Of a DNA stretch of 57,281 bases, positions 1 to 57,281 are shown one piece after another. The position numbers and the translations under genes are program-made. This DNA comes from Candidatus Kapaibacterium sp. Its GTDB lineage: Bacteria; Bacteroidota; Ignavibacteria; Kapaibacteriales; UBA2268. A model generated the notes under the pieces. That model did not search any database and was not told the origin of the DNA. It worked only from the letters and a program-made list of their open reading frames with translations. How positions within the stretch are numbered: position 1 is the first letter of the stretch; every line of letters begins with the position of its first letter. Where the stretch lies: NCBI GenBank assembly GCA_026418625.1, contig JAOABA010000017.1:1-57281 (forward strand). The letters run 5' to 3'.

Positions 1-1688
1 GCATAAGGAATAGTAATATTTTCAGAATAATTTGTTGATGTTCCTTGAACTACGATACTATCTCGACTGCAGCTTGTTAATGTTCTTAATGCATTTGTAA
101 TATTATCAAAATAATTGGATGTATTACTGTTATCAACTTTCAAATTGCTCAATGCACCAGTGCCAAGATTAGACATATAAGGATTGATATCTACTGGACC
201 ATAAACAATAGAATTTGAATTGGTATTATCTCGACCGCCGTCAATAGTTGGGTTGTCAACAGAGCCCCAAGCATATTTTGGACCGAGAGAAGTGCTTGGA
301 CCATTCCAACCTGTTTCATAACCATTATATATGTAATAAGGTTCATCATAATAGTTCTTCTCTGCGTCAATACATTTAATATCGCTTTGTTTGGCGTTAT
401 AATATATTCCAAATCTTCTGTTAGAATGAATTACGTTATTATTAATTTTGATATTAGTAAAATCATTTTTTTCATAATGACTGGTAATTCCAATTGGATG
501 GCCGGGCTCGTTAGTTGTGTAATTAATAAATATACCATCTTTATTATCCCAAAAATCAGAATAGTTATTAATGGTAACATTATCCGCTCCACCAAATAAA
601 TAGATACCACTGGATCTGTTTAAGTAGAATGATGATTTAACGTTTATATCACTTCTCTTGGAGACATCATTTGTACCACCATCAAAAAGAACTAAACCAT
701 TACCGTATTCAGCAGTGACTGTATTATCATCATCCTCTATTCCAAAGTAATCATTATACCAGCCATTAAGAGAAATTGTGTTATCTTCTAAAGTGAGACC
801 CGATATCTCTCCAGCGGCAACGATACCACTTCTGCGATTCAACATAATATAATTATTAGATAATAATACATTAGAAATGACAGAAGCTGAAGTCTCATCA
901 GCTTTTGGAGCTTTTAAATAAATTCCTTCTCCCTCCCCGGAAATATAATAAATCATAGAATTTTGTATGGTAATATTGGAAGTTTCGTAACCATCTCCCT
1001 CAATATAGATTCCATGCTTTCCAGCAGGTTGAAAGTCATTCTCGTATTCCCAAGGTTCATAATATTGGTTTAAGCCACCATTTGGAACCCAAGCCCAAAC
1101 CCATTGATTGTTATAATTTTTTTGCATAAAACCATAAGTGAGCGTGGTATTGCACAAAGGACCAATGTAACAGGTTTCGATCATAACATTGCTAACACCG
1201 GAGGCAATACTAATCAAGTTTGTAGAAGATGTTGCCTGTGTATTGAAAATTCTTAAATTTTCAATTGTTACATTGCTTTTTTGGATTGTAATAGAGCCGT
1301 GAATCCTGGCTTTCTCCAAAATAACGACATTATCTGTATTTTCGTCATACCAAAAATCTGATGGGGGGTGTTCCATTTCTGGACCAATGATAGTTAAGGA
1401 TTTGAAGTTAACACCTTCTCCACCAATAGTAATATTCTCATTATAATATTCCTTTCCGGAACCGTTTTGATTGATTATCGGATTTGCAGCAACATAGATA
1501 GTATAGTCATTATCGCTATTAGTGCATTGATTTACAGCATACTGAATCGTTCTCCAAGGGCTTGTTTCCGTGCCTAAATTTGAATTACTCCCATAAACAC
1601 TAACATAATAGCTGACATCAGCAGCCGAAAGGTTCTGATAGCCCATTATCAGAGCTAAAATAATAAGTATTTTAAAAAATTTATTCAT
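1..1688 (-). CDS. Secreted parallel beta-helix repeat protein, truncated by the window edge
   Basis: An uninterrupted frame runs from an ATG at 1688 to the left edge, giving 562 codons without a stop. The start is supported by GGAGA five bases upstream. The first ~22 residues form a signal peptide (Lys near the start, a Leu/Ile-rich core, then LSAAD). The mature part opens with GTETSPWRTIQYAVNQC and continues with many short repeats rich in Asn, Ile, Val and Gly (ITIQKSNVTIENLRI, SNITIQNSMIYYISGEGEGIYL, SDINVKSSFYLNRSSGIYLFGG). This is the pattern of right-handed parallel beta-helix (pectate-lyase-like, DUF1565-type) surface proteins. Near the left edge a second block (ITNALRTLTSC...YSENITI) resembles the opening block, so the protein may contain two helices. 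The C-terminus, where a T9SS sorting domain might be, lies outside the window. Substrate and function are unknown. Confidence 0.85.
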   Translation of the reverse strand, partial: MNKFFKILIILALIMGYQNLSAADVSYYVSVYGSNSNLGTETSPWRTIQYAVNQCTNSDNDYTIYVAANPIINQNGSGKEYYNENITIGGEGVNFKSLTIIGPEMEHPPSDFWYDENTDNVVILEKARIHGSITIQKSNVTIENLRIFNTQATSSTNLISIASGVSNVMIETCYIGPLCNTTLTYGFMQKNYNNQWVWAWVPNGGLNQYYEPWEYENDFQPAGKHGIYIEGDGYETSNITIQNSMIYYISGEGEGIYLKAPKADETSASVISNVLLSNNYIMLNRRSGIVAAGEISGLTLEDNTISLNGWYNDYFGIEDDDNTVTAEYGNGLVLFDGGTNDVSKRSDINVKSSFYLNRSSGIYLFGGADNVTINNYSDFWDNKDGIFINYTTNEPGHPIGITSHYEKNDFTNIKINNNVIHSNRRFGIYYNAKQSDIKCIDAEKNYYDEPYYIYNGYETGWNGPSTSLGPKYAWGSVDNPTIDGGRDNTNSNSIVYGPVDINPYMSNLGTGALSNLKVDNSNTSNYFDNITNALRTLTSCSRDSIVVQGTSTNYSENITIPY

Positions 1689-1904
1689 AAAATCTCCAAA
1701 AAATTTAATATTACCAAATTTTTTTTTTCAATTTATTTCAAACAAATAAAAAAAAAAACTTCCATTTTCCTCCATTTTTTTGTAATTAGCGAAAAATTAA
1801 CAGATTAATGAATTTTTTCAGTTTATAGAAAGTTTAAGGTTTAGAATGATTAGTTATTATTTTATTTTGTTATCATTAATAATAATAATAAAATAAAACT
1901 AATT

Positions 1905-2933
1905 TTATTCTTTTTCCATTCCCTTTCTTTTGAAAACATTAGGTGAAGCAGTAAAAGTGAGATTTTTGTAATAGGATAGACCTTTTTCCTCAATTTTTTT
2001 TGAAGCTATAAAGCCAATCATTCCGGCATTATCCATACAATATTGAAATTCAGGAATAAAAACCTCGATATTCTGATTTTCGGAAATATCTGCAAGTCTT
2101 CCTCTTAATCTGGAGTTAGCAGAAACACCGCCCGCAACAACAAGTTGATTAAGATTTTTTTGCTTGAGAGCATTAATTGATTTTGAGATAAGAACATCAA
2201 CTATGGCTTCCTGAACCGAGGCACATAAATCAGGGAAATTATTTTCTTCGACACCGTTTGGAAAATTTTTATTAATAAAGTATCTAACAGAAGTTTTCAA
2301 TCCACTAAAACTAAAATTAAAATCATTACTGTTAATTAATGGTCTTGGAAATTTGTATTTTTCTGGATTACCCATTTTTGCATATTTATCAATTAACGGA
2401 CCACCGGGATAATCGAGTCCAATAAGTTTAGCAGTTTTATCGAATGCTTCGCCGGCTGCATCATCAATTGTTTGACCAATTATTTCATAAGAATTAAAGG
2501 AATTCACTTCAAAAAGTATTGTATGGCCACCACTGACAACTAACGCAATAAACGGAAATTTTAAACTTGAATTATTAATAAAACCAGAAAATAAATGACC
2601 TTCGATATGATTAATCGGGACAACGGGCAAATTATGTCTTATTGAAAGTCCTTTAGCAAAATTTGAACCAACCACCAATGAACCGATGAGACCCGGTTCA
2701 GTAGTAACTGCAATAGCATCAATATCTTTTATGTCAGCTTTAGCTAATTTCAAGGCATCCTGAACAACGATAGCTATAGCTTTTAAATGTGATCTTGAGG
2801 CTATCTCTGGGACCACTCCGCCATATTTATTATGTATATACTGGGATGAAATGATATTACTGGCAACTATTCCATCTGAAATAATTGCAGCAGAGGTCTC
2901 ATCACAGGAAGTCTCTATAGCTAAAATTTTCAT
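1905..2933 (-). CDS. tsaD: tRNA N6-adenosine threonylcarbamoyltransferase TsaD
   Basis: TsaD transfers the threonylcarbamoyl group from TC-AMP to A37 of tRNAs that read ANN codons, acting in the cytoplasm with TsaB and TsaE. The 342-residue protein opens with the ASKHA-fold phosphate motif (ILAIETSCDET). It carries the metal-binding pair NHIEGH (His109, His113), the SGGHT loop (134-138) and VVAGGVSANSRLR near the C-terminus. Length is normal for the family. The ATG overlaps the stop of cinA by four bases (ATGA), so the two genes are probably translationally coupled. An A/T-only inverted repeat follows the stop at about 1850-1900 and is too weak to call a terminator. Confidence 0.97.
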   Translation of the reverse strand: MKILAIETSCDETSAAIISDGIVASNIISSQYIHNKYGGVVPEIASRSHLKAIAIVVQDALKLAKADIKDIDAIAVTTEPGLIGSLVVGSNFAKGLSIRHNLPVVPINHIEGHLFSGFINNSSLKFPFIALVVSGGHTILFEVNSFNSYEIIGQTIDDAAGEAFDKTAKLIGLDYPGGPLIDKYAKMGNPEKYKFPRPLINSNDFNFSFSGLKTSVRYFINKNFPNGVEENNFPDLCASVQEAIVDVLISKSINALKQKNLNQLVVAGGVSANSRLRGRLADISENQNIEVFIPEFQYCMDNAGMIGFIASKKIEEKGLSYYKNLTFTASPNVFKRKGMEKE

Positions 2934-4186
2934 TTTTCGAATTCATTTAATTTTTCAAAAAGCATAGTGAGAGCTGCGGCAACAGAACGCTCTCTATTGA
3001 TTTCTCTATCATCACCAAAAAGAAATTTTTTTGCGATAGATTTTTTATTATCTGCTAAACCTATCCAAACAGTTCCTACAGGTTTTTCTGAGGTTCCACC
3101 TGTTGGTCCGGCAATTCCTGTAATAGAAATACCAAAGTCAGCTCTGAATTTATCTTTAATATTTTTAGCCATTTCTAATGCTGTTTGTTCGCTAACTGCA
3201 CCAAAAGACTCAATAGTTGCTTTTTCCACACCTAATATATCAATTTTAATTTCATTACTATAAGCTATGATTCCACCCAAGAATATATCTGAACTGCCTG
3301 AATAATTGGTAAAGTTTGCACCAAGCAACCCACCTGTGCAAGATTCTGCAACGGCAACTGTCATTTTCTTTTGTCTTAATATATTGCTTACTGTTAGCAC
3401 CAAATCGTCTGAGTCAGTTCCGACAACATATTTGGATATTTTTTTCATTAAATATTTTTCAATTTTTTCTATTTTTTCTTTTCCTTCCTCAAAAGTTTTG
3501 GAATTGACACCAATCCTCAAACGAACACCTTTGTATGAGGGTAAATAAGCAAAACTACAATCTTCTGGAAAGTCAGATTTACTTCCAATCAAAATTGCTA
3601 AGTCAGACTCAAATATTCCGGCAGTATGAATAGTTTTATATAATACTAAGTCTGAATTCTTTTGATTTAAGAAATTTTTCAAAAAAGGGATAACACTATC
3701 TTCGATGATAAATTTCATTTCTTTTGGCACTCCGGGGAGAGAAATGAAAACTTTGCCATTTTCTTCGAATAACATACCCGGTGCAGTTCCAAACATATTT
3801 CTTAATGCTTTACACTTAGTAGGTAGCATTGCTTGAGTTTTGTGAAGCTCATTCATTTCTCGACCTCTACTTGAGAACCAATTCTTAAGGTATTCAAATG
3901 TCGGTTGATGAAATTCTAATTTATCATTGAGAAATTCACAGAGCGTTGGTTTAGTTATGTCGTCTTCTGTCGGTCCTAAACCACCTGTAATAATTACAAT
4001 ATCTGATATTTTAGCAAGACGCTCAAGTTCTGCTAACATTAATTCTTTTTTATCTGGAACGGTAGAGTGCAAAAGAACATTTAAACCGATAGATGTGCAT
4101 TTTGAAGCGATATATGCTGAATTTGTATTGACAATCTGCCCAATACAAATTTCATCACCTATTGTCAGTATTGAAACATTAACCAT
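2930..4186 (-). CDS. cinA: CinA family protein (nicotinamide mononucleotide deamidase / competence-damage inducible)
   Basis: This 418-residue protein has the standard two-domain CinA layout. An N-terminal MoCF/COG1058 domain (about 1-170) carries GGLGPTEDD at 68-76 and GTAPGM at about 133. A C-terminal PncC-type domain (about 255-415) carries VAESCTGG at about residue 280 and ITGIAGPTGG. Family members deamidate NMN in pyridine-nucleotide recycling, and the N-terminal domain has ADP-ribose pyrophosphatase activity in some species. The gene lies downstream of rpsA, separated by a strong hairpin terminator, so it needs its own promoter or read-through. Its end overlaps tsaD by four bases. Confidence 0.95.
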   Translation of the reverse strand: MVNVSILTIGDEICIGQIVNTNSAYIASKCTSIGLNVLLHSTVPDKKELMLAELERLAKISDIVIITGGLGPTEDDITKPTLCEFLNDKLEFHQPTFEYLKNWFSSRGREMNELHKTQAMLPTKCKALRNMFGTAPGMLFEENGKVFISLPGVPKEMKFIIEDSVIPFLKNFLNQKNSDLVLYKTIHTAGIFESDLAILIGSKSDFPEDCSFAYLPSYKGVRLRIGVNSKTFEEGKEKIEKIEKYLMKKISKYVVGTDSDDLVLTVSNILRQKKMTVAVAESCTGGLLGANFTNYSGSSDIFLGGIIAYSNEIKIDILGVEKATIESFGAVSEQTALEMAKNIKDKFRADFGISITGIAGPTGGTSEKPVGTVWIGLADNKKSIAKKFLFGDDREINRERSVAAALTMLFEKLNEFEK

Positions 4187-4204
4187 ATCAAAAATTTTAA
4201 ATGA

Positions 4205-4248
4205 CGAATAAAAATAAAAAAACTGTCAGAAAAATATCCTGACAGTTT
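4205..4248 (-). terminator. Rho-independent terminator after rpsA
   Basis: A perfect 10-bp inverted repeat (AAACTGTCAG at 4220-4229, CTGACAGTTT at 4239-4248) has a 9-base loop. Read on the minus strand it is followed by a T-rich tract, and it begins 23 bases past the rpsA stop codon. It should end most rpsA transcripts before cinA. Confidence 0.9.
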
Positions 4249-4271
4249 CTCAAATTAAATTTAACTAAATA

Positions 4272-6350
4272 TTAGTCTTTTTTCTCCTCAGATTCCGCTT
4301 GTGGCTCAGTTGTAATAACTACGATGTCTTCATTTTCGACCAAATCCACCTTAGAATCAGTTGAGTTATCCTCAGTAACATTAGACTCAACATTTTGTAA
4401 GTCAATTGCTTCCTCTGGTTGTTGATCAGTAACAGTTTCTATAACAAGCTCAGTAGATTCAGTTTTAGCTTCTTGAACTTTTTCAACTGGCTTTTCGTAA
4501 GGTTTTTCATACATCTGATATTCGTCAGGGAAGTTTAATTCCTCAGGGGTTACCGGAGGTGGTGGCTCATTGACATACATATCAGCATTTGGAACAGGGT
4601 GAGCAGCATTGTAAGCATCAATAACGGCTCTATCCTTATCTCTCAAAGCTTCAACAACTGAAAGAACAATTTTTTTAGATTCTTTGTTAAATTCAACTAC
4701 TTTTAAAGGCAGCCTATCACCGATTGTGAAATAATCACTAATAATTTTAACAGGTGCAAAAGAGAGCTGAGAAGCAGGAACGAAACCATCAACAGCATCG
4801 GGTAGCTCTACAATAACGCCCTTTTCAATGATTCTTTCAATTTTAGCTTCTGTTTCGGCTCCGATGTAATATTTTTGTTCAAAATAGTCCCACGGATTTT
4901 CTTTAATTTGTTTATGTCCAAGAGCAATTCTTCTTTGTTCGGAATCAACACCGATGACCATAACTTCTAATTCTTCACCTTTTTTAACGAATTCGCCGGG
5001 ATGTCTGATTTTTTTGGTCCAAGACAAGTCGCTAATGTGAACAAGACCGTCAACACCGGGTTCAAGCTCGACGAAAACGCCGAAGTTTGTTAGATTTCTA
5101 ACAATACCTCTGTGTCTTGAATTCAATGGATATTTTTGCATCAATTCATCCCAAGGATCGGGCTCTAATTGTTTCATACCCAAAGCAAGTTTCTTTTCTT
5201 CCTTATCAATATTAAGGACAACGGCATCGACAACCTGACCCATCGAAACGACTTGAGAAGGATGTTTAACGTGCTGTGTCCAAGACATTTCGCTGATATG
5301 AATTAAACCTTCTATACCCTTTTCAATTTCAATGAATGCACCATAATCAGTTAAGCTGACAACTTTTCCAGTAACTTTGGTTCCTTTTTCGTATTTGTCG
5401 CCGATAGTATCCCAAGGATGCGGAGTTAATTGCTTCATACTGAGTGAGATTCTGCGTTTTTCGTGATCAAAGTCGAGAATGACTACCTTAACAACTTGAT
5501 CGAGTTCGACAATCTCAGATGGATGAGTTACTCTTCCCCAAGATAAGTCTGTAATGTGAACTAAACCGTCAACTCCACCAAGATCAACAAAAACCCCAAA
5601 GTCAGCGATAGCTTTGACAACTCCTTCAAGCACCAAGCCTTTTTCGAGTTTTGAGATAATGCCGCTTCTTTGTTCGCTCAGCTGTTCTTCGAGAAGAACT
5701 TTGTGGCTGACAACGACGTTTTCGCTTGGATGGTTAACTTTAACTACTCTGACATCAATAGTTTTACCGACCCAAGAATCGAAATCTCTAACGGGTCTGA
5801 TGTCAATTTGTGAACCCGGTAAAAATGCCTCGATACCAAGTAGATCCACAACCATTCCACCTTTTATTCTTCTAAGGATTCTAACGGGGACGACTTCTTG
5901 TTTGTTATAAAGGTTAAGAATATCTTCCCAAATGCGCATAAAATCGGCTCTGCGTCTCGAAAGAATAAGTTTACCATTTGGATCTTCAATCGTATCAACA
6001 TAGACGTCTATTACGTCGCCGATTTTTAAAGTTTCTGCATTTAAAAGTTCAGCTTTTGGAACGACTCCCACTGATTTAAAGCCGATATCAACAAAGACTT
6101 CATCCTTGGTTATGTTAACGATTTTGCCTCGAACAAGCTCGTCCTCTTTGATATCTGTAAAAACTTTATCTAAAAGGTTTTTGAAACTATCATCATCCAT
6201 TTCTAAGTCATTAAATTCAGCTTCCTTGGATAATGAGGTTAGTGGATTGGATCTTTTTTCAGCAATTGCAGAATAATCAAATTCTGATGATGTTGTGTTT
6301 TCTGTGTTTTCGTTATTAATCTCTTGATTAATAATTTCAGTTTCGGACAT
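4272..6350 (-). CDS. rpsA: 30S ribosomal protein bS1
   Basis: bS1 binds mRNA on the 30S subunit and helps start translation. This 692-residue form has six recognisable S1 (OB-fold) repeats. They begin near VRGKIVNITKDEVFVDIG, VPVRILRRIKGGMVVDL, LEGVVKAIADFGVFVDLGG, VTGKVVSLTDYGAFIEI, HRGIVRNLTNFGVFVEL and AKIERIIEKGVIVELP. It is longer than the 557-residue E. coli protein because of an acidic N-terminal extension of about 70 residues and an acidic, Glu/Asp/Pro/Val-rich tail of about 110 residues after the last repeat. A strong Shine-Dalgarno (GGAGG) sits seven bases before the ATG. The gene has its own terminator and is probably monocistronic. Confidence 0.97.
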   Translation of the reverse strand: MSETEIINQEINNENTENTTSSEFDYSAIAEKRSNPLTSLSKEAEFNDLEMDDDSFKNLLDKVFTDIKEDELVRGKIVNITKDEVFVDIGFKSVGVVPKAELLNAETLKIGDVIDVYVDTIEDPNGKLILSRRRADFMRIWEDILNLYNKQEVVPVRILRRIKGGMVVDLLGIEAFLPGSQIDIRPVRDFDSWVGKTIDVRVVKVNHPSENVVVSHKVLLEEQLSEQRSGIISKLEKGLVLEGVVKAIADFGVFVDLGGVDGLVHITDLSWGRVTHPSEIVELDQVVKVVILDFDHEKRRISLSMKQLTPHPWDTIGDKYEKGTKVTGKVVSLTDYGAFIEIEKGIEGLIHISEMSWTQHVKHPSQVVSMGQVVDAVVLNIDKEEKKLALGMKQLEPDPWDELMQKYPLNSRHRGIVRNLTNFGVFVELEPGVDGLVHISDLSWTKKIRHPGEFVKKGEELEVMVIGVDSEQRRIALGHKQIKENPWDYFEQKYYIGAETEAKIERIIEKGVIVELPDAVDGFVPASQLSFAPVKIISDYFTIGDRLPLKVVEFNKESKKIVLSVVEALRDKDRAVIDAYNAAHPVPNADMYVNEPPPPVTPEELNFPDEYQMYEKPYEKPVEKVQEAKTESTELVIETVTDQQPEEAIDLQNVESNVTEDNSTDSKVDLVENEDIVVITTEPQAESEEKKD

Positions 6351-6684
6351 TAATTTCCTCCATTATCGGTGTTTTCTGCCGCCGACAGCATCTAGTTAAA
6401 AAATACAATTTTTTTAATTTTGTAAAATAAAGACTTACAATATAATATATTTTAAGAATTTATGGAAATATTTATTCAATATTTTTTTGAAAATTCTTAT
6501 TTTTTGGTTTAAAAATCATCTTGTTATTTTTTTTTATTTTAAATCAGAAAGCTTGCTTTCCCAAAAGAATAAAGTTAGAAAAAATCAGATCTTTTCTTGC
6601 AGAGGATTAAGAGATTAAATGATGTTCTTAGATTAATTACTTTGTAAATTTTTTGATTATTTGGTAATTGAAAATCCTGAGTAT
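6351..6684. other. Intergenic region upstream of rpsA
   Basis: This 334-base very AT-rich gap lies between the stop of nadD and the start of rpsA, both on the minus strand. It must hold the rpsA promoter and leader. The last 60 bases before rpsA contain a GC-richer patch (GCTGTCGGCGGCAG) that could form only a very short stem. A minus-strand TATATTG at about 6440 is a weak candidate for the -7 element. I see no ORF, RNA gene or convincing terminator here. Confidence 0.5.
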
Positions 6685-7299
6685 TTATGTTAGATATAAT
6701 TTATTGTTAATTATATATTTTTCAACTTCTTTTGTTACTAAATATTTTATAGGTTTATTGTTTCTTATTCTTTCCCTTATTGATTCAGAAGAAATTTCAA
6801 TTATTGGGTTATCGAGCCAGATGGGTGACTTATTTTTTGATGATAATGTATTGTTTATTTTTTCTCTATCTCTGTCTTTTAAATCAAATTTTCTTTTTGC
6901 GATGCAAAGTTGAACTTTTTCAATAATTTTTGTCCAATCTTTCCATTTATCAAAATAAATTGCTTGATCATCACCTATAAGTAAAAATAATTCATCTTTT
7001 GGAAATCTTGACTTAAAGTATTCTATAGTATTTATTGTATAAGATATTTCCTCTTTATCTATCTCATAAGTATCAATTTCAAATTTTTTGTTTTCATTAA
7101 TTGATATTTTTAGCATTTCAAGTCTGTGTTCTATGGCGACTAAATCGTTGGTATTATTAATTTTAAAGGGTGAAATATAAGTTGGGACAAAAAAACATTT
7201 ATCAAGCTGAAGTTGATAGAAAAATGTTTCGGCTATAATTAAATGAGCAATATGTATTGGATTGAAAGTTCCGCCAATAATACCAATACGCTTATTCAT
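6685..7299 (-). CDS. nadD: Nicotinate-nucleotide adenylyltransferase NadD
   Basis: NadD adenylates nicotinate mononucleotide in NAD synthesis. The 204-residue sequence has the nucleotidyltransferase signature GGTFNPIHIAHL at 9-20 and the C-terminal phosphate-binding motif ISSESIRERI. The central FLLIGDDQAIYFDKWKDW matches the family's GxDxxxxxxxW region. The ATG lies 14 bases after the nuoF stop, so nadD is the last gene of a valS-nuoF-nadD transcription unit. NadD makes the cofactor that NuoF-type subunits use, but the adjacency may be chance. Confidence 0.95.
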   Translation of the reverse strand: MNKRIGIIGGTFNPIHIAHLIIAETFFYQLQLDKCFFVPTYISPFKINNTNDLVAIEHRLEMLKISINENKKFEIDTYEIDKEEISYTINTIEYFKSRFPKDELFLLIGDDQAIYFDKWKDWTKIIEKVQLCIAKRKFDLKDRDREKINNTLSSKNKSPIWLDNPIIEISSESIRERIRNNKPIKYLVTKEVEKYIINNKLYLT

Positions 7300-7313
7300 A
7301 TAAATCGAAAAAT

Positions 7314-8645
7314 TTATACAGCTTCAATCAATGTATCAGCGGTGTTTCTTCTGCCGTGAACTATGTTTGGAGCTTTAAAAACTCTTGACTGGGTGACATA
7401 TTTTTCGAAATCTTCCCTGAATCTTGTAACAAAACCTCTAACGGGCCAAGCGGCAGCATCTCCAAGTGCACAAATTGTATTGCCCTCGATATTGTTAGCA
7501 ACTGAAACAAGCAAGTCAAGATCTTTTATTGTCCCTTCTCCAGCAACGATTCTTTTCAGAATTTTTTCCATCCATCCACAACCTTCTCTGCAAGGGGTGC
7601 ATTGACCACAAGATTCGTGATGATAAAAATGGGCTATTCGTAAAGTAACTTTTACGATATCTGTATCTTCGTTCATAACTATAATACCGCCCGTTCCAAT
7701 GTGTGTGCCATATTCTTTCAGCGACTCTTCGTCCATTTTAACACCATCTATTTCATCACCTCGAAGTGGAGGCATCGAACTGCCACCGGGTATCACAGCT
7801 TTTATTTTTTTATTTCCAAGAACCCCTTCACAATGGTTATAAATAATATCAGTCAGAAGTGTTCCTGTTGGAAGCTCATAAACGCCGGGTTTATTTATAT
7901 GTCCACTAACACCGAAAAGAAGTGTGCCGGGGTGTTTTTGTGCTCCTATTTTAGCATAATTTTCACCACCAATAGCAATAATTGCGGGAACCGTGGCAAT
8001 AGTTTCAACATTGTTGACGGTTGTAGGCATATTCCAAAGTCCTCTTTGAGCTGGGAATGGTGGTTTAAACCTTGGATAGCCTCGGTCGCCTTCGATTGAA
8101 GTCATAAGTGAAGTTTCCTCACCACATATATATGCTCCGGCTCCTTTGTGTATGTAAATTTCTATTGAATAGTCTGTTCCAAATACTTCTTTCATTCTTT
8201 TACCGATAAAGCCACTTTCATAGGCATCATCCAAAGCCTTTTGCATAAGACGTATCCACTTGTGATACTCTCCCCGAATATAAATATACGCTGCATCAAT
8301 ACCCATAGCATATCCAGAGATTAGAATGCCTTCTATTAATTGATGGGGATTGAATTCAAAAATCTGCCTATCTTTGAAAGATCCGGGTTCGGACTCATCA
8401 CCATTAACAGCAAGGAATTTTGGCTTTTCTTTTCCTTTTGGCATAAAGGTCCATTTTAAGCCTGTTGGAAAACAGGCTCCGCCTCGCCCTCTTAGACCAG
8501 AAGTTTTAACTTCATTAATAACTTCATCAGGGGTCATTTTAAGTGCTTTTTTGAAAGCTTCATAACCACCATTCTTAATGTAAACATCTATTTCATGGAG
8601 GTTTTCAATATCGTGTAAAAGTAATTTTGTTGTATTTTCAAACAT
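7314..8645 (-). CDS. nuoF: NADH-binding NuoF-type subunit (51 kDa, FMN and 4Fe-4S)
   Basis: This subunit oxidises NADH through FMN and passes electrons to iron-sulfur clusters. Visible motifs are the NADH-binding GRGGACFPTGLKW, the FMN-binding GAGAYICGEETSL and the 4Fe-4S ligands CGQCTPC (about residues 346-353 of the chosen protein) with a fourth Cys in TICALGD about 45 residues later. The frame opens farther upstream only with a TTG at 8675. I chose the ATG at 8645, giving 443 residues, close to the usual NuoF size. The gene stands alone between valS and nadD, with no nuoE, nuoG or hydrogenase genes nearby. It could therefore serve complex I encoded elsewhere or be the diaphorase subunit of another NAD-linked enzyme. 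Confidence 0.93.
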   Translation of the reverse strand: MFENTTKLLLHDIENLHEIDVYIKNGGYEAFKKALKMTPDEVINEVKTSGLRGRGGACFPTGLKWTFMPKGKEKPKFLAVNGDESEPGSFKDRQIFEFNPHQLIEGILISGYAMGIDAAYIYIRGEYHKWIRLMQKALDDAYESGFIGKRMKEVFGTDYSIEIYIHKGAGAYICGEETSLMTSIEGDRGYPRFKPPFPAQRGLWNMPTTVNNVETIATVPAIIAIGGENYAKIGAQKHPGTLLFGVSGHINKPGVYELPTGTLLTDIIYNHCEGVLGNKKIKAVIPGGSSMPPLRGDEIDGVKMDEESLKEYGTHIGTGGIIVMNEDTDIVKVTLRIAHFYHHESCGQCTPCREGCGWMEKILKRIVAGEGTIKDLDLLVSVANNIEGNTICALGDAAAWPVRGFVTRFREDFEKYVTQSRVFKAPNIVHGRRNTADTLIEAV

Positions 8646-8693
8646 AATAAAAACCTTAATATTGTCTTTTGTCAAAAATATAAATTTAATTAA

Positions 8694-11408
8694 TTATTCC
8701 AAGTTTTCAAGGTTTGATAGAACTTTTTTTAAAGATTCTTTCATATTCTCTAATTTTTCTCGCTCTGCATTAATAATATTTTGAGGAGCTTTACTAACAA
8801 AATTATCGTTGGAAAGCTTTTTCTCAGAATTTTCAATATTTCTTTTTAACCTTTCGACTTCTTTTCTCAATCTATTTTTTTCATTATCTAAGTTTATTGA
8901 GCCTTCTAGAATTAAAAATATTTCAATACCTCTAACAACTGAGGACAAAGCATTTTTTGGTTTTATTCCATCGAGTGAAACATCTACTTTTGAACATTTT
9001 GCTAATGTTTCAATAATATTTCTTTCATTTGTAAAAAAGTCAACTAACTCTTGATTATTACAAGTGATTAAAACAGGTAGTTTGTGCTTTGGTGAAATTT
9101 CCAAATTAGCTCTTAAACTTCGTATTTCATCCACAATTGATTGAAGTAATGAAAATTCTTCTTCAAGGTTCGGGTTAATCATAGATTCATCAATATTTGG
9201 AATGCTCTCCAAACTAATGCTCTGATTTTCATCTCTAGTGTTAGTTAAATGATATATTTCCTCTGTTAAAAAGGGCATAACTGGATGAAGTAATTTCAAA
9301 ATGCTTTCATACAAATCAATAGTGAATTTTGTTAGTTTCTGTTTATAGACCAAATCAGAAGTGCTGTTTAATTGGACTTTAATGATTTCGATATACCAAT
9401 CACAGAAATCTCTCCAAATAAAATCGTAAAGTATTTTTGAATAATCATTAACACGATAATTATCCAATGAAAAATGAACATTTTTTATTGTCGAGTTAAG
9501 TCTCGATAAAATCCATCTATCCGAGAGGCTTAAATCAGAATTTTCAAGACTTGCATCTTTATTCGAAGGACAGACTTCTGGAAGGAAAGCCATATCTCTA
9601 TTCATTACCAAGAAACGACCGGCGTTCCAAACTTTATTTGCAAAATTCCTTCCTATTTCCATAGAAGGAATGTCTTGATGTTCAACATCAACAGCCATTC
9701 TGACATCCTGACCTAACGGAGAAAGATAAATAATTGTAAATCTATTAGCATCGGCACCATATTTTTCAATTATATTTATTGGGTCCGGTGAATTACCCAA
9801 AGATTTCGAAAGCTTTCTGCCAAGATCATCACGAATTGTGCTTGTAAAATAAACATCTTTGAAAGGAATTTCATTTTTGAATTTCATCGTTGCCATTATC
9901 ATTCTTGCAACCCAGAAAAAAATTATGTCTGGTGCTGTAACGAGTAAATCAGTCGGTAGAAAAAATTTTAAATCATCAGTTTCTTCGGTTTCTCCATCAT
10001 AAAGCCATCTCATTGTCGTAAGGGGCCATAACCAAGATGAAAACCAAGTGTCCAAGACATCCTCATCCTGTCTGAGATTAGTTCCTTCGGGCAAATTCAA
10101 TTTCCTTAGTGCTTCATCAGGATTTCTTGCAGCTGTATATCTACCATTATCTGCATAGTAAACTGGAATCCTATGACCCCACCAGAGCTGTCTTGAGATA
10201 CACCAATCCCTAATATTATTTAACCAATTTTCATAAGTTTTAACCCAGTGATTGGGATAGAAATTTATTTTACCTTCGAGAACAGGTTTTAAAGCAATTT
10301 CAGCCAGTGGCTTCATTTTTACAAACCATTGATCGGAAAGATATGGTTCAATCGCTTCGCCCCCTCTTTGTGAAAATCCAACATTATGGGTGTAATCCTC
10401 AACTTTTTCAATTAAATTCAATTCTTTAAGTTTTTTAACAATTAATTTTCGTGCTTCGAACCTTTCAATTCCATTAAATTCACCAGTAATTTCATTTAAT
10501 GTCCCGTCTGGATTAATTGAATTTATTATTTCGAGATTATGCCTTTCGCCAACAAGAAAATCGTTAGGATCGTGCGCTGGAGTAATCTTGACGCAACCAG
10601 TTCCAAATTTAGGATCAGCATAATCATCTGCTATGACTTCAATAATTCTATTAACCAAAGGGACTCTGACTTTTTTTCCGATAAATTCTTTATATCTTTC
10701 ATCATTAGGATTTACTGCGACTGCTGTATCTCCAAATATTGTTTCAGGTCTGGCTGTAGAAATTGTAAGATAATTATCACTATCAACAAAATAATATTTT
10801 AATGTATAAAGGTGTTCTTTAACCTCCCTGAATTCTACTTCTTCGTCTGACAAAGCAGTTTGAGCCAAAGGAGACCAATTTATGATTCTTTTTCCCCTGT
10901 AAATAAGCCCTTCGTCAAATAATCGAATAAACACTTCCCTTACAGCATTGGAGGCACTCTCGTCCAAAGTAAACAAAGAACGATCCCAATCACAGGAAAT
11001 ACCGAGTAATTTTAATTGTTGTATAATGATATTCCCATATTTTTCCCGCCAATCCCAAACCTTTTCAAGGAATTTTTCTCTTCCTAAGATATATCTATTT
11101 AGATTTTGTTTTTTTAATTCCTGCTCAACTTTTGATTGAGTTGCAATGCCAGCGTGGTCAGTCCCGGGAAACCAGCAAACTTCGTAACCTTGCATTCTTT
11201 TCCATCTAATAAAAATATCCTGAATAGTATGATTCAAAACATGCCCGAAGTGCAAAATTCCAGTTACGTTTGGTGGAGGCATTAAAATACTATATGGTTT
11301 CTTCTTAGATTTATTACTGGCAGAGTAAATTTTATTCTTTTGCCAGATTTCATACCATTTTTTTTCAGTTAAAGCTGGATTGTATGTTTTTTGAAAATTC
11401 TCAATCAT
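8694..11408 (-). CDS. valS: Valine--tRNA ligase
   Basis: This class I aminoacyl-tRNA synthetase charges tRNA-Val. The 904-residue protein has the HIGH motif as PPPNVTGILHFGH near residue 50 and the KMSKS motif as GRKLSKSLGN near residue 531. Between them is an editing (CP1) domain containing TARPETIFGDTAVAVNP. The C-terminal ~70 residues form the Val-specific coiled coil (NEKNRLRKEVERLKRNIENSE). It is the first gene of the minus-strand valS-nuoF-nadD group, with 48 bases between its stop and the nuoF ATG. Confidence 0.97.
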   Translation of the reverse strand: MIENFQKTYNPALTEKKWYEIWQKNKIYSASNKSKKKPYSILMPPPNVTGILHFGHVLNHTIQDIFIRWKRMQGYEVCWFPGTDHAGIATQSKVEQELKKQNLNRYILGREKFLEKVWDWREKYGNIIIQQLKLLGISCDWDRSLFTLDESASNAVREVFIRLFDEGLIYRGKRIINWSPLAQTALSDEEVEFREVKEHLYTLKYYFVDSDNYLTISTARPETIFGDTAVAVNPNDERYKEFIGKKVRVPLVNRIIEVIADDYADPKFGTGCVKITPAHDPNDFLVGERHNLEIINSINPDGTLNEITGEFNGIERFEARKLIVKKLKELNLIEKVEDYTHNVGFSQRGGEAIEPYLSDQWFVKMKPLAEIALKPVLEGKINFYPNHWVKTYENWLNNIRDWCISRQLWWGHRIPVYYADNGRYTAARNPDEALRKLNLPEGTNLRQDEDVLDTWFSSWLWPLTTMRWLYDGETEETDDLKFFLPTDLLVTAPDIIFFWVARMIMATMKFKNEIPFKDVYFTSTIRDDLGRKLSKSLGNSPDPINIIEKYGADANRFTIIYLSPLGQDVRMAVDVEHQDIPSMEIGRNFANKVWNAGRFLVMNRDMAFLPEVCPSNKDASLENSDLSLSDRWILSRLNSTIKNVHFSLDNYRVNDYSKILYDFIWRDFCDWYIEIIKVQLNSTSDLVYKQKLTKFTIDLYESILKLLHPVMPFLTEEIYHLTNTRDENQSISLESIPNIDESMINPNLEEEFSLLQSIVDEIRSLRANLEISPKHKLPVLITCNNQELVDFFTNERNIIETLAKCSKVDVSLDGIKPKNALSSVVRGIEIFLILEGSINLDNEKNRLRKEVERLKRNIENSEKKLSNDNFVSKAPQNIINAEREKLENMKESLKKVLSNLENLE

Positions 11409-11652
11409 AAAATAAATTAAAATTTTAAAATATAAAACTACAAAGTTACTATATTTTCATTGGTTTTTAAAAATGAAGTTGGTTTTTCTTACATTTATTA
11501 CTCAAGATTTTAATCTATTTTTTTAAAAAAAGAAAAAAAAATTAGTTTTGAAAAAAGTTTTTTACGATATTTGTTCTTGGAAAAAAATAATTTATCTTGA
11601 AATTATTTAAATTTATTGTTATACAGTTCATTCATAATTGTGAGGAGGAAAA

Positions 11653-11967
11653 ATGTCTATTAGCAAATGGTTTTCCCGAATCGGTATTGGAGTATTAGTT
11701 GTATCCTTTGGTCTTGGGCTTGGTAGTTGCACCAGCAAAATAACCGAAGAACAATTAATGACTCTCAAAGAGTTGAGAAAAGAAGAGAGAAATCTCTCGG
11801 AGCAAATCAGGAAAAAACAAGATGAAAAAAGTAAACTCGAAGCAGAAATTAAATCGAGAAAAGCTGAATTGAAAAAATGTCAGGACGAAGTTGATTTCAT
11901 CAAGCAAAAGTTAGCATTGTGGCCTGATATCTGGCCCGATTGGAAACCCGGTCAAGGTGTTAAATAA
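11653..11967 (+). CDS. Small coiled-coil lipoprotein
   Basis: This 104-residue protein has a lipoprotein signal peptide ending in the lipobox LGSC, which puts the modified Cys at about residue 26. Heptad-rich Lys/Glu/Gln/Leu sequence follows (ELRKEERNLSEQIRKKQDEK onward), predicted to form a coiled coil, and the protein ends in a Trp/Pro-rich tail (LWPDIWPDWKPGQGVK). A strong GAGGAGG ribosome-binding site precedes the ATG, implying high expression. The overall design recalls Lpp/OmpA-linker lipoproteins, but no family is recognised. The next gene starts 45 bases later, also encodes a coiled coil and adds a LysM module, so the two may act together at the cell wall (inference). Confidence 0.85.
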   Translation: MSISKWFSRIGIGVLVVSFGLGLGSCTSKITEEQLMTLKELRKEERNLSEQIRKKQDEKSKLEAEIKSRKAELKKCQDEVDFIKQKLALWPDIWPDWKPGQGVK

Positions 11968-12012
11968 TGCTTAACTAATTTAATCATTTGTAAAAAAATA
12001 ATGGAGAATTCA

Positions 12013-12798
12013 ATGAAAAATATTTTTATCCTACTTTTTGCTTTAGTGTTTTTTTCATTTTCTTACTCTTCCTTTGCTCAGAGAGAAGGCTGGGAATCAA
12101 TGCCTGACGAAGAGTTGACAAAAAAGGAAGCAGAGTTGAGAATTAATAAATTCGTTATTGACAATACCAATCTAAAAACAAAACTTGCTGGACTTGAAGC
12201 AGAAGTTGACAAACTCAAAAAAGATTTGGATGAAGTTAATAAACAAATCAAAGATTGTAATGCTTCAATTTATTCGCTGGTTGGTGCAACAGAAGCTGAT
12301 GTTACTAAATTCAGACAAAAGCTTGGTGTCTTAGAAGGAAAAGTTCGTCAGATGAAGGGGCTTTCTGAGGATGTAAGAGCTGATAAAGCAGATGAAATCA
12401 AAGCATTGGAAAACGAATTGAACGAAATGCGAATGAACAAAATCTCCTGTATTAGAGAATTTTATGAAAAAATAATTGCGCTTGCAAGAGATATTCGTGG
12501 TTTATATGTTGAAAAGAAAATTAAAGAATATATCGTGGGCACTTGGGCTGAAAATAGAGACTGCCTCTGGAATATAGCTGGTAAAGTAGAAATTTACGGC
12601 GATCCATTCCAGTGGCCCAAAATTTGGCAAGGAAACACTAATCAAATTAAAAACCCGGATATCATTTTCCCCGGTCAAAGATTAACTATTCCTCCTGCTG
12701 GTCCACTAACACCAGAGGAGAAAAAAGCCGAGAGAAAATACTGGAGAAACAAACGTGCAATGATGGAATCTGACCAAACCGGTAAGAAAGGCGAATAA
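12013..12798 (+). CDS. Exported coiled-coil protein with C-terminal LysM-like domain
   Basis: The frame is open from an ATG at 12001, but the ATG at 12013 starts directly at the signal peptide (MKNIFILLFALVFF...FAQ) and has GGAG six bases before it, so I chose it (261 residues). After the signal come about 130 residues of coiled coil with heptads of Leu, Lys and Glu. The segment YIVGTWAENRDCLWNIAGK, then IYGDPFQWPKIWQGN and FPGQRLTIP, matches the LysM pattern (YxVxxGDxLWxIA ... GQxLxIP). LysM domains bind peptidoglycan. The GD of the usual LysM opening is replaced by RD. It probably forms an operon with the preceding lipoprotein and ends at a strong terminator. Confidence 0.85.
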   Translation: MKNIFILLFALVFFSFSYSSFAQREGWESMPDEELTKKEAELRINKFVIDNTNLKTKLAGLEAEVDKLKKDLDEVNKQIKDCNASIYSLVGATEADVTKFRQKLGVLEGKVRQMKGLSEDVRADKADEIKALENELNEMRMNKISCIREFYEKIIALARDIRGLYVEKKIKEYIVGTWAENRDCLWNIAGKVEIYGDPFQWPKIWQGNTNQIKNPDIIFPGQRLTIPPAGPLTPEEKKAERKYWRNKRAMMESDQTGKKGE

Positions 12799-12867
12799 TT
12801 CATTGAGCAAAATTAAAGTGATTTGCTTGATAGAAACAATTTTTATTCTTTTATTTTTAGTTAATAT

Positions 12868-12908
12868 AAAGCCCTACTGTTTTCTGACAGAGGGCTTTAT
12901 GTTTTTTT
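12868..12908 (+). terminator. Rho-independent terminator after the LysM gene
   Basis: The hairpin has an outer stem AAAGCCCT (12868-12875) paired with AGGGCTTT (12891-12898) and an inner stem CTGT (12877-12880) paired with ACAG (12887-12890). A run of seven T follows at 12902-12908. It closes the lipoprotein/LysM unit ahead of phoH. Confidence 0.93.
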
Positions 12909-12924
12909 AAACTAATATAGTTTT

Positions 12925-13920
12925 ATGGAGATACAAGAAAAAAAATTAAAAATAGAAGCTGAAGATCTTAGAGATCTTCTTGGGTCTAACGACCAGAATT
13001 TACAAATGATTGAGAATAAATTTCAATCAACACTTATTATTCGTGGTGAAAACATCATTATTCGTGGAAATCCTAATGAAGTTAAAGTGATTGAGAAAGT
13101 ATTTAATGAACTAATTTATATTTTGCACCGAAGCGGAACACTCAATATCAATGATGTATCCACAGTTCTTGGTCTTGTTGATTCCAACAATACAAACGGA
13201 AATCAAAAAACATACGATACTTCTAACATTATTTACAGCGGAGTTAAAGAAACAATAAAAATCCGAAGCCAGAAGCAAAGAGAATATTTCGAAAAAGTTC
13301 AGAATAATGATTTAGTTTTTGCAATCGGACCAGCTGGAACAGGGAAAACATTTCTGGCAGTTGCAATGGCACTTGCATCCTTAAAAAGAAATGAGGTCTC
13401 GAAAATTATTTTATCACGTCCGGCTGTCGAAGCAGGAGAATCGCTCGGTTTTCTGCCCGGTGACTTAACCGAAAAACTTGATCCATACTTAAAACCTCTG
13501 ACAGATGCCCTGTTTTATATGTTAAGCTCTGATAAATTAAAAAGTTATATGGAAAAAGGAGTTATTGAAATCATTCCTTTAGCTTATATGCGGGGAAGAA
13601 CATTAAATAATTCTTTCATTATACTTGATGAGGCTCAAAATGCCACAATAACACAAATGAAAATGTTCCTTACTCGTTTGGGTTCCAATTCTAAAGCGGT
13701 AATAACGGGAGACATTACCCAAATTGATCTTGATAGGAAGGAAAATTCAGGACTTATCAACGCCAATAAGCTTTTGCAACATATCGAAGGAATTGAATTT
13801 GTCTATTTCAGCGAAAAAGATGTTGTTCGTCATAAATTAGTTGCTGAAATAATCAAAGCTTATGAAAATGAATATCAGGAAAAGGAAAACGGAAATCAAA
13901 ACGGAAACCAAAATAGTTAA
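12925..13920 (+). CDS. phoH: PhoH family ATPase (PhoH-like protein)
   Basis: This 331-residue cytoplasmic P-loop protein has Walker A GPAGTGKT at 135-142 and Walker B SFIILDEAQNAT. Around these lie the family blocks RPAVEAGESLGFLPGDLTEKLDPYLKP (read in parts) and TGDITQIDL. The first ~110 residues form the KH-like RNA-binding region usual in PhoH2-less PhoH proteins. The C-terminus ends in a short Gly-Asn-Gln repeat. PhoH relatives are linked to RNA metabolism and are often encoded beside ybeY, which is not present here. It opens a plus-strand run with cdaA, pcm and miaA. Confidence 0.93.
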   Translation: MEIQEKKLKIEAEDLRDLLGSNDQNLQMIENKFQSTLIIRGENIIIRGNPNEVKVIEKVFNELIYILHRSGTLNINDVSTVLGLVDSNNTNGNQKTYDTSNIIYSGVKETIKIRSQKQREYFEKVQNNDLVFAIGPAGTGKTFLAVAMALASLKRNEVSKIILSRPAVEAGESLGFLPGDLTEKLDPYLKPLTDALFYMLSSDKLKSYMEKGVIEIIPLAYMRGRTLNNSFIILDEAQNATITQMKMFLTRLGSNSKAVITGDITQIDLDRKENSGLINANKLLQHIEGIEFVYFSEKDVVRHKLVAEIIKAYENEYQEKENGNQNGNQNS

Positions 13921-13970
13921 AAAAAATTATCTCATTATGAAAATTCAAACTGAGGTATCATACCTTCTTT

Positions 13971-14744
13971 ATGATTGACTTATTCAAAATAGGGTTTCTT
14001 TCCGTTACATTAGTTGATATTATTGATATAATAATTGTTGCTTTATTGTTTTTTTGGTTATATCGCTCTTTGAAGGGAACTGTTGCAATTCAAATCCTTT
14101 TCGGTCTTGTAATTCTTATAGGCTTATCATTTATTGCTGATACAATAAATTTAAAATCAACTTCTTGGATAATAAAGACTATCACAAGTATTTGGCTCTT
14201 AGCTTTCATCATACTTTTTCAACCTGAAATAAGGAGACTGATATTAAAAATTACAAGCACTCAACTTTTCAGATTATTTATGAAATCAAGAATAACTGCC
14301 ACAATTGATGAAGTCATAGATGCAGTTCTTGAAATGTCTGAAAAGCATATTGGTGCTTTAATAGTTTTCACACGTTCGCAGAATGTTGAAATGACTGTAG
14401 ATACGGGTATTCCATTACAAGCAGTGGTTTCAAAAGAAATCCTAATCTCAATTTTTAATCCAAAGTCACCTTTGCACGATGGAGCCGTTATTATTGAAAA
14501 TCAGACCATAATTGCTGCAAAATGCGTTCTACCACTATCATCAGTAACTAAAATTAATAATAGGAATTTAGGAACCCGCCATCGTGCTGCTCTTGGCTTA
14601 TCCGAGCAAGCCGACGCTATTGTTATAGTCAATTCTGAAGAAACTGGTGGCATTTCAATTGCTGATGGAGGCACTCTAACATTGGATATTCCCAAGAGTG
14701 AATTATCAAATATACTTAAAGCCAAGCTCTCAATAAACCAATAA
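13971..14744 (+). CDS. cdaA: Diadenylate cyclase CdaA (c-di-AMP synthase)
   Basis: CdaA condenses two ATP into the second messenger c-di-AMP. The 257-residue protein has three N-terminal hydrophobic helices (about residues 10-30, 38-58 and 68-88) and then a DAC domain. The two catalytic motifs are intact: Asp-Gly-Ala at 170-172 (LHDGAVIIE) and Arg-His-Arg at 203-205 (GTRHRAALG), followed by SEETGGISIADGG. No cdaR or glmM follows, unlike in Firmicutes. The gene lies 50 bases after phoH and 12 bases before pcm. c-di-AMP usually controls potassium and osmotic balance and cell-wall turnover. Confidence 0.95.
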   Translation: MIDLFKIGFLSVTLVDIIDIIIVALLFFWLYRSLKGTVAIQILFGLVILIGLSFIADTINLKSTSWIIKTITSIWLLAFIILFQPEIRRLILKITSTQLFRLFMKSRITATIDEVIDAVLEMSEKHIGALIVFTRSQNVEMTVDTGIPLQAVVSKEILISIFNPKSPLHDGAVIIENQTIIAAKCVLPLSSVTKINNRNLGTRHRAALGLSEQADAIVIVNSEETGGISIADGGTLTLDIPKSELSNILKAKLSINQ

Positions 14745-14756
14745 CTTATTTTTAAT

Positions 14757-15425
14757 ATGATAAATAATTATTACTCATCAAATTTTAAGGAACAGCGACT
14801 AAAACTTGTTAAAGAGCTTAGGAACCGTGGTATTGATGATGAAAATGTTTTATATGCAATTTCAATTTTACCTCGTGAAAAATTTGTTTTACCCACCTTT
14901 ATAAACAGAGCTTATGAGGATATTGCGCTTCCGATAGAATGCAACCAAACAATATCCCAACCTTACACAGTTGCTTATATGACAAGTGAGTTAAAAGTGA
15001 AGAAAGGGGATAAAATCCTTGAAATTGGAACTGGGAGCGGTTATCAGGCTTGTTTATTAGCCATTATGGGTGCAAAAGTTTTTACAATTGAACGTATTCC
15101 TGAATTATACGAAAAATCAAAAAAGATTTTCCAAGAATTCAGATTACAAATAAATACCAGATTAGCTGATGGGACTTTAGGATGGAGAGAGTTCGCTCCG
15201 TATGATGGTATCATTGTTACTGCTGCTGCCCCAAAAGTTCCTAACACGCTGAAAGAACAGTTAGCAATTGGTGGAAGACTTGTTATTCCCATTGGGGATA
15301 AAATCTCACAAACTATGCACATAATCACCAGAATAAACGAAGAAGAATATGATGAAAAAGTTTCAGATAGATTCAAATTCGTTCCCCTGATCGGTAAAGA
15401 GGGCTGGAGCAATGATAATAATTAG
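14757..15425 (+). CDS. pcm: Protein-L-isoaspartate O-methyltransferase
   Basis: Pcm methylates L-isoaspartyl residues in aged proteins so that they can be repaired, using S-adenosylmethionine. The 222-residue sequence has the Pcm signature TISQPYTVAYMTSEL and the SAM-binding motif ILEIGTGSGYQACLLA. It also has the family's post-motif blocks ADGTLGWREFAPYDGIIVTAAAP and GGRLVIPIG. Length is usual for the family. It starts 12 bases after cdaA and ends 17 bases before miaA, so the three are probably cotranscribed. Confidence 0.95.
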   Translation: MINNYYSSNFKEQRLKLVKELRNRGIDDENVLYAISILPREKFVLPTFINRAYEDIALPIECNQTISQPYTVAYMTSELKVKKGDKILEIGTGSGYQACLLAIMGAKVFTIERIPELYEKSKKIFQEFRLQINTRLADGTLGWREFAPYDGIIVTAAAPKVPNTLKEQLAIGGRLVIPIGDKISQTMHIITRINEEEYDEKVSDRFKFVPLIGKEGWSNDNN

Positions 15426-15442
15426 ATTAGTCGTGTTCTTGT

Positions 15443-16378
15443 ATGGCTGATGAAAAAATAAAACTGATTGTTTTGCTTGGACCGACTGCTTCCGGAAAAA
15501 CTGCCCTTTCATTGCATTTAGCTGATTACCTTGATTTAGAAATCATTTCTGCTGATTCACGACAAATATATAAATACTTAGATATCGGGACAGCAAAACC
15601 AACTCCACAGGAATTAAGTAAAGTTAAACATCATTTTATAAGTATAATCGAACCCGATGAATATTACAGTGCAGGTATGTTTGCCAAAGAAGCCTCTGAT
15701 ACTATTAAAAAAATTAATCAAGAAGGCAAAATACCTATAGTAGTAGGTGGCTCTGGTCTATATATCAAAGCTCTCTGTGAGGGCGTTTTTGAGGAGAATT
15801 ACGACCCGATACTAAAGAGTTTTGTTAAAGAAAAAGTGAAAAAAATGAGAGAGCAAGAAGGCATAGAATATCTCTACGAACAACTATGTTTATTAGATCC
15901 ACAAGCTGCAGAGCTATACCCTGATAAAAATCCAAGCAGGATTATGAGAGCTTTAGAGCATATTTATATCACAGGGAAAGAGTTCAGCACCTCAATTAAA
16001 AATATATCTGAATCTGATTTTGAACCCATCTATATCGGTTTACTGTTAGATCGTATGACACTATACAAAAGAATCAATGAACGAACTGAGTTAATGTGGA
16101 AATCAGGATTGCTTCAAGAGACAGAAAAAATTTTGAATATGGGTTATTCCCCAGATTTGAACTCTTTAAATACAGTTGGTTACAAGGAGTGCATATCTTT
16201 GATAAAGGGTGAATTAAACGAACAAACAGCTATTGAAAAAATTAAACAACATACAAGAAATTATGCTAAGCGTCAGATGACTTGGTTTCGTAAAATTCCT
16301 AATGTCAATTGGCTCGATTTTGATGAAAATTTGCAGAATAAAGCTTATTCAATTATTAAAAAAGCTTTGAATTTATAA
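15443..16378 (+). CDS. miaA: tRNA dimethylallyltransferase MiaA
   Basis: MiaA adds the dimethylallyl group to N6 of A37 in tRNAs that read codons starting with U. The 311-residue protein has the P-loop GPTASGKT at 13-20 and the substrate motif SADSRQIYKYLDIGTAKP. It also has VVGGSGLYIKAL and the C-terminal tRNA-contacting QHTRNYAKRQMTWFR. Length is normal. It is the last closely spaced gene of the phoH-cdaA-pcm-miaA run, with a 114-base gap before dacB. Confidence 0.96.
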   Translation: MADEKIKLIVLLGPTASGKTALSLHLADYLDLEIISADSRQIYKYLDIGTAKPTPQELSKVKHHFISIIEPDEYYSAGMFAKEASDTIKKINQEGKIPIVVGGSGLYIKALCEGVFEENYDPILKSFVKEKVKKMREQEGIEYLYEQLCLLDPQAAELYPDKNPSRIMRALEHIYITGKEFSTSIKNISESDFEPIYIGLLLDRMTLYKRINERTELMWKSGLLQETEKILNMGYSPDLNSLNTVGYKECISLIKGELNEQTAIEKIKQHTRNYAKRQMTWFRKIPNVNWLDFDENLQNKAYSIIKKALNL

Positions 16379-16492
16379 GTAAGATAAAAAATATTCTAAA
16401 AATCATATTAAATTAATTTAATTGTAATTTATTCCATAAATTTTTATTTTACAATGATTTTGGAATGATTTTGTAAATTTTTTTAGTCAAGG

Positions 16493-18151
16493 ATGAAAAA
16501 AATACTATTTTTAAGTGTTATTATTTTAAGTTTTGCTATTTATCAACCTATATGCACTCAACATCAAACAAAAGGCAGTGGATTTAATTACCCTTCAATT
16601 ACTGCATCTGATTCAGCAAAATCCATTTTAACTTTACAGAATGACATTCAAAAAATTCTTGGTGCATCGGGTTTGAAAACTCTGAGATATGGTATTTCTA
16701 TCTATTCTGTTGACTCAAAAAAATATTTTTTTGAAAAAAATAGTGATATGTTGCTAACTCCTGCTTCAGTCTCTAAATTATTTACTGCAGCGACTGCTTT
16801 GCATTATCTTGGCAGTGATTATAAATTGAAAACTGAATTATATATTGATGGATCAGTTCAAAACAACATTTTGATTGGAGATATTTATCTTGTTGGGTAT
16901 GGTAATCCTTTCTTTTATTCAAGTCATTTGGATTCAATGGCTCAAACAATTAAAGATCTTGGTGTGAAGGAAATCAGGGGGAATATATATGCTGACGGTT
17001 CTTTTTTCGATGAGTTAACCGAACGTCTTGATTATAGTGGAGATAAGGATATTGTTCAAGCTCTTCAACCTATTACAGCATTAATAATTAATAATAATAT
17101 TTTGAAAGTAACTGTTACGGCTGGTAATAGAGCCGGGCAATTGGTTTGGGTGCAAACCGATCCACCCTCTGATGGATTTTCCTATAATGTAACTGCAAAG
17201 GTGCATGGCTTTATCAGAGAGGAAAGAAAGATACCTACACCAAGACAAAGGGGTAACAATTTAGAGCCTGAAAATCAGCAAAAAAGTAAATCTCCAAAAA
17301 ATGAGATTATTGCTGGGGATAGCCCCTCTGATATTGCACAAAGAAGACAATCTTCAGACACAAAAGAGGGAATATCAGTCAACACCAAACTTCAAAACGA
17401 CGGAACTCAATTAATTACAGTTACTGGAAGACTTGATGCGGGCAAATCATACACTTATTTTGATTTTATCCGCAAACCTGATTTAGTTGCAGCTGGATCT
17501 TTAAAGAACAAAATTGAAAAGCTGGGAATTACTATAATTGGAGCTTTATCTCAAAAATCTGTTAAATCTGTAAATAATAAAAGTAATTTAAGAGTTGTTT
17601 ACGAAGTAACAAATAACATTACAGACTTGATTGTCCCAATGGTTAAGAATAGTGATAATTTTCAAGCAGAGGTATTATTTAAAATTATTGGTGCTAAAAG
17701 TGGTAAACTGCGGGACAATGCAAAAGAAACAAGAAGATTAATTGAAAACTTATTTGAAAATTTTGGTATTAATTGCAAAGAGTGTGTTCTTTACGACGGT
17801 TCTGGTCTCTCGAGAAGAAGTAAGATAACAGCGGATGCGGTTACCCGCTTGCTTGAAAAAACTTACAATACGAATTACGGTAAAGTAATTGATTCTTCTC
17901 TTGCCATTGCAAGTGTTGATGGCACTATTCGAAACAGATTTTTTGGGACTTTAGCCGAAAATAATTTGCACGGCAAAACCGGAACCCACAGCAATGTTAG
18001 CGCCCTTGCTGGTTATGTTCTTACCCTTGACGGAGAGCGTCTTGCTTATTCAATGATTTTCAATGGGGGAGATATATCTACTTTCAAAAAAATTGAAAAT
18101 GAGATTGGTGCTGTGCTTGCCCAATTTTTTTATTTTAATCGAATAAATTAA
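16493..18151 (+). CDS. dacB: D-alanyl-D-alanine carboxypeptidase/endopeptidase (PBP4, family S13)
   Basis: This periplasmic penicillin-binding protein trims peptidoglycan stem peptides and cross-links. The 552-residue product has an N-terminal signal sequence and all three active-site motifs: Ser92-Val-Ser-Lys95 (nucleophile), Ser387-Asp-Asn389 and Lys495-Thr-Gly497. An insert of about 55 polar residues (roughly 240-295, rich in Lys, Gln, Arg, Pro and Ser) lies inside the domain between the first two motifs, at a place where S13 enzymes carry extra surface domains. The last codons overlap the oppositely oriented def gene by four bases, so the two stop codons share sequence. Confidence 0.93.
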   Translation: MKKILFLSVIILSFAIYQPICTQHQTKGSGFNYPSITASDSAKSILTLQNDIQKILGASGLKTLRYGISIYSVDSKKYFFEKNSDMLLTPASVSKLFTAATALHYLGSDYKLKTELYIDGSVQNNILIGDIYLVGYGNPFFYSSHLDSMAQTIKDLGVKEIRGNIYADGSFFDELTERLDYSGDKDIVQALQPITALIINNNILKVTVTAGNRAGQLVWVQTDPPSDGFSYNVTAKVHGFIREERKIPTPRQRGNNLEPENQQKSKSPKNEIIAGDSPSDIAQRRQSSDTKEGISVNTKLQNDGTQLITVTGRLDAGKSYTYFDFIRKPDLVAAGSLKNKIEKLGITIIGALSQKSVKSVNNKSNLRVVYEVTNNITDLIVPMVKNSDNFQAEVLFKIIGAKSGKLRDNAKETRRLIENLFENFGINCKECVLYDGSGLSRRSKITADAVTRLLEKTYNTNYGKVIDSSLAIASVDGTIRNRFFGTLAENNLHGKTGTHSNVSALAGYVLTLDGERLAYSMIFNGGDISTFKKIENEIGAVLAQFFYFNRIN

Positions 18152-18726
18152 CTTTTTTTGTTAGCAGGAAGGAAAGTCCCATCTGGTAGTATCATCGGAT
18201 AATCAGCTTGATATTGTCCTTTTTCTATTTTTTTCAATTTACCTTTCAATAGTGTTTTTCTCAGAGGTGTCAATCTCTCATAAAATAAAATGCCATTAAG
18301 ATGATCGATTTCGTGTTGAATGACTCTCGAAAGCAAATTGTCAGCTTCTATTTTATGTTCCTTCATATTTAAATCATAAAAACTAACCTGAACAATTTTG
18401 GGTCTTTCGACAACATCTCGAACGCTTGGGATGCTCAAACATCCCTCTTCGTATTCATAAATATCGTCAGAAAAATATTCTATTACTGGGTTAATCATAG
18501 TTAAGGGCGGTCCTTTGTATTTTTCGTTGTAATACCCAATATCGATAACAACAAGCGATTTTGAAACACCTATCTGATTAGCAGCGAGCCCAATTCCTTC
18601 AGCTTTATGCATTGTATCAAACATATCATCAACTAACTTGACCAAACCGTCATCAATTTCAGTAACTGGTTCAGTTTTCTTTTTCAAAACGGGATGGAAA
18701 CAGTTATAAACCGGTATAATAGACAT
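18148..18726 (-). CDS. def: Peptide deformylase
   Basis: Def removes the formyl group from the N-terminal Met of new proteins. The open frame reaches a TTG at 18732, but the ATG at 18726 gives a more normal start (192 residues). The three family motifs are present: GIGLAANQIG at 44-53, EGCLS with metal ligand Cys96, and HEIDH at 138-142. The product ends in an unremarkable short tail. It lies eight bases downstream of the DUF1338 gene, so both are probably on one transcript that converges on dacB. Confidence 0.96.
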   Translation of the reverse strand: MSIIPVYNCFHPVLKKKTEPVTEIDDGLVKLVDDMFDTMHKAEGIGLAANQIGVSKSLVVIDIGYYNEKYKGPPLTMINPVIEYFSDDIYEYEEGCLSIPSVRDVVERPKIVQVSFYDLNMKEHKIEADNLLSRVIQHEIDHLNGILFYERLTPLRKTLLKGKLKKIEKGQYQADYPMILPDGTFLPANKKS

Positions 18727-18734
18727 TAGCAATC

Positions 18735-19541
18735 CTATTTTTGATAGAAATCAGTGCTTTCGAATATTTTATCAGCTGATTTAGCTATAAATCCCGAATA
18801 TAAATTTCCAGTTGCGTCAGGATAGCGTTTAGCAAACTCATAGTAGCAACCGGGTATTTTATGCTTTCCTTCGACGAAATCTATTTCTATTAGTCCTGAT
18901 TTAATGCTTGATTGCTCTAAAAGCTCTTCAGGGGTTCCTTTAACTTCACCGCCAGATGTGTTTAAATCAAAACCATTATTTTTTAATAATTCGTTAACTT
19001 TTTGAATTGTGTCGTATTTCTTGAGATGATTAACACTTACAGTGAAATGGTTTGCACAAAATCCAAATACATAGAACCAAGCAGCATATTCAGATTTTTC
19101 TCTTAAAGCGTTATATTTTTCAAATGACGGTTTTCCCCATAAATTTCCTGAAAAAATCAAATCTTCAGAGTTAAGGGAATTTTCAGGTATTCGATTGATA
19201 AGGTTAATTAAAAATGATTTGAAATCATTGTCAAACTCTTCTAATATTAACTCACTAATAAATATTCTTGGAGCGTTTTTTAATGATTTATGTTCATAAT
19301 GTTTGGCAAATAAGTGCTTATCTCTAAATTCATAAGAATTTATGTATTCATAACCATTTTTTAAAAAGGGTTTGGCTAAAACATCAATATTCACTCTTTT
19401 ATCATTAAGAGTTCTAAAAGCAATATGATCATTGATTACTTCTTCACCCTCTGATTTAAAAAGGTTATACACTTTTTGAACGTCAGGGTTTTGAGTAGTA
19501 TAAATTTCCCAAAGTTTGTTAAAGATATTTTCCAAATTCAT
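18735..19541 (-). CDS. DUF1338 family protein (2-oxoadipate dioxygenase/decarboxylase-like)
   Basis: This 268-residue cytoplasmic protein matches the short form of the DUF1338/YdcJ family. The characterised relative HglS turns 2-oxoadipate into D-2-hydroxyglutarate in lysine breakdown and binds Fe(II) with two His and one Glu. Here the likely ligands are His39 in INDHIAFRTL, His165 in FCANHFTVSV and Glu235 in GCYYEFAKR. The frame is open to a GTG at 19553, but the ATG at 19541 is a better start. No other lysine-degradation gene is nearby, so the substrate is not certain. Confidence 0.85.
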   Translation of the reverse strand: MNLENIFNKLWEIYTTQNPDVQKVYNLFKSEGEEVINDHIAFRTLNDKRVNIDVLAKPFLKNGYEYINSYEFRDKHLFAKHYEHKSLKNAPRIFISELILEEFDNDFKSFLINLINRIPENSLNSEDLIFSGNLWGKPSFEKYNALREKSEYAAWFYVFGFCANHFTVSVNHLKKYDTIQKVNELLKNNGFDLNTSGGEVKGTPEELLEQSSIKSGLIEIDFVEGKHKIPGCYYEFAKRYPDATGNLYSGFIAKSADKIFESTDFYQK

Positions 19542-19772
19542 AATTATTTTCACCTAAAAAATAGATTTTTGACGATTAATATTTCTAAATTATTATTTAT
19601 TCTATAGAAATGAAATTAGCTTGTAAATTTTAATAATGAATTTTAGGGTATTATTACAAACACAAAAACATTAATAATCAAATCAATCAATTTAAGGCAA
19701 TGCTTATTTATAGTCAAAAAAAGGGAATATGGTTGATGTATAGACATCCTCATTAGAGGTTGTATAAAAAGT

Positions 19773-19841
19773 AGTCATTCTGAGGCGAAGGCGAAGAATC
19801 CATATCACATAAGTCATTGATATATAATGGACTCTTCACTT
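19773..19841 (+). repeat. Dispersed palindromic repeat, copy 1
   Basis: The core at 19790-19841 (52 bases) matches the reverse complement of 57025-57076 at 46 of 52 positions by eye. Inside the core, GAAGAATCCAT pairs with ATGGACTCTTC (one mismatch), so the element can fold into a hairpin with a loop of about 24 bases. The outer motif AGTCATTCTGA at 19773-19783 reappears at the opposite end of copy 2, which suggests decayed terminal inverted repeats. The element contains no gene. Confidence 0.85.
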
Positions 19842-19903
19842 TATTAATTCCGACAAAGAGCTATTTATTTTCGTTTTTACAGAGCCTCATTAGCAATAAT
19901 CCT

Positions 19904-19911
19904 TATTTTTG
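19904..19911 (+). promoter_or_regulatory. Candidate Bacteroidota -7 element upstream of murD
   Basis: TATTTTTG fits TAnnTTTG and lies 32 bases before the murD ATG. There is no clear TTTG at the expected upstream spacing, so this is a partial match. Confidence 0.4.
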
Positions 19912-19943
19912 TAATGATTTATTCATAATTTTTTAGATTAAAA

Positions 19944-21278
19944 ATGAAAATTACAATAATAGGTGCAGGGAAGAGCGGTATAGCAGCAGCTTTACTTGCT
20001 AAAAGAAAGGGGTATGAAGTTTTTCTAACCGAGAAAAAACAATCCGATGATTGTCAGGAAGCAATCGAGATACTACAAAAACAAAACATTGATTATGAGT
20101 TTGGAAATCATACACCCGAATCTTTAAGAAACTCTGAATTAGTTGTTACTTCACCCGGAGTTCCCCCGGATAATGATATTATCAAATTAGCTGAACAAAA
20201 GCAGATTAAAATCATTAGCGAGCTTGAATTCGCTTATAATTTCTTAGAAAATCCTATAATTGCTATTACTGGCACAAATGGAAAAACAACGACAACAACA
20301 CTAACCACCTTCATTTTTAATCATTCTGGCAGGAAAGCAATAAGTGCTGGTAATATTGGAACTCCGCTATCAGATCTTGTTGATAATATTAATAGGGAAA
20401 CTATAGTTGTTGTCGAAGCAAGTAGTTTTCAACTTGATAGAATTGAAAAATTCAAACCCGATGTAGCAATAATTTTAAATATCTCACCCGATCATCTTTA
20501 TTATCACAAAACAATGGAAAACTATGTTTCAGCAAAGTGGAAAATTTTTTGTAATCAAAATGAAAAAGATTTATTAATTTTGAATGCAGACGATAACGAA
20601 TTAATAAAAGCAGCCGGGCAATCAAGGGGGAAAGTTGCGTGGTTTTCAATGAATCCAGTTGAATACGGAATATTTGGAAACCAGGGCAAAATGATTGCAA
20701 GGCTAACAGATAACGAGGAGGTAATTATGCTTTTCGATGACATAAGAATACCCGGCATTCATAATGCCTACAACTCGATGGCTGCAGCTCTTGCAGCAAG
20801 AGCATTCGAAATTAGAAATGAAAATATTAGAGATTCTTTGATGGCTTTTCAAGGTGTTGAACATCGCCTTGAATACGTTGCAACAATTGATGGTGTTGAT
20901 TATATTAACGACTCAAAAGCGACCAATGTTAATGCAACTTGGTATGCACTATCAAGCTATAATGAACCTATTATCTGGATTGCAGGTGGTCGTGGCGATT
21001 CAAATGATTATTCTCAGCTTGATACAATAGTTTCGCAAAAAGTAAAATGCATAATAGCCATAGGTGAAGAAGCAGATAATATTTTCAATCATTTTAGCGC
21101 TATGAAAAGATGTTTTAAAGAGCCTACCTTACTGTATGCAGTTTTGAAAGCTAAAGAAGTAGCCGACAAAGGTGATGTTGTTCTATTTACTCCTGCTTGT
21201 AAATCCTTTGATATGTTTTTAAATTATGAACACCGAGGTGAAGTATTCAAAGAAATTATTAAGGAATTAGAAAGTTGA
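19944..21278 (+). CDS. murD: UDP-N-acetylmuramoyl-L-alanine--D-glutamate ligase MurD
   Basis: MurD adds D-glutamate to UDP-MurNAc-L-Ala in the cytoplasmic phase of peptidoglycan synthesis. The 444-residue protein has an N-terminal Rossmann motif (IIGAGKSGIAAALLA) and the ATP-binding GTNGKTTT at 110-117. It also has the Mur-ligase block EASSFQLDRIEKFKPDVAII (read in parts), NISPDHLYYH and the C-terminal DSKATNVNAT. Its stop overlaps the start of ftsW. The two genes look like a remnant of the dcw division cluster, because no other mur or fts genes adjoin them. Confidence 0.96.
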   Translation: MKITIIGAGKSGIAAALLAKRKGYEVFLTEKKQSDDCQEAIEILQKQNIDYEFGNHTPESLRNSELVVTSPGVPPDNDIIKLAEQKQIKIISELEFAYNFLENPIIAITGTNGKTTTTTLTTFIFNHSGRKAISAGNIGTPLSDLVDNINRETIVVVEASSFQLDRIEKFKPDVAIILNISPDHLYYHKTMENYVSAKWKIFCNQNEKDLLILNADDNELIKAAGQSRGKVAWFSMNPVEYGIFGNQGKMIARLTDNEEVIMLFDDIRIPGIHNAYNSMAAALAARAFEIRNENIRDSLMAFQGVEHRLEYVATIDGVDYINDSKATNVNATWYALSSYNEPIIWIAGGRGDSNDYSQLDTIVSQKVKCIIAIGEEADNIFNHFSAMKRCFKEPTLLYAVLKAKEVADKGDVVLFTPACKSFDMFLNYEHRGEVFKEIIKELES

Positions 21279-22465
21279 AAATTTTTAATCCACCAAAATC
21301 TAAAGTAAGTACCTCAATGATGGAGACCAATTTCGATAAATCTTCATCTAAAGGAAAAGACTTAAATAAGCATCAGGGTTTTGATTGGGTTATTTTTCTT
21401 TGTGTTACTGGTTTGATGCTATTCAGCATCGCTTTTGTTTATAGTGCAAGTGGAACAATCGCAGAATTAAGATATGGTTCGCCTGATAAACTCTTCTGGA
21501 ACCATAGTATTAGAGTAATTATTGCTCTAATAGTAATGATTATTTTTGCAAAAATTGATTATAAAATATGGAAAAAATTTGCAAAACCAATTTTATATAT
21601 TTCAATTCTCTTTCTAATTCTGGTGTTTTTTATCGGTTCACCCATCAATGGGGCATATCGCTGGATTTATATCGGACCTGTCAATTTTCAACCATCTGAA
21701 TTAGCAAAATTTGCATTGGTCCTAATATTAGCTGTTTATTTGAGCGAAAGGCAGGATTTTATTAAGTCTTTTAGACTTAGTTTCTTTCCAATGTTGATAT
21801 GGATAGGAATCATTTGTGTGTTAATAGCTTTGCAGCCAAATTTTTCAACTGCGCTTGTTATTTTTTTAATTTCGATGACCCTGTTATTTATTGGTAATGT
21901 AAGTATTAAACATCTAATAATTACTCTATTAATAAGCCTTTCATCAGCTATCATATATGCATTAAATGCGAGCTATAGATTTCAGAGAATTGTAGCTTTC
22001 ATCGAAAATGTTGATGGAGCTAAAGAGGCTGCAGTATCACCGGCTGCTTTCCAATTGCAACAAGCCTTGATAGCATTTGGAAACGGTGGCATTTTTGGGC
22101 GAGGTCCCGGACAAAGTCGTCAAAGCCTTCTTTATTTACCAGAATCCTATGGTGATTTTATTTTTTCAATTATAGGCGAGGAATATGGCTTCTTTGGTGT
22201 TGTTCTTCTTCTTCTTGTTTTTGCTGTGATAGTTTATAGAGGAATTAAAATCGCTCAAAGAACAAATGATAGTTTTGCTTACTTTCTTTTGTCAGGTATA
22301 ATCATAACAATTTCTTTATATGTTTTTGTTAGCGCTGGAGTAAACATTGGACTGCTTCCTACAACTGGACTACCCCTACCTTTTATAAGCTACGGAGGGA
22401 CAGCAGTAATTTTTTATGCTGCTTCAATCGGGATCGTTTTGAATATTTCTAAAAACACAGAATAA
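21275..22465 (+). CDS. ftsW: Peptidoglycan glycosyltransferase FtsW (SEDS family)
   Basis: FtsW polymerises glycan strands at the division site with a partner class B PBP. The 396-residue protein has about ten hydrophobic helices and SEDS motifs such as GAYRWIYIGPVNFQPSELAK, GRGPGQSRQ and the C-terminal LPTTGLPLPFISYGGTA. The frame can start at a TTG (21275) that overlaps the murD stop (TTGA), which would couple translation. An ATG at 21317 (codon 15) is an alternative that keeps all membrane segments. RodA is the closest relative, but the murD neighbour favours FtsW. Confidence 0.9.
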   Translation: MKIFNPPKSKVSTSMMETNFDKSSSKGKDLNKHQGFDWVIFLCVTGLMLFSIAFVYSASGTIAELRYGSPDKLFWNHSIRVIIALIVMIIFAKIDYKIWKKFAKPILYISILFLILVFFIGSPINGAYRWIYIGPVNFQPSELAKFALVLILAVYLSERQDFIKSFRLSFFPMLIWIGIICVLIALQPNFSTALVIFLISMTLLFIGNVSIKHLIITLLISLSSAIIYALNASYRFQRIVAFIENVDGAKEAAVSPAAFQLQQALIAFGNGGIFGRGPGQSRQSLLYLPESYGDFIFSIIGEEYGFFGVVLLLLVFAVIVYRGIKIAQRTNDSFAYFLLSGIIITISLYVFVSAGVNIGLLPTTGLPLPFISYGGTAVIFYAASIGIVLNISKNTE

Positions 22466-22565
22466 AATTTGAATCAAAAAAAATTAAAATTATTTAATTT
22501 TTCTTTGTTATGTGGAAAATTAAATTTATCTTTGAATTGCTTTTTTAACAAATGGTATGAATTAA

Positions 22566-23405
22566 ATGCCTTGGTTTTTAAGATCAAAAGAAAATATATC
22601 TGAAACTCAACAAAAAGAAATGCCAGACGGGCTTTGGACAAAATGTCCATCCTGCAGCGAAATGATCTTCAAAAAAGAACTTGAAGAAAATTACTTTTGC
22701 TGTATCAAATGTAATTATCATTATCGAATTGGAACAAAAGAATATGTAGATATAATTCTTGACTCTAATACTTTCAATGAGACAAATACTAATATTCTTT
22801 CGAGCGATCCATTGAACTTTGTTGATAGCAAACCATATAAAGACAGATTAAAAGTGACTTACGATTCTTTAGGAATAAACGAAGCATTAACAACAGGAAC
22901 AGGAAAAATTAATGGGGAAATGGTTTCCTTTGCTTCAATGAACTTTTCTTTCATTGGGGGAAGTATGGGGTCAGTAGTTGGAGAAAAATTCTATCGTGCA
23001 GCAAAACTTGCAATGGATAAGAAATATCCTTTGATTGTTATCACATCTTCTGGTGGTGCAAGAATGCAGGAAGCTGCTTACTCACTGATGCAAATGGCAA
23101 AAACCTCAGCTGTTCTATCAGAACTTGCTGAATCTGGCGGTATATATATTACTATTTTAACGGATCCTACAACGGGCGGTGTTACTGCTTCCTACGGTAT
23201 GCTTGGAGATATAATATTAGCTGAGCCGGGTGCTCTTATCGGTTTCGCAGGACCAAGGGTAATTGAACAAACAATCAAAAGAAAATTGCCACCCGGCTTT
23301 CAAAGAGCTGAATTCCTACTTGAAAAGGGGTTTGTGGACCTGATTGTGCCTCGAAATGAACTTAAATCAACTTTAACAAAAGTTATCAAATGGTTCAAAT
23401 CATAA
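22566..23405 (+). CDS. accD: Acetyl-CoA carboxylase carboxyltransferase subunit beta
   Basis: AccD forms, with AccA, the carboxyltransferase that makes malonyl-CoA for fatty acid synthesis. The 279-residue sequence has the N-terminal zinc ribbon (Cys27-x2-Cys30 and Cys46-x2-Cys49). It also has the crotonase-fold blocks SSGGARMQEAAYSLMQMAK, TDPTTGGVTASYGMLGDI and GFAGPRVIEQTI. accA is not nearby. The next gene starts 17 bases after the stop on the same strand. Confidence 0.96.
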   Translation: MPWFLRSKENISETQQKEMPDGLWTKCPSCSEMIFKKELEENYFCCIKCNYHYRIGTKEYVDIILDSNTFNETNTNILSSDPLNFVDSKPYKDRLKVTYDSLGINEALTTGTGKINGEMVSFASMNFSFIGGSMGSVVGEKFYRAAKLAMDKKYPLIVITSSGGARMQEAAYSLMQMAKTSAVLSELAESGGIYITILTDPTTGGVTASYGMLGDIILAEPGALIGFAGPRVIEQTIKRKLPPGFQRAEFLLEKGFVDLIVPRNELKSTLTKVIKWFKS

Positions 23406-23422
23406 CTCATTGATTTGCATAA

Positions 23423-24223
23423 TTGACAATAAAACAAAAAAATATCATCTTTTTGTTTTTTATTCTATACCATAATTTTAGTATTATTTATGCACAAGAA
23501 ACTAAGTTGAACCAGTCACAACCAAAGAATCAAGATTTTCACTTTCTCTTTTCTATTGGTTATCTGATGGCAGGGGCATCAACTGAATTTTTTAGCTTTT
23601 ACAAAAATGAGCTTTCAGGAGTAAGTAAAGAATTCAAGCTTAGTCCATCATTGTCATTTGGTTTGATATTCTATTTGAGTCCCAATGCAAATATTCAACT
23701 ACTGGGTGAGATAAACAGAGCCAAAATAAACGATAATTATGATGAAATAATCACTTCAGGTCACACTGGTGCCAGAAATATTACTCAAAACTTTGATATT
23801 TCGAGCTTTCCAATAACGATAAACTATAAATTTAACCCAGTTATTTCTGAATATTTTTCTTATGTTATGATTGGGGCTGGTGTAATATATTCTCACTTAA
23901 AATGGGAAGAGAGTGTTTACTCCTCGATTCAGGACGATATAAGAACCGGTGGGGTTCATTATAATAATGACTTAATTGCTCCTATGATTAGGCTTTCAAG
24001 CGGAATTGAGCTTGAATTTGATAAAAAAACGGAAAAAAAATTTCTTCATAGTTTTTTTTTCGAATTCAGCTTTAATTATTTTTTTCGGTCAGCCGATATA
24101 TTTTCTAAGGTTGTAAATCAATTTTATACACAAAAGGAGGATTTTAGTAAAAATTATACAATTTTACCTTACTATTTCGGTCTTAATTTTGGAATTTATT
24201 TTAATTTAGATTTTGTGAATTGA
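23423..24223 (+). CDS. Outer-membrane beta-barrel protein
   Basis: This 266-residue exported protein is probably an outer-membrane barrel. A signal peptide (IIFLFFILYHNFSIIYA, cleavage near AQ) is followed by alternating aromatic and polar strands. It ends in a terminal strand with aromatic residues (YYFGLNFGIYFNLDFVN). The only start in frame ahead of the signal peptide is a TTG at 23423. It follows accD closely, but a functional link is not apparent. The PorT/OmpW-like barrel families are possible relatives and I cannot choose between them. Confidence 0.75.
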   Translation: MTIKQKNIIFLFFILYHNFSIIYAQETKLNQSQPKNQDFHFLFSIGYLMAGASTEFFSFYKNELSGVSKEFKLSPSLSFGLIFYLSPNANIQLLGEINRAKINDNYDEIITSGHTGARNITQNFDISSFPITINYKFNPVISEYFSYVMIGAGVIYSHLKWEESVYSSIQDDIRTGGVHYNNDLIAPMIRLSSGIELEFDKKTEKKFLHSFFFEFSFNYFFRSADIFSKVVNQFYTQKEDFSKNYTILPYYFGLNFGIYFNLDFVN

Positions 24224-24316
24224 TTTTTAAGTATTATATTCTATAAATTTTTAATTATAAAAATTAAGTTTTTTGAATTAATGAAGAAAAAAAATTACAT
24301 TTTTATTATAGATTTT

Positions 24317-24364
24317 AACCGTTCAAAAAGCCAGACAAGGCAATTTCTGGGCGGTTTTTTTTAT
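24317..24364 (+). terminator. Probable terminator after the outer-membrane protein gene
   Basis: AACCG (24317-24321) pairs with CGGTT (24352-24356) and CCAG (24331-24334) with CTGG (24347-24350), with an asymmetric internal loop. A run of eight T starts within the right arm. It ends 24 bases before the hpf start, so it could also be a leader hairpin of hpf, but the T run favours termination. Confidence 0.65.
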
Positions 24365-24387
24365 TCATTCATAATTTTGAGGTGTTT

Positions 24388-24684
24388 ATGAATACACAAG
24401 TAACCTTCAGACATTTGAAGTCTCGTCCCGAATTGCATGAGGCAGCTTTGGAATCTGCCCAAAGGTTTACAAAATTCTACGATGGCATTACTAACACTAA
24501 TGTCGAGTTTATTGCTGATAACAACAACACCGTTGAATTCAGGGTCCGGATTAATGGCAATGTTCTTGTTGTCAGAGAATCCTCCGATGATTTTATGAAA
24601 AGCTTACATACTGCTACTGATAAAATGATTAGACAATTAAAAAAACAAAAAACTAAACAGTCGAATAAATTAATTGAAATTTAA
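24388..24684 (+). CDS. hpf: Ribosome hibernation promoting factor, short form
   Basis: HPF/RaiA-family proteins bind the decoding region of the 30S subunit and store ribosomes in an inactive form when growth stops. The 98-residue protein has the beta-alpha-beta-beta-beta-alpha pattern (FRHLKSRPELHEAALESAQRF, then NNTVEFRVRINGNVLVV and FMKSLHTATDKMIRQLKKQK) and a basic C-terminus. It lacks the C-terminal dimerisation domain of long HPF. The frame reaches a GTG at 24382, but the ATG at 24388 follows GAGG and is the better start. hprK comes next, an arrangement like the rpoN-hpf-ptsN-hprK group of Proteobacteria. Confidence 0.9.
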   Translation: MNTQVTFRHLKSRPELHEAALESAQRFTKFYDGITNTNVEFIADNNNTVEFRVRINGNVLVVRESSDDFMKSLHTATDKMIRQLKKQKTKQSNKLIEI

Positions 24685-24706
24685 TCTTTGTTAATAAATG
24701 TTATTT

Positions 24707-24734
24707 AAAAAGGGCTTTCGAGCCCTTTTTTTTT
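24707..24734 (+). terminator. Rho-independent terminator after hpf
   Basis: AAAAAGGGCT (24707-24716), a TTCG tetraloop (24717-24720) and AGCCC (24721-24725) are followed by a run of nine T. This textbook terminator separates hpf from hprK, so hprK probably has its own promoter. Confidence 0.95.
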
Positions 24735-24784
24735 ATTGATTTTTATATTAAATTGTCTTTTTGTTTTATTATTATTAGCTTTTT

Positions 24785-25807
24785 ATGACATCAACTCTTG
24801 ATAATATTGTTCCATTGAAAATAGATAAAATTACCGTAGATGAATTGTTAGTATCTGATTTAAAGCTAATAAAGTTAACTGATAAGGTTGGTTTGGATAA
24901 TATAATAACAAATAAAAATATTTACAGACCACAATTAGCACTAACAGGAAATTTGGGATTTTTCAATCGTAATTCAGTTCAGGTTTTTGGCAATACAGAA
25001 ATATTCTACTTGAACTCTTTAACAAAGAAGAAAAAAATAGAAGCATTTAAAACTTTAGCTCATTATAAACCTCCTTGCATAGTAATAACCAATGGTCATA
25101 AACTTGAAGAAGAGTTACTGGATATTGCTCGAGATGAGGGTATTGCAGTCCTTGCAACCCAATATGACACAACTAAAACAACTTTCATTTTACTCGAATA
25201 TCTCGACGATAGGTTCGCAACTCAAGCTGTTCTTCACGGGTCTTTTGTTGATGTATTCGGTGTAGGTTTACTATTTGTTGGTAAATCAGGTATTGGTAAA
25301 AGCGAAATAGCTCTTGACCTTGTCGAGCGAGGGCACAGGCTTGTTGCAGATGATATAATCCTCCTGACAAAAAAGAAAGAAAAGATTATTATGGGAACTG
25401 GAACAAGTGTGGTTCAACATCATATGGAGGTCAGAGGGCTTGGTTTTATTGACATCAGAAAAATGTTTGGCATAAGATCGGTCCGCTTTCAAAAAAGGCT
25501 TGAAATAATCGTTGAACTCGTTGAATATAAGCACGGAGAAGAATATGAGCGGGTTGGTCTTGATGAACATCCAAGAAAGATTCTTGACGTTGAGGTATCA
25601 TCAGTAACTTTACCCATATTTCCGGGTAAAAACATTACAGTAATTGCAGAAGTTATTGCAATTAATTATCTTTTGAGAACCTATGATTCAAATCCTGCTT
25701 GGGAACTATCAAACAGGCTTCAACAAGAGCTCGAAAGAAAGACCAAAGACCCGAATATGTTCAGGGATATGAGATATATCAAAGATTTTCAAGGAGACAC
25801 AGAATAA
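24785..25807 (+). CDS. hprK: HPr kinase/phosphorylase
   Basis: HprK phosphorylates and dephosphorylates Ser46 of HPr, linking carbon status to regulation. The 340-residue protein has an N-terminal regulatory domain (about 1-140) and a C-terminal kinase domain. The P-loop is GKSGIGKS at 166-173, followed by GHRLVADD and the HprK signature EVRGLGFIDIRKMFG. No PTS genes are in the window, so it may act in an incomplete, regulatory PTS, as in many non-Firmicutes. Confidence 0.95.
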   Translation: MTSTLDNIVPLKIDKITVDELLVSDLKLIKLTDKVGLDNIITNKNIYRPQLALTGNLGFFNRNSVQVFGNTEIFYLNSLTKKKKIEAFKTLAHYKPPCIVITNGHKLEEELLDIARDEGIAVLATQYDTTKTTFILLEYLDDRFATQAVLHGSFVDVFGVGLLFVGKSGIGKSEIALDLVERGHRLVADDIILLTKKKEKIIMGTGTSVVQHHMEVRGLGFIDIRKMFGIRSVRFQKRLEIIVELVEYKHGEEYERVGLDEHPRKILDVEVSSVTLPIFPGKNITVIAEVIAINYLLRTYDSNPAWELSNRLQQELERKTKDPNMFRDMRYIKDFQGDTE

Positions 25808-25871
25808 TATATCTATTAATTTTTTTCAGTTTTTTTCGTTTGTATAATTTTTTAAAATTTAGATAAAAGAA

Positions 25872-27848
25872 ATGGTAAAGTATTATTTAATTTTTATATT
25901 ACTATTAAGCAATGTTTTATTTGCTTTTTCTCAATCTAATAAACATTTTGATGCAATAGCAAAGCCCTCCAAATTGGCTGTCAAACAAGGCGAAGCTTTT
26001 GAAATTGAATTTACCCTGAATTTCAAAAAAGGATGGCACACATATAGTTTAAAAGAACAAGTTGGTTCAGATGGCATTGGACCTTCACAAACTATTATTG
26101 ATGTTGAACCCAAAGCTTTAATTAAATTAAATGGAAAAATAAAGGCTCCGAAGCCAATAGTTAAATTTGACTCTGGTTTTTCTGTCAAATTAGAGAAATA
26201 TTATGGCAAGAATACTTTTTTATTACCCGTAATTGCCAAAAAAGATATAGATTTTAGCAAGGAAAAGCTTTTCGTAACAATAGATTTGCAGCAATGCACT
26301 GAAACAAGTTGTTTACCACCCGAATTCTTCAAAATACCGATATCAAATGAAATTTTTATTTCCGAGAATATACAAGATAAGCTTGATACTAATCAAGTGA
26401 TTGCAGAGGAAAGCACCCTTACAAAAAATAATGGTAAAGATAAAAATCAGGAATCAGTAAAGACTGAGTCAAGCACACAAATCCAATCAAAAATTAATGA
26501 AGGATTAATACCCTATTTGCTTTTTTCAATGTTAATGGGACTTCTTGCACTTTTTACCCCTTGTGTTTTTCCGATGGTCCCAATTACGGTTTCATTTTTT
26601 ACGAAAAGAGCTGAAAAGCACAAAGGTAAAGGTTTAAGAGATTCGCTAATTTATACATTAGGTATTATTACCACATTTACGGGCATTGGTTTAGTGCTTT
26701 CATTGTTATTTGGGGCAAGTGCTATTCAGGATTTTGCAACAAATCCATGGTTGAATATCGCTATAGCAGTTCTTTTTGTTGTTTTTGCACTCAATTTATT
26801 CGGAGCATTTGAGATTCAGCTTCCAACCGGATTATTAAATAAACTAAACCAGAAAAGTCAACAAGGGGGCATATTTAGTGTTCTTTTGATGGGTTTAACC
26901 TTTTCATTGACATCATTCACTTGCACGGTTCCTTTTGTTGGTAATGCAATTTTTGCTGTATCTCAGGGTGAATGGTTTTATCCAGTCATTGGGATGATGG
27001 GATTCTCTCTCGTGTTTGCTATTCCATTTTTCTTTTTGGCTCTCTTTCCTTCTTTAATGAATAAACTTCCAAAAGCCGGTGGCTGGATGAATAACATTAA
27101 GGTTGTAATGGGATTTCTTGAAATTGCTTTTGCTATTAAATTTATCAGTAATGCAGACTTAGTATGGACACTTGGTATTATGCCAAGAGATATTTTCCTC
27201 GCAATATGGATTGGATGTTCTGTATTAATCACCATTTACATTCTTGGCTTATTTAGGTTACCACACGATTCACCTGTTCAAAGTGTTGGTTCAGTAAGAA
27301 TTATCTGGGCAATTATTTTTGCTTCAATTACATTTTATCTTGTAGGAGGGCTTTTCGGAAGACCCCTTGGCGAACTCGATGCATTCCTACCACCACCGGA
27401 TTATAATGAATTGGTTGGTAGCACATCATCGAATGCAACAATTGAAGTTTCTAAACCAGAAACAAATAACAATAAAGGCAATAAATCTGAATTATTCTGG
27501 TATAGCGATTACAAAGAAGCACTCGAAGTGGCTCGAAAAGAGAATAAGCCCTTGTTCGTAGATTTCACCGGTGTAACCTGCACAAACTGTCGCTGGATGG
27601 AAATTAATATGTTTACAAAAAACAGTGTTATCGAACGATTTGAAAAAATGGTAAGAGTCAAGTTGTTCACCGATAGACGAACTGTTGAAAGTGATAGAAA
27701 AAACAAACAGATGCAACAAGAGCGTTTTAATTCTATTGAATTGCCGTTATATGTTCTTCTTACACCAGAAGAAAAATTAATAGGTTCACTTGCTTTTACA
27801 AGGGATGAGAAAGAATTTATTGACTTTCTCGATAGAGCTTTAAAATAA
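25872..27848 (+). CDS. dsbD: Thiol:disulfide interchange protein DsbD
   Basis: DsbD carries electrons from cytoplasmic thioredoxin across the inner membrane to periplasmic reductases. The 658-residue protein has a signal peptide and an N-terminal DsbD-alpha domain (about 30-170) with QCTETSCLPPEF. An eight-helix membrane core follows, with redox Cys in LFTPCVFPMVP and TSFTCTVPFVG, and then a C-terminal thioredoxin domain with Cys570-Thr-Asn-Cys573. Length is somewhat above the 565 of E. coli DsbD because of linkers. It converges on yidC, with only 16 bases between the stops. Confidence 0.95.
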   Translation: MVKYYLIFILLLSNVLFAFSQSNKHFDAIAKPSKLAVKQGEAFEIEFTLNFKKGWHTYSLKEQVGSDGIGPSQTIIDVEPKALIKLNGKIKAPKPIVKFDSGFSVKLEKYYGKNTFLLPVIAKKDIDFSKEKLFVTIDLQQCTETSCLPPEFFKIPISNEIFISENIQDKLDTNQVIAEESTLTKNNGKDKNQESVKTESSTQIQSKINEGLIPYLLFSMLMGLLALFTPCVFPMVPITVSFFTKRAEKHKGKGLRDSLIYTLGIITTFTGIGLVLSLLFGASAIQDFATNPWLNIAIAVLFVVFALNLFGAFEIQLPTGLLNKLNQKSQQGGIFSVLLMGLTFSLTSFTCTVPFVGNAIFAVSQGEWFYPVIGMMGFSLVFAIPFFFLALFPSLMNKLPKAGGWMNNIKVVMGFLEIAFAIKFISNADLVWTLGIMPRDIFLAIWIGCSVLITIYILGLFRLPHDSPVQSVGSVRIIWAIIFASITFYLVGGLFGRPLGELDAFLPPPDYNELVGSTSSNATIEVSKPETNNNKGNKSELFWYSDYKEALEVARKENKPLFVDFTGVTCTNCRWMEINMFTKNSVIERFEKMVRVKLFTDRRTVESDRKNKQMQQERFNSIELPLYVLLTPEEKLIGSLAFTRDEKEFIDFLDRALK

Positions 27849-27864
27849 TCTGAATTATCACAAA

Positions 27865-29766
27865 TTATTTTTTTCCTTTATTTCTCTGTGATTTTCCAGA
27901 GCTTTGCTTTTTTTTGCTTTGTTGATTTTTATAGCTCATTCCAGCCATACCCGGAACACTTCTTCCTTGACTTTCAGCCATCTCCTGAGCTTCTCTCATT
28001 TTTTTCTGGAACCAACCTTCTTTCTTAGGCATTTTTTTGAGGTCTTCTAAAGTTAATTTCTTTCTCGAATATTTATTGATGTATATTTGCTGACCAATGC
28101 TAAGAAGGTTGAACATAAAATAATAAAGATTTAAACCTGATGGGAAATTCGAGAATAATAATGTAAACATTATTGGCATTATGTAAATTAGTGTTTTTTG
28201 CCTTGGGTCTGTTATTGTCATTTTTTGCTGGAAAAACAAAGTTATACCCATTAGCAAAGCCAGCCCTGAAATGAATTTCAATCCAAGAAATGAAAAAGGC
28301 AAATGAAAAAGAACATCGGGCAAGGATAAATCAGTAATCCAAAGCATAAAATGAGCTTGACGTAAATCAATGGACCCTCTTAAAACAGCCCATAAAGCAT
28401 AAAGTATTGGCATTTGTAATAACAAAGGCAAACAACCACCCATTGGATTTATACCATATTGGGAATAGAGTTTCATTGTTTCCTGTTGCTGCTTTTGAGG
28501 CTCATCCTTATATTTTTCCCTCAATGCATTAACTTCTGGTGCAATTAATTGCATTTTCTGAGTAGAACGCATCTGAGAAATGGATAGAGGATATAAAATT
28601 ATTTTCATCAATATAGAGAAAATAATTATTGCAATGCCAAAGTTTGGAATAATTTGGTGAATTAACTTAAATATTGGTAGCATAAAGAATTCACCTATCG
28701 GGCGAACTATGAATTTCCAACCTAATTCTATTGATGCTTCTAATCCATACTGACTTACTAAATCGTAGTGTAGGGGTCCTACAAAAATTCTAAAAGTATA
28801 TTTTTTATCTCCAGATTTATAGGGTATTTGGACTGCAACATTATATTTTTCGATGATTCCTTGATCTTCAACGTGATATCTTCTTCCGGTAACTAAATAG
28901 CCATAACTAATGTCGCCCTGATTTTGAGGAAGTATAGCAGCAAGGAAATATTTGTTTTTGATTGCAAGGTAATCGATTCTACCTTCACCTTTTTTCTCAA
29001 CTGGGTCATCATTGTGAGCATCTCTGTCATCTTCTTCTCCATTGACCTTAAAAAGGGCTTTAGCATCATTAGATTCGTCAACTGAATTTCCTTCCTGATA
29101 TCTTAATCCTTCATTCCATCTGTATTCTATAGGTTCATTCTTTAAAATATCTTCTAAGTTAGTAAAGTTAAGATAGGTGTCAAAATGATATTGGTTACCA
29201 TAGAAAGTATATTTTCTGCTTATTTTTTTTCCGGGTTGAATTTCAAGACTAAGGCTTAAAGAAGAACTTTGATTTCCACTGATTTTAATATAATCTGGAT
29301 AGTTTTCATCGAACTTGAAATATAGGTCTCTTGTATCAACTTTTTTAGCTTCTCTTGTTGAAAGTGTTATTGAAAGGACGCCGAATTTAGACCATACTAA
29401 TTGGACTGGATAGCCATTCCAGGATTTATAATCTTTTAATTTTATGGATTTCAGAACACCGCCTTTTGAACTAATCTTAGCAATGGCTAAATCATTTTCA
29501 ATAGTTATAAATTTTTCTTCACCTTTTAAAAAAGGGACAAAATAAGTTCCATATTTTTCTAAAATTTCAAGCGAATCATTTTTGACTTGGGGATTTGTGG
29601 GTGTGGCTAATGAATCTTGAATATTTTCATTTGACTTGGTTGTGGCTGTTGTATCTTCCTTTGGCGGTGGTATTTGTCTATGAACAGCATTTTGAGAAGT
29701 CCAAATTGACCAAATTATTACTATTATTGCAATTAAAACTAATGCTATAATTGAATTTCTATCCAT
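27865..29766 (-). CDS. yidC: Membrane protein insertase YidC
   Basis: YidC inserts and folds inner-membrane proteins, alone or with SecYEG. The 633-residue protein has an N-terminal helix (residues 5-23), a large periplasmic beta domain (about 60-350) and a C-terminal five-helix insertase core. The core includes the cytoplasmic hairpin STQKMQLIAPEVNALREKYK and NPMGGCLPLLLQMPILYALW. The protein ends in a Lys/Gln/Ser-rich basic tail, which in other bacteria helps bind ribosomes. It is the last gene of the rpmH-rnpA-yidD-yidC block. Confidence 0.96.
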   Translation of the reverse strand: MDRNSIIALVLIAIIVIIWSIWTSQNAVHRQIPPPKEDTTATTKSNENIQDSLATPTNPQVKNDSLEILEKYGTYFVPFLKGEEKFITIENDLAIAKISSKGGVLKSIKLKDYKSWNGYPVQLVWSKFGVLSITLSTREAKKVDTRDLYFKFDENYPDYIKISGNQSSSLSLSLEIQPGKKISRKYTFYGNQYHFDTYLNFTNLEDILKNEPIEYRWNEGLRYQEGNSVDESNDAKALFKVNGEEDDRDAHNDDPVEKKGEGRIDYLAIKNKYFLAAILPQNQGDISYGYLVTGRRYHVEDQGIIEKYNVAVQIPYKSGDKKYTFRIFVGPLHYDLVSQYGLEASIELGWKFIVRPIGEFFMLPIFKLIHQIIPNFGIAIIIFSILMKIILYPLSISQMRSTQKMQLIAPEVNALREKYKDEPQKQQQETMKLYSQYGINPMGGCLPLLLQMPILYALWAVLRGSIDLRQAHFMLWITDLSLPDVLFHLPFSFLGLKFISGLALLMGITLFFQQKMTITDPRQKTLIYIMPIMFTLLFSNFPSGLNLYYFMFNLLSIGQQIYINKYSRKKLTLEDLKKMPKKEGWFQKKMREAQEMAESQGRSVPGMAGMSYKNQQSKKKQSSGKSQRNKGKK

Positions 29767-29769
29767 AAT

Positions 29770-30006
29770 TTAATTATGTTTAATATTATTGGGAACTGGG
29801 TCATAACCTCCCGGGTGGAAAGGATGACATTTTAATATTCTTTTAACTGCTAAAATAGAACCTTTTCCTACTCCAAATTTTTCGATTGCTTCAATTGAAT
29901 AACTTGAACAAGTTGGATAAAACCTACAGGAAGAAGGAAAAATAGGTGAAATAGCAAATTTATATAGTTTTATTATTGATATTATTATTTTTTTGAACAC
30001 TGTCAT
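29770..30006 (-). CDS. yidD: Membrane protein insertion efficiency factor YidD
   Basis: This 78-residue protein of the YidD family (DUF37) helps YidC-dependent insertion at the inner membrane. An N-terminal amphipathic helix ([17 protein letters not shown]) is followed by the Cys-rich signature [17 protein letters not shown], then [13 protein letters not shown]. Its start lies inside the end of rnpA, an overlap of 47 bases in another frame. It ends three bases before the yidC ATG. Confidence 0.95.
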
Positions 30007-30406
30007 TTAGATTTACTTTGTAGTATGATATTGCTGAATCAAATAATTCTAATACATCGGGTATAACATCACTTAGTCTTATTAGTTTGGGTGATAAAAC
30101 AGGTCTTTTCCAAATTAGTATTATACTTTCAAAAAAAATAAAATTTTCACAAAAATTTGGTTGAATAATAGCATATCTTAAGCTTTCTCTCAAAAGTCTT
30201 TTAATTCTATTTCGCACAACCGCTTTTTTTGCAATCTTTTTGCTTACAGAAACAGCGTAAAATACATTGACGATGATATTTTCATCATTTGGTAAACAAG
30301 AGCGAAAACGTATAAAAGCATTGAGACTTTCAGACCTGAATTTTTTTGCTTCAGCAAAAATTTTTTCAAATGTTTTTTTTCCTTTAATAGGAGTTAGCTT
30401 AAGCAT
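29960..30406 (-). CDS. rnpA: Ribonuclease P protein component
   Basis: RnpA assists the RNase P RNA in cutting the 5' leader of tRNA precursors. The 148-residue basic protein carries the family's RNA-binding signature ([15 protein letters not shown]) preceded by [13 protein letters not shown]. It is slightly longer than the usual ~120 residues because of a C-terminal extension that overlaps yidD. It starts five bases after the rpmH stop. Confidence 0.93.
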
Positions 30407-30411
30407 AAAAA

Positions 30412-30567
30412 TTATGCTTTCTTACGTTCATCGCTCACTGTAAGTTTATATCTGCCTTTAGCACGTCTGCTTGCTAAAACTCTTCTGCCATTTTTGGTAG
30501 CCATTCTTGCACGAAAACCGTGCTTATTAAGCCTTTTCCTTCTGCTTGGCTGGAAAGTTCTTTTCAT
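30412..30567 (-). CDS. rpmH: 50S ribosomal protein bL34
   Basis: I read this 51-residue gene directly from the minus strand. It starts [20 protein letters not shown] and ends in SDERKKA, with [11 protein letters not shown] in between, and it is unmistakable bL34. A GAGGG ribosome-binding site sits just before the ATG. The order rpmH-rnpA-yidD-yidC is the common one near the replication origin, but dnaA does not follow upstream here. Instead there is a 102-base AT-rich gap and then the DUF4276 gene. Confidence 0.97.
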
Positions 30568-30669
30568 AAAACCCTCAAAATCTATTTCTTACAAAATAAA
30601 GAACTACAAAAATAAGAATTTTTTTTAATTTTTTTGAGTAAATTTATGGAAAGATTTTAAGTAATATTT

Positions 30670-31269
30670 TTATTTTAAAATTTCAACAATACCTGTCCAG
30701 AACACATTAAAGCTTTTTGATTTGTTTTTTATTGGTTCCATAAATGATGATATATTATTTGCTACTTCAATTTTTCTTAATCCGGTTTTAAAATATCCTT
30801 TACTTTGAAAAATTTTTTCAAAATATTCCCAAGTATTATCTATTGCATCAGGATTGTTAAGCTTATCACTTTTTTTAATATTACCAATTTTAGGATAAGC
30901 AGATTTTATGGCATCTGGATCGCCTAAAAGCCAAGATTCTAATTCTTTCATTGCAATTCTAATCATAATGTTAAAATCTTTTATCCCTTGGGATTTTGGT
31001 ATTAGATTTGAGTCAATAGCAATTTTTTCAATTCTTTCCTTTAATTTATGGCAATCATCCTTGTCTAAGTCAACAACAACAATGATCTTAAAGTCTTTAT
31101 CAATCCATTTTGAATATGCTTTAAGTGTAGACGGCAATTTCCTTAAAAGATCTGTTTTTCCCTGATATGTTATTACTCTATAAGTATGATTATTTATAAC
31201 CATTCTTGGTAGCAAATTATCTAAAACACTTCTCATTGATAATTCTTCAACTAAAAATTCAAGGTGCAT
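30670..31269 (-). CDS. DUF4276 family protein, Toprim-like partner of the adjacent ATPase
   Basis: This 199-residue protein resembles DUF4276. Conserved acidic positions are Glu8/Glu9 in FLVEELSM, Asp67-Leu-Asp69 in IIVVVDLDKDD, and Glu109/Glu111 with Asp117 in KELESWLLGD. The early Glu followed by a DxD after a hydrophobic strand is the layout of Toprim-like nuclease or primase folds. The gene starts three bases after the AAA ATPase gene, and this gene pair is recurrent in bacteria. By analogy with ATPase/Toprim defence pairs it could be an effector nuclease (inference, not shown). Confidence 0.75.
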   Translation of the reverse strand: MHLEFLVEELSMRSVLDNLLPRMVINNHTYRVITYQGKTDLLRKLPSTLKAYSKWIDKDFKIIVVVDLDKDDCHKLKERIEKIAIDSNLIPKSQGIKDFNIMIRIAMKELESWLLGDPDAIKSAYPKIGNIKKSDKLNNPDAIDNTWEYFEKIFQSKGYFKTGLRKIEVANNISSFMEPIKNKSKSFNVFWTGIVEILK

Positions 31270-31272
31270 AGC

Positions 31273-32514
31273 TTATCTTATAACTTTTTTAAAATTTTTA
31301 CTAAATTCACTTACTAATGGATCACCAATACCAAAATGACCTTCAATCCAAAGTTGTCCTAATTGAGCGCCTTCTTCCATAAATTCTTTTATACCCTTTA
31401 TTTGATCTGCTCTTTTTGCCTGTGTGTAACCATTATTATCTCTGTATAGTATCCAAAGTTCATTTGATTTTAAACCATTAACAAAAAAAGGGCTATGAGT
31501 AGTAACCATTAATTGTGAAATCTCTGCTGAAGCTCTGCATTCCTCGGCCAGAATTGGTAAAAGGCTTGGGTGTAAGTGATTTTCTGGCTCTTCAATACCT
31601 ATTAACTGGGGTGGTTCCGGATCATATAATATAATAAGATATGCTAACATCTTTAAGGTTCCATCTGAGGCAAACTTTGATAATATTGGTTTATCAAAAG
31701 GAGCATCTTTGATTTGTAATAGTAATCTTCCATCCTGCATTATATCTGCTTCAACTTTTTCTAACCTTGGAACTCTTCTTGATAGAATATTTAAAATTTT
31801 TTCTAATCTATCTGGATGGTTTTCCTTTAAATATTGCATAACATTAGGAAGGTTATCTCCTGTAGCTGACAATCTCTCTTGAGCTCCAGCTTCAGGAATA
31901 CCTCTTATATGATCTGTGGTTAAATATGATAAATACCAGCTAGTAATGAATCTTCTCAAAGCAATGACCCTCGAATTTTTTGATAATTGACCTAAAGTAT
32001 TAACAGCAATCATATCAGGGCTATCGAGAGATTCATTAATTTTTTCATCTTCTGAGTCTGGAAATTCTCCTGATATTACAGTTCCTTTGCCTTTTGAAAA
32101 GTCCAAAAATGCAAATGGTTTTCCAATACTTCCTTTTCTTCTCCAAAGAAGTTTTTCACTTTCTACAAATACTCCTTTTTGATTTTCATTTATTTTCAAT
32201 TGGTAAGTTATTATTGGTGAATCTGTTTTTTCTCGATATTTTAATTCAAATTCAATTGGTCCTTCTGAATTTCTTGTTCTTAATTCTTTAAACCTTCCTC
32301 TTTTATCCCATGCTTTTCTTAATCCTATCGAAAAACATTCTGATAGGAAAGCGAAAACATCGAAAAGAGTTGATTTACCGCTACCATTTGGTCCAAGAAA
32401 AACAGATAATGGTGTTAAATCTGAGAGTTCCAGCTCTTTCAAAGCTCTATAATTTTTCACTCTAAGCTTTTCTATTCTTGGAGTCTCACGTGATAATTCT
32501 TTTTTTGCTTTCAT
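31273..32514 (-). CDS. AAA/ABC-type ATPase (AAA_21, RecF/OLD-like)
   Basis: This 413-residue protein has an SMC/ABC-like ATPase head. Walker A is GPNGSGKST (41-49), the ABC signature region is [14 protein letters not shown], Walker B is [12 protein letters not shown] (about 305-315), and the switch His is in TTHSP (about 339). The N-terminal [17 protein letters not shown] is typical of RecF-like and OLD-like proteins. It has no long coiled coil and no fused Toprim domain; the following DUF4276 gene may supply the catalytic part. Such pairs are typical of mobile accessory genes, often antiviral, though this pair's activity is not known to me. Confidence 0.85.
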
Positions 32515-32559
32515 TTTTTTTCAAAATTTAATAAATATTAATTTATGAATTATTTGGTA

Positions 32560-33507
32560 TTATAACTTCAATCCCCAAAAAATATTTAATAAAATATTAT
32601 TTTTTAGTGCTTGTTGCTTATCTATTCCATAATAATATTTATAAAACGGATAATCAAAAGCTATTGATATGCCTAAATTTCCTAAAGTGTAACTTAATTG
32701 AGGTGATAATAAAAACAAAAAACCACCAGAATCACAAATCACTTCATCATTATATCTGTCTTTCTGGCGAGTTTCATTCCTGATTTCCAAAATTCCGTTT
32801 AATCCACCAGTAATTTTTTTTAAGGCAAATATTGAAGTATAGTAAGTATTTCCGTATCTAAATTTGAAACGATTATTGAAGTTAAACTCAAACCTATTAA
32901 CTAAAAAAAGATATAAATCAATGTCCTGAAATTGCTTTTTTATAAATGAGTTAAAAATTAAACCAAAGGATTCTGATGATGGCTTAAGATGTATGTTCAA
33001 TTCTTCGTATTCAGCTTTATTTCTAAAAGGAACTCGAAGCAACCCACCAAGCGTGATTTCAAAATTTTCCTTTCTGTCATAATATAAATTGTATCTTGCA
33101 CCTAAATTCAAATTTGATGGTCCGCTTGTTGATTGCTCTAAAAGTGTATAATTCTCATACTTTTCAACAAAATATGCAAATTCAGCTTCGATTAAGAATT
33201 GATTATCAAGACCATAGTTCATTGTAAGATTTGCCATATTAGACCTGAAATAATTCACAACTCCCTGTGGAGCCTTCATATCGTGACGATAGTATTCATC
33301 TCCATAAGAAAATCTATAATTAATAAATCCCCTAAAGAAGCCTTTTTGAATCATACCTAAATCGGTAGTTCCGGAAAGTGGCATAGAGCTTCCCATTGGA
33401 GATCCACCTGAGCAACCGCATTGAGCTAATATATCGTTACTCAAAACAAAATAAGTAATCAACAAGATAAAAAATTTATATGTATTCCTTGATAATAAAC
33501 TTCCCAC
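32560..33507 (-). CDS. Outer-membrane beta-barrel protein with CGCSGGS N-terminus
   Basis: This 315-residue exported protein has a signal peptide (KFFILLITYFVLSN, cleavage near ILAQ). The mature protein begins with CGCSGGSPMGSS, and alternating strands rich in Phe, Tyr and Asn run to the end (DNQFLIEAEFAYFVEKYENYTL). It is probably an outer-membrane barrel, and the double Cys could bind a metal (inference). The frame starts with a GTG at 33507, as no ATG lies in frame ahead of the signal peptide. I do not recognise a specific family. It is divergent from the GlmU-like gene at 33629. Confidence 0.7.
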   Translation of the reverse strand: MGSLLSRNTYKFFILLITYFVLSNDILAQCGCSGGSPMGSSMPLSGTTDLGMIQKGFFRGFINYRFSYGDEYYRHDMKAPQGVVNYFRSNMANLTMNYGLDNQFLIEAEFAYFVEKYENYTLLEQSTSGPSNLNLGARYNLYYDRKENFEITLGGLLRVPFRNKAEYEELNIHLKPSSESFGLIFNSFIKKQFQDIDLYLFLVNRFEFNFNNRFKFRYGNTYYTSIFALKKITGGLNGILEIRNETRQKDRYNDEVICDSGGFLFLLSPQLSYTLGNLGISIAFDYPFYKYYYGIDKQQALKNNILLNIFWGLKL

Positions 33508-33628
33508 AATGATTTACTTTGTTAATTTTGTAAAAATGTAAAATAAAAAAAATTTGATTATTTTGCTTGATATTGAAAGATAATTGTCAAAGTGTTAAAT
33601 TGAATTTTTTATTATTGTAATTGAAACA

Positions 33629-34921
33629 ATGAATAATATAAAACAAGTTTTACTCGTTGAGAATAGATATGTAAGGAGTCTATACCCCTTTTCAATACTG
33701 CATAGTGGTTGGGAATTGAGATGTGGAGCTTTCAGGGTCTTTGAAAAATTGCAACATATTTTTCAGGATTCGAAAATCATCTTTTACGGTCGAGGTTTGC
33801 ATTTGCAATCATTTCTCGCAAGGTTTAATCAAAATGATAATTCACCGCAAAAAACTAATACATTAATTCTTTTCTCTTCAATTCTGCCGTTAATAAGTTT
33901 TTTTGATGAATTGAAAACGAAATACAACGACTACTGCAAGGAAGTTGGGAATACAAATGTTTCTGCCGTTTTTGTTCACAGAGGACAGCCACTCGCTGTT
34001 TATCTTTCCGAGGATGATATCATTAACCCAATCGAGTTTGATTTGCAATTTTTGCCCAAACTACTTACAGATTATGCACATCTGATAAAAAATATCGAAA
34101 TATCAGAACCTAAAATGTTAAATTTCCTTTGGGATGCTATTGAATTCAATTCGCAGTCAATTATTGATGATTCTGTATTTTTCAATCATAACCCTGAATA
34201 TTTTGAATTAGAAAAAAAAGGAGTTCATTTTCTGAACAAAGATAGTATCTTCATTGGAGATGGTTGCAAAATTTCTCCGGGAGTGGTTCTTGATGCAGAT
34301 GAAGGTCCTATTATTATTGGTAAATCGGTTAAAATTCTTCCCAATTCTGTTATCCTTGGTCCTTGCTTCATAGGAGATAATTGCATAATCAAAGCTGGTG
34401 CAAAGATTTACGAACATAGCTCTTTCGGTGAATTCTGCAAAGTAGGGGGAGAAGTTGAAAATTCTATAATGCAATCTTATTCGAATAAGCAGCACGAAGG
34501 ATTTTTAGGTCATTCTTTTATATGTGAATGGGTTAATTTAGGTGCTGACACCAACACTTCTGACTTGAAAAATACTTATGGAAATATAAAAGTAATGATT
34601 GAAGATGAGGAATTTGATACCGGTAGAATGTTCCTTGGGCTTCTTTGCGGTGACCATACAAAATCAGCAATAAATACTTCTTTTACAACCGGAACAATAG
34701 TAGGTATTGCAGGAATTTTAGTTGCAAATGTTTTTTTGCCTCGCTACATACCTTCTTTTGCTTGGGGTGGGGAAAATAAATCATCAATTTATAAAATAAA
34801 CAAAGCAATTGAAGTAGCAAAAATTGTTATGGCACGAAGAGGCAAAACGCTTTTACCTGAAGAAGAGAAATTAATGACCTTAGAATACGAAAGCACCCAT
34901 AACAAATATTTCAGGAAATAG
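33629..34921 (+). CDS. GlmU-like sugar nucleotidyltransferase / hexapeptide-repeat protein
   Basis: This 430-residue protein matches the Bacteroidetes 'GlmU family' type. Its N-terminal part (about 1-190; QVLLVENRYVRSLYPFSILHSGWELRCGAFRVFE in parts) replaces the normal pyrophosphorylase domain. A left-handed beta helix of hexapeptide repeats follows (IGDGCKISPGVVLDA, IIIGKSVKILPNSVILGPC, GDNCIIKAGAKIYEHS), with the acyltransferase-type block LGHSFICEWVNLGADTNTS. It probably works in cell-surface sugar synthesis, but its substrate is unknown. Its end overlaps the oppositely oriented small membrane protein gene by 11 bases. Confidence 0.8.
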   Translation: MNNIKQVLLVENRYVRSLYPFSILHSGWELRCGAFRVFEKLQHIFQDSKIIFYGRGLHLQSFLARFNQNDNSPQKTNTLILFSSILPLISFFDELKTKYNDYCKEVGNTNVSAVFVHRGQPLAVYLSEDDIINPIEFDLQFLPKLLTDYAHLIKNIEISEPKMLNFLWDAIEFNSQSIIDDSVFFNHNPEYFELEKKGVHFLNKDSIFIGDGCKISPGVVLDADEGPIIIGKSVKILPNSVILGPCFIGDNCIIKAGAKIYEHSSFGEFCKVGGEVENSIMQSYSNKQHEGFLGHSFICEWVNLGADTNTSDLKNTYGNIKVMIEDEEFDTGRMFLGLLCGDHTKSAINTSFTTGTIVGIAGILVANVFLPRYIPSFAWGGENKSSIYKINKAIEVAKIVMARRGKTLLPEEEKLMTLEYESTHNKYFRK

Positions 34922-35405
34922 AGATATAATCTGCTGGGACCCAGATACTTTTGACAATATATTTTTTTGGATTTTTTGGATTCACAAGAATTTCAATTTC
35001 CTGACCCTTGTTGAAATCCGGCATATACCTAAGATAAGTAATTGGTGCTTTTATCTTGAACTCTTTTGAGTTGAAGGAATAAGACATTTCCAACACATAA
35101 AGCCCTTCCATACAATCATTGTTTATTGAGTCCAATTCAATATAGTGTCTTTTCCTTATTTGTCTTAGAATTTTTGTAATAGTTCCTTTTATAACAACAC
35201 CGTTTTTAAGGCAGCCATTAATGTAATTATATCTGTAAATACATACCAAAATTGTTGAAATATTTAAAACAAAAGTAATAGCAATAAAAGCCCATCCAAA
35301 TAGAAGTGGAAGCATTGACAAAATGAAGAAAATTGAAAACATTCGGAAGTGAAAATCCAACATAAAGAGCTTTTTGATTTCAGCTCTTGGATATTTACCA
35401 TTCAT
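34911..35405 (-). CDS. Small membrane protein of unknown function (DUF3592-like)
   Basis: This 164-residue protein has two adjacent hydrophobic helices (about residues 20-42 and 43-60: MFSIFFILSMLPLLFGWAF, ITFVLNISTILVCIY). A soluble beta-rich C-terminal domain follows (VVIKGTITKILRQ ... EIEILVNPKNPKKYIV). The ending is the pattern of DUF3592-type membrane proteins. No function can be assigned. It lies 20 bases downstream of the M1 peptidase gene on the same strand. Confidence 0.6.
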   Translation of the reverse strand: MNGKYPRAEIKKLFMLDFHFRMFSIFFILSMLPLLFGWAFIAITFVLNISTILVCIYRYNYINGCLKNGVVIKGTITKILRQIRKRHYIELDSINNDCMEGLYVLEMSYSFNSKEFKIKAPITYLRYMPDFNKGQEIEILVNPKNPKKYIVKSIWVPADYISIS

Positions 35406-35424
35406 ATTTCTTAATAAATATATT

Positions 35425-37566
35425 TTAATAAAGTATTAATTTGTATGCTTTATAATTTCTATTGTCTTTAACCAGCACTTTATAACTTCCTGCTGGTAAA
35501 CCTTTAACTGGTAGATTTATTTCATAATTTCCATTTCTCAAATCAGCATTTATTATATCTTTGATTTTCCTACCAAGAGCGTCATAAATTTCTATTTGAA
35601 TTTTATCGGTATTGATGAAAGTTCTAAGATTCACATCTTGATTTGACGTTGCTGGATTTGGGAAAATTCCATCAAGAAAGTTTTCATCGGAAATTTCTTT
35701 TATATTGGTAATTACTGAGGAAACCTCACAAAGGATATAAGTTGTATCAATTGAAACTGAGTCAGGAAGAAAATCAAGGACTAAATCGAATGTCTTTGAT
35801 CTTGAATCTATAACCAAAATCTCAGAATTTTTGATTTCACCTTCATTATAAAAATCAACTTTGACAGGTGTTATGAATACTTCAGGTACTTCCGAAAAAG
35901 TCTGAGTTTGGTTTAATGTAATTTTAGTAAGATATTTATTATCAACTTTGCGATAAGTTTCTGAAATAAGGTTAAAGATTGGGTGTCCGGGCGAATAAAC
36001 CCAGTTATTGAAAAATGCATCAAAAGAAATTGGAGGATTAGGAACCGAACGAATGAAAAATTCCTTAAAATCCTCAGTGGTTAGGGATTTATATTTATAT
36101 TCATTAAGTAAATTACGTAAGGTGTTAAAGAATACTTCATCGCCTAACATAGTTCTAAGCATATGATATATCCACGAGGATTTTGCGTAAGTAATATAGT
36201 AATTAAAAAGGTCTTTCATCGGAGGGTTATAACTACGGAAAAGAGCTATCCCGCCACCTTTGAAATAAGTTGCTCTACGATTAAGCATAAGGGCATTATA
36301 AAAATTTTTATTTATCGAATGTTCGGCATAAATTGCCTCGCTCCAAGTTGCGCCACCCTCATTAATCCATATATCTTTCCAACTAGCACAAGTTATTAAA
36401 TCTCCAATCCATTGATGAGCAAGTTCGTGAGCCAATCCAAATTGTTCATTTGTTCTAAGCCAAACCCTATTGATAGATGACAATGTTTGATGTTCCATTC
36501 CTCCAGCCCAAAATGGTTGTAATATAACTGTTCCATACTTTGAAAATGGATACTCAATATAAACTTCGGAAAATATTTCCATCATACGTGCAGTTGTTGA
36601 TAAAGCTCTTGTTGCATTATATTCTGTTCCATCTGTTTTTGTGGATCTAAAATCCTTATCCCAAACAAAATGAATAATAGGTATTGAGTCGTTAGGATTA
36701 GAAACCTTTTTATACCAATCTTTCATAATTACATATTTTGAAGCCGTGGCTGCCATAAGATAAGTTGCCACCGGCGCATCATCAGCCCAATAATATATGG
36801 TTGTTTTATCCGTGAGTGTATCAATTTTTTGTAATAAACCATTTGAAGCAACAATGAAACCAAGTGGGACTCTGACCTTAATTGTTGAAACAGCTTTGTC
36901 ATAGGGATTATCATTGCAGGGCATCCATTTTCTTGCACTTTCGGGTTGGCTCATAGTATATGCAATTCTTTCCTCAACCCAAGCGGTATCATTAGTATTT
37001 GGAATCACTCCAACAAACATTTTTTTCGGATATAAAAAGAATCCATCCTGAGTATTTGATTTATATGTATATTCTATAGATAGATTTATGGTATCACCAA
37101 CTTTTATATTTGGATTTAATGGAATTTTCAAGATGTTATTAACAGGTTGAGGTGTATTAGATAATTTTACACTATTTAAGGTAACAGAATTAATCAAAAA
37201 ATCAGCAGCATCAAGCTCAATAAATTCAACATTGAAAGAATCAATTCTTATTTTCATTGAATTTATGCCTTTCCAGATTCTGTCTGTGCTATCCACATAA
37301 GGAACACCGTTTATATTTATTTTATCTTGACTTAAAGGATTTACCCAATCCATATATAAATTATAGCTTAGAACATCATAAGGTCTTCTCACTAAATCTT
37401 TTGATAATAACTTATCATATTTTAGTCCGGAATGTAGGTGATTACAAGAAAACTCCTTAAATTCATATTTATCACCGTCTATAAAAATCATTTCATAAAT
37501 TGACTTTGAATAAGTTTCTGAAAAAAAGAACAATGTAAGGAATGTTACCCAAACTGATAATTTCAT
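35425..37566 (-). CDS. Secreted M1 family metallopeptidase with T9SS type A sorting domain
   Basis: This 713-residue gluzincin aminopeptidase has a signal peptide. The zinc site HELAHQW lies at about residues 380-386, with the third ligand Glu in WINEGGATWSEA about 20 residues later. The substrate-binding loop reads GGMEHQT instead of the classic GAMEN. The last ~80 residues form a type IX secretion sorting domain (GIFPNPATSNQDVNLRTF, IYDALGRKIKDI, GLPAGSYKVLV). The protein is therefore predicted to be exported to the cell surface or released, where it would trim peptides. Confidence 0.93.
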   Translation of the reverse strand: MKLSVWVTFLTLFFFSETYSKSIYEMIFIDGDKYEFKEFSCNHLHSGLKYDKLLSKDLVRRPYDVLSYNLYMDWVNPLSQDKININGVPYVDSTDRIWKGINSMKIRIDSFNVEFIELDAADFLINSVTLNSVKLSNTPQPVNNILKIPLNPNIKVGDTINLSIEYTYKSNTQDGFFLYPKKMFVGVIPNTNDTAWVEERIAYTMSQPESARKWMPCNDNPYDKAVSTIKVRVPLGFIVASNGLLQKIDTLTDKTTIYYWADDAPVATYLMAATASKYVIMKDWYKKVSNPNDSIPIIHFVWDKDFRSTKTDGTEYNATRALSTTARMMEIFSEVYIEYPFSKYGTVILQPFWAGGMEHQTLSSINRVWLRTNEQFGLAHELAHQWIGDLITCASWKDIWINEGGATWSEAIYAEHSINKNFYNALMLNRRATYFKGGGIALFRSYNPPMKDLFNYYITYAKSSWIYHMLRTMLGDEVFFNTLRNLLNEYKYKSLTTEDFKEFFIRSVPNPPISFDAFFNNWVYSPGHPIFNLISETYRKVDNKYLTKITLNQTQTFSEVPEVFITPVKVDFYNEGEIKNSEILVIDSRSKTFDLVLDFLPDSVSIDTTYILCEVSSVITNIKEISDENFLDGIFPNPATSNQDVNLRTFINTDKIQIEIYDALGRKIKDIINADLRNGNYEINLPVKGLPAGSYKVLVKDNRNYKAYKLILY

Positions 37567-37680
37567 ATTAACACACTTTCATTTAAACAATTCAAAAAAA
37601 AATATTACGTTACTGCAATTTAAAAGAAACAAAACTATGCAAAAAAGTTACATTTTATTCACTAATAGTCAAAAAAACTT

Positions 37681-38502
37681 ATGGATATAAATTCAAGAAT
37701 TGAACTAAACAATGGAGTTTTAATTCCACCAATAGGGCTTGGAGTTTATTTAAGCAAACCCGGCGATGAAACTTACAAAGCTGCCCTTTTTGCTTTGCAG
37801 AACGGTTATCGTCATATCGACTCAGCTGCTTTCTATAGAAACGAAGGCGATGTCGGCAGAGCTTTTCGAGATTCTGGTCTGGCACGAGAAGAATTTTTCG
37901 TTACCACCAAGCTTTGGAACAAAGATCACGGCTATGACAAAGCTTTGAAAGCATTTGAGCAAAGTTTGAAAAATTTGCAAATGGATTATATTGATCTATA
38001 TTTAATCCATTGGCCCGTAGAAAATTTGAGAAAAGAGTCTTGGAAAGCTCTTGAAAGTCTCTATGAGCAAAAAGTGGTTCGTAGCATTGGTGTTAGCAAT
38101 TATACGATTCGACATATCAAAGAATTGCTGACTTATGCAAATGTTGTTCCTGTTGTCAATCAAGTGGAATTTTCACCTTTTCTTTATCAGAAAGAGCTTC
38201 AAGAATTCTGTATGGAAAATAAAATTTATATTGAAGCTTACACACCTTTAACAAGAGGGCAAAGATTAAACGATCCAAGGCTTCTTCAGTTAGCTGAGAA
38301 ATATGGGAAAACACCTGCTCAGATTTTAATTAGATGGACATTGCAGATTGGAACTATTACTCTGCCAAAGTCAGTAACTCCTTCAAGAATTCTTGAGAAC
38401 ATCCAAGTCTTTGACTTCGAGTTAAGTCAAGAGGATATGGAGTATATGAACTCTTTCAACGAAAATTTCAGAACTTCGTGGGATCCGACTAATGCACCCT
38501 AA
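37681..38502 (+). CDS. Aldo/keto reductase
   Basis: This 273-residue NADPH-dependent (beta/alpha)8-barrel oxidoreductase has the intact catalytic tetrad Asp47, Tyr52, Lys77 and His110 (IDSAAFYRNE, VTTKLWN, LYLIHWPV). The cofactor-binding block ITLPKSVTPSRILENI lies near the C-terminus. It is closest in style to the AKR5 group (2,5-diketo-D-gluconate or methylglyoxal reductases). The exact substrate cannot be told. Its end overlaps the MFS gene by four bases, stop to stop. Confidence 0.92.
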   Translation: MDINSRIELNNGVLIPPIGLGVYLSKPGDETYKAALFALQNGYRHIDSAAFYRNEGDVGRAFRDSGLAREEFFVTTKLWNKDHGYDKALKAFEQSLKNLQMDYIDLYLIHWPVENLRKESWKALESLYEQKVVRSIGVSNYTIRHIKELLTYANVVPVVNQVEFSPFLYQKELQEFCMENKIYIEAYTPLTRGQRLNDPRLLQLAEKYGKTPAQILIRWTLQIGTITLPKSVTPSRILENIQVFDFELSQEDMEYMNSFNENFRTSWDPTNAP

Positions 38503-39821
38503 TCGTCATTGATTGGGATAAAGAATAATAAAATCATTCCGGGAATGGTTGCTATAGTTGACAAGACAAACAACCAATTATAGCCAACCATTTCCTGTAA
38601 AAATCCACTAATAAACCCGGGAATAATAAGCCCAATTGCCATAAAGCCCGTAGAAATTGCATAATGCGAGGTTTTGAATTCACCCTTTGAAAAATAAAGT
38701 AGAAATACCATAAATGCGGTGAAGCCTAATCCATATCCAAATTGTTCAATTATTATTGAAAATTGAACAAAAGGATTAAATATTAAATTCAAATTCTGTC
38801 CATTGCCAAATAAAAATGACAGAAATGAAAGGTCAATAGTCCACATCCCCATTGGGCGATAAAAAGCTAAGAAAGCATATAATACATTTGGTATGTTCAT
38901 ACACAAAATCAGAGGGAAAATAGTTTTTCTTAGACCATATTTTTTGATTATCCAACCGCTTAAAATACCTCCAATAACAAGTGCTATTACTCCAAAAGTT
39001 CCATACATAATACCTATTTCAGCCCACTGAAAATTCATCCCTCCCTTATCAATGGGGTCATTTAGAAAGGGTTGTAACATTTTTAGTAGCATTCCCTCGC
39101 CTAATCTCACTACAAGAATAAATGCAATTACAAATCCAATTTTTTCTTGTTTGAAATATGTGGCAAAAGCTTGTTTGAAAGGTATTTTTGTGTTTTCAGA
39201 AATTACCGCTTTATCTTCGAAGGGCTTGGGTAAAATAAAAAGGTGGTAAAAAAAGATTAGTAGAATTATTAAACCCGCTATTGCAAAAGTAAGAGACCAT
39301 CCTATATGAATACTATGATATTGCTTAGCCAGTAGGTCTGAAAGATAAAGTAAAAAGCCCCCGCTGAAAATCATTGCAATTCGATAAAAAGTGCTTCTAA
39401 TTCCAGAGAAAAAAGCTTGTTGTTTTTTGTCTAAAGCAATAAGGTAATACCCGTCAGTTGCTATATCGTGAGTAGAAGATAGTAAAGCCATCAAGATAAA
39501 AATTCCAAGTGATATTATTATAATATTAGGCAAAACAAATGAAATCGAAAGAATTAATAGCAAGACAGACATAAGAAATTGCATCCATAAAAGCCATTTT
39601 CTTTTCGTGAAATATCCATCAACAATTGGTCCCCAGAGAAATTTTACTGACCAAGGTAAACTCAAAAGGCTTGTTGCACCTATGAAAGCATTTGTGGCTT
39701 CTAATGATTTGAAAAGGGCTACTGATAATTGATTTACGATGATATAAGGGACTCCTTCGGCAAAATATTGCGTAGGAATGAAAAACCAAGGATTAGCTGA
39801 TCTCTCTTTCTTTTCTTTCAA
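38499..39821 (-). CDS. AmpG-like MFS permease
   Basis: This 440-residue protein has about 12 hydrophobic helices and the opening typical of the AmpG/SLC33 branch of the major facilitator superfamily (FIPTQYFAEGVPYIIVNQLSV, LPWSVKFLWGPIVDGYFTKR). It also has the family's STHDIATDGYYL segment. AmpG imports anhydro-muropeptides during wall recycling. With dacB, pgeF and murD nearby that role fits, but other substrates are possible. The start is a TTG at 39821, because no suitable ATG lies in frame nearby. Confidence 0.8.
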   Translation of the reverse strand: MKEKKERSANPWFFIPTQYFAEGVPYIIVNQLSVALFKSLEATNAFIGATSLLSLPWSVKFLWGPIVDGYFTKRKWLLWMQFLMSVLLLILSISFVLPNIIIISLGIFILMALLSSTHDIATDGYYLIALDKKQQAFFSGIRSTFYRIAMIFSGGFLLYLSDLLAKQYHSIHIGWSLTFAIAGLIILLIFFYHLFILPKPFEDKAVISENTKIPFKQAFATYFKQEKIGFVIAFILVVRLGEGMLLKMLQPFLNDPIDKGGMNFQWAEIGIMYGTFGVIALVIGGILSGWIIKKYGLRKTIFPLILCMNIPNVLYAFLAFYRPMGMWTIDLSFLSFLFGNGQNLNLIFNPFVQFSIIIEQFGYGLGFTAFMVFLLYFSKGEFKTSHYAISTGFMAIGLIIPGFISGFLQEMVGYNWLFVLSTIATIPGMILLFFIPINDD

Positions 39822-39903
39822 AATTTATCTTTATTAATTATCAAAATAACAAAGATATGAAATAACATTTTCTTGATAACTAATAAAAAAACCAATATTT
39901 TCT

Positions 39904-39934
39904 TTTGTAAATCGAAATAATAATATTATTTTTG
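39904..39934 (+). promoter_or_regulatory. Bacteroidota-type promoter of the small-ORF/rpmE/rpsR operon
   Basis: TTTG at 39904-39907 and TATTTTTG at 39927-39934 are separated by 19 bases. This fits the TTTG-N19-TAnnTTTG consensus of the Bacteroidota primary sigma factor. Transcription would start near 39942, giving a leader of about 20 bases before the ATG at 39964. Confidence 0.7.
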
Positions 39935-39963
39935 TAATCTTATTTTTTTCAGGTGATAAAAAA

Positions 39964-40140
39964 ATGGCAAAGCAACAAACTTTTGGTGATAAACTAAAGA
40001 AAAAGAAACAGGCTGATACTGGAATTAACGTAAAAGTTATTAAAGGATTCAGGACTGACGACGGTAACCTCCGTTTTCTTGAAAAATTTGTCAAAGTTCA
40101 AGATTTGAATGAATTAACTAAAGTTGATATTTCAAAGTAG
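39964..40140 (+). CDS. Conserved-looking small basic protein upstream of rpmE
   Basis: This 58-residue frame begins [20 protein letters not shown] and continues [20 protein letters not shown] and [16 protein letters not shown]. It sits directly behind a good promoter and seven bases ahead of the bL31 start, in the same direction. The Lys-rich N-terminus and ribosomal-protein neighbours suggest a ribosome-associated role (inference). I do not recognise a named family. A longer frame on the opposite strand (39834-40094) covers it but has no coding character. Confidence 0.8.
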
Positions 40141-40147
40141 GATATTT

Positions 40148-40384
40148 ATGAAGAAAGGTATTCATCCATATTATAAAACAGTAGAAGTTGTAATGACTGA
40201 TGGGACAACTTTCAAGACTCGTTCTTGCTACAAAGGTGACAAGATGGTGCTTGAAATTGATTCAAAATCCCATCCATTTTTCACTGGTAAACAAGTTCTT
40301 GTTGATACCGCTGGTCGCGTTGAACGTTTCAACAAGCGATTTGAAAAAACGAAAACAATGAAAGAGAAAAGGAGCAAGCAATGA
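40148..40384 (+). CDS. rpmE: 50S ribosomal protein bL31 (zinc-free type)
   Basis: bL31 bridges the subunits in the ribosome. The frame is open farther upstream, but the ATG at 40148 gives the typical start [12 protein letters not shown] (78 residues). The sequence keeps [24 protein letters not shown] at the C-terminus. It has only one Cys (in [10 protein letters not shown]) instead of the CxxC pair of the zinc-binding type, so it is the C-minus form. Its stop overlaps the rpsR start (ATGA), which implies coupled translation. Confidence 0.94.
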
Positions 40385-40647
40385 ACGCTATACATCCTAT
40401 GCAAACCAATAGTATGATTAAACCTAACAAGAAAACTGTTAAGAAAAAACATAATCCTTTGAAAAAGTCAAAGGTTATTGATTATCTTGACACAAAATTC
40501 TTGAGTAGGTTTATTAATGACCAAGGTAAAATTCTTCCAAAAAGAATTACGGGAGTAAATGCTTATCAACAAAGGCAATTAGCAAAAGCTATCAAGTATG
40601 CAAGACATTTGGCTCTGTTACCCTTTGTTGCTCAGGATACAGCATAA
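40381..40647 (+). CDS. rpsR: 30S ribosomal protein bS18 (zinc-free type)
   Basis: bS18 binds 16S rRNA in the platform of the small subunit beside bS6. The 88-residue protein has the core motif [20 protein letters not shown] (20 residues), then [27 protein letters not shown]. It has no Cys and a Met/Lys-rich N-terminal extension. In most bacteria rpsR lies between rpsF and rplI, whereas here it follows bL31. This could be the only copy, moved, or a second zinc-independent copy. A strong terminator follows. Confidence 0.95.
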
Positions 40648-40666
40648 AATTATTTTTATAAATTCT

Positions 40667-40706
40667 AAAACTGCACTTAAATGATTATCATTTGTGCAGT
40701 TTTTTT
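40667..40706 (+). terminator. Rho-independent terminator after rpsR
   Basis: AAAACTGCAC (40667-40676) pairs with GTGCAGTTTT (40694-40703), and inside it AAATGA (40679-40684) pairs with TCATTT (40688-40693). Two unpaired T on one side separate the stems. A run of seven T follows GTGCAG at 40700-40706. Confidence 0.95.
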
Positions 40707-40753
40707 GTTTTTAATAATACAAAATAGTTCTTTTAAAAAATAAAAATTAAGCT

Positions 40754-40761
40754 TAATTTTG
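40754..40761 (+). promoter_or_regulatory. Candidate -7 element for tRNA-His
   Basis: TAATTTTG fits TAnnTTTG and ends 13 bases before the first base of the tRNA, a sensible distance for a promoter. There is no clear TTTG at the -33 position, only a T-rich patch. Confidence 0.5.
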
Positions 40762-40774
40762 TAATTGTGTAAAT

Positions 40775-40850
40775 GGCGGGCATAGCTCAGTCGGTAGAGC
40801 ATCAGATTGTGGCTCTGAGGGCCATGGGTTCAAGTCCCATAGCTCGCCCA
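40775..40850 (+). tRNA. tRNA-His (anticodon GTG)
   Basis: The cloverleaf can be drawn in full. The acceptor strand GCGGGCA starts at 40776, with the extra G(-1) at 40775 that marks tRNA-His and pairs with C73. The D stem is GCTC/GAGC, the anticodon stem is TCAGA/TCTGA with loop TTGTGGC (anticodon GTG at 40809-40811), and the T stem is ATGGG/CCCAT with loop TTCAAGT. The last acceptor pair (A7-A66) is a mismatch. The 3' CCA is not fully encoded (C73 is followed by CAA), so it must be added by the CCA-adding enzyme. Confidence 0.96.
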
Positions 40851-40861
40851 AGTTTTAATAA

Positions 40862-40904
40862 AAAACCATCAACCTCTTGAGAAGTTGATGGTTTTCTTTT
40901 TTTA
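40862..40904. terminator. Bidirectional terminator between tRNA-His and the giant metalloprotease-like gene
   Basis: AAAACCATCAAC (40862-40873) pairs with GTTGATGGTTTT (40884-40895), and T runs follow on both strands. It can end the tRNA transcript on the plus strand and the gene at 40913-44308 on the minus strand. Confidence 0.93.
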
Positions 40905-40912
40905 TAAGGAAC

Positions 40913-43900
40913 TTATTTAATTATTACTGCTTTGACAGTAGAACTTGCCAAACCAGATTTCAATACAAAGTAGTAAACCCCTGAGGATAGAGAATTAGTA
41001 TTAACTTTATATTTATGAACACCACTATCTTTGAATTCAGAGAGAACAGTTATAACATCTCTGCCGAAATTATCAACAACTTTCAATGTAACGTTTTCAG
41101 GTTTATTTAAAGCAAATTGGACGTCAGCTTCGTTTGATATTGGATTAGGTGTAACTTTCAAGCCGAAGTAATTATTCTCGTTCATTTCATCGTAACCTGT
41201 TGTTCTGTCAGTTGTAAACAAGGCATAAGTGCCATTTTGATTGATGAATCCTGTTACTATTTGCTCTGAGGTATCAACAGTGCTTGGGATAACCATCCAT
41301 TTTCTTGTATTTTCGTCCCACTTATGAATTTTCAGACTGGTTTCATCTTTTAAAATCAAGTCAGTCTTAGAATAACGCATCAAAAGTATATTATTAGAAT
41401 TTGGACTAAAATCCATAGGATAAGAAGTTATTGAAACAACATATCCAACATGTTCCGGTTCTCTGACTAAGCCTTCTGTAATAGGAAAGAAATCCGATGC
41501 TAAAAGAGCAATTGTCCTGAATTCGGAATTTTTTGGATCAATTGAGATTTCTGCAGAACCTAATGGGGCTGATAATTTGTCTTGCCTTTCTGATATGATA
41601 TAATGAACTGGAATAAAGAATGGATTCTCAGCTTCATCAATAAGAGAAATTTGAATTGTGCCTTCCTTTAAAAGAGATGTTCCTAAATTAGCCGAAAATG
41701 ATATTGATTTATCGATGTATCGTGTTGTCAATCGTTTGTAATTGTTTTGATCATCTGGAACACCAAGAACAGGAAGATTTGACAGAGAAGCTTTTGAGAA
41801 TAAATGATAATTCAGTGCGCCTTGCTGATCAAATTTCCAAGTATTTACAAATTGGAAATCACCTTTAACTCTGTCTAGTTGAACTATAACTTCTTCAAGT
41901 GGTTTATCTTCAAATTCTTTGTCGATACCTGTAACTGAAGTAATAGTATAATTTTTATAAGATAAAAAGCTTATATAACCAAACAATGGTAAATACATTT
42001 TTTTTGTGTATTGAATGGCGACCATATTTCCAACAGTTGCACCTAAAACTTTAATTTTTCCGTCATCGGAGGTTTGACCCTGATATGACAAGACAATTGG
42101 AAACAAAGATGAGGGTAGACTATAATAAGTGTGAGCTTTTGTAACTTTTTTTCCTTCATCGTCAATGCAAGTAATATCCACATCACCGGCCGAAGAACTA
42201 TTATTGAATATTTTAATATCCATCAAAGGATCAATTATGCATTGATTTTGATTAGATATGAAATCAAGAGGACCAAGCAAATAGTCCCTACCAGAACTTA
42301 ATGTCCTTTCAGATGGTTTATAGATTGGACAAAAGAAACCACCACCGCTTGTAACATAGGTCTTTTCCCAGTCTTTTTCAAATTGTGTCCAGCAATCACT
42401 ACCGTTCCAAGCCCATTGAGCGGTATATTTCCAGTTATCATTAGAATATCGTCCCGGAAATGACATTTCTGAAGAATAAGGACCACCATTACTATACTGG
42501 TATTGCATAAAACCAAACTTATAGCCCGCAGGGAGAGTCTTTTGTTTATTTGTATCAACCCAAACATATTCATCATAAAAACCAAAAAGATAATGCCCAA
42601 GCTCATGGGCAATTGTTGTTGATGAAGCTCTACTCCAATAATTATCAGATTCAGAAATCCATGTATTCAAAGCTGTTCTATTCCTTGATGGATCGGCATT
42701 ACCAAACCATCTTCTTGGCATTCTCACTTGAGCGTCATAATAATCATTTAGTTTAATTCCGCCAACTGATGCATTAGGCCAGACAACATTACTCACAAAT
42801 ATCTTTATATCAGCTTGATTCCATTTTTGTTTGTTATCATAAATTGCTACTTTTTTAATATAAAGATGTCCATCGGTAACATCCCACAAATAATTTGACA
42901 TAGCTTTAACCCAGCTTTTTAGTGTGTCAAGATATTCTTGTTTAGCGTCCCATTCAACTGAAATCACCAAATTAAATAACAGTTGAGTATGATCCATTTT
43001 AATATCCTGATACTCTGAATTAGAAATAGTATAATAAGATGGCTGTCCATTTCCATCAAATTTTAAATTGTTAAGCTTTATTTCATACATTCTGTTATCA
43101 ACTGCTTCATGTCCAGTTTTAACTGAATTTAATGACGTAACAGACCTTTCAAGTTTTATTTGATCTCCAAGAGACAAACCTAAATCAGACAAAAAAATTG
43201 AGAAGATCCCTGAACTATTCGTTGTAACTTCAGTTAAAAACGTTGAATTATTATCGCAACTACCTTTGTAAAGATTGAATTTTATATTTTTCATTAAAGT
43301 ATTTTTTGCATCATATACTCTAAACTTAGTTCTTTGTAACCAGTCAAGAATACCTGTTATGTCAAAATTTGATATCTTAATGTTGCTTTTCGTTATTCCA
43401 ATAAACTTATCTTCTTTGTCTATTATGATATCAATTAGTCTATCATTGAATTTTAAATCTTCATTTTCGTCAGACCATTTATTTTTTTCTTTATCAAAAA
43501 TTCTAATATCGAAATCAGACATAGAAACCAAATTACGTTTGGAAAATTTGATTTTTCTGATAACTTTTTGACCACTTGGAGGTAAAGCTGTCCATACCCT
43601 TTGTTTATAGTCATATTGATAAATTTGATTGGCAATAACTGCAAAAAAAGCTTGGTTCTCATCGAATGTAAATTGATTGACTATTGGTTCTTCTTTAATT
43701 CCTTCTATCACTTCCTGCCAAGTTCTTGTAGAAAGTTCATAAATGGAGTATTGCTCTTTTCTGATTGTGCAAATAAAAGGATTCAAATAAGCATCAAATT
43801 TTACTTTTGTTACTTTTATTTTTTCAAGATTACCAGTGATATTGCTCCATTGTGTGCCATTAAGAACAGATGCTGATTTGTAAATACCGTTGTCAGTGCC

Positions 43901-44308
43901 TACTGCTAAATCACCTTCTAAACTCATATCTGAACAGTTTATCATTTCCTGCTTTCTTTGAAAATCATAAATAACTAACCATTCAAACTGTTTCCTTGGT
44001 GATCTGTAAATTAAACTTTGCCCTATAACAAATATGAATCCATTTGGTGATAGATATATGCTTTGGATGTTATCCTGATCCATTAACTTTTGGCTAAGGT
44101 TTGTCCAAGATTTCCCTTTGTTATTTGAATAATGGACACCTCCGGCATTAGTTCCGATGAACATTTCATCTCCATCAGAGACAAAACAGGTTATTTCTGC
44201 ATTAAGACCATCCGGTAAATTAATATCTTCCCATAAGTCTTGAGCGTTGATTATAGTGAACGCAAAGAAGAAGCAAATTACCGATAATGTAAAATTTAAA
44301 TGCTTCAT
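40913..44308 (-). CDS. Large secreted protein: beta-propeller, CLCA-like metalloprotease motif, T9SS sorting domain
   Basis: This 1131-residue protein starts with a signal peptide (ending INAQ). Residues of about 25-330 repeat short propeller-like blades (EMFIGTNAGGVHYSNNKGKSW, LAVGTDNGIYKSA). A carboxypeptidase-regulatory-like fold follows (FRVYDAKNTLMKNIKFNLYKG). At about residues 565-580 is HELGHYLFGFYDEY, which matches the HExxHxxxGxxDEY signature of the CLCA N-terminal metalloprotease domain. Later come Ig-like segments, and the last ~85 residues are a type A T9SS sorting domain ([35 protein letters not shown]). It is predicted to sit on or leave the cell surface. The proteolytic role is inferred only from the motif. 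Confidence 0.85.
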   Translation of the reverse strand: MKHLNFTLSVICFFFAFTIINAQDLWEDINLPDGLNAEITCFVSDGDEMFIGTNAGGVHYSNNKGKSWTNLSQKLMDQDNIQSIYLSPNGFIFVIGQSLIYRSPRKQFEWLVIYDFQRKQEMINCSDMSLEGDLAVGTDNGIYKSASVLNGTQWSNITGNLEKIKVTKVKFDAYLNPFICTIRKEQYSIYELSTRTWQEVIEGIKEEPIVNQFTFDENQAFFAVIANQIYQYDYKQRVWTALPPSGQKVIRKIKFSKRNLVSMSDFDIRIFDKEKNKWSDENEDLKFNDRLIDIIIDKEDKFIGITKSNIKISNFDITGILDWLQRTKFRVYDAKNTLMKNIKFNLYKGSCDNNSTFLTEVTTNSSGIFSIFLSDLGLSLGDQIKLERSVTSLNSVKTGHEAVDNRMYEIKLNNLKFDGNGQPSYYTISNSEYQDIKMDHTQLLFNLVISVEWDAKQEYLDTLKSWVKAMSNYLWDVTDGHLYIKKVAIYDNKQKWNQADIKIFVSNVVWPNASVGGIKLNDYYDAQVRMPRRWFGNADPSRNRTALNTWISESDNYWSRASSTTIAHELGHYLFGFYDEYVWVDTNKQKTLPAGYKFGFMQYQYSNGGPYSSEMSFPGRYSNDNWKYTAQWAWNGSDCWTQFEKDWEKTYVTSGGGFFCPIYKPSERTLSSGRDYLLGPLDFISNQNQCIIDPLMDIKIFNNSSSAGDVDITCIDDEGKKVTKAHTYYSLPSSLFPIVLSYQGQTSDDGKIKVLGATVGNMVAIQYTKKMYLPLFGYISFLSYKNYTITSVTGIDKEFEDKPLEEVIVQLDRVKGDFQFVNTWKFDQQGALNYHLFSKASLSNLPVLGVPDDQNNYKRLTTRYIDKSISFSANLGTSLLKEGTIQISLIDEAENPFFIPVHYIISERQDKLSAPLGSAEISIDPKNSEFRTIALLASDFFPITEGLVREPEHVGYVVSITSYPMDFSPNSNNILLMRYSKTDLILKDETSLKIHKWDENTRKWMVIPSTVDTSEQIVTGFINQNGTYALFTTDRTTGYDEMNENNYFGLKVTPNPISNEADVQFALNKPENVTLKVVDNFGRDVITVLSEFKDSGVHKYKVNTNSLSSGVYYFVLKSGLASSTVKAVIIK

Positions 44309-44539
44309 AATTACTCCATTATGATTTAAGAATAAATCAAATCTAAAAAAATATTTTTATAAATCAAAAATTCTTTATTGTTTTTTTTAATTTTTTGATT
44401 AATAATCAATGTAACACGGAAATTACATTTGAACTTTAATTTTGCTTATCTTGTTTGAAATAATTAACTTGTTATGCTAGAACTTTGTTTTTTTAAAATA
44501 AAAACTAAGGATTTTTTTGTTTAACTTTTAAAATTTAGT

Positions 44540-46561
44540 ATGAGAGTTGATTCTATTATTTTTCTGATTATATTAATAGCCGCATTTGGATTTTTGTTTT
44601 ATAACTTAAGAAGATTATTTTTATATCTAAAATTAGCTCAACCAGAAATTAGATGGGACAGACCTCTTGAAAGATTTAACAAAACTTTGAAAGTTGCCAT
44701 TGGACAATCAAGAATTTTCAGGGATAAAATAGCTGGTCCTATTCACGCTGCAATTTTCTGGGGATTTCTTGTTCTGCTTTTTTCAGCCTCCGAATCAGTA
44801 ATTCAGGGATTCGACAGAACTTTCACTTGGAGTTTTCTTGGACCTTTTTTCACTGCTATTACAGTTTCAACTGATATTTTTTGTGTTTTAATTATTCTTG
44901 CAGTGATTTGGGCTTTGCTAAGAAGGTTTGTTTTCAAAGTAAAAAGGTTGCAGGGGGACAGCAAAGAGAAGATTGACGCAGTAGTTGTATTATTAACTAT
45001 ATTCGTAATTGTGACTTCACTTCTTTTCCAAAATGCCGCATTAGAGAAGTTTCACTTTCATGGGGGAATGTCGTCTTTTAGACCTATATCTCATTATTTA
45101 AGTGGTTTTATCACTTTTTCATCTGCGATTAATATTTATAATATAAGCTGGTGGGTTCATATCATTTTCATTTTATCATTTATGAACTATCTGCCTTATT
45201 CCAAGCATTTTCACGTTTATACTTCAATCCTGAATGTCTTTTTTGCCCCTCTTGAGCCAGTTAATAAACTTAAACCTATTGATTTCGAGAAAGAAGGAGT
45301 TGAAAAATTCGGAGTTGTTGATGTAGAGGATTTCACTTGGAAAACAATCTTTGATTCATATACCTGCACTCATTGTGGGCGATGTGATAGCGTCTGTCCT
45401 GCTAATTTGACTGGGAAGGTCTTAAGCCCAAGAAATGTGATAATCGAGGTTAGAGAAAGGACAATGGACCGAATGCCCATTCTACTTAAACAAAAAAATG
45501 GTAATGGTGCCCAGTCAAAAACTGAAGATGAGGAGATTTTAAATAAAAAATTTATTGGAGAATATGAAAATATAGAAGCTTTATGGCAATGTACAACCTG
45601 CGGTGCTTGTATGCAGGAATGTCCGGTGATGATTGAACACGTCCCTGCTATTGTTGATATGAGGCGTTCATTAGTGATGATGGAAGCAAACTTTCCAAAC
45701 CTTCTTCAATCTGCATTCAGCAACCTTGAAAATAATGCTACTCCTTGGGCTTTCCCATCTGCCGAAAGGGCTGACTGGGCTCAGGGAACCGGAGTTCTAA
45801 CCGCTGCGGAAAAGCCAGAATTTGAATATCTTTTCTGGGTTGGTTGTGCTGGTAGCTTTGATGACAGAGCTAAGCAAATTTCTCTTGCTTTTTCAAAATT
45901 GATGCAAATTGCTGGTGTTGACTTCGTCATTCTTGGAACCGAAGAGCAATGCAATGGTGATGTAGCTCGAAGAACTGGTCAGGAATACTTGGCTGATATG
46001 CTTGTCAAAGCAAATATTGAAACTATGAATAGATATAATGTCAAAAAAATTGTAACATTCTGTCCCCATTGTTTCAATACTCTTAAAAATGAATATCCAC
46101 TTTTTGGTGGAAAATATGAAGTTTATCATCACACAGAATTCTTAAGAAAATTGATAGCTGAAGGAAGATTAAAATTAAAACCTTTAGATAATATCGAAGA
46201 TACCATTGTTTATCACGATTCTTGCTATATTGGTAGATATAATAATATTTATGAACAGCCAAGAGAAATTTTAAGCTCGGTTTCAAAATCACGATTCAAA
46301 GAGCCAAGACGGTCAAAAGATAAAGGATTATGTTGCGGTGCCGGTGGCGGACAAATGTTTATGGAAGAAACTCAAGGCAAAAGGGTCAATATCGAAAGAA
46401 CTGAAGAACTTCTTGATGCAAATCCCAATACAATAGCTGTTAATTGTCCTTTCTGTATGACAATGATTACTGACGGCGTCAAAGCAAAAGAGAAGGTGGA
46501 CGAAGTAAAAGTTAAAGATATAGCTGAAATTTTACTTGAAAGAGTGCAAATCAACTCATAA
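44540..46561 (+). CDS. Membrane-bound Fe-S oxidoreductase (HdrDE/EMO-like, with CCG domains)
   Basis: This 673-residue protein fuses an N-terminal NarI-like membrane domain of about six helices (with His residues that can hold b-type haem) to a soluble HdrD-like part. Two 4Fe-4S motifs lie at Cys276-279-282-286 (CTHCGRCDSVCP) and Cys351-354-357-361 (CTTCGACMQECP). Two CCG domains follow (FWVGCAGSF ... FCPHCFNTLKNEYP, and YHDSCYIGRYN ... LCCGAGGGQMF). Proteins of this layout (EMO, ETF:methylmenaquinone oxidoreductase) pass electrons from electron-transfer flavoprotein to quinones. No etfAB or acyl-CoA dehydrogenase genes lie next to it in the window. Confidence 0.88.
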   Translation: MRVDSIIFLIILIAAFGFLFYNLRRLFLYLKLAQPEIRWDRPLERFNKTLKVAIGQSRIFRDKIAGPIHAAIFWGFLVLLFSASESVIQGFDRTFTWSFLGPFFTAITVSTDIFCVLIILAVIWALLRRFVFKVKRLQGDSKEKIDAVVVLLTIFVIVTSLLFQNAALEKFHFHGGMSSFRPISHYLSGFITFSSAINIYNISWWVHIIFILSFMNYLPYSKHFHVYTSILNVFFAPLEPVNKLKPIDFEKEGVEKFGVVDVEDFTWKTIFDSYTCTHCGRCDSVCPANLTGKVLSPRNVIIEVRERTMDRMPILLKQKNGNGAQSKTEDEEILNKKFIGEYENIEALWQCTTCGACMQECPVMIEHVPAIVDMRRSLVMMEANFPNLLQSAFSNLENNATPWAFPSAERADWAQGTGVLTAAEKPEFEYLFWVGCAGSFDDRAKQISLAFSKLMQIAGVDFVILGTEEQCNGDVARRTGQEYLADMLVKANIETMNRYNVKKIVTFCPHCFNTLKNEYPLFGGKYEVYHHTEFLRKLIAEGRLKLKPLDNIEDTIVYHDSCYIGRYNNIYEQPREILSSVSKSRFKEPRRSKDKGLCCGAGGGQMFMEETQGKRVNIERTEELLDANPNTIAVNCPFCMTMITDGVKAKEKVDEVKVKDIAEILLERVQINS

Positions 46562-46573
46562 GTATAATATTTA

Positions 46574-47575
46574 ATGAATATGAAGCAAAAAGTTTTAATT
46601 ACCGGTGCTACTGGATTTATTGGAAGTCATATTGCAGATGAACTACTCAAAAGAGGTTATGATATTCGTTGCACGATTAGAAAAACAAGCAGTTTGCAAT
46701 GGCTAAAAGATAAACCCATTGAATTAGTTGAAACATCCTTTAACAATATCGAACAAATCAAGAAGGCTGTCGAGGGGGTTGATTATATAATCCATAATGC
46801 AGGTGCAATTGCTGCAAAAAGTGAAGAAGATTTTATGAACAGTAATTTTATTGCTACGAAAAATCTTCTTGATACAGCAATTGAAATTGTTCCAAATCTG
46901 AAAAAATTTATATTTATAAGTAGTCAGACTGCTTCCGGACCAGCTAAATCGCTCGATAAACCTGTTACCGAAGATGATGGATTTAATCCCTTGAGTCCCT
47001 ACGCACGAAGCAAAAGAGCAGCAGAAGAATATGTTTTGAGCAAAAAAGAAATTTATCCTATTGTTATTTTAAGACCTTCTGCTGTTTATGGACCACGTGA
47101 CCCTGCTATTCTTGAAATTTTTCAGATGGTCAATAAAGGGCTTGCAACATTAATTGGATTTAAACCACACTACGTAAATTTGATTCACTCAACTGACTTG
47201 GTTAAGGGAATTGCAGATGCGATGGAATCAGACAAGACAAACGGAAATATTTATTTCCTTGCTTCGGAAGAAGCTTATTCTTGGGACCAAATTATGAGCA
47301 TATTAAAAAGGCATTTAAATAAGAGCTTTTTGATTAAACTTAAGATTCCCCATTTTCTTGTTTTGACCATTGGAGCTATATCTGGTTTTTTTGGTAAATT
47401 TTCAAAAAAGCCGCCAATTTTTTATTACGAAAAAGCAGTTGAATTCATTCAAGAATACTGGATTTGTTCTGTTGAAAAAGCTAAGAAAGATTTCAATTTT
47501 AAAACGAGTATCCCTCTCGAAGAAGGTTTAAAGGAAACAATCGATTGGTATAAAGCAAATAATTGGCTTAAATAA
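46574..47575 (+). CDS. NAD-dependent epimerase/dehydratase family protein
   Basis: This 333-residue extended short-chain dehydrogenase has the NAD-binding motif ITGATGFIGS (G11, G14, G17), catalytic Tyr143-x3-Lys147 in YARSKRAAEEY, and ILRPSAVYGPRD. These residues support a sugar-nucleotide epimerase, a dihydroflavonol-reductase-like or a 3-beta-hydroxysteroid-type activity, and the sequence does not decide. It starts 12 bases after the Fe-S oxidoreductase gene and ends 13 bases before the acylase gene, so the three are probably cotranscribed. A second ATG two codons downstream is possible. Confidence 0.88.
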   Translation: MNMKQKVLITGATGFIGSHIADELLKRGYDIRCTIRKTSSLQWLKDKPIELVETSFNNIEQIKKAVEGVDYIIHNAGAIAAKSEEDFMNSNFIATKNLLDTAIEIVPNLKKFIFISSQTASGPAKSLDKPVTEDDGFNPLSPYARSKRAAEEYVLSKKEIYPIVILRPSAVYGPRDPAILEIFQMVNKGLATLIGFKPHYVNLIHSTDLVKGIADAMESDKTNGNIYFLASEEAYSWDQIMSILKRHLNKSFLIKLKIPHFLVLTIGAISGFFGKFSKKPPIFYYEKAVEFIQEYWICSVEKAKKDFNFKTSIPLEEGLKETIDWYKANNWLK

Positions 47576-47588
47576 TTAATAATTAATT

Positions 47589-50063
47589 ATGTTCAAACTG
47601 AGACGTTTTCTAATTTTATTGCTAAGCTTGGCTGTTATTTTTGCAGCCTTTTTTTTCTTTGCAGTAAAATTAGCTTATGTTTCATTACCCGATGATTTCA
47701 TTGAGGAAAAAGTAGAGAAAATTAAAGATACTATCAAAGTATATTCAAATCAATACGGAATACCTCATATTATTGCAAAGAATGAAAGCGATGCATTTTT
47801 TATGATGGGGTATCAACACGCCCTTGACCGTCTCTGGCAAATGGAATTGTATCGCAGAACCTCCCAAGGCTCTCTCGCTGAAATTTTAGGACCTGATTTA
47901 CTTGATATTGATAGATTTTACAGATCCCTGCAAATCGAAAAGATTGCGAAAAAAATCTGGAAATTTATGGATAAAGATACAAGAATGATGCTACAATCAT
48001 ACTCTGATGGTGTAAACTATTTCGTTGAAGAAAACAAACATAAATTACCTCTTGAATTCAATGCTTTAAGTTTTGTTCCAAGAAAATGGGAACCTTTTCA
48101 TTCGATTATGATACAAAGATTGCTCGCTTTCGAACAAAGCATAGCTTTTTCGATGGATATCACGATGAGTCAGATTGCTTTAAAGCTTGGTATGAAAGAA
48201 GCTCTTGAATTAATTCCAAAATATGAGGTTTTAAAAAATAAAGATACTATAAAATCCAGTCAAAACCCACAAACAAAACATATTACTTATCATTTATTAA
48301 ACAATAATAAATTAAATGATGATTTGGCAAATACTCTATCTGAAATTTCAAAAACAATTAGAAAAAAAGATGAATTTTTGAATAAAGATTTTAACTCCAA
48401 TGGTAGCAATACTTGGGTTACAAGAAAAATTGACAGTATAAACAATAATCTTATTCTTGCTAATGACCCGCATCTGAAGCTTGGATTACCATCCTATTGG
48501 TATCAAATTCATATTAGCTGCCCAAGTTTTAATGTTACTGGTATGTCAATTCCGGGAATGCCTTTAGTGCTTGTAGGTCGTAATGACTACATTTCTTGGG
48601 GTATGACTGCATCAATGGTTGATGATTGTGATTTTTTTATTGAAAAAATTGATTCTGCTGATAATGACTTCTATTATTTTAACGGAGCAAAAAAAGCCTT
48701 TAATTATATTAAGGACACAATAAAAATAAATGGAGAAGAAGCTCTTAAATACTATCTCAGAGAGACCGAAAGGTCAGCTGTGATATCTGACGCCCATATA
48801 AAATTAGAACCAAAAGAAAAATTTTGGAATAATTGTGTTACATTTTCTTGGACGGGCCAATTTCCGAGCAACGAATTCAAAGCAATGTATTTGGTAAATA
48901 AGGCAAGGAATAAAACTGAATTCGAAAATGCCCTATCATTATGGGCTGTTCCGGGTTTAATTTTTTCCTATGCAGATAAGCAAGGTAATTTAGGGCTTAA
49001 GTCAGCAGTAAAATTACCAGTTAGAAATTCAACTAATCCAATTTTTATCAATGAAGGTTGGCAAACAGGAAAATCTTGGTCTTCTGAATTATCAAATGAG
49101 ACGGTTCCCGGAATTTATAATCCATTAAGTAAATATGTTGTAGCAGCGAATAATAAAATGAATTTTAGCTATAATTTTCATTTTTCAGATTATTATGCAT
49201 TAAATAAAAGAGCTGAAAGAATAAGCGATATACTCAATCAACATAAGGAATATTACGCAAGAGATGCCCAAATTATGCAATTGGACTTGCTATCTCTATA
49301 TGCAAAAGAATTTCTTGAGATGACATTGCCATATCTTGAAAGGAATTATAAATTCCTCAATGAAACTGAAAAAGAAGCTTTGAATAAATTGAAGAAGTGG
49401 GACTTAATTTTATCACCAATAAGCACTTCTTCAAGTATTTACACTAAACTATTTGAAAGAGTAATATATAATACTTTTTCTGATGAATTAAGGGATAATC
49501 TTTACAATGACTATACTTCTTTTTCATCTTATCCGGCGGGGAAATTTCTTGAGTTAATGAGAGCCACCGATTCGACTTTGCATTGGTTCGATGACAAAAG
49601 AACTAAACCTGTCGAAAATAAAGAACAAATCGTTATGATTAGCTATAGTGAGGCAATTGAGGCTTTGAAAACTTTTTATAATTCTGACAATCCAAATCTT
49701 TGGCAATATGGTGAGAACCATCAACTTGTCTTGAAGCATTTTTTGAGCAGAAATGTTTTATTAAAACCAACGCTCGAGGTAGGTCCGTTCAAGTTAGGTG
49801 GAGATTTCAGCACTATAAATGTTAATCACGGAAGTATATCTAATCCAAAGGATATTAGTCTGGGTGCCTCAATGCGATTCATCACCGATATGGAAGAACC
49901 ATACGTTTATTTTATTATTCCCGGCGGAAGTTCAGGTGACCCGGTAAGCCCTAATTTTGTAAATCAAGTTCAGCTTTGGATAAATGGGGGTTACATCAAA
50001 ATCGGAACGGATTCCAAACCCGATAAGGATTTTAACCTTAAGATTTTATTCAAACCCAGATAA
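47589..50063 (+). CDS. Penicillin acylase family protein (N-terminal nucleophile hydrolase, S45)
   Basis: This 824-residue exported hydrolase has an N-terminal hydrophobic segment and the alpha-chain motif VYSNQYGIPHIIAKNESDAF. It also has ALDRLWQMELYRRTSQGSLAEILG (in parts). Autocleavage is expected between Gly272 and Ser273 (SNGSNTWV), leaving Ser273 as the catalytic N-terminus of the beta chain, and the typical GMSIPGMPLVLVGRNDYISWGMT (in parts) follows. S45 enzymes cut penicillins, acyl-homoserine lactones or other N-acylated amines, and the substrate cannot be named. A conserved Asn is expected in the beta chain, and FPSNEFKAMYLVNKA is a candidate region. Confidence 0.88.
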   Translation: MFKLRRFLILLLSLAVIFAAFFFFAVKLAYVSLPDDFIEEKVEKIKDTIKVYSNQYGIPHIIAKNESDAFFMMGYQHALDRLWQMELYRRTSQGSLAEILGPDLLDIDRFYRSLQIEKIAKKIWKFMDKDTRMMLQSYSDGVNYFVEENKHKLPLEFNALSFVPRKWEPFHSIMIQRLLAFEQSIAFSMDITMSQIALKLGMKEALELIPKYEVLKNKDTIKSSQNPQTKHITYHLLNNNKLNDDLANTLSEISKTIRKKDEFLNKDFNSNGSNTWVTRKIDSINNNLILANDPHLKLGLPSYWYQIHISCPSFNVTGMSIPGMPLVLVGRNDYISWGMTASMVDDCDFFIEKIDSADNDFYYFNGAKKAFNYIKDTIKINGEEALKYYLRETERSAVISDAHIKLEPKEKFWNNCVTFSWTGQFPSNEFKAMYLVNKARNKTEFENALSLWAVPGLIFSYADKQGNLGLKSAVKLPVRNSTNPIFINEGWQTGKSWSSELSNETVPGIYNPLSKYVVAANNKMNFSYNFHFSDYYALNKRAERISDILNQHKEYYARDAQIMQLDLLSLYAKEFLEMTLPYLERNYKFLNETEKEALNKLKKWDLILSPISTSSSIYTKLFERVIYNTFSDELRDNLYNDYTSFSSYPAGKFLELMRATDSTLHWFDDKRTKPVENKEQIVMISYSEAIEALKTFYNSDNPNLWQYGENHQLVLKHFLSRNVLLKPTLEVGPFKLGGDFSTINVNHGSISNPKDISLGASMRFITDMEEPYVYFIIPGGSSGDPVSPNFVNQVQLWINGGYIKIGTDSKPDKDFNLKILFKPR

Positions 50064-50068
50064 TTTCT

Positions 50069-50797
50069 TTATTTCATTCCGATATAAGCAGCCATTCTTC
50101 CAGAGTTTTCTTTGTCTCTTCTGAAAGAGTGTAAATCCAAATTTTCAATTGTGCAAAGTTCTGAATATTCAATGTTTTCTGCTCTAACACCTGTTTCGGT
50201 CAATTGAGCTATTATCATTTTTAGGTTGTCATAGTATATTTTACCATCTTTTTGATATAAAACTTCAGGCGGGAAATATTCTCTGAATTCCTTTCCTACT
50301 TCATAATTTTTGGCACTTGCCATTGGGGAGATATAAACAAGCATCGAGGAGGGTTCAGCATTATATTGTTTATTAAGTTCAATAATGGTTTTGCAAACAA
50401 TATTTTGCATTGTTCCTTTCCATCCTGAATGAATTGCAGCAATACAATTAGCATTTGGCTCATAAATCAAAATACCAGCACAATCAGCAATTTTGACAAA
50501 CAATACTAAATTTGTTCTACTAGTAATGAGGGCATCAGCGTTTTCCAATTTATGAGTGTCATCTGCAATTACTATCCTATCGCTGTGAATCTGGTGATTG
50601 AAGCGAAAATCTGAAATACTAACACTCAAATAATTTGAAAAAATATCCAAATTTTTTCTGAACTCGGTCTCTGAAATACCAAGATGACTTAGAGTAAAAC
50701 CGTTTGGTGGAAAATTTTCAAGATTTCTTTTTGTTACACCTGAAATAATTCTATCTTCAGGGAAAATTTTTGGTTTTATTATATCAATTTCAATCAT
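50069..50797 (-). CDS. pgeF: Peptidoglycan editing factor PgeF (YfiH/laccase-domain)
   Basis: This 242-residue protein is of the YfiH (DUF152) family, formerly called polyphenol oxidase or laccase-domain protein. PgeF removes L-Ser wrongly built into peptidoglycan precursors. The zinc site is intact: His71 in NHQIHSD, Cys106 in ADCAGIL and His123 in AIHSGWKGT. It lies eight bases downstream of comEC and converges on the acylase gene. Confidence 0.92.
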   Translation of the reverse strand: MIEIDIIKPKIFPEDRIISGVTKRNLENFPPNGFTLSHLGISETEFRKNLDIFSNYLSVSISDFRFNHQIHSDRIVIADDTHKLENADALITSRTNLVLFVKIADCAGILIYEPNANCIAAIHSGWKGTMQNIVCKTIIELNKQYNAEPSSMLVYISPMASAKNYEVGKEFREYFPPEVLYQKDGKIYYDNLKMIIAQLTETGVRAENIEYSELCTIENLDLHSFRRDKENSGRMAAYIGMK

Positions 50798-50805
50798 TTT
50801 TCTAA

Positions 50806-52671
50806 CTAAATAATTTTTGGAATATGTTCTTTAAGATTAAGAATTTCCTCAAATAAATTTACACTTTGATTATTCAGCTCTATCGTTTTAATATCTTTTA
50901 TCTGTTTTATTTTATCAACAATTAAAGAACCTGCAAGCCCATTATAAGCGATAATGATATCCTTATCAGTAGATTTAATTAATTTAAGTAATCCTGAGTC
51001 ATAAGCATATCTTTGATGTGGCTTCCTATCAATGATAAAGATAATTTTTTTTGGATAACCATCGCTTGTCATTAACAATACATATTTATCTCTCGGAATG
51101 ATTTTGAATTCATTTGCAGGTAAAAATAAGTAGTAAGTCATCAGAAAAATGGGTATCGAAACTGCAATTCTGAACGCAAACTGCTTCTTGCTTTTCGATA
51201 ATAAGCAATAAAGAGTAATAGCTGAAATTAATATTATTATCCAAGTATTTTCAATATTTTTCCAATAGGCAAAGGGAAGTGAAATTGAAAATCTATTGAT
51301 TTGTTCCGAGATATTTAGGAGTAATTCCGTTGTTAAAGAATATATTTCAGCTACTTGGATGCTGATGAATGACAAGGCGACAGAGATAATTCCAAAAATT
51401 AATGATAGGCTCATTAGCGGAACAACTAACAAATTTGAAATTGGTGAAATAAATGAATAAACACCAAAATAATAAGCAACAATCGGTGAAACAGTTATTG
51501 AAGCTGAAATAGTCAAAGCAAATGATGATAATATTTTATCTATAATTTGGCTTTCAGATTTAATGAATAATTTGAAAAGGTTTTTAATAGGTTTGAAAAA
51601 AAGAATTATTCCTCCTATCGAGGCAAAGGACATCTGAAAACCGGGCGAATAAATGAAGGTAGGTTTAATTATTACTAATATTAAAAAAACAAATGCGACT
51701 ATATTAAGTGGATAAATCTGTCTTTGAATGGTATTTAGATAAACGACCAAAATGCACATTAAACCGGCTCTGATAGCTGATTCCTGTAAGCCCGAAATTA
51801 AAACATAAAGAGAAGTAAGGATGGAAAATATAACAAATTTAATCCATTTATTGCTTAAAAATGACAAAAGGAAAAATATAATAAAAGCTATTATACCAAC
51901 ATGCAGCCCGCTTACTGCAAGAAGATGAGCTGTCCCTGATAAAGAGAATACTTCCCTCAATTCGCTACTGACAAGTGATTTATCGCCAAGTATCATTGCA
52001 TTCATTACAGCTCTGGAATTACCATCAAACAGTATTGAAATTTTCTTTCTAATATTTTCTTTGATGTCTTTTAAAAAATTTCTTCTTTCAGATATATCAA
52101 TAATAGAGACATCGTCACTCCAAGCTCTACCTATCCATTGGACTCCCAAAGATTGAGAATATAGCGACTCATCAAAATCTTCTTTGAGAATTCTTTTATT
52201 TGGTAAACGTGCATAGATTTTTGCAGATAAGACATTTCCTGTTCTTAGGTCAAACTCACTGATTTTCTTACCATTGATATTTAAAAGTATGCTTGTTTTA
52301 TTGATTTCAGGCAGGAATTTCGTATCAATATTTCCACAGATGATAATTTTAGCATAATTTGAATCATATTTTAATACCTCGATGATACTTCCATCAAAGA
52401 TTGCTGGGAATTCTCCGATAATTTTATTTGGAGCAGTTAATTTTGAAATGTGAGTCTGATTAGAAAACCAAAAACCAATAGAAAGACATAAGATTAATAA
52501 AGCAAAGAAATTCTGTTTAAAATAAAAAAGGATTAAACTGGTTATTAAACACAAAAGTAAAATAAACAAAACAAGATTTGAAGGAATATCATAAACAGAT
52601 GATAGGAAATAGCCAAGTGCACAAAGAAAGAGTATTTTTAATGCAGGAAATTGACTAATCCTAACAAACAT
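50806..52671 (-). CDS. comEC: ComEC/Rec2-related competence membrane protein, no metallo-beta-lactamase domain
   Basis: ComEC forms the inner-membrane channel for single-stranded DNA uptake. The 621-residue protein has N-terminal helices, a DUF4131-type OB region (about 60-190) and a multi-helix competence domain with GTAHLLAVSGLHVGIIAF. That domain also has ESAIRAGLMCILVV and ISPISNLLVVPLMSLSL. The end of the protein (after about residue 500) is short and lacks the HxHxDH motif of the usual C-terminal metallo-beta-lactamase domain. It is therefore the short form common in some phyla. It is divergent from glmS and cotranscribed with pgeF. Confidence 0.88.
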   Translation of the reverse strand: MFVRISQFPALKILFLCALGYFLSSVYDIPSNLVLFILLLCLITSLILFYFKQNFFALLILCLSIGFWFSNQTHISKLTAPNKIIGEFPAIFDGSIIEVLKYDSNYAKIIICGNIDTKFLPEINKTSILLNINGKKISEFDLRTGNVLSAKIYARLPNKRILKEDFDESLYSQSLGVQWIGRAWSDDVSIIDISERRNFLKDIKENIRKKISILFDGNSRAVMNAMILGDKSLVSSELREVFSLSGTAHLLAVSGLHVGIIAFIIFFLLSFLSNKWIKFVIFSILTSLYVLISGLQESAIRAGLMCILVVYLNTIQRQIYPLNIVAFVFLILVIIKPTFIYSPGFQMSFASIGGIILFFKPIKNLFKLFIKSESQIIDKILSSFALTISASITVSPIVAYYFGVYSFISPISNLLVVPLMSLSLIFGIISVALSFISIQVAEIYSLTTELLLNISEQINRFSISLPFAYWKNIENTWIIILISAITLYCLLSKSKKQFAFRIAVSIPIFLMTYYLFLPANEFKIIPRDKYVLLMTSDGYPKKIIFIIDRKPHQRYAYDSGLLKLIKSTDKDIIIAYNGLAGSLIVDKIKQIKDIKTIELNNQSVNLFEEILNLKEHIPKII

Positions 52672-52743
52672 ATAACTGTATAAACTAATAATTTTACTAT
52701 TTCGTAAAACTCAATTTACTTATTTTTTACATCATAAAATATT

Positions 52744-54576
52744 ATGTGTGGTATTGTTGGTTATATTGGAAAAAAGAAAGCAATAAACGTTTTAATAGAT
52801 GGTCTCGAACGACTTGAATACAGAGGTTATGACTCAGCTGGAATATCAGTAATCGAAGACAGTCAAATAATAACAAAGAAAAAAGCTGGGAAAGTAGCTG
52901 ATTTAAAAAAATTACTTTATGAAACAGACTTAAAATCTAATATTGGAATAGCTCACACCCGTTGGGCTACTCACGGTGAACCTAATGATAAAAATGCCCA
53001 TCCTCACTCAGATAATTCTGGTAATATAGTTATTGTTCATAATGGTATTATAGAAAATTATAAGGCTATAAAAAAGAAACTTTCTGACGAAGGCTATTTT
53101 TTCAAATCAGATACCGACTCCGAAATTTTAGCAGTCTTCATAAGTTATATTTTTAATCAGGTAAAGGACTTGGAAGAAGCTGTAAGGCTGGCTCTTTCCG
53201 AAGTTGACGGAACTTTTGGTCTTGTTGTAATGTCAAAATATGAACCAGATAAATTAATAGCAGCAAGGCGGGGAAGTCCGATGGTTTGTGGAATTGGTGA
53301 AAATGAGTTCATCCTTGCCTCTGATACATCTGCAATTATAAAACATACAAGAAATGTTATTTACCTTTCTGACAACGAAATGATTGTTATCTCAAAAGAT
53401 GGTATAAAAACAAAAACCATTGATAATGAGATAACAAATAATCAAATACACCACATTGATTTTGATATCAGTCAAATCGAAAAAGGTGGATTTGAGCATT
53501 TTATGTTGAAGGAGATTTATGAACAACCCCAGACCGTTCAGGATGCTTTCCGTGGAAGATTGTTAGTTAATGAAGGCAGTGTCAGACTTGGGGGACTCAG
53601 TCCAGTAGCTAATATTTTAAAAAATGCACGAAGAATTATTATAACTGCCTGCGGAACATCCTGGCACTCTGCTCTTGTAGGTGAATATATCATTGAAAAC
53701 CTTTGCAATATTTCAGTAGAAGTTGAATATGCCTCTGAATTCCGATATCGCAATCCAGTCATTTATCCCGATGATGTAGTTATTGCCATTTCCCAAAGTG
53801 GCGAAACAGCTGACACTCTTGCTGCATTAAGAGAGGCAAAGAAAAAATCTGCAACTGTTCTTGGAATAGTAAATGTTGTTGGTAGTTCTATTGCACGTGA
53901 CACTGATGCAGGTGTTTATATTCACGCAGGACCTGAGATTGGCGTTGCATCTACTAAAGCGTTTACATCTCAATTAACTGTTTTGATTTTAATTGCCATA
54001 TATATTGGCAGAATGCGAGGAATTTCACTTCCAGATGGTTTTAAAATTACGAAAGCTCTTAGTGAATTACCTCAAAAGATTGAAGAAGTTCTAAAATCCG
54101 CTGAAGACATCAAATTAATTGCCAAAGAATATTGCAAAGCAAGAAATTTCCTCTATCTCGGTCGAGGATATAACTTTCCCGTCGCTTTGGAGGGTGCACT
54201 CAAGTTAAAAGAAATATCATACATACATGCCGAAGGCTATCCTGCTGCTGAGATGAAGCACGGACCTATAGCTCTCATAGATGAGAATATGCCTGTTGTC
54301 TTTATTGCTACCAAAGATGAAATTTATGACAAAGTAATTTCAAATATCGAAGAAGTAAAAGCTCGCAAAGGTAAAGTCATTGCAATTGCAACAGAAGGCG
54401 ATGAACAAATAAAGGAATATGCTAATCACGTAATATATATTCCAGAAACATTGCCGATTTTAACTCCGATTTTAGCTGTTATTCCTCTTCAGTTATTAGC
54501 TTATTACATTGCTGTCGAACTTGGTTGCAATGTTGATCAACCAAGAAATCTTGCAAAAAGCGTAACTGTTGAATAG
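52744..54576 (+). CDS. glmS: Glutamine--fructose-6-phosphate aminotransferase (isomerizing)
   Basis: GlmS makes glucosamine-6-phosphate, the first step to UDP-GlcNAc for the wall and surface sugars. The 610-residue protein starts MCGIVGYIG, with Cys2 as the glutaminase nucleophile. It continues RLEYRGYDSAGIS, HTRWATHGEPNDKNAHPH, two SIS domains (SQSGETADTL; STKAFTSQL) and the invariant end DQPRNLAKSVTVE. Length is standard. I see no glmS ribozyme-type fold in the 72 bases upstream. Confidence 0.98.
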   Translation: MCGIVGYIGKKKAINVLIDGLERLEYRGYDSAGISVIEDSQIITKKKAGKVADLKKLLYETDLKSNIGIAHTRWATHGEPNDKNAHPHSDNSGNIVIVHNGIIENYKAIKKKLSDEGYFFKSDTDSEILAVFISYIFNQVKDLEEAVRLALSEVDGTFGLVVMSKYEPDKLIAARRGSPMVCGIGENEFILASDTSAIIKHTRNVIYLSDNEMIVISKDGIKTKTIDNEITNNQIHHIDFDISQIEKGGFEHFMLKEIYEQPQTVQDAFRGRLLVNEGSVRLGGLSPVANILKNARRIIITACGTSWHSALVGEYIIENLCNISVEVEYASEFRYRNPVIYPDDVVIAISQSGETADTLAALREAKKKSATVLGIVNVVGSSIARDTDAGVYIHAGPEIGVASTKAFTSQLTVLILIAIYIGRMRGISLPDGFKITKALSELPQKIEEVLKSAEDIKLIAKEYCKARNFLYLGRGYNFPVALEGALKLKEISYIHAEGYPAAEMKHGPIALIDENMPVVFIATKDEIYDKVISNIEEVKARKGKVIAIATEGDEQIKEYANHVIYIPETLPILTPILAVIPLQLLAYYIAVELGCNVDQPRNLAKSVTVE

Positions 54577-54583
54577 TTTATTC

Positions 54584-56104
54584 TTATATAAATAAATTTG
54601 CTCCGGGTCCTAAAGGCAGACCAAGCAAAAACCAGACTATAAATAATAAACTCCAGATGATAAAGAATGCTATGGAGTAAGGTAGCATTGTTGAGATTAG
54701 TGTGCCGATTCCGGCTTTCTCATCATATTTATGAATAAAAGCTATGATTAAGGCAAAATAGGACATCATCGGCGAAATTATATTTGTGGCACTATCACCA
54801 ACTCTGTATGCTGCTTGGACAAGCTCGGGTGAATAACCCAGAAGCATAAACATTGGCACAAAAACCGGTGCCATAATTGCCCATTTAGCTGACGCACTCC
54901 CAATAAATAAGTTTAGGAATCCTGTAATTATGATAAACACAAGAAGTAATGGTATAGGTCCTAAGCCGGATGCTTTTAATAATAAAGCTCCTTCAACGGC
55001 AATTATCTGTCCCAAGTTTGTCCAATTAAAAAAGGCAACAAACTGAGCTGCGAAGAAAACCAAAACAATATAGGAACCAAGGCTCTCCATTGATTTGTTC
55101 ATTCCTTTTATCACGTCAGTATCTTTTTTAATAGTTTTTGCTCCAATCCCATAGGCTAATCCGCCAATAAACCCTCCAAGGAAAATGAAAGTCACTATTC
55201 CTTTCAAAAACGGAGATTTCAGAACGCTACCTGTGTTTATATCTCTTAGGAAACCATTTTCGGGAATAAGACCGATGAGTATAACCACTAAGAACAATGT
55301 CAAAGCTATTGAAGCATATATTAATCCTCTCCTTTCATCTTTGCTTATTGGTTTAATTTCTTCTTGTTCAACTTCCCCTTTGTATTTACCTAACCTTGGA
55401 ACAATGATTTTTTCTGTTACAAATGTTCCTGCTATGGCAATAAAAAAGGTGGAGACAAACATAAAGTAATAATTAACTGCTGGGTTTACTTCATAGCTTG
55501 GGTCAATAATATGGGCAGCTTCCTGTGTCAGACCTGCAAGGAGAGGGTCAATAGTTCCAAGTAATAGATTTGCACTATATCCTCCGGAAACACCAGCAAA
55601 AGCAGCAGCAAGTCCGGCAATAGGATGTCTGCCAACTGCAAGAAAAATCATTGCAGAGAGCGGCACAAGTAAAACATAACCAATTTCACTTGCTGTGTTC
55701 GATAGAATACCTGCAAATACTATAACAAATGTTAAAAGTTTCTTCGGTGCTTTAATGACAATAATGCGAAGAATTGTTCCGATTAAGCCGCTATGTTCAG
55801 CAACTGCAATTCCAAGCAGCGAAACGAGAACTGTTCCCAAAGGAGCAAAATTGGTAAAATTTGTTACAAGATTTGTAATAATTTTATGAAAACCTTCAAC
55901 AGACAAAAGATTAAGAGGTCTGACTTCTTTATTCGAACCGGGGAGTATAACAGAAAAATCAAAAAGTGAAACAAACCAAGAAAGAATAATCACTCCAACG
56001 GCAAATAAAGCAAACAGTGTTATCGGATTTGGTAACTTATTTCCAATTTTTTCAATAATAGCTAGTGATTTATCAACCAAATTCAAATTATTCTTATTTT
56101 TCAT
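54584..56104 (-). CDS. AbgT family transporter
   Basis: This 506-residue protein has about 11-13 hydrophobic segments and AbgT-family motifs ([22 protein letters not shown]-like start in [40 protein letters not shown] in parts). It also has [29 protein letters not shown] in parts and [20 protein letters not shown]. AbgT proteins import p-aminobenzoyl-glutamate for folate synthesis, or export sulfonamides in some species. The direction here is not decidable. It ends eight bases from the glmS stop on the opposite strand. Confidence 0.93.
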
Positions 56105-56358
56105 CTATTTCCCAATTTTTTAGTCTTAGTTAAAATCTTATAATGAATATTAATAAAAAAGAATATTTTATTTAAATTTAAAAAATAAGATAAAAGCAGT
56201 GTTTTTACATTTTCAAAATTTTTTTTTAAGTCCTTTAAAAGTTTAATTGACTCTTAATGATAAATCAATAGAATATTTTCAAATTTTTATCATAATTTTT
56301 AATTAATTTCGTATGATAATTTATGTCATATTATTTTGAAAATATTGAAGTTTGAAGT

Positions 56359-56577
56359 ATGAGAACAACTATAAATATTGAAGATAATATTATTGATGAG
56401 ATTGTTAAGCTGTATAACGCAAAAACAAAAACATCTGCTATTAATCAAGCTCTTAAGGATTTGGTATTAGCACTGAAAAAACAAAAGCTGATAAATTTGC
56501 GTGGTAAAATTGATATTGTTGATAATCTTGATGAATTAAAAAAGATTGAATTATTCAAAGCAGGTAGCTATGAATGA
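56359..56577 (+). CDS. VapB-type antitoxin
   Basis: This 72-residue protein starts with a ribbon-helix-helix-like segment (MRTTINIEDNIIDEIVKLYNAKTKTSAINQALKDLV in parts) followed by an acidic C-terminal stretch (KIDIVDNLDELKKIELF). VapB antitoxins bind DNA with the first part and wrap the toxin with the second, so the operon probably represses itself. The stop codon overlaps the toxin start by eight bases, the usual arrangement for translational coupling. Confidence 0.9.
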   Translation: MRTTINIEDNIIDEIVKLYNAKTKTSAINQALKDLVLALKKQKLINLRGKIDIVDNLDELKKIELFKAGSYE

Positions 56578-56953
56578 AATTGTTATGATAGATTCATCTT
56601 GTTGGATTAAATTTTTAAGAAATAGTGATGAAAATATAGCTGATTTGGTTCAGAGTCTTATTCAGAAAGATTTAGCTGCTATTTGTGGAATAACAGAATT
56701 AGAAGTAATTCAAGGGGTTAAAAGCTACAAACAGGCTGAAATGATTAAAGATTTATTTTCTTCGCTTATATATTATGAATTTTCAAGGGAAGACTTTATT
56801 AATGCTGGAAATAGAATAAGAAAGCTAAGAGAAAATGGTATCACTTTAGCTATTTCCGATGTTCTCATTGCAGAACTTACAATTAGAAATAATTTAAAAT
56901 TGTTAACCACCGATAATGACTTTCGATTTATAGAAGAGTTGGTTTTTTATTAA
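56570..56953 (+). CDS. VapC-type PIN-domain ribonuclease toxin
   Basis: This 127-residue protein is a PIN-domain RNase. The acidic active-site residues are Asp8 in MIDSSCWIKFLR, Glu43 in CGITELEVIQG, Asp97 in AISDVLIAEL and Asp115 in LLTTDNDFRF. VapC toxins cut tRNA or rRNA when the antitoxin is lost. The frame is open upstream to an ATG at 56546, but the ATG at 56570 removes eight extra residues and matches the family start. It is the last gene before the repeat-rich right end. Confidence 0.93.
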   Translation: MNEIVMIDSSCWIKFLRNSDENIADLVQSLIQKDLAAICGITELEVIQGVKSYKQAEMIKDLFSSLIYYEFSREDFINAGNRIRKLRENGITLAISDVLIAELTIRNNLKLLTTDNDFRFIEELVFY

Positions 56954-57010
56954 AAATTTCTTATCCAAAGAAAATTGCTTACCCACTATTTTGTTTCAAT
57001 AAAATTTAAA

Positions 57011-57076
57011 AGTCACTCTGAACGAAGTGAAGAGTCCATTGTATCTTAATGACTTATATAATTTGGATTCTTCGCC
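57011..57076 (-). repeat. Dispersed palindromic repeat, copy 2 (inverted)
   Basis: The core at 57025-57076 is the reverse complement of 19790-19841 with 46 of 52 positions equal by eye. AGTCACTCTGA at its plus-strand left end (57011-57021) corresponds to the AGTCATTCTGA at the left end of copy 1. Opposite ends therefore match, as expected for an element with terminal inverted repeats, one of which has decayed in each copy. Confidence 0.85.
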
Positions 57077-57191
57077 TCTTGCTCCAAATGAATATTTGAC
57101 ACGCAGTCTTGAAAACAGAAGCCTTTAATAATAAAAATTATTCCAGTTTACATTGGTGATGGAAAAGTTGGGAATATTTTTTATAAGGTAG

Positions 57192-57212
57192 AGACAGGTC
57201 TTAGACCTGTCT
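57192..57212. repeat. Short perfect palindrome (REP-like hairpin)
   Basis: AGACAGGTC (57192-57200) pairs perfectly with GACCTGTCT (57204-57212) around a three-base TTA loop. It lies in a gene-free region and may be a REP-type repeat. No second copy is visible in this window. Confidence 0.6.
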
Positions 57213-57262
57213 TTACTGACGAAGTAAATATTTATAACATCATTGGTGAGTGTGTTGTATCC

Positions 57263-57281
57263 CTGTCTCTTATACACATCT
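57263..57281. other. Nextera transposon mosaic-end adapter (artefact)
   Basis: The last 19 bases, CTGTCTCTTATACACATCT, are exactly the Tn5 mosaic end used in Nextera libraries. They are untrimmed sequencing adapter, not genome. Confidence 0.97.

Follow-up and report, generated by a model that had tools for sequence, protein, structure and literature searches.

A gene of Candidatus Kapaibacterium sp., located in the stretch of 57,281 nucleotides that we analysed (the window), probably encodes an active zinc metallopeptidase of the zincin clan, which would be exported by the type IX secretion system (T9SS), be held at the cell surface or secreted, and represent a family without a Pfam or NCBIfam model; judging from sequence comparisons, we place the probability of this reading at about 0.72. 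Both the conservation found and the matches to tail models support a zinc metalloprotease-like core that is joined to a propeller and a type IX tail.

Gene and domain organization

The gene is an open reading frame with an ATG start (Table 1), and the opposite, plus strand of the same interval is rich in stops. An earlier, sequence-only reading had reported the frame of 1131 residues without a strand; the frame is confirmed, and the strand is minus. Two AlphaFold runs with the window protein and its relative L009 yielded pLDDT values of 29.3 and 31.1, too low for a usable model.

Table 1. Coordinates of the gene and its features in the window
Feature	Positions	Strand	Remarks
Whole gene, 1131 aa	40913..44308	-	MKHLNFTLSVICFFFAFTIINAQ at the N-terminus resembles a signal peptide, judged by eye
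Propeller-like module, residues 24-325	43334..44239	-	Seven Trp, 39-44 residues apart; weak library matches
Pre-protease module, residues 330-424, part of the conserved core	43037..43321	-	Profile matches in distant relatives
Zincin-like catalytic domain, residues 430-690	42239..43021	-	25-row alignment A1 and profile matches
Motif HELGHYLFGFYDEY, residues 568-581	42566..42607	-	Expected Zn ligands H568/H572/D579; putative catalytic E569; E580 invariant
Invariant G-x-M, residues 599-601	42506..42514	-	G599 and M601 each 25/25
CW, residues 639-640	42389..42394	-	C639 24/25, W640 25/25
Post-protease module, residues 691-770	41999..42238	-	Profile matches in distant relatives
Family-specific C-terminal module, residues 850-1042	41183..41761	-	Profile of residues 880-1040
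Type IX secretion C-terminal sorting domain, residues 1052-1130	40919..41155	-	PF18962 8.5e-9, TIGR04183 8.4e-8 (E-values)

The type IX export tail proposed from the sequence alone proved to be above cut-off in both Pfam and NCBIfam, scoring 36 bits with PF18962 (cut-off 27) and 32.1 bits with TIGR04183 (cut-off 23). Full-length scans of relatives covered 8 of 17 ORFs, and the tail exceeded the cut-off in seven of these eight, the last one reaching 26.5 against 27. Furthermore, the same genome encodes SprA (754 bits) and a T9SS sortase (811 bits), and the N-terminal start of the protein is hydrophobic by eye.

Along the N-terminal part, Trp residues at 26, 68, 110, 154, 197, 239 and 278 follow one another at spacings of 42, 42, 44, 43, 42 and 39 residues. 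In the Pfam and NCBIfam scans no propeller model rose above its cut-off in the window protein, with ANAPC4_WD40 (Pfam) at 19.7 bits (cut-off 22.9) and the NCBIfam F510_1955 glycosylhydrolase model, which we take to be a propeller, at 20 bits (cut-off 175); among the relatives, PSII_BNR scored 26.8 bits in L111 (cut-off 27) and PD40 24.8 bits in L112, above its cut-off of 20.9. The propeller repeats of the earlier reading are thus supported by the regular Trp spacing and by the matches in relatives, the library matches in the window protein itself all being below cut-off.

Active-site motif

The claimed HExxHxxxGxxDEY signature is indeed present as HELGHYLFGFYDEY, beginning at residue 568 and not at 567. 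All six frames of the window together contain its pattern HE..H.{6}DEY a single time, and none of 100 mononucleotide shuffles contains it. Across the 25 aligned catalytic domains, which are 20-82% identical to the window protein, H568, E569, H572 and D579 are each kept in 24 and Y581 in 23, the motif Gly being retained in just 15; E580, G599, M601 and W640 are invariant and C639 nearly so (Table 1). On the model of the M64 peptidase ThomasA (PMC12402451), H568, H572 and D579 are expected to be the zinc ligands. The invariant G599-x-M601 is a possible Met-turn. The step from the second His to the Asp is 7 in 23 of the 25 domains and 8 in one, and the site is lost in one.

A family with exchangeable modules

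Relatives were detected in 13 of the 391 genomes of the class. The set of 26 relative ORFs omits L010, which duplicates the window. From the 25 rows of alignment A1, L011 is missing as well, since its contig has the same length (10595) as that of L009 and the two are apparently identical in sequence; the 25 references drawn from alignment A4, of the C-terminal module, do not include L018 and L022. In one scan, no more than five candidates were scored in each genome. Matches to the region profiles were counted among the stretches listed, up to three for each protein, for eight near and eight distant relatives. Among the distant ones, the profile of residues 330-424 matched five (E 2.3e-5 or better), that of the catalytic domain (430-690) all eight (E 1.3e-11 or better; the same region had found these relatives), that of residues 691-770 four (E 9e-6 or better), and that of residues 880-1040 seven (E 8.3e-10 or better). 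The propeller-region profile matched seven of the eight near relatives, which overlap its training set, at E 3.2e-72 or better, and one of the eight distant relatives by a partial match (E 6e-6). The N-terminal modules vary, with a propeller in the near set and Laminin_G_3 (106.7 bits) in L100. The conserved core, which extends from the pre-protease module as far as the C-terminal module, thus recurs in distant relatives. As far as these profiles indicate, this is a coherent family in which exchangeable N-terminal modules precede a protease core, and a C-terminal module peculiar to the family is followed by a type IX tail.

In a search of the own genome with alignment A4, this locus was the sole match at E up to 0.1. 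Of 12 loci compared, that of L009, from the same genus, was alone in sharing the gene order, which hence offers no operon clue to function. No model of Pfam, NCBIfam or PHROGs exceeded its cut-off on the catalytic domain, so that Pfam and NCBIfam would name such genes just for their type IX tail. A viral origin was considered and rejected, since viral contigs, phages and plasmids contained zero relatives and the PHROGs matches were weak (best E 0.0086).

Relationship to known peptidases

CLCA_N (PF08434) occurs in animal CLCA1, 2 and 4, and also in some bacteria and archaea. The window protein had been described as CLCA-like, and its motif fits the CLCA consensus HExxHxxxGxxDEY (PMC3650047); the motif is nevertheless not specific for CLCA, because all 30 fetched loci of M64 peptidases contain HE..H.{6}DEY. 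The Pfam scan covered all 25 catalytic domains, and follow-up single-member scans covered 10 and 8 of them. Against a cut-off of 25.6 bits, PF08434 gave 14 bits for the window catalytic domain and 12.3 bits for a longer piece, human CLCA N-domains giving 373-500 bits as positive control; for the whole window protein, CLCA was unlisted in Pfam at E up to 1. CLCA was listed for four of the 25 members and all 25 stayed under the cut-off, the best being L009 with 17.5 bits (E 0.003) and a match collinear over about 125-127 residues. By Cys positions, the window protein has no cysteine-rich region after the catalytic domain as in CLCA: its Cys lie at +60, +81 and +111 relative to the motif Asp, and those of the CLCA sequences compared at +20/21, +31-34, +36-39, +41-44 and +51-57, with two further. 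After the protease, Pfam revealed no VWA, DUF1973 or FN3 (E up to 1 with the full sequence, up to 10 with pieces), an absence that alone is not exclusive since some prokaryotic CLCA have other domain architectures (Lenart et al.). With the motif removed, the family profile gave each of the three CLCA N-halves a higher score than any of its 2000 shuffles and ranked them over all 30 M64 and 16 M6 N-halves, but the match spanned just 32-35 residues (E 0.14-0.69), and in the reverse test one of 25 N-halves and no C-halves surpassed the best shuffle. Faint as it is, this motif-independent signal favours CLCA, not M64 or M6. Additionally, CLCA_N sequences were found in 0 of 395 genomes of the phylum, where control genomes likewise gave no signal, and in no plasmids, phages, PDB entries or viral contigs with CLCA1 as bait. 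What stands of the first reading is the metalloprotease-like core, the propeller and the type IX tail; its CLCA membership, at 14 against 25.6 bits, does not. Taking these results together, we consider it highly improbable that the protein is a true bacterial CLCA member, self-cleaving like animal CLCA.

It seems unlikely, too, that the family is a strongly diverged branch of either the IgA peptidases (M64) or the immune inhibitor A-like peptidases (M6). The M64 motif is HEXXHXXXGXXD (PMC12402451), which residues 568-581 of the window protein fit. The step from the second His to the Asp is 7 in all 30 M64 and in three CLCA sequences, but 6 in all 16 M6 loci used, namely those of 19 fetched above cut-off that fit the motif pattern. 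M64 was the sole Pfam match of the family consensus (E 0.043; CLCA unlisted), accounted for all three matches of the PDB profile search (9ekk and 9qdh at E 0.016, 3p1v at E 0.92), and came first, slightly above CLCA, in whole-domain hhalign (probability 65); the alignment, however, covered 30 columns, all around the motif, and without the motif none of the 25 N-halves or 25 C-halves outscored shuffled sequences against either M64 or M6. PF09471 (M64, cut-off 26 bits) matched five of the 25 members (best E 0.0062), with 16.2 bits in L033 as the best score among the matches listed, and was unlisted for the window protein in Pfam scans. The M6 model TIGR03296 matched four of 25, giving 21.2 bits in the window protein and, in L009, 30.4 bits for a match of 121 residues (E 3.4e-7), the strongest library match to the catalytic domain yet far from its cut-off of 110.8 bits; a separate M6 protein above cut-off is encoded in the same genome. 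Two further candidates were set aside: Zincin_1 (two of 25; 18.9 against 22.4 bits), which had the best Pfam E-value for the domain (0.0015) but was sub-cut-off and limited to the motif region, and metzin_BF0631 (four of 25, best E 0.0023, cut-off 208.1 bits). The window protein has no full counterpart of the second zinc site of ThomasA (E551 and three Cys), C639 being its only well-conserved Cys; within +130 from the Asp, the range over which Cys were compared, just 3 of 30 M64 sequences have three Cys, and the missing site therefore counts little. Finally, L028, otherwise conserved, carries YGLGKYLWGFYEEW where the active site would be, so that not every copy requires proteolysis, and binding is the role of modules such as the propeller and the lectin-like ones; it is still very unlikely that the protein is an adhesin or scaffold of the surface that retains the protease fold though cutting is not required, since H, E, H and D are all kept in 24 of 25 copies, which would be unexpected were catalysis idle.

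Possible function, origin and comparison with known systems

As an active exported peptidase, the family would, by analogy, work in the manner of secreted M64 and CLCA peptidases. H568, H572 and D579 would bind zinc, and E569 would activate water. The propeller, whose place other modules take in relatives, may position the enzyme at its target; the sortase would remove the tail upon fixing the protein to the surface. Degradation of outside proteins appears likelier than self-processing. This would be a rare exported protease family, given its 13 of 391 genomes, with an interchangeable targeting part. In the open-licence PubMed Central literature we found none joining T9SS, metalloprotease and CLCA, or Kapabacteria, type IX secretion and peptidase, and none combining any three of zincin, type IX secretion, beta-propeller, Peptidase M64 and CLCA.

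CLCA reportedly passed from animals to bacteria. A decidedly unlikely but far-reaching idea is that the CLCA catalytic domain has a bacterial sister in this family, which would link animal CLCA to the bacterial M64/M6-type zincins. Among the four members that have diverged most, L020, L029 and L022 do have three Cys, the first lying 16-21 residues past the motif Asp, as one does in CLCA, and these might be what is left of a common site, for a second metal or a disulfide, that was lost in the Kapabacteria branch. Were this true, the animals-to-bacteria view would be reversed, at least for the origin of the fold, and a proven tie to CLCA would bear on the source of the animal CLCA protease.

Among known systems, M64 (the IgA protease ThomasA, and BF3526/3P1V) shares with the family the His-to-Asp spacing, the DEY and a secreted multidomain build with accessory modules, but the match is sub-cut-off and limited to the motif. 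M6 (TIGR03296) has a similar HExGH...D.Y look, whereas its His-to-Asp step is one residue shorter and the best score is 30.4 against 110.8 bits. CLCA_N resembles the family in its HExxHxxxGxxDEY motif, in a weak collinear match and in belonging to secreted proteins; it differs in that the family lies far under the Pfam cut-off and often lacks the motif Gly, and in that the window protein, without VWA, DUF1973, FN3 or the cysteine-rich region, has a type IX tail and a propeller instead. On these comparisons, the family is best read as one of its own, with CLCA_N perhaps as its nearest neighbour.

Gene, motif and type IX export

The open reading frame that had been proposed from the sequence alone does exist on the minus strand (table below), the plus strand over 40913-44308 holding no open frame, with stops throughout. 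Its proposed motif, HELGHYLFGFYDEY, was likewise found, beginning at residue 568, and the pattern HE..H.{6}DEY occurred once in the window and in 0 of 100 shuffles. The type IX sorting tail, also correctly read, exceeded the cut-offs of both Pfam and NCBIfam, and is the sole part of the protein to pass any cut-off in these libraries. A search of the own genome gave no match to the protease part besides the part itself; the remaining 47 matches of the window protein fell on the tail or, in a few cases, on the propeller. The same genome encodes SprA (754 bits) and the T9SS sortase (811 bits), and therefore the export route is present.

Features of the window, the own genome (G000) and loci with relatives (L, locus; G, genome; C, contig)
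Feature	Location	Strand	Score or remark
Window protein	40913-44308	minus	1131 aa
Peptidase_M1 protein	35425-37566	minus	108 bits; also type IX sorting tail, 37.8 bits
AAA_21/AAA_15 ATPase	30670-32514	minus	98 bits; adjoins DUF4276 protein, 79 bits
Separate M6-family metalloprotease, own genome (L078)	G000:C52:73572-74432		147 bits versus cut-off 110.8
Split family protein (L106)	G299:C126:3239-6666		two overlapping ORFs, different frames
L106, N-terminal ORF	5764-6666		34% over 243 residues to N-terminal region of window protein
L106, protease ORF	3239-5803		protease part
Neighbouring paralogues L020 and L029 (L101)	G280:C39:4959-10072		each with three post-motif Cys
Member with replaced active site (L028 = L114)	G299:C118:96475-97314		YGLGKYLWGFYEEW

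The Peptidase_M1 gene lies about 3 kb from that of the window protein. Pairs of such an ATPase with DUF4276 we take to be candidate phage defence.

Relatives and exchangeable modules

Matches to the catalytic part were present in 13 of the 391 genomes of the class, own included, with at most four copies per genome, and the family profile found 3 of the 395 genomes of the phylum, again including our own and with one weak match (E 3.7e-4). Relatives were sought in phages, plasmids and viral contigs, and none was found there. One relative, in a Candidatus Kapabacteria MAG (L009), shares 75% identity with the window protein in its best segment, and among 12 compared loci it alone preserves the surrounding gene order. 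The splitting of the protein across frames at L106 is a frame break or an assembly error.

Each module profile was built from 17 near members, or from 16 in the case of the propeller, and tested on eight distant ORFs. The protease region was recovered in all eight (E 1.3e-11 or better), as expected for ORFs originally found by it, the C-terminal module in seven (8.3e-10 or better), the pre-protease module in five (2.3e-5 or better), the post-protease module in four (9e-6 or better) and the propeller in one, as a partial match (6e-6); the core is thus conserved and the N-terminal part swapped. At L100, a Laminin_G_3 domain (106.7 bits) stands in place of the propeller. In the window protein the propeller is supported by seven Trp that recur at 39-44-residue intervals and by sub-threshold library matches; in relatives, PSII_BNR and PD40 matches support it. 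The type IX tail passed the Pfam cut-off in seven of eight relatives scanned, the eighth scoring 26.5 against 27. The C-terminal module had no second occurrence in the own genome at E up to 0.1, and its best PDB match reached E 0.56.

Conservation of the catalytic domain

Across 25 aligned catalytic domains (20-82% identity to the window protein), E580, G599, M601 and W640 were invariant, and H568, E569, H572, F577, D579 and C639 were each conserved in 24. The Gly of the CLCA-style signature was kept in only 15 of the 25, and therefore the family's own signature reads HExGHYxxxFxDEY...GxM...CW. In L028 the active site is replaced while the rest is conserved, even E580, and the same genome encodes two intact copies, L017 and L032. 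Substituted active sites are described among CLCA too (PMC3650047).

Cys at +16 to +21, +51 to +58 and +63 to +71 from the Asp occur in L020, L029 and L022, three of the four members that have diverged furthest. Of these Cys, L021 as the remaining one of the four has none and L018 has two; near members keep the last position only (about +55 to +72), many with further Cys downstream. In the CLCA sequences used for comparison, the first Cys lies at +20/21. The second zinc of M64 is reported to be held by a Glu and three Cys (PMC12402451), and E580 is the family's counterpart of that Glu. Judging from these residues, the family may have inherited a second metal or structural site and then lost it in part.

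Proposed mode of action

Given the tail and the two machinery genes, the window protein is most likely exported by the type IX route. Type IX tails are cut off by a sortase, which would also remove that of the window protein. The propeller or its substitutes, as module swapping suggests, may bind the target. Judging by conservation and the analogy with M64, the zincin core would cleave proteins, its zinc being bound by H568, H572 and D579 while E569 acts as the general base.

Comparison with CLCA, M64 and M6

The sequence-only reading had called the domain CLCA-like, and its motif does match the consensus HExxHxxxGxxDEY (PMC3650047); the CLCA model, however, gave 14 bits for the window domain and 17.5 for the best relative against a cut-off of 25.6. 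The N-domains of CLCA1, 2 and 4, in provisional sequences, served as positive controls (466, 373 and 500 bits). A sequence search of the PDB copy found no CLCA_N, and CLCA was matched in 0 of the 395 genomes of the phylum, where the control gave no match either; PMC3650047 places CLCA_N in scattered bacteria. With the M64 model the family scored at best 16.2 bits (cut-off 26), M64 structures were the only sequence matches of the family profile in the PDB (E 0.016 to 0.92), and the search with the family consensus listed M64 and not CLCA. The M6 model stayed at 30.4 bits versus 110.8, yet its E of 3.4e-7 was the best library match to the catalytic domain; the best Pfam E-value belonged to Zincin_1 (0.0015 for L017, 18.9 bits versus 22.4), over only 35 residues at the motif. 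From the second His to the Asp the family steps 7 residues in 23 of 25 members (one steps 8 and another has lost the site), like M64 (30/30) and the three CLCA sequences, and unlike M6, which steps 6 (16/16 used).

When everything from four residues upstream of HExxH onward was cut away, the family profile scored 9.7, 9.0 and 10.7 bits on the remaining N-halves of CLCA1, 2 and 4, all above 2000 shuffles of each, whereas the top scores were 4.1 among 30 M64 and 1.5 among 16 M6 N-halves. This CLCA match spans just 32-35 residues (E 0.14-0.69), by eye a helix and strand region. In reverse the signal was weaker: the three-sequence CLCA profile lifted only 1 of 25 family N-halves above the best of 5000 shuffles, and the M64 and M6 profiles none; no C-half exceeded shuffles for any of the three, and whole domains with motif exceeded the best of 1000 shuffles in 6, 4 and 1 of 25 (CLCA, M64, M6). 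By hhalign, M64 ranked top in probability (65.2; 30 columns at the motif, P 6e-5) and CLCA1 in extent (124 collinear columns, P 1.2e-4, probability 55.5), with M6 at 63 columns (P 1.8e-4, 48.6). Kinship with CLCA_N is accordingly hinted at rather than proved, the comparison leaning on provisional sequences of three close paralogues.

The look of the active site is common to three known families, CLCA, M64 and M6. In M64 the motif is HEXXHXXXGXXD, its two His and Asp being the expected catalytic-zinc ligands (PMC12402451), and the likeness of CLCA to M64 was already noted in PMC3650047; the motif, common to both, is therefore not diagnostic of CLCA, for which self-cleavage is described (PMC6851300).
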